A stretch of 12,153 bases of DNA from Chloroflexota bacterium. GTDB taxonomy: Bacteria > Chloroflexota > UBA11872. The DNA lies in NCBI GenBank assembly GCA_026707185.1, contig JAPOXI010000066.1, forward strand, positions 1 to 12,153. The letters are read 5' to 3'. The translations under genes were made by a program, and so were the position numbers. The notes under the pieces are model-generated. The model was given only the letters and a program-made list of their open reading frames with translations, made no database searches and was not told the origin of the DNA. Shown piece after piece: positions 1 through 12,153 of the stretch (position 1 is its first letter; each line of letters starts with the position of its first letter).

Positions 1-75
1 CAGATTGGCCAGGTGCATGGAGGCGATGCCGCCCACGCCAATGAACGCGACTCGCACGGGGGATTGCTCAGGCAT
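1..75 (-). CDS. Gfo/Idh/MocA family oxidoreductase, N-terminal fragment
   Basis: Only the first 25 codons lie in the window; the gene continues off the left edge. The start is the ATG whose complement is at 73-75. The peptide begins MPEQSPVRVAFIGVGGIAS and goes on MHLANL: a beta strand followed by a GxGGIA glycine-rich turn and a helix, the usual opening of the NAD(P)-binding Rossmann fold in Gfo/Idh/MocA sugar or inositol dehydrogenases. The family assignment comes from this N-terminal motif alone, so the substrate cannot be given. The gene is divergent from the potassium transporter operon. A TIM-barrel isomerase-like gene at the other end of the window belongs to a family that often occurs with such dehydrogenases, but the two are 10 kb apart. 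Confidence 0.75.
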   Translation of the reverse strand, partial: MPEQSPVRVAFIGVGGIASMHLANL

Positions 76-105
76 ACGACTTCGGGACCGGCAGCAGACC
101 GCTGA

Positions 106-135
106 AGCCTAGGAGCGGCCCCGCCGGGGCGTCAA
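106..135 (-). promoter_or_regulatory. Possible sigma-70-type promoter for the Gfo/Idh/MocA gene
   Basis: On the minus strand, TTGACG (complement of 130-135) matches the -35 consensus at five of six bases. It is followed after 18 bases by TAGGCT (complement of 106-111), which matches the -10 consensus at three of six. The pair would place transcription start some 20-25 bases before the ATG at 75. A GC-rich 5-bp hairpin (118-130) lies in the spacer. The match is weak and the local composition is high GC, so this is a suggestion only. No convincing promoter was found for the plus-strand transporter operon in 136-324. Confidence 0.2.
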
Positions 136-324
136 CGCGGGTCTACACTGCCCGGCTGTGATGCGGTGCAGGTTGACGCCACTAGTGTCCACTCCGGCTG
201 ACGCGGCCGGTGAGTGGGCGCGGGCCGGATACGCCTGATGCCCGCAGGTCCGCGCCGGCACCACGGCGCCCCACGCCCGCTGGGCGCCGGCGACCGCGTG
301 GTCCGGGTGCCGCGACGAGTATCG

Positions 325-1686
325 ATGAACCTCCAGGTGGAGACGACCCTGGCGCGACGCGGTCCCTTCCGGCCGGGTCTCATCCTCATCACCGCCTTCG
401 CCAGCCTGATATTTCTGGGCACCGTCCTGCTGGCCTTGCCGCTCTCGCTGGCCGATGGCCAGGAGCCGGATCTGCTGGTTGCCTTGTTCACGGCAACCTC
501 CGCCGTGTGCGTCACCGGTCTGACCGTCGTCTCCACCCACGACCATTGGTCCCTGTTCGGGCAGATCGTGATCCTGGCGCTGATCCAGGCCGGCGCCCTG
601 GGCTTCATCGTGGGGGCCATCGTCATCTTCTCGCTGGCCGGCCGGCGCACGTCGACCCGCGAACGCCTGATGTTCGGCCAGCACATTGGACGTGGAGAGC
701 CTGGCGGCCTGAAGGGGCTGTTCTGGCGCATCGCCATCTTCACGCTGATCCTGCAAGGCGCGGGGGCGGTGCTGCTGTTTCTCCGGGTCCGCGGTGATTC
801 GTCGGTGGACAACCCGCACTGGTGGTCGATCTTCCACGCCGTCTCCGCCTTTACCAACGCAGGGTTCGACATCGAGCCCGGCTCCGTCAGCTTCGCGCGG
901 CTGGTTGACGATCCGACGACGGTGGGCATCCTGGCCGCGCTGGCAATCATTGGCGCCATCGGGTTCATGGTGATATTCGATGTCCTGCGTCGTCGGCTGT
1001 GGCGGCGCCTGGGGCTTGAATCTCGCATTGTCCTCACCGCCATGCCGGCGCTTCTGATCGTGGGCTTCGTGCTGCTGATGGTGCTGTCACCCGACTTCGG
1101 CGGCGCGGTGCCGGCGGACGACTTTGGCCTGCGGTCGAACGCCGCGCTGAACCATGCGGTCTGGCGCACGACCGGATTCTCAACCATCGATATGGGTCGT
1201 CTGCACACCGACACGCTGATCGTGCTGATCGTGCTGATGTTCATCGGCGGCGCCTCGGCCGCGGTCACCGGGGGAATCACCGTCAACACCTTCAGCGTGC
1301 TCTTCATAGCGATGGTGTCGCACATACGAGGTCGCCGCTTCCCTGAGGCCTTTGGCCGGCGCATCGCCCAGCACTCGGTCATGCGTGCGCTGGCGGTTGT
1401 TGGACTGTCCGGTGTCGCTGTGCTCCTGGCGACCGTGCTCATGTCTATCGCCGAGCGCGGCTCCGAAACGGTGCTGTCGAACCTGTTGTTCGAGGCCGTG
1501 AGCGCCTTCGCCGTCGTCGGCTATTCGACGGGCATCACGGCCGATCTGACGGTGGCTTCTAAACTCGTGCTGATCGGAACGATGTTCGTCGGCCGCCTGG
1601 GGGCCCTGACGCTTGCCCAGGCGCTCGTCACGCGCGAGCATCAGCCGCTGGTCCGCTTTCCCGAGGAGGCCATCAAGGTCGGTTAG
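325..1686 (+). CDS. ktrB: TrkH/KtrB family potassium uptake membrane subunit
   Basis: This is the ion-conducting subunit of a Trk/Ktr potassium uptake system in the cytoplasmic membrane. The 453-residue length suits the family. All four pore loops of the M1-P-M2 repeats are visible, each with its filter glycine: VTGLTV (G65), TNAGFD (G180), RTTGFS (G284) and VVGYST (G399). Hydrophobic helices lie before and after each loop. A glycine/small-residue stretch at about 308-320 (IGGASAAVTGG) sits where the family has the gating loop below the filter. I chose the ATG at 325 because it gives a normal short N-terminus before the first membrane helix; the frame stays open upstream to a GTG at 214 and an ATG at 238, but the added residues are Arg/Pro-rich and look non-coding. 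The RCK subunit follows 15 bases after the stop, so the two form an operon. Energy coupling (Na+ or H+) cannot be read from the sequence. Confidence 0.93.
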   Translation: MNLQVETTLARRGPFRPGLILITAFASLIFLGTVLLALPLSLADGQEPDLLVALFTATSAVCVTGLTVVSTHDHWSLFGQIVILALIQAGALGFIVGAIVIFSLAGRRTSTRERLMFGQHIGRGEPGGLKGLFWRIAIFTLILQGAGAVLLFLRVRGDSSVDNPHWWSIFHAVSAFTNAGFDIEPGSVSFARLVDDPTTVGILAALAIIGAIGFMVIFDVLRRRLWRRLGLESRIVLTAMPALLIVGFVLLMVLSPDFGGAVPADDFGLRSNAALNHAVWRTTGFSTIDMGRLHTDTLIVLIVLMFIGGASAAVTGGITVNTFSVLFIAMVSHIRGRRFPEAFGRRIAQHSVMRALAVVGLSGVAVLLATVLMSIAERGSETVLSNLLFEAVSAFAVVGYSTGITADLTVASKLVLIGTMFVGRLGALTLAQALVTREHQPLVRFPEEAIKVG

Positions 1687-1701
1687 CCGCCGACCGCGCC
1701 C

Positions 1702-2346
1702 ATGCAAATCCTGGTGACCGGCCTCGGACGGTTCGGAAGCAGCCTGGCCCGTACGTTGGCCGAGTCCGGGCACGAAGTCGTTGTGCTCGACACGTCCGAG
1801 CAAGCCGTCCAAATGGCCACTGACGTCGTCGATCAGGCGGTCGTGGGCGATGCGACGAACGAGGCGGTGCTTCGCGAGGTCGGGGCGACCGACGTGGACC
1901 TGGCCGTGGTGGCCATGGCCGAGGTCGAGGCTAGCGTGCTGATCACGACGCACCTGAAGAACCTGGGCGTGCCGCGCGTCTTCGCGAAGGCCTCCAGCGA
2001 GGTGCACCGCCTGATCCTGGAACGGGTTGGCGCGGACCGCGTGGTTTTTCCCGAGCGCGACATGGCACTGCGGCTGGCCCAGAGCGTGTCCACACCCGGA
2101 ATGCTCGACTACCTGGAACTGTTGCCGCACCTCGGCATCACCGAGATTGACGGCACCCCATTCGCGGGCCAGTCGCTGGCCAACCTGAACCTGGCCGCCC
2201 GCTACGACGTGAACGTGCTGGTCATCAAGCGCGGCAACGAGTTGATCGTGACCCCCGGCCTTTCCGAGCGCGTGAGCGCGGGCGACTTGCTGATCGTGGT
2301 CGGACGCGACAGCCGAATTGCCGAACTACAGACCGCCGCCGGCTGA
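1702..2346 (+). CDS. ktrA: KtrA/TrkA-type RCK regulatory subunit of potassium uptake
   Basis: This is the cytoplasmic regulator that, in this family, forms an octameric ring under the membrane subunit and gates it in response to bound nucleotide. The 214-residue protein has one RCK_N Rossmann domain (about 1-130) with the nucleotide motif GLGRFG at 7-12, the acidic residue D30 at the end of the second strand and the GDAT motif at 49-52. One RCK_C/TrkA_C domain follows (about 135-214), ending GDLLIVVGRDSRIAEL. A single RCK unit of about 220 residues is the KtrA arrangement, whereas classical TrkA has two in tandem; I therefore favour the Ktr name. The ATG at 1702 begins right at the first strand and has no clear Shine-Dalgarno sequence, so translation may depend on reading of the upstream gene. 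Confidence 0.92.
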   Translation: MQILVTGLGRFGSSLARTLAESGHEVVVLDTSEQAVQMATDVVDQAVVGDATNEAVLREVGATDVDLAVVAMAEVEASVLITTHLKNLGVPRVFAKASSEVHRLILERVGADRVVFPERDMALRLAQSVSTPGMLDYLELLPHLGITEIDGTPFAGQSLANLNLAARYDVNVLVIKRGNELIVTPGLSERVSAGDLLIVVGRDSRIAELQTAAG

Positions 2347-2349
2347 TCA

Positions 2350-2363
2350 GCCCGATTCCGGGC
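2350..2363 (+). terminator. Small GC hairpin after ktrA, possible terminator
   Basis: The arms gcccg and cgggc form a 5-bp stem with a 4-base loop, beginning 4 bases after the ktrA stop. No run of T follows, so it does not meet the pattern of an intrinsic terminator; it could be a weak or Rho-assisted end, or chance in GC-rich DNA. Confidence 0.2.
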
Positions 2364-2593
2364 AGGTGTATGGCCTGTGGATGCGCTGTGGACCAGTTGT
2401 ATAACGCACGCGGCCCGGCATAGCAGCGCTGGACGGATCCTGTGTCTGCGGGCGCACTACTCGAAGAGTCGATGTCCATAGCGCTTCCGCCAACGGTGCC
2501 TGAACGAACCGAACGCCTGGCGAACAAGTTGTCCAGATGTTTGATAAGGAGCGATTGACACGCAAGATAGGGGATGTAACCATTCAGGCCCGC

Positions 2594-2611
2594 CTACATG
2601 TAGTATGTAGG
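2594..2611. promoter_or_regulatory. Palindromic site upstream of the nrdJ operon, possible operator
   Basis: A perfect 10-base palindrome ctacatgtag (2594-2603) runs into tatgtagg, giving a second overlapping inverted repeat cctacat(5)atgtagg over 2593-2611. It stands out as relatively A/T-rich against its GC-rich surroundings and lies 80-97 bases before the first start codon of the operon. It does not resemble the NrdR box consensus known from ribonucleotide reductase promoters. The role is unknown. Confidence 0.25.
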
Positions 2612-2690
2612 TCCATCCGTCGCCCTCGTCGCTGGGACCCCGGCATCTGCGTTTAGCGACGATTGGGCAGGGCGAACCGGAGTGGGGGGT

Positions 2691-3038
2691 GTGGCGGTGA
2701 TCAGACTGCTCGGCGAACTGCACCGCACGCGCGACGGTCGGCAGTTCGCCATAGATTTCGCGCAGGTCATTCCGTCGACCGGGGCCTATGACCTCGTCCT
2801 CTTCGGCCTGCGGCACGCGGAAACGGAGTTTTCGATGGGTGTGGCCTTCCCGCAGGACTCCGCCGGCACCTGGGGCGCGCACGACGCCCTGGTTCGGGAA
2901 GGCCTGGGACAGATCCGCACAGAGCTTGAGCGTGGTAATACTGAGGACGGGTCTCTGGTCGAGATCCCTTCCGCCACGTGGGGAGGGTGGCGACCGAGCT
3001 ACAGGTTCTCGGTTCCATCAAAGACGCGTTATGCCTAG
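2691..3038 (+). CDS. Small protein of unknown function, translationally coupled to nrdJ
   Basis: I do not recognise the family. The protein is 115 residues, soluble, without Cys pairs, signal peptide or membrane segment. An amphipathic N-terminal part (VIRLLGELHRTRDG) is followed by alternating strand-like stretches (FAIDFAQVI, DLVLFGLRHAE) and a helix rich in Glu/Arg (ALVREGLGQIRTELERG). G/C is favoured at third codon positions through most of its length, as in neighbouring genes, which supports real coding. I chose the GTG at 2691 because GGAG at 2679-2682 stands 8 bases before it; GTG codons at 2682 and 2697 are alternatives. Its end overlaps nrdJ in ATGCCTAG (3031-3038), where the ATG starts nrdJ and the TAG ends this frame. 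The overlap implies joint transcription and likely coupled translation, so it may act with the reductase or in nucleotide metabolism, but this is inference. Confidence 0.6.
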   Translation: MAVIRLLGELHRTRDGRQFAIDFAQVIPSTGAYDLVLFGLRHAETEFSMGVAFPQDSAGTWGAHDALVREGLGQIRTELERGNTEDGSLVEIPSATWGGWRPSYRFSVPSKTRYA

Positions 3039-5634
3039 GGGCGGTACGACGTATCCGGACCTTTCCGACAACGCGCTGGCCGTGCTGCGCAAGCGCTACT
3101 TCCTGAAGGATCGCGTCGACCACCCCATCGAAGATACGGACGAGTTCTTTGACCGCGTCGTGCGCGGCGTCGTGGACGTGGAGCGCGAGCGGGGCTGGGT
3201 GGACGCCGACGGCCACACCGAGATCGTTGATGCCATGTATGACCTGCTGCGCGGGTTGCGCTTCGTCCCCAACAGCCCCTGCCTGATGAACGCGGGCAAG
3301 CCGCAGGGCTACGCGCAGATGGCGGCCTGCTTCGTGCTGCCCATCGACGACGACCTGCTCAGCATCAAGACCACCGACATGCACGCGGCCATCATCCACC
3401 AGAGCGGCGGCGGCACGGGCTTCAACTTCTCGCGCATCCGCCCGCGCGGCGACTTCGTGCGCAGCTCCGGCGGCGTGGCCAGCGGCCCGATCAGCTTCAT
3501 GTCGATGATCGACTACTCCTGCGGCGAGATTAAGCAGGGCGGCACGCGCCGCGGCGCCAACATGGGCATCCTCAACGTCGACCACCCGGACATCCTCGAC
3601 TTCATCGAGTGCAAGACCGAAGACGGCCGGATCGCCAACTTCAACATCTCCGTGGGCATCACCGACGCCTTCATGCAGGCCGTGCGTGACGACACCGATT
3701 ACGAGCTGGTCAACCCACGCACCCAAGAGGTGACGAAGCGGCTGCGCGCCCGCGACGTCTGGGACCGCCTGGTCGACGGCGCCTGGCTGAACGGCGAACC
3801 GGGGATGATCTTCCTGGACCGGCTGGAGCGCACCAACCCGACGCCGGACGTGGCGCTGCAGGACACCACCAATCCCTGCGGCGAACAGCCGTTGCTGCCC
3901 TACGAGGCCTGCGTGCTGGGCAGCCTGAATCTGAACTGGCACCTCACCGAGGACCGCACGCGCATCGACTGGAAGGCTCTGCGCCGTGACGTGCACCTGT
4001 CCGTCCGCTTCCTGGACGACATGGTTGAGGCCTCCAACTTCCCGCTCAAGGAAATCGACGACATCGTCAAGCACGGCAACCGCCGTGTGGGCCTGGGCGT
4101 CATGGGCTGGGCCGACGTGCTGTTCCACCTGGGTCTGCCCTACGACAGCCCCGAAGCCGAGGCGCTGGCCAGCGACGTCATGCAATTCATCAACGATGAA
4201 GGCCGGCGTGCTTCCGAGGAACTGGCCGCCGCTCGCGGCGCGTTCCCCAACTTCACCAACTCGGCCTGGGACCGCAAGGGCCATGCGGAGCGGCGCAACG
4301 CGACCGTCACCACCATCGCGCCCACCGGCACGATCAGCATGATCGCGGACGCCTCCAGCGGTATCGAACCGCTGTTCGCGCTGATCTTCTGGAAGAACGT
4401 GATGCGCGACAGCGACGACAACGCCGCCACCACGCTGCGCTACGTAAATCCGATCTTCGAGACCTACGCGCGCCGCCGCGGCTTCTTCAGCGAAGAGCTG
4501 GTGGACGCCATTGAGGCCAACCACGGCAGCCTGCGGATCACCGATGAGACGCCGGCGGACGCTCGCCAGGTGCTGGAGGGCGTGCCGGAATCGGCCCGCC
4601 GCATCTTCGTGACTGCCCACGATGTCTCGCCCGAGTGGCACATCCGCGTCCAGAGCGCCTTCCAGGCGCACACCGAGAACGCGGTGTCCAAGACGATCAA
4701 CTTCCCGCACGAGGCCACCCGCGAGGACGTGGAACGCGGCTACTGGCGGGCCTACGAACTGGGCTGCAAGGGCGTGACCGTCTACCGCGACGGCAGCCGT
4801 GACTTCCAGGTGCTGACCACCAGCGACAGCGGCGACAAGACGCGCCGCGACGAGACCGATGAGCCGCAGGCCGCCGAGGCCCTGGCGCCCGTCGCCGAGG
4901 CCCCCGCACCAGTGGCCGCCTCGGTCAACGGCCACGGCAACGGCCACGCGCCCGAGTTGACGCCAACGCCGGCAGCCAACGGGGCCTCGGACGACCACGC
5001 CGACCGCACGCCGCTGCCAATCGTGGCCGCGGTCGAGCGCGAGCGGCCCGACCAGATTCACGGCACCACCACCCGCATCCGCACGGGCTGCGGTCCGCTG
5101 TTCGTCACGATCAACGACGACGAGCGCGGGCTGCCGTTCGAGACCTTCGCGACGCTTGGCAAGGCCGGCGGTTGCGCCGCCGCGCAGACCGAAGCCATCG
5201 GCCGGCTGGCGTCGCTGGCGCTGCGCTCAGGCGTACCGGTCGACGAGGTGCATAAGACTTTGCGCGGGATCACCTGCCACCGGCCCGCCGGGTTCGGCCC
5301 CGAGCGGGTGCTTTCCTGCGGCGACGGGATCGCGCAGGCGATGGCCAAGCGGATCGACGTCGAGAACGGCGACTTCGTCCCCATGGTGGATCTGCAGGGC
5401 GAGGGCACCTACACGCCCCCAGCCGAGCAACCCGCAGCTACGACAGCATCCGCGACCCGCCAGTCCGCACCGACCTTCGGCAGCGGTTCGGCCCCGGCGG
5501 CCGAGACCTACGTTGAGGGCGCGGCCCGCGACCAGGGCTTCGTGGGCGCCTGCCCATCCTGCGGCGGCAGCCAACTCCACTACGCCGAGGGCTGCATGAA
5601 ATGCGTGTCCTGCGGCTACAGCGACTGCGGGTAG
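3031..5634 (+). CDS. nrdJ: Adenosylcobalamin-dependent (class II) ribonucleoside-diphosphate reductase
   Basis: It reduces ribonucleotides to deoxyribonucleotides, using adenosylcobalamin to generate the active-site thiyl radical; no separate radical subunit is needed. The 867 residues comprise a catalytic barrel (about 1-590), an Ala/Pro/His-rich linker (about 591-672), a TSCPD domain (about 674-775, with [14 protein letters not shown] and [11 protein letters not shown]), a second linker and a Cys-rich tail. The catalytic motif NPCGE is at 281-285: C283 should carry the thiyl radical, with N281 and E285 assisting. C100 (MAACFVLP) and C294, 11 residues after C283, match the redox pair of characterised class II enzymes. 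[11 protein letters not shown] (125-) and APTGTIS (430-436) are further family signatures. The tail has CPSC (841-844) and CMKCVSC (855-861), ending CGYSDCG, which in the family re-reduces the active site. I chose the ATG at 3031 because family-like sequence ([16 protein letters not shown]) begins ten residues later; there is no good ribosome binding site, consistent with coupling to the overlapping upstream gene. No cobalamin riboswitch was seen upstream. Confidence 0.97.
5515..5634 (+). repeat. Direct repeat, copy 1: 3' end of nrdJ
   Basis: The last 120 bases of nrdJ recur at 6645-6764 in the same orientation, at an offset of 1130. The 54 bases 5581-5634, including the stop codon, are identical in both copies. 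In 5521-5580 there are eight differences (5523, 5526, 5541, 5543, 5556, 5559, 5574, 5580); seven are silent third positions and one (5543) changes Val to Ala. Similarity ends at the base after the stop and fades before 5515. Confidence 0.93.
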
Positions 5635-6402
5635 GTGAGTCCGGCAAAACGCCGTCCTAAGTCGTCGAGGTCCTACAGAGGCAAGCTGACGATTTCCGAA
5701 GTTGCGTCGGGTATTGAATCGGCGTATCACTCGGCTGAGGCGGCGTATGGAGCTGCAGTTGCCTCTCATCAGGCTGATCAGGACCGTGCAGCGGCACTTG
5801 CCTACCTGGACGTAATTCAGGAAGTCGGCCGACTTCATTCACTCCGTGGCATGGCCGCAATTCACCCACGAGACCAGAAGGCATGGAAGGAGAGTTGGTC
5901 ACGCCAACGGAGGCACGACTTCCGAATCGCATACGCGCTCGGTGACGCTCAAAGGGCTCTCGGAGGTCTGAAGGACATAAGGGGATTCGTAAGAGAGATC
6001 TTCGAAATCGCCATTTCCTATGCACCGTCCTATGAAGTTTTCAGAAAGCGCATGAACTACACGGACTTCGATCCGGAATCACGACAGTGGCTGTCTTCTC
6101 TTGAACCGACCGCAGAGGAATTGGACCAGCTCTCGGCGATCGCAGGGCTGGTCTTCGGCCGTGCAACCGCGCTCAGGTCACTTGGTCTGCTGAAGGAAGA
6201 AGCCCTTCAGGTCGTGCATGAAGAGCTGGCCTCCCTGCACTTTGAATTCAGGCGTAAGTTCCTAGGTGACCCGAAGTCAATGCTAGGCATGACTCTCAGT
6301 CGGGAAACGGTCACTGCTTGGCAGTGTTGCTGGCGTCGATTCAACGAGGAGCTAGGCATCGACCCAGACCAAGCGGAAGCGCTACTCGGGCCGATCAGTT
6401 AG
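5635..6402 (+). CDS. Orphan hypothetical protein carried between the nrdJ-tail repeats
   Basis: I do not recognise this 255-residue protein. It appears soluble and almost wholly helical. A basic N-terminus (KRRPKSSRSYRGK) precedes a long Ala/Glu-rich helical part (EVASGIESAYHSAEAAYGAA), a stretch with several Arg/Lys (WSRQRRHDFRIAYALGDAQR), and helices containing FRKRMNYTDFDPE, then AWQCCWRRF near the end. No signal peptide, membrane segment or catalytic motif is evident. The GTG start at 5635 follows the nrdJ TAG without a spacer and has no clear ribosome binding site, so expression may rely on ribosomes finishing nrdJ; the next internal Met is about residue 74, within continuous helical sequence. 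Codon use is more A/T-tolerant than in the neighbours (for example gaa, aag, ttc/ttt and agg/aga are mixed), consistent with foreign origin. The role is unknown; a cargo or accessory function is inferred from position only. Confidence 0.75.
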   Translation: MSPAKRRPKSSRSYRGKLTISEVASGIESAYHSAEAAYGAAVASHQADQDRAAALAYLDVIQEVGRLHSLRGMAAIHPRDQKAWKESWSRQRRHDFRIAYALGDAQRALGGLKDIRGFVREIFEIAISYAPSYEVFRKRMNYTDFDPESRQWLSSLEPTAEELDQLSAIAGLVFGRATALRSLGLLKEEALQVVHEELASLHFEFRRKFLGDPKSMLGMTLSRETVTAWQCCWRRFNEELGIDPDQAEALLGPIS

Positions 6403-6644
6403 CAGTAGCCACATTGAGTTGAACGGGACTCGCAATGTGCGGACTATGGTCGTACATCCAATCCGGGTTCCCTGCTTTCCCGATTCCGCCTGGCTAGGAA
6501 TGCCCTTCCGTCAGTCTGGTGACGAAGTAGTGGCGAGGGCGTCGAGCTAGACGAGTGTGATGCCTCGACGTGGGAGTGGTCGACCGACATCTGGCGTGGT
6601 TCCGTGGTGTGGCCGTCCAGGACTTGTGCTTAGTCGGATCGAAA
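6403..6644. other. Non-coding part of the cassette with two hairpins
   Basis: No credible gene was found. A hairpin at 6410-6439 follows the orphan gene. A second imperfect hairpin lies at 6505-6527 (cttc-c-gtca / tgac-gaag, 6-base loop). A frame that runs into the second nrdJ tail is open from a GTG at 6570, but its first 25 codons have no similarity to nrdJ upstream sequence. Confidence 0.4.
6410..6439 (+). terminator. Hairpin downstream of the orphan gene, possible terminator
   Basis: The arms cacattg (6410-6416) and caatgtg (6433-6439) pair, and agt/act extend the stem across a two-base bulge, leaving an 8-base loop. It begins 8 bases after the stop codon. A T-run is absent, so factor-independent termination is doubtful. 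Confidence 0.3.
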
Positions 6645-6764
6645 GAGCACGCCGCGCGCGACCAGGGCTTTGCGGGCGCCTGCCCCTCATGCGGCGGCAG
6701 CCAGCTCCATTACGCCGAGGGCTGCATGAAATGCGTGTCCTGCGGCTACAGCGACTGCGGGTAG
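6645..6764 (+). pseudogene. Second copy of the nrdJ 3' end (partial gene, Cys-rich tail only)
   Basis: These 120 bases encode EHAARDQGFAGACPSC, continue through the complete Cys-rich tail and end in CGYSDCG and a TAG stop. From AARDQGF on, 36 of 37 residues equal the nrdJ C-terminus. All six tail cysteines (CPSC, CMKCVSC and the penultimate Cys) are kept, and most base differences from copy 1 are silent. Sequence upstream of 6645 has no similarity to nrdJ, so the catalytic and TSCPD parts are missing. The frame is open back to a GTG at 6570, which would give a 64-residue protein, but no good ribosome binding site precedes it. Most likely it is a leftover fragment from recombination; a free-standing redox-tail mini-protein is a less likely alternative. 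It converges with the ankyrin gene ending at 6819. Confidence 0.8.
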
Positions 6765-6818
6765 CGCCAGACCTGCCAATCCGGACCGCCAGATTCGGTC
6801 GGCGAGTTCCGTTGCGGG

Positions 6819-7781
6819 CTAGGCGCTAGGTACCGCCGGCTTGGTTCCGGACCGTAGCTCGTCAATCAGTTGCCGCAGGGTCGGTTCGCTCCAATAGAGA
6901 TCGCCGACCTCGGCGCCGCGATTCAGCAGGACCAGCATCGTAGCCCGATCACCTCGAAGCGCCGCCGATTCAAGCGGGGTCCTGCCGAATTCGTCCTTCG
7001 CCTCGATGTCCGCGCCGTAATCCAGAAGAATCCCGACCAGGTCGTACTTGGCATCCTCGGCCGCCGCGTGCAGCGCGGGATCGCCGTACTTGTTTATGGC
7101 CTCAACGTTGACGCCATGCTCGAGCAACATCCTCACAATGGCTGGCTCACCGCCTGCAATTGCCGCCAGCAGCGCGTTATGCCCCAGGTAGTCCCTGGCC
7201 TCGGTATCGGCGCCGTGTTCAAGGAGCAGAGCGACGATGGCCGGATGGCGGGCATCGATGGCCGCGAGGAGCGCTGTGTCGCCAATCCAGTCAAAGCCCT
7301 CGGTAAAGGTGCCCTGCTTCAGCGATGCGGCGATAGTTCCGATGATCTTCGCTACCGCCCGATGCAGAGGATTCGCCCCAATATCGTCGCGGGCCTCGAT
7401 GTCCGCGCCGTGCTCTAGCAGGAGCGAAACCGTGTCGGGGTTGCCACCCTCAATGGCGGCGTGCAGGGGAGTATTGTGGAAATCGTCTCTGGCCTCGATA
7501 TCGGCACCGTGCTCCAGCAGCACCGCGACCGCGGCCGGCTCCGCGCCGTATCGTGCTGCCAGATGTAGCGGGGTTCGGCCTAAACCGTCTTGCGATCCAA
7601 GCCCAGGACCGCAGGCCACCATGAGGCGCGCCTCGGAAACACTCGCGCTGGCCCAGTACGCCTCCGAGACGTATCGGTACGTCAGATACGACCTGTCGAC
7701 ACACGGGATCCTTAGAGGCTCCGGCCCCGGCTTCGAGGCGCCGCCGCAGGCCGCTGACCAGGCGGCGAACACCATGAGCAT
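6819..7781 (-). CDS. Ankyrin-repeat lipoprotein (smaller paralogue)
   Basis: This is a surface-anchored protein-protein interaction module of unknown partner. With the ATG at 7781 the protein has 320 residues. It opens with a very short hydrophobic signal MLMVFAAWSAAC with a lipobox-like SAAC (C12), so it is probably lipidated and held on the outer face of the membrane. A capping segment (about 32-64, RYVSEAYWASASVSEARLMVACG) precedes about seven ankyrin repeats with the TPLHLAA ... LLEHGADIEARD pattern; the third (NPLHRAVAKIIGTIAASLKQG) and the last are degenerate. The frame stays open upstream to 8159, but those extra codons are Arg/Pro-rich and overlap the neighbouring ankyrin gene. The short signal lacks the usual positive N-terminus, so a rare non-ATG start a little upstream (adding PSRNWNLTAWVG) is possible. 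The neighbour at 7906-9615 is a paralogue on the same strand, 124 bases upstream. Confidence 0.85.
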   Translation of the reverse strand: MLMVFAAWSAACGGASKPGPEPLRIPCVDRSYLTYRYVSEAYWASASVSEARLMVACGPGLGSQDGLGRTPLHLAARYGAEPAAVAVLLEHGADIEARDDFHNTPLHAAIEGGNPDTVSLLLEHGADIEARDDIGANPLHRAVAKIIGTIAASLKQGTFTEGFDWIGDTALLAAIDARHPAIVALLLEHGADTEARDYLGHNALLAAIAGGEPAIVRMLLEHGVNVEAINKYGDPALHAAAEDAKYDLVGILLDYGADIEAKDEFGRTPLESAALRGDRATMLVLLNRGAEVGDLYWSEPTLRQLIDELRSGTKPAVPSA

Positions 7782-7823
7782 TCCGACCCACGCCGTCAGA
7801 TTCCAGTTTCTTGACGGCAGGGT

Positions 7824-7873
7824 TCGAGGTCGAGACTGTCGACCTCGACGAGAACAGCCGGCGTTGCGCCGGC
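7824..7873. other. Two adjacent hairpins between the ankyrin genes
   Basis: A perfect 10-bp stem tcgaggtcga / tcgacctcga with a 5-base loop occupies 7824-7848. A 7-bp stem gccggcg / cgccggc with a 3-base loop occupies 7857-7873. They begin 33 bases past the stop of the larger ankyrin gene (minus strand) and 43 bases before the start of the smaller one. Neither is followed by a T-run in either direction. They may attenuate or protect the transcript between the two genes. Confidence 0.35.
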
Positions 7874-7905
7874 GTTGGCGGCGAAAGACTTCGTGGGGAT
7901 CGAGC

Positions 7906-9615
7906 TCAGGTTCCCGCGGCATGTTCCTCAAGCACCTGAGCGGTCGCACGATTGCCGGCGGCCAGGGCCAGGTCAAGCGGCGTGGCACCGTCGTTGTCCT
8001 CGGCTTCGAGGTCGGCGCCACGTTCGAGGAGGAGGGCGACAACGTCCGCACTTCCAAAGTAGGCCGCGAAATGCAGGGGCGACCAGCTGTCCTTGTCCCG
8101 TGCTTCCAGGTCGGCACCCGAGTCCAACAGGAGCTGAACGACTGCCAGGGTCTCTCCACTGGCCGCGAAATGCAGGGGCGTCCAGTCGTCCTCGTCCCGT
8201 GCTTCCAGGTCGGCGCCGGCGTCCAGCAGGAGCTTCACAACTGCCAGGGCTTCTACGTTGGCCGCGAAGTGCAGGGGCGTCCAATCGTCGTCGTCCCGTG
8301 CTTCCAGGTCGGCGCCGGCTTCCAGCAGGAGCTGTGCGTAGACCGGGTCCTCCAACTCGGCTGCCGCATGCAGGGGTGTGATGCCGCCCTCGGCCCTGGC
8401 TTCGAGGTTTGCGCCACGGCCAATCATCAGTTCGACCAGTTCTGGATCCGCCTCGTACGCGAGCGCCAGATGCAGGGGTGTGACTTGTTCGACAGCGCGG
8501 GCTTCCAGGTTCGCGCCGCGCTCCAGCAAAGCGTGGACGACGGCCGGTTCGTTGTTGAACGTGACGGCCCAATGAAGAGGGGTGATACCGTCAGCAGCTT
8601 TCGCTTCCACGTCGACACCGAGATCCAGCAGGGCCATGACCATAGCGGGCTTGGGGTGAAAGCCTGCTGCCCAGTGCAGTGCCGTGAATCCGTGGTCGCT
8701 CCGCGCCTCCGGGTCGGCCCCCAAGCGATGCAGAAGAGCCACCATGGTCGGTAGCTCGCCCGCGGTCGCCGCGAGCAACAGCGGAGTCAAGGTGCGGTCG
8801 TCTCGAGCTTCGAGGTCAGCTCCTCGCTTCACCAGCACGGAAAGTGCCTCCGGCTGGCCTCCATATAGCGCCGCCGTGTGCAGAGGTGTCCAGCCGCCAT
8901 CACTTCGCGCGTTCGGGTCAGCGCCGTAATCTATGAGAACGGCCAACACTTTCGGTTCAGAATTGCTAAGTGCTGCGACATGGAGGGGAGTCAATCCGGG
9001 CCTCGACTTTGAGCTGACGTTGGCACCAAACTCCAGCAGGGCGGCAACCACGGCCGGCTCGATGCTGAGTGCGGCCGCGTGATGTAGCGGGGTCAGCCCT
9101 CTACCGTCCGTAACGGTGACGCTCGCACCGCAGTTCAACGCGGCTTGCACGTCGGCAAGCGTCGCTCCGACCCAAAACTCCTTGCTGAGCCAGCGAGTCT
9201 CGTTCACGAGTTCGGCACAGACCACGGCCGTCGATTCCGGTGGCGTCGTGGGTTCGGGCGTGGGGGTTGGCGATTGCGTCTTGGTCGGTTCGGGTTCCGG
9301 GCGCGCTGCTGGCGTAGACGCTGGCGCCGGCGAAGCGGTGACCGGCGAGACCACCGCTTGCGTTGGTCGGGTTGCCGAGCGTGGACTCGGGGTCGACACC
9401 GGGGTGGGCGACGGTGGAACCGGCGACGCCACGGCTTGTGTTGGCGAGGCCGTGGCGGTGGCCGATTGATCAAGCGCCGGCGCTGGCTCGGATGCTTCGC
9501 CGCAGGCGATCAGCGCTAGCATCGCCACGCCCAGCAGCGGCATTCCCCACCGCGCCAGCAGAATCCACCTGAACGACGGATGAATCGCCGCTTGTGACTG
9601 GCTCCGCGCGTCCAA
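7906..9615 (-). CDS. Ankyrin-repeat lipoprotein with Pro/Thr stalk (larger paralogue)
   Basis: This 569-residue protein begins with a hydrophobic segment ending in the lipobox LIAC (C38; MPLLGVAMLALIACG), so it should be exported and lipid-anchored. A low-complexity Pro/Thr/Ser/Ala stalk follows (about 42-130), as is common in lipoproteins that hold a domain away from the membrane. After a cap (about 134-169, RWLSKEFWVGATLADVQAALNCGA) come about twelve ankyrin repeats to the C-terminus. The first seven are 34 residues long (TPLHxAA...EPxVVxALLxxGANLEARA). The later ones are the canonical 33 and nearly identical to each other (DDWTPLHFAA ... LLLDAGADLEARD). The start is uncertain: TTG at 9615 supplies a charged n-region (RWILLARWG), with GGAG some 13 bases before it, while ATG at 9543 would start directly at the hydrophobic core. 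Function and partner are unknown; nothing suggests an enzyme. The hydrolase gene ends 79 bases upstream on the same strand. Confidence 0.88.
   Translation of the reverse strand: MDARSQSQAAIHPSFRWILLARWGMPLLGVAMLALIACGEASEPAPALDQSATATASPTQAVASPVPPSPTPVSTPSPRSATRPTQAVVSPVTASPAPASTPAARPEPEPTKTQSPTPTPEPTTPPESTAVVCAELVNETRWLSKEFWVGATLADVQAALNCGASVTVTDGRGLTPLHHAAALSIEPAVVAALLEFGANVSSKSRPGLTPLHVAALSNSEPKVLAVLIDYGADPNARSDGGWTPLHTAALYGGQPEALSVLVKRGADLEARDDRTLTPLLLAATAGELPTMVALLHRLGADPEARSDHGFTALHWAAGFHPKPAMVMALLDLGVDVEAKAADGITPLHWAVTFNNEPAVVHALLERGANLEARAVEQVTPLHLALAYEADPELVELMIGRGANLEARAEGGITPLHAAAELEDPVYAQLLLEAGADLEARDDDDWTPLHFAANVEALAVVKLLLDAGADLEARDEDDWTPLHFAASGETLAVVQLLLDSGADLEARDKDSWSPLHFAAYFGSADVVALLLERGADLEAEDNDGATPLDLALAAGNRATAQVLEEHAAGT
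8062..8335. repeat. 99-bp tandem repeats inside the larger ankyrin gene
   Basis: Three units start with ggccgcgaa at 8062, 8161 and 8260, exactly 99 bases apart; the third is similar as far as about 8335. The block gtcccgtgcttccaggtcggc recurs at 8095, 8194 and 8293. Each unit encodes one 33-residue ankyrin repeat. The near identity at DNA level, unlike the other repeats of the gene, points to recent duplication or gene conversion among these units. Confidence 0.9.
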
Positions 9616-9694
9616 TATGCCCGCCGCTCCGCAATTGCCGGCTCGTGCCGATCAGTCTAAGTCGGCCTCATAACTGACTGGTTGGTCGGTCGGG

Positions 9695-10477
9695 TTAGAT
9701 TCCCTCCGCCAGCCAGGCCACGAAGTCGCGGCGGGGGGTGGGGTGCTTGAGGAGTTCGATGCCGTGGCCGGGGGTGTCGTAGACCGACACCTTGCGGGGT
9801 TCGGCAGTGCGGCTGTAGAGGGCTTGCGACTGGAGCGCCTCTTCGCGGTCGGACTGGAAGAGCACGCCGCGGGGTTGGAAGTTGGCAATGTCCTCGCCCA
9901 TGAGCAGGCGGCCGGGTTCGAAGCGTCCGCTGACGGCCACGGCCCGTCGTATGGCGGGAACCACAGAGGATGCGATCCAGGCCGTGTTGGCCCCCACGCT
10001 GGCGCCGCCGACGCCGAGGCGGTTCGAGTCGATGTCGCTGCGGGCCGTGAGCCAGGCGACGGCGGCGGCCACATCGGTCGGCCAGCCGTCCAGGGTGTTG
10101 GCCCGGTCGGTTTCGAAGTCGTATCCGCCGTCGTCTCGCACGCGCCGCAGGCTCTCGCCGTGGGCGCGCGCGTCGGGCGCCAGCACCGCCAGGCCGGCCG
10201 CCAGCAAATCGGACGTCAGGTCGTCCCACTGGGCGCGCGTGCCCTGGTACTGATGCATCAGCACGACGGCCGGCCAGGGCGGGGCGCTGTCGGGCGGGGT
10301 GAAGGTGGCGACGACCTGGATGCCATCGGCGGTGCGGTAGGTCACGTTGCCACTGTCGGAGTCAGCGAACGGCAGCGGCGGCAGGGCCGGCGGATCGGCA
10401 CAGCCGGCCAGCGCGCCGGCACCGAGCGCCAATCCCGCCGAAAGCACTGCTCGACGCGTCAGCTGCCGCGGATGCAC
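9695..10477 (-). CDS. Exported alpha/beta hydrolase (dienelactone-hydrolase-like), Tat lipoprotein signal
   Basis: The 260-residue protein has the alpha/beta-hydrolase plan: an oxyanion-type turn after the third strand (VVLMHQYQG, about 71-79), APDARAHGES (100-109), the nucleophile elbow GGASVGA with S160, an acidic residue in FQSDREE (D210) and the histidine in DTPGHG (H238). S160/D210/H238 is the likely catalytic triad. The substrate is unknown; esters or peptides are typical of the family. The N-terminus TRRAVLSAGLALGAGALAGC joins a twin-arginine-like pair (R8-R9) to a lipobox (LAGC, C26), so it is probably exported, folded or not, and lipid-anchored. The GTG at 10477 is the only sensible start in frame; no clear ribosome binding site was found. 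It is divergent from the isomerase gene at 10602, the 124 bases between presumably holding both promoters. Confidence 0.87.
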   Translation of the reverse strand: MHPRQLTRRAVLSAGLALGAGALAGCADPPALPPLPFADSDSGNVTYRTADGIQVVATFTPPDSAPPWPAVVLMHQYQGTRAQWDDLTSDLLAAGLAVLAPDARAHGESLRRVRDDGGYDFETDRANTLDGWPTDVAAAVAWLTARSDIDSNRLGVGGASVGANTAWIASSVVPAIRRAVAVSGRFEPGRLLMGEDIANFQPRGVLFQSDREEALQSQALYSRTAEPRKVSVYDTPGHGIELLKHPTPRRDFVAWLAEGI

Positions 10478-10601
10478 GTCGGAATCTGTTTGTGGCTCAG
10501 CATGATTCCCAATCGTATGCCCGCCGCCGGCCTCAGGACGGGTTATCCGCGATGACGTACGGTGCGAGTGGTTCCTGGATGCCGGGACAGAGAGTGGCTG
10601 A

Positions 10602-11504
10602 ATGCAGGTAGCGCTGTCGGGGCTGCTGTTTGACCACGCGCCGGCCGCCGACTTCGCCGCCGCGGCGCGGGAGATTGGCTACGGCAGCGTGGAGCTGCGC
10701 GGTACGCGCCACCAGCTACCGCCTGACGCGGATGCCGCGCGCCTTGGACTCCTCCTGGGACTCTTCGAGGGGCTGGAGATCGCCAACATCGCCTCCCACG
10801 CCGGCAACTTCGCGCTGCTGGACGAGCCGGAGGCCCTGGAGGCCCGCCAAGCGGCGCATCGGTTTCTGAGGTGGGCCGCCGTGCTGGGGGCTCGTAGCGT
10901 GCGGGTCTGGCCGGGCTGGGTGGCGGCCCCGGAAGCCGAGCCCGAGCACTGGGAACGAGCCGCGCGCCACCTGCGCTGGTGCGCCGACGCGGCGGCTGAT
11001 CTGGATGTGATGGTGGCGATTGAGATGCATCACGGATCGCTGGCCGAAACGGCGGCCGGCGCCAACCGGCTGCTGGACGAGATCGATCGGCAGGCGATTG
11101 GGCTGATTCTCGATCCGGCCAACCTGATGCAGACGCCCACGCCGTTCGGGCCTCGCTGCGTCGGTGCGGTCTGGGACCGCCTGCTGCACGTGCACGTCAA
11201 GGATCACTCCATCGTCGGTCCCGCCGAACTGGGGGCCTACCCGTTTCGGCTCTACCTTGAGCACATCGGCAGCTGGATCGAGCGCATGGAACCGCCGCGC
11301 CGCCGGCTGGGTCCCGGCTGGTTTGCCAAGCGGGCGCTGGGCGAAGGCCACGTGCCCTGGCCGTCGATCCTGGCCGAGTTGAAGCGCCGCGGCTATACCG
11401 GACACTTGATCGTGGAGACGGAAGTCGGACCCGGCGTGCCCACGGGGCGTACCCTGGCCGAGCGCGAGTTCATGACGATGAGCCGCTGGATGGAGGCGCT
11501 GTGA
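10602..11504 (+). CDS. Sugar phosphate isomerase/epimerase family protein (xylose isomerase-like TIM barrel)
   Basis: The 300-residue protein matches the AP-endonuclease-2/xylose-isomerase-like TIM barrel in length and in its strand-end metal ligands: E141 in VAIEMHH, D171 in LILDPANLM, H196/H198 in LLHVHVKDH and E272 in HLIVETEVG. In this family a divalent metal at these residues supports isomerisation or epimerisation of sugars or inositols, or dehydration; the exact substrate cannot be told. The segment GYGSVELRG near the N-terminus (26-34) is the usual first Glu-bearing strand. LGEGHVPWPSILAELKRRGYTG (from about 246) is the typical C-terminal strand and helix. The ATG at 10602 is preceded by agagagtgg, a fair ribosome binding site. 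Its stop overlaps the next gene in GTGA, so the two are translated together. Confidence 0.88.
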   Translation: MQVALSGLLFDHAPAADFAAAAREIGYGSVELRGTRHQLPPDADAARLGLLLGLFEGLEIANIASHAGNFALLDEPEALEARQAAHRFLRWAAVLGARSVRVWPGWVAAPEAEPEHWERAARHLRWCADAAADLDVMVAIEMHHGSLAETAAGANRLLDEIDRQAIGLILDPANLMQTPTPFGPRCVGAVWDRLLHVHVKDHSIVGPAELGAYPFRLYLEHIGSWIERMEPPRRRLGPGWFAKRALGEGHVPWPSILAELKRRGYTGHLIVETEVGPGVPTGRTLAEREFMTMSRWMEAL

Positions 11505-12153
11505 CGGATCTGGAGACGCGCCCGCTGGAAGCCCGGCACCTGCCAGTCGCGGCGGCGCTGTGCCGGCGCGAGATCGCGTACCTGCCCTTCTCGGAGGCCA
11601 TCCTCCAGGACCGCATCCTGGACGATCCCGACTTCGATCCCGATCTCAATCCGACAGTCTGGCAAGGCGAGCAGCTGGTAGCAATGGCCTGTGGGGCTCC
11701 GCCCAGCGAGGAGCTGCAGACGGCCGGCGGGGTCAAGCTGTTCGCCGTCGCGAGCGACCTGCGCCGCCAGGGCATCGCGACCCGGCTGTTCGACCACATC
11801 GAGGACCGGCTGACCGGCCTGGGCGCCGGCGAATCCGTGGCGATCATCGCCGGCAACAACCGCTTCATGCAGGGCCTGGACCTGCGATACACCGAGGCGC
11901 TGTGCTTCCTGGAGGCTCGGGGCTACGAGCGCTCGGGCGATGGGATGGACATGGACGTGGATCTGCGCAACACGCCGCTGGACACTTCGAAGAAGGAAGA
12001 GGAGCTGGAGCGCGACCACGGCCTGCGCGTGCGTCGGCTGACGATGGACGACTACCAGCAGGCATGGGACTACGTGGCGCGTGAGTTCGAGTACCCCAGC
12101 GCCCTGGCCACGGACCCCGTCGGACGGCGCTGGGCCTACCTGGCGACCTCGGG
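11501..12153 (+). CDS. GNAT family N-acetyltransferase, probably two-domain (3' end missing)
   Basis: The frame starts at the GTG of the GTGA overlap with the isomerase stop and stays open for 217 codons to the edge of the window. The first domain (about 1-160) carries the GNAT core: strand KLFAVASDL and the acetyl-CoA pyrophosphate loop RRQGIA (88-93), followed by a helix (TRLFDHIEDRL), then a strand VAIIAGNN and the C-terminal part LCFLEARGYERSG, typical of motif B. From about residue 175 a new domain seems to open with LRVRRLTMDDYQQAWDYV, the usual first strand and helix of a second GNAT unit, so a tandem GNAT protein is likely. The substrate is unknown. Coupling to the isomerase suggests that both work on one compound, but that is inference. 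Confidence 0.85.
   Translation, partial: MTDLETRPLEARHLPVAAALCRREIAYLPFSEAILQDRILDDPDFDPDLNPTVWQGEQLVAMACGAPPSEELQTAGGVKLFAVASDLRRQGIATRLFDHIEDRLTGLGAGESVAIIAGNNRFMQGLDLRYTEALCFLEARGYERSGDGMDMDVDLRNTPLDTSKKEEELERDHGLRVRRLTMDDYQQAWDYVAREFEYPSALATDPVGRRWAYLATS

Follow-up and report, generated by a model that had tools for sequence, protein, structure and literature searches.

A second nrdJ tail stranded behind an AbiV-like gene in a Chloroflexota genome: a probable scar of recombination with a relative's version of the locus

The window, i.e. the whole 12,153-nucleotide stretch of Chloroflexota DNA that was analysed (contig JAPOXI010000066.1), contains an intact nrdJ gene whose 3' end recurs downstream, with an AbiV-like gene and the remains of a hydrolase gene lying between the two copies. 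The following features were assigned:

3031–5634, plus strand: nrdJ, class II (B12-dependent) ribonucleotide reductase, intact, 867 aa (NCBIfam NF006417; 21 related loci)
5520–5634, plus strand: copy 1 of the nrdJ tail, in the reading frame of the working gene (self-BLAST)
5635–6402, plus strand: AbiV-like gene, GTG start, 255 aa (57% identity to P0002)
6500–6656, minus strand: decayed remnant of a hydrolase gene's 3' end, with a stop codon and frame breaks (self-comparison, gapped alignment, frame translations)
6650–6656, no strand: junction CGCCGCG, common to the hydrolase gene (9865–9871) and to the nrdJ tail in the spelling of locus L001 (states at 5523 and 5526)
6650–6764, plus strand: nrdJ tail copy 2, severed from any nrdJ body and read as the displaced resident tail (self-BLAST and tail comparison)
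6819–7900, minus strand: ankyrin-repeat gene, part of an nrdJ-ankyrin-hydrolase arrangement (ORF listed to 8159; start codon provisional; Pfam Ank_2, 2.9e-53; relatives)
7906–9615, minus strand: second ankyrin-repeat gene, 569 aa (Pfam Ank_2, 5.8e-126)
9695–10477, minus strand: intact alpha/beta hydrolase gene, dienelactone-hydrolase-like, convergent to nrdJ (Pfam DLH, 8.9e-10; position kept in relatives)

In a profile search nrdJ scored 999 bits against NCBIfam NF006417 (cut-off, 961). Comparison of the window with itself gave a direct repeat of 115 bp (5520–5634 and 6650–6764; 93.0% identity, E = 1.6e-44), or of 120 bp at 92% when extended to 5515–5634 and 6645–6764, with a spacing of 1130. 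The final mismatch is at 5580, and the last 54 bases, stop codon included, are identical. The initial annotation, which had described this repeat and an intact host gene, was right on both counts: nrdJ is whole and the DNA has been added at its 3' end. The nrdJ-derived part of tail 2 starts within 6650–6657, as the repeat opens within the 7-bp microhomology at the junction. Over about 3400–5500, the nrdJ of the window is 97–100% identical to that of L001 in 200-bp bins and 94–100% in 150-bp bins. A role of this tract as donor of the insertion was rejected; the tail of L001 itself has mismatches to tail 1 at 6 of 115 sites.

Tail 2 differs from tail 1 by 8 changes over the 115 bp, of which 7 are synonymous and one alters an amino acid; 5 of the 8 are states seen in at least one of the working nrdJ tails of 12 relatives. 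Under random substitution the synonymous count has a probability of about 2e-4, as has the number of states shared with relatives, and both occurred jointly in 0 of 200,000 draws. Since the changes are mostly synonymous and for the larger part match states of relatives, tail 2 has the appearance of a tail from a functional nrdJ allele, i.e. of a displaced allele rather than a rebuilt copy.

The insert was claimed to hold a single orphan gene. The 255-aa ORF is indeed the only gene between the tails, as judged from the ORF list, but a decayed hydrolase 3' end is present as well. The gene that this fragment resembles is the hydrolase gene at 9695–10477: in the self-comparison, 6504–6626 matches 9702–9826 (71%, E = 9e-10) and 6633–6656 matches 9848–9871 (87.5%), and one gapped alignment spans 6500–6656 (like 9702–9871). 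Since the insert carries the 3' end of the convergent neighbour, it is a slice of the nrdJ locus itself. Compared with 21 loci and the window, the fragment matched the window's own hydrolase end and 6 loci at 69–72% (L007 at 65.9% over a longer stretch); no hydrolase end is clearly closer, and a recent import from a compared relative was rejected. At the join, the hydrolase sequence and the nrdJ tail have 7 bp in common, which is within the 3–10 bp range of the illegitimate route discussed below, although a match of this length is less telling in G+C-rich DNA and the junction is known from one assembled sequence. The fragment is far more decayed than tail 2, and this inequality is not explained by one simple event; either the fragment must already have been scarred when the join was made, or conversion must have kept tail 2 fresh.

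The GTG start of the AbiV-like gene is the base directly after the nrdJ stop, a start backed by an alignment from M1, and its G+C content is 56%, against 68% for nrdJ. AbiV proteins form a family of HEPN proteins (PMC3710099). The window protein lies below both AbiV cut-offs (14.3 vs 27.1 bits for PF18728; 25.5 vs 27 bits for TIGR04498), whereas its close homologue P0002 (57% identity over 95%) lies above both (28.2 bits for PF18728; 31.4 bits for TIGR04498), and the window protein is therefore named 'AbiV-like'. It is homologous to the AbiV family (PMC3710099). A predicted structure was all-helical, with a mean pLDDT of 53.9 from 2 sequences, too low for fold comparison. The gene probably serves in phage defence and is probably co-transcribed with nrdJ. 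PADLOC returned no match, and 4 stretches of viral contigs fitted a pattern, of which 0 were confirmed. Searches of genomes for abiV gave few matches: with the window protein, 1 of 8 genomes (32% identity); with P0002, 1 of 19 in the family, 1 of 41 in the class and 2 of 400 drawn from the phylum, all of them distant (27–29%); and with the PF18728 profile, 1 of 13 relatives and 0 of 14 controls. The match in relatives was one and the same place in the window-protein, P0002 (family and class) and PF18728 searches, namely contig C241 of genome G003, the nrdJ tail of which is on contig C331. Comparison of the insert DNA with the 41 class genomes gave no abiV match and 3 matches in all, each within the hydrolase part of the insert, and a donor genome with the order nrdJ-abiV-hydrolase was not found in the class and family searches.

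In 7 related loci (L001–L003 and L005–L008), the nrdJ tail leads into DNA like that after 6764 (67.6–76.6%, over stretches that include the tail), and the relatives with nrdJ joined directly to this sequence, which the initial annotation had proposed to look for, thus exist. Tail 2 leads into ankyrin DNA in the way that the working nrdJ does in these 7 loci. Relatives without the segment are also expected under any insertion route.

A different gene between nrdJ tails, the second feature proposed for comparison, was found in L011, where the order is nrdJ, memA, a 3' fragment of the PEPCK gene, a broken nrdJ tail, memB and PEPCK. In its close relative G012 the order is nrdJ, memB (98% identity) and PEPCK, and the stretch from the tail to PEPCK aligns in one piece with L011 from tail 2 onward (94%). 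L011 displays the anatomy of the window with a different set of genes; G012 displays the unstacked state. In a phylogenetic tree, memA falls outside the clade of memB and G012, grouping with G011 with a support of 0.56. Given this support and the approximately 100 bp of unassigned DNA that separates the PEPCK fragment from tail 2, L011 may instead reflect an old duplication within the lineage. Second copies of neighbour 3' ends are also present in L015 and L016, and they vary among genomes from 37 bp to about 200 bp; the hydrolase-end match in L001 (38–45 bp, E = 4e-4) is weak and was left out of the firm cases.

These data suggest that the segment is probably a recombination scar, in which a relative's nrdJ tail, abiV and hydrolase end were stacked before the resident nrdJ tail, ankyrin genes and hydrolase. 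The incoming DNA would have been the relative's version of the locus, running from the nrdJ tail through abiV to the (decayed) hydrolase 3' end; one of its ends would have been placed by homology inside nrdJ, and the other joined where the hydrolase fragment and the nrdJ tail share CGCCGCG. This may have taken place i) by homology-facilitated illegitimate recombination (HFIR), or ii) by circularisation of the fragment followed by a single crossover in the nrdJ tail. Either route would leave nrdJ intact with one tail and strand the other about 1.1 kb downstream. Homology with the resident locus at one end is provided by the nrdJ tail (115 bp, 93%). The incoming DNA may be foreign, in line with i) the low G+C content, ii) the allele-like tail and iii) the parallel cargo outside the resident clade; the direction of the transfer is inferred. 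The parallel case of L011, the second copies of neighbour ends in L015 and L016, and an abiV-like start behind nrdJ in the sister lineage L010, described below, also favour this reading.

Comparable events have been described. In E. coli, recircularised fragments entered by one crossover and left duplications of 109–950 bp at the homologous locus in the 14 clones that were sequenced, and microhomologies of 3–10 bp are quoted for the illegitimate route (PMC3240628). The nrdJ case resembles these in the size of the foreign DNA (about 1 kb), in having homology at one end and a microhomology of this range at the other, and in the length of the duplication (115 bp). However, the E. coli events occurred in the laboratory under selection, whereas the present one is natural, and the DNA that came in is taken to be an allelic locus from a presumed donor; moreover, HFIR usually deletes resident DNA, while little or no loss is apparent at nrdJ. 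In the T6SS clusters of Vibrio cholerae, effector-gene displacement and immunity-gene arrays have been reported, as has C-terminal displacement in rhs loci (PMC5361080). There too, a homology-anchored module pushes back the old gene end together with the downstream gene and strands 3' ends, but the effector ends are variable, whereas nrdJ, the anchor here, is a conserved housekeeping gene and keeps its tail sequence. Small variable segments between strains, mostly of 20–500 bp, have likewise been attributed to illegitimate recombination (PMC2884548); these are also short, non-mobile differences among relatives at one locus, but the present case involves a whole gene (about 0.77 kb) plus partial copies of both neighbours.

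An in-place tandem duplication, in which the stretch between the nrdJ tail and the hydrolase 3' end, both included, was doubled within one genome, with abiV later added to one of the copies and the ankyrin genes to the second, predicts the order that is seen (nrdJ tail, X, hydrolase end, nrdJ tail, Y, hydrolase). In L004, L014 and L017, which have neither cargo, nrdJ and the hydrolase gene are indeed only 72–83 bp apart, and both L011 units contain related genes, as such a duplication would produce. We nevertheless consider it unlikely, because i) tail 2 bears the synonymous states of relatives and not random changes from tail 1, ii) the abiV and ankyrin genes match different families and would need two further insertions, iii) memA and memB are as divergent (53%) as genes of different species (52–66%), and iv) the hydrolase fragment and tail 2 are unequally decayed.

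An assembly chimera, in which the versions of the locus from two strains (nrdJ-abiV and nrdJ-ankyrin) were fused, might be suspected, since the related loci come from MAG records, where strains mix, and the halves of the window resemble two alleles. Assemblers usually need a longer exact overlap than 7 bp, and just 7 bp are exactly shared at the join. The same anatomy is also present in the independent assembly of L011, and the AbiV-like protein (P0001) is also reported on 2 contigs, the longest of 5802 bp, although these do not test the join. A chimera is therefore improbable.

In L010, from a sister lineage, an abiV-like start lies 13 nt past the nrdJ stop. In a targeted comparison, its scores against the window protein and against P0002 were each equalled by 0 of 2000 shuffles; an earlier comparison had matched P0002 but not the window protein, while another matrix with shuffles supports both, and the remnant did not appear in whole-genome protein searches at E 0.001. 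It is followed, before the hydrolase gene, by an ankyrin-like remnant (Ank_2 E = 0.031, below the cut-off). This order, which is that of the window, would suit an old, complete arrangement of nrdJ, abiV, hydrolase fragment, tail and ankyrin gene from which abiV was lost elsewhere by recombination between tails, but such an ancestry is very unlikely, as L004, L014 and L017 lack both cargoes and an old tail 2 should have decayed beyond one amino-acid change from tail 1, unless conversion kept it.

The initial annotation had proposed an element that enters the 3' end of nrdJ and rebuilds the gene. That DNA was added and nrdJ left intact is borne out, but use of the tail as an attachment or landing site by a mobile element is not supported, because the insert ends in a piece of the neighbouring gene, tail 2 is allele-like and the fragment lengths vary between genomes. 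As it had stated, no recombinase is encoded in the segment (the AbiV-like ORF and a 64-aa ORF between the tails match none). A site-specific element that integrates into the nrdJ tail, restores the gene and is served by a recombinase from elsewhere would account for direct repeats around a low-G+C cargo gene and for a second genome with other cargo between nrdJ tails. However, no constant core repeat or element ends were found among the copies, L011 having a broken stranded tail and other fragment ends; a second nrdJ tail occurs in only 1 of 19 family genomes; and a search directed to tyrosine integrases (PF00589), which had matches in each of the 19 relatives, listed matches on the nrdJ-bearing contig for G004 alone, a genome in a single contig, at a distance of at least about 280 kb from nrdJ; many of the contigs are short. 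Titles and abstract openings in a literature search contained no description of nrdJ as an integration site. Such integration is most improbable, and the segment is probably not a new mobile element.

The segment seems instead to be the product of an accidental recombination of a known type, with nrdJ a spot at which such events recur. We suggest more tentatively, as a possibility short of an even chance, that in this Chloroflexota family genes are stacked at the 3' side of nrdJ without a recombinase, slices of relatives' loci being repeatedly added before the resident slice. If so, each addition would leave stranded neighbour ends (an nrdJ tail and the 3' end of the hydrolase or PEPCK gene), and accessory genes, a phage-defence-like one included, would pile up behind a housekeeping gene in a manner resembling integron cassettes, yet by homology and microhomology alone. 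What had appeared to be a new integration site would then become a readable record of accessory-gene gain without a recombinase between two conserved genes, in which the stranded ends tell what happened in which order and the pair of G012 and L011 shows a locus before and after. If many loci in these bacteria bear such marks, a count of stranded gene ends alone could tell how much gene gain is owed to homology-assisted illegitimate recombination.

The 3' end of nrdJ is duplicated, as the initial annotation had claimed: self-comparison of the window aligned 5520–5634 (tail 1) with 6650–6764 (tail 2) over 115 bp at 93% identity (E 1.6e-44), the two being spaced 1130 bp apart and identical in their final 54 bases. 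The claim that nrdJ itself is intact also stands, with a full class II ribonucleotide reductase encoded. A lone orphan gene had been described between the tails, but the segment also holds a decayed 3'-end copy of the alpha/beta hydrolase gene, with broken, stop-containing reading frames, which had been missed. The features are:

3031–5634, + strand, nrdJ, full class II ribonucleotide reductase (NF006417, 999 bits, cut-off 961)
5635–6402, + strand, AbiV-like ORF, starting at the first base past the nrdJ stop
6500–6656, decayed hydrolase 3' end, intact counterpart at 9695–10477 (71% over 125 columns, E 9e-10, plus 24 bp at 87.5%; gapped alignment)

In addition, a 118-aa ORF (2682–3038) overlaps the nrdJ start; DNA matches of relatives cover most of it, out to the related loci L010 (79%) and L009 (72%), and it may encode a conserved nrdJ partner.

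The ORF at 5635–6402 has a G+C content of 56%, versus 68% in nrdJ. It scores below the cut-offs of both AbiV models (TIGR04498, 25.5 bits, cut-off 27; PF18728, 14.3, cut-off 27.1), and its close homologue P0002 (57% over 95%) exceeds both. Since the two proteins align from the first methionine, the GTG start is supported. The predicted product is AbiV-like, its putative function being that of the family. In a 2013 survey, AbiV is placed among the HEPN domains, with the usual histidine typically absent and another histidine conserved (PMC3710099).

A scan of genome contigs yielded 21 related nrdJ loci, 18 of which (L001–L018) are labelled Chloroflexi or Chloroflexota; from their isolate names, many of these MAGs would be sponge-derived. 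The family set comprised 19 genomes (the family of L010's genome: L001–L017, G011 and G012). The convergent hydrolase gene is the next conserved gene after nrdJ in 12 of the 19, with just 72–83 bp from nrdJ to the hydrolase match in L004, L014 and L017; in L009, outside these 12, it seems close behind nrdJ, its end not aligning. Relatives lacking the segment, which the initial annotation proposed to look for, do exist: in L001–L003 and L005–L008, DNA matches and reading frames place ankyrin-type genes directly after nrdJ, ahead of the hydrolase. By eye, the ankyrin genes of the window (6819–9615) and of L001, L003, L006 and L008 have two types of C-terminus (..LYW.. and ..ATPLDLA..). Both types recur in the nrdJ–hydrolase interval, their number and order varying from locus to locus; in L001, two such ankyrin blocks flank a second hydrolase end that is short and weak. 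The 447 bp separating nrdJ from the hydrolase in L010 contain an abiV-like start, 13 nt past the nrdJ stop, whose scores with the window protein and with P0002 were matched or exceeded in none of the 2000 shuffles run for each. They also contain, on the opposite strand, an ankyrin-like remnant (Ank_2, E 0.031, below the cut-off). In L016 (1574–4743), nrdJ is followed by a 37-bp second hydrolase 3' end and then by a different cargo, an 896-aa ORF that has no Pfam match over the cut-off and by eye encodes a membrane protein. PEPCK is the neighbour in 6 of the 19 (L011, L012, L013, L015, G011 and G012), with a membrane-protein-like gene between; in L015, the intact PEPCK gene has a PEPCK 3' end fragment (13295–13423) in front of it.

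Of the 19 family genomes, one had a second nrdJ tail (G005, the genome of L011); among the other 22 genomes of the class, only G026 matched the tail, twice, briefly (43 and 29 bases) and far apart. The order in L011 is nrdJ, memA, a PEPCK 3' fragment (residues 512–579, 79%), a broken nrdJ tail, memB and PEPCK, where memA and memB are membrane-protein-like genes; a search for other cargo between nrdJ tails, also proposed initially, thus found memA between a working and a broken tail. Its close relative G012 has nrdJ, memB (98%) and PEPCK. The nrdJ tail-memB-PEPCK stretch of G012 aligns with L011 from the second tail onward in one piece (94%), and identity in 200-bp bins is 86–99% outside the insert and 66–72% in memA; these comparisons place the second tail of L011 at the site of the working tail of G012, with memA and the PEPCK fragment in front. 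The G012 locus also aligns to the nrdJ-memA-PEPCK fragment stretch (83% overall), and such a double alignment would be expected if L011 carried two versions of one locus in tandem. The identity between memA and memB is 53%, that of this gene between species being 52–66% (close pairs at 86 and 98% excepted); memA falls outside the memB-G012 clade, its grouping with G011 having a support of 0.56 only. Some 100 bp separating the PEPCK fragment from the second tail in L011 are unassigned. L011, assembled independently, has the anatomy of the window but carries different genes; we put the chance that the join in the window is an assembly chimera at about one in ten.

Tails 1 and 2 differ at 8 positions in 115 bp. 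Seven differences are synonymous, and at five of the positions tail 2 has a base also seen in the working tail of one or more of the 12 relatives compared; its T at 5541 is shared with L001 alone among these. Under random substitution with transitions favoured (200,000 draws), P was 2.3e-4 for at least 7 synonymous changes and 2.5e-4 for at least 5 matches, and no draw gave both. Since the differences are mostly synonymous and mostly match relatives' working tails, much the greater part of the divergence of tail 2 seems to have accrued within a working nrdJ. Gene conversion between the tails could have kept tail 2 fresh, but would have copied the states of tail 1, not those of relatives. The sequence CGCCGCG at 6650–6656 is both the end of the hydrolase fragment and the start of tail 2, and is also present in the hydrolase gene (9865–9871) and in the L001 spelling of the nrdJ tail; the bases making this spelling (C at 5523, G at 5526) occur in 8 of the 12 compared relatives and are absent from tail 1. 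The hydrolase fragment (~71%, frames broken) looks older than tail 2 as a non-functional piece, and was probably already a scar at the time of the join; scars of this kind are seen in L016 and L015, and weakly in L001, as short additional ends of the hydrolase or PEPCK gene.

In the simplest account, part of the locus of a relative (nrdJ tail, abiV and hydrolase end) would have come in, paired with the resident nrdJ and been joined at its other end through a microhomology. Two laboratory routes reported in PMC3240628 fit the window, and neither is preferred here: homology-facilitated illegitimate recombination with 3–10 bp of microhomology, and entry of recircularised fragments by one crossover, leaving duplications of 109–950 bp. 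A similar reading is given to stacked immunity genes of V. cholerae T6SS clusters in PMC5361080. The window alone does not tell which tail is resident; comparison of L011 with G012 suggests the downstream one. No donor of the insert was found among the genomes searched. The site-specific element proposed initially, entering the nrdJ tail and rebuilding the gene, is disfavoured because the insert contains a fragment of a neighbouring gene and because the ends differ; both points weigh more than the integrase result: tyrosine integrases (PF00589) occur in 19 of 19 relatives, with none listed on the nrdJ contig, often a short one, except in the single-contig G004 (~280 kb or more from nrdJ).

The nrdJ gene of the window has a mosaic structure. 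From ~3400 to 5500, the window is 97–100% identical to L001 in 200-bp bins (94–100% in 150-bp bins), upstream of ~3400 it is 82–94% identical, with one intergenic bin at 68% (200-bp bins), and 4401–4700 is 100% like L017. This mosaic does not date the insertion; it suggests recent exchange between species, and since exchange inside nrdJ between these species seems to happen, homology-assisted events are plausible here.
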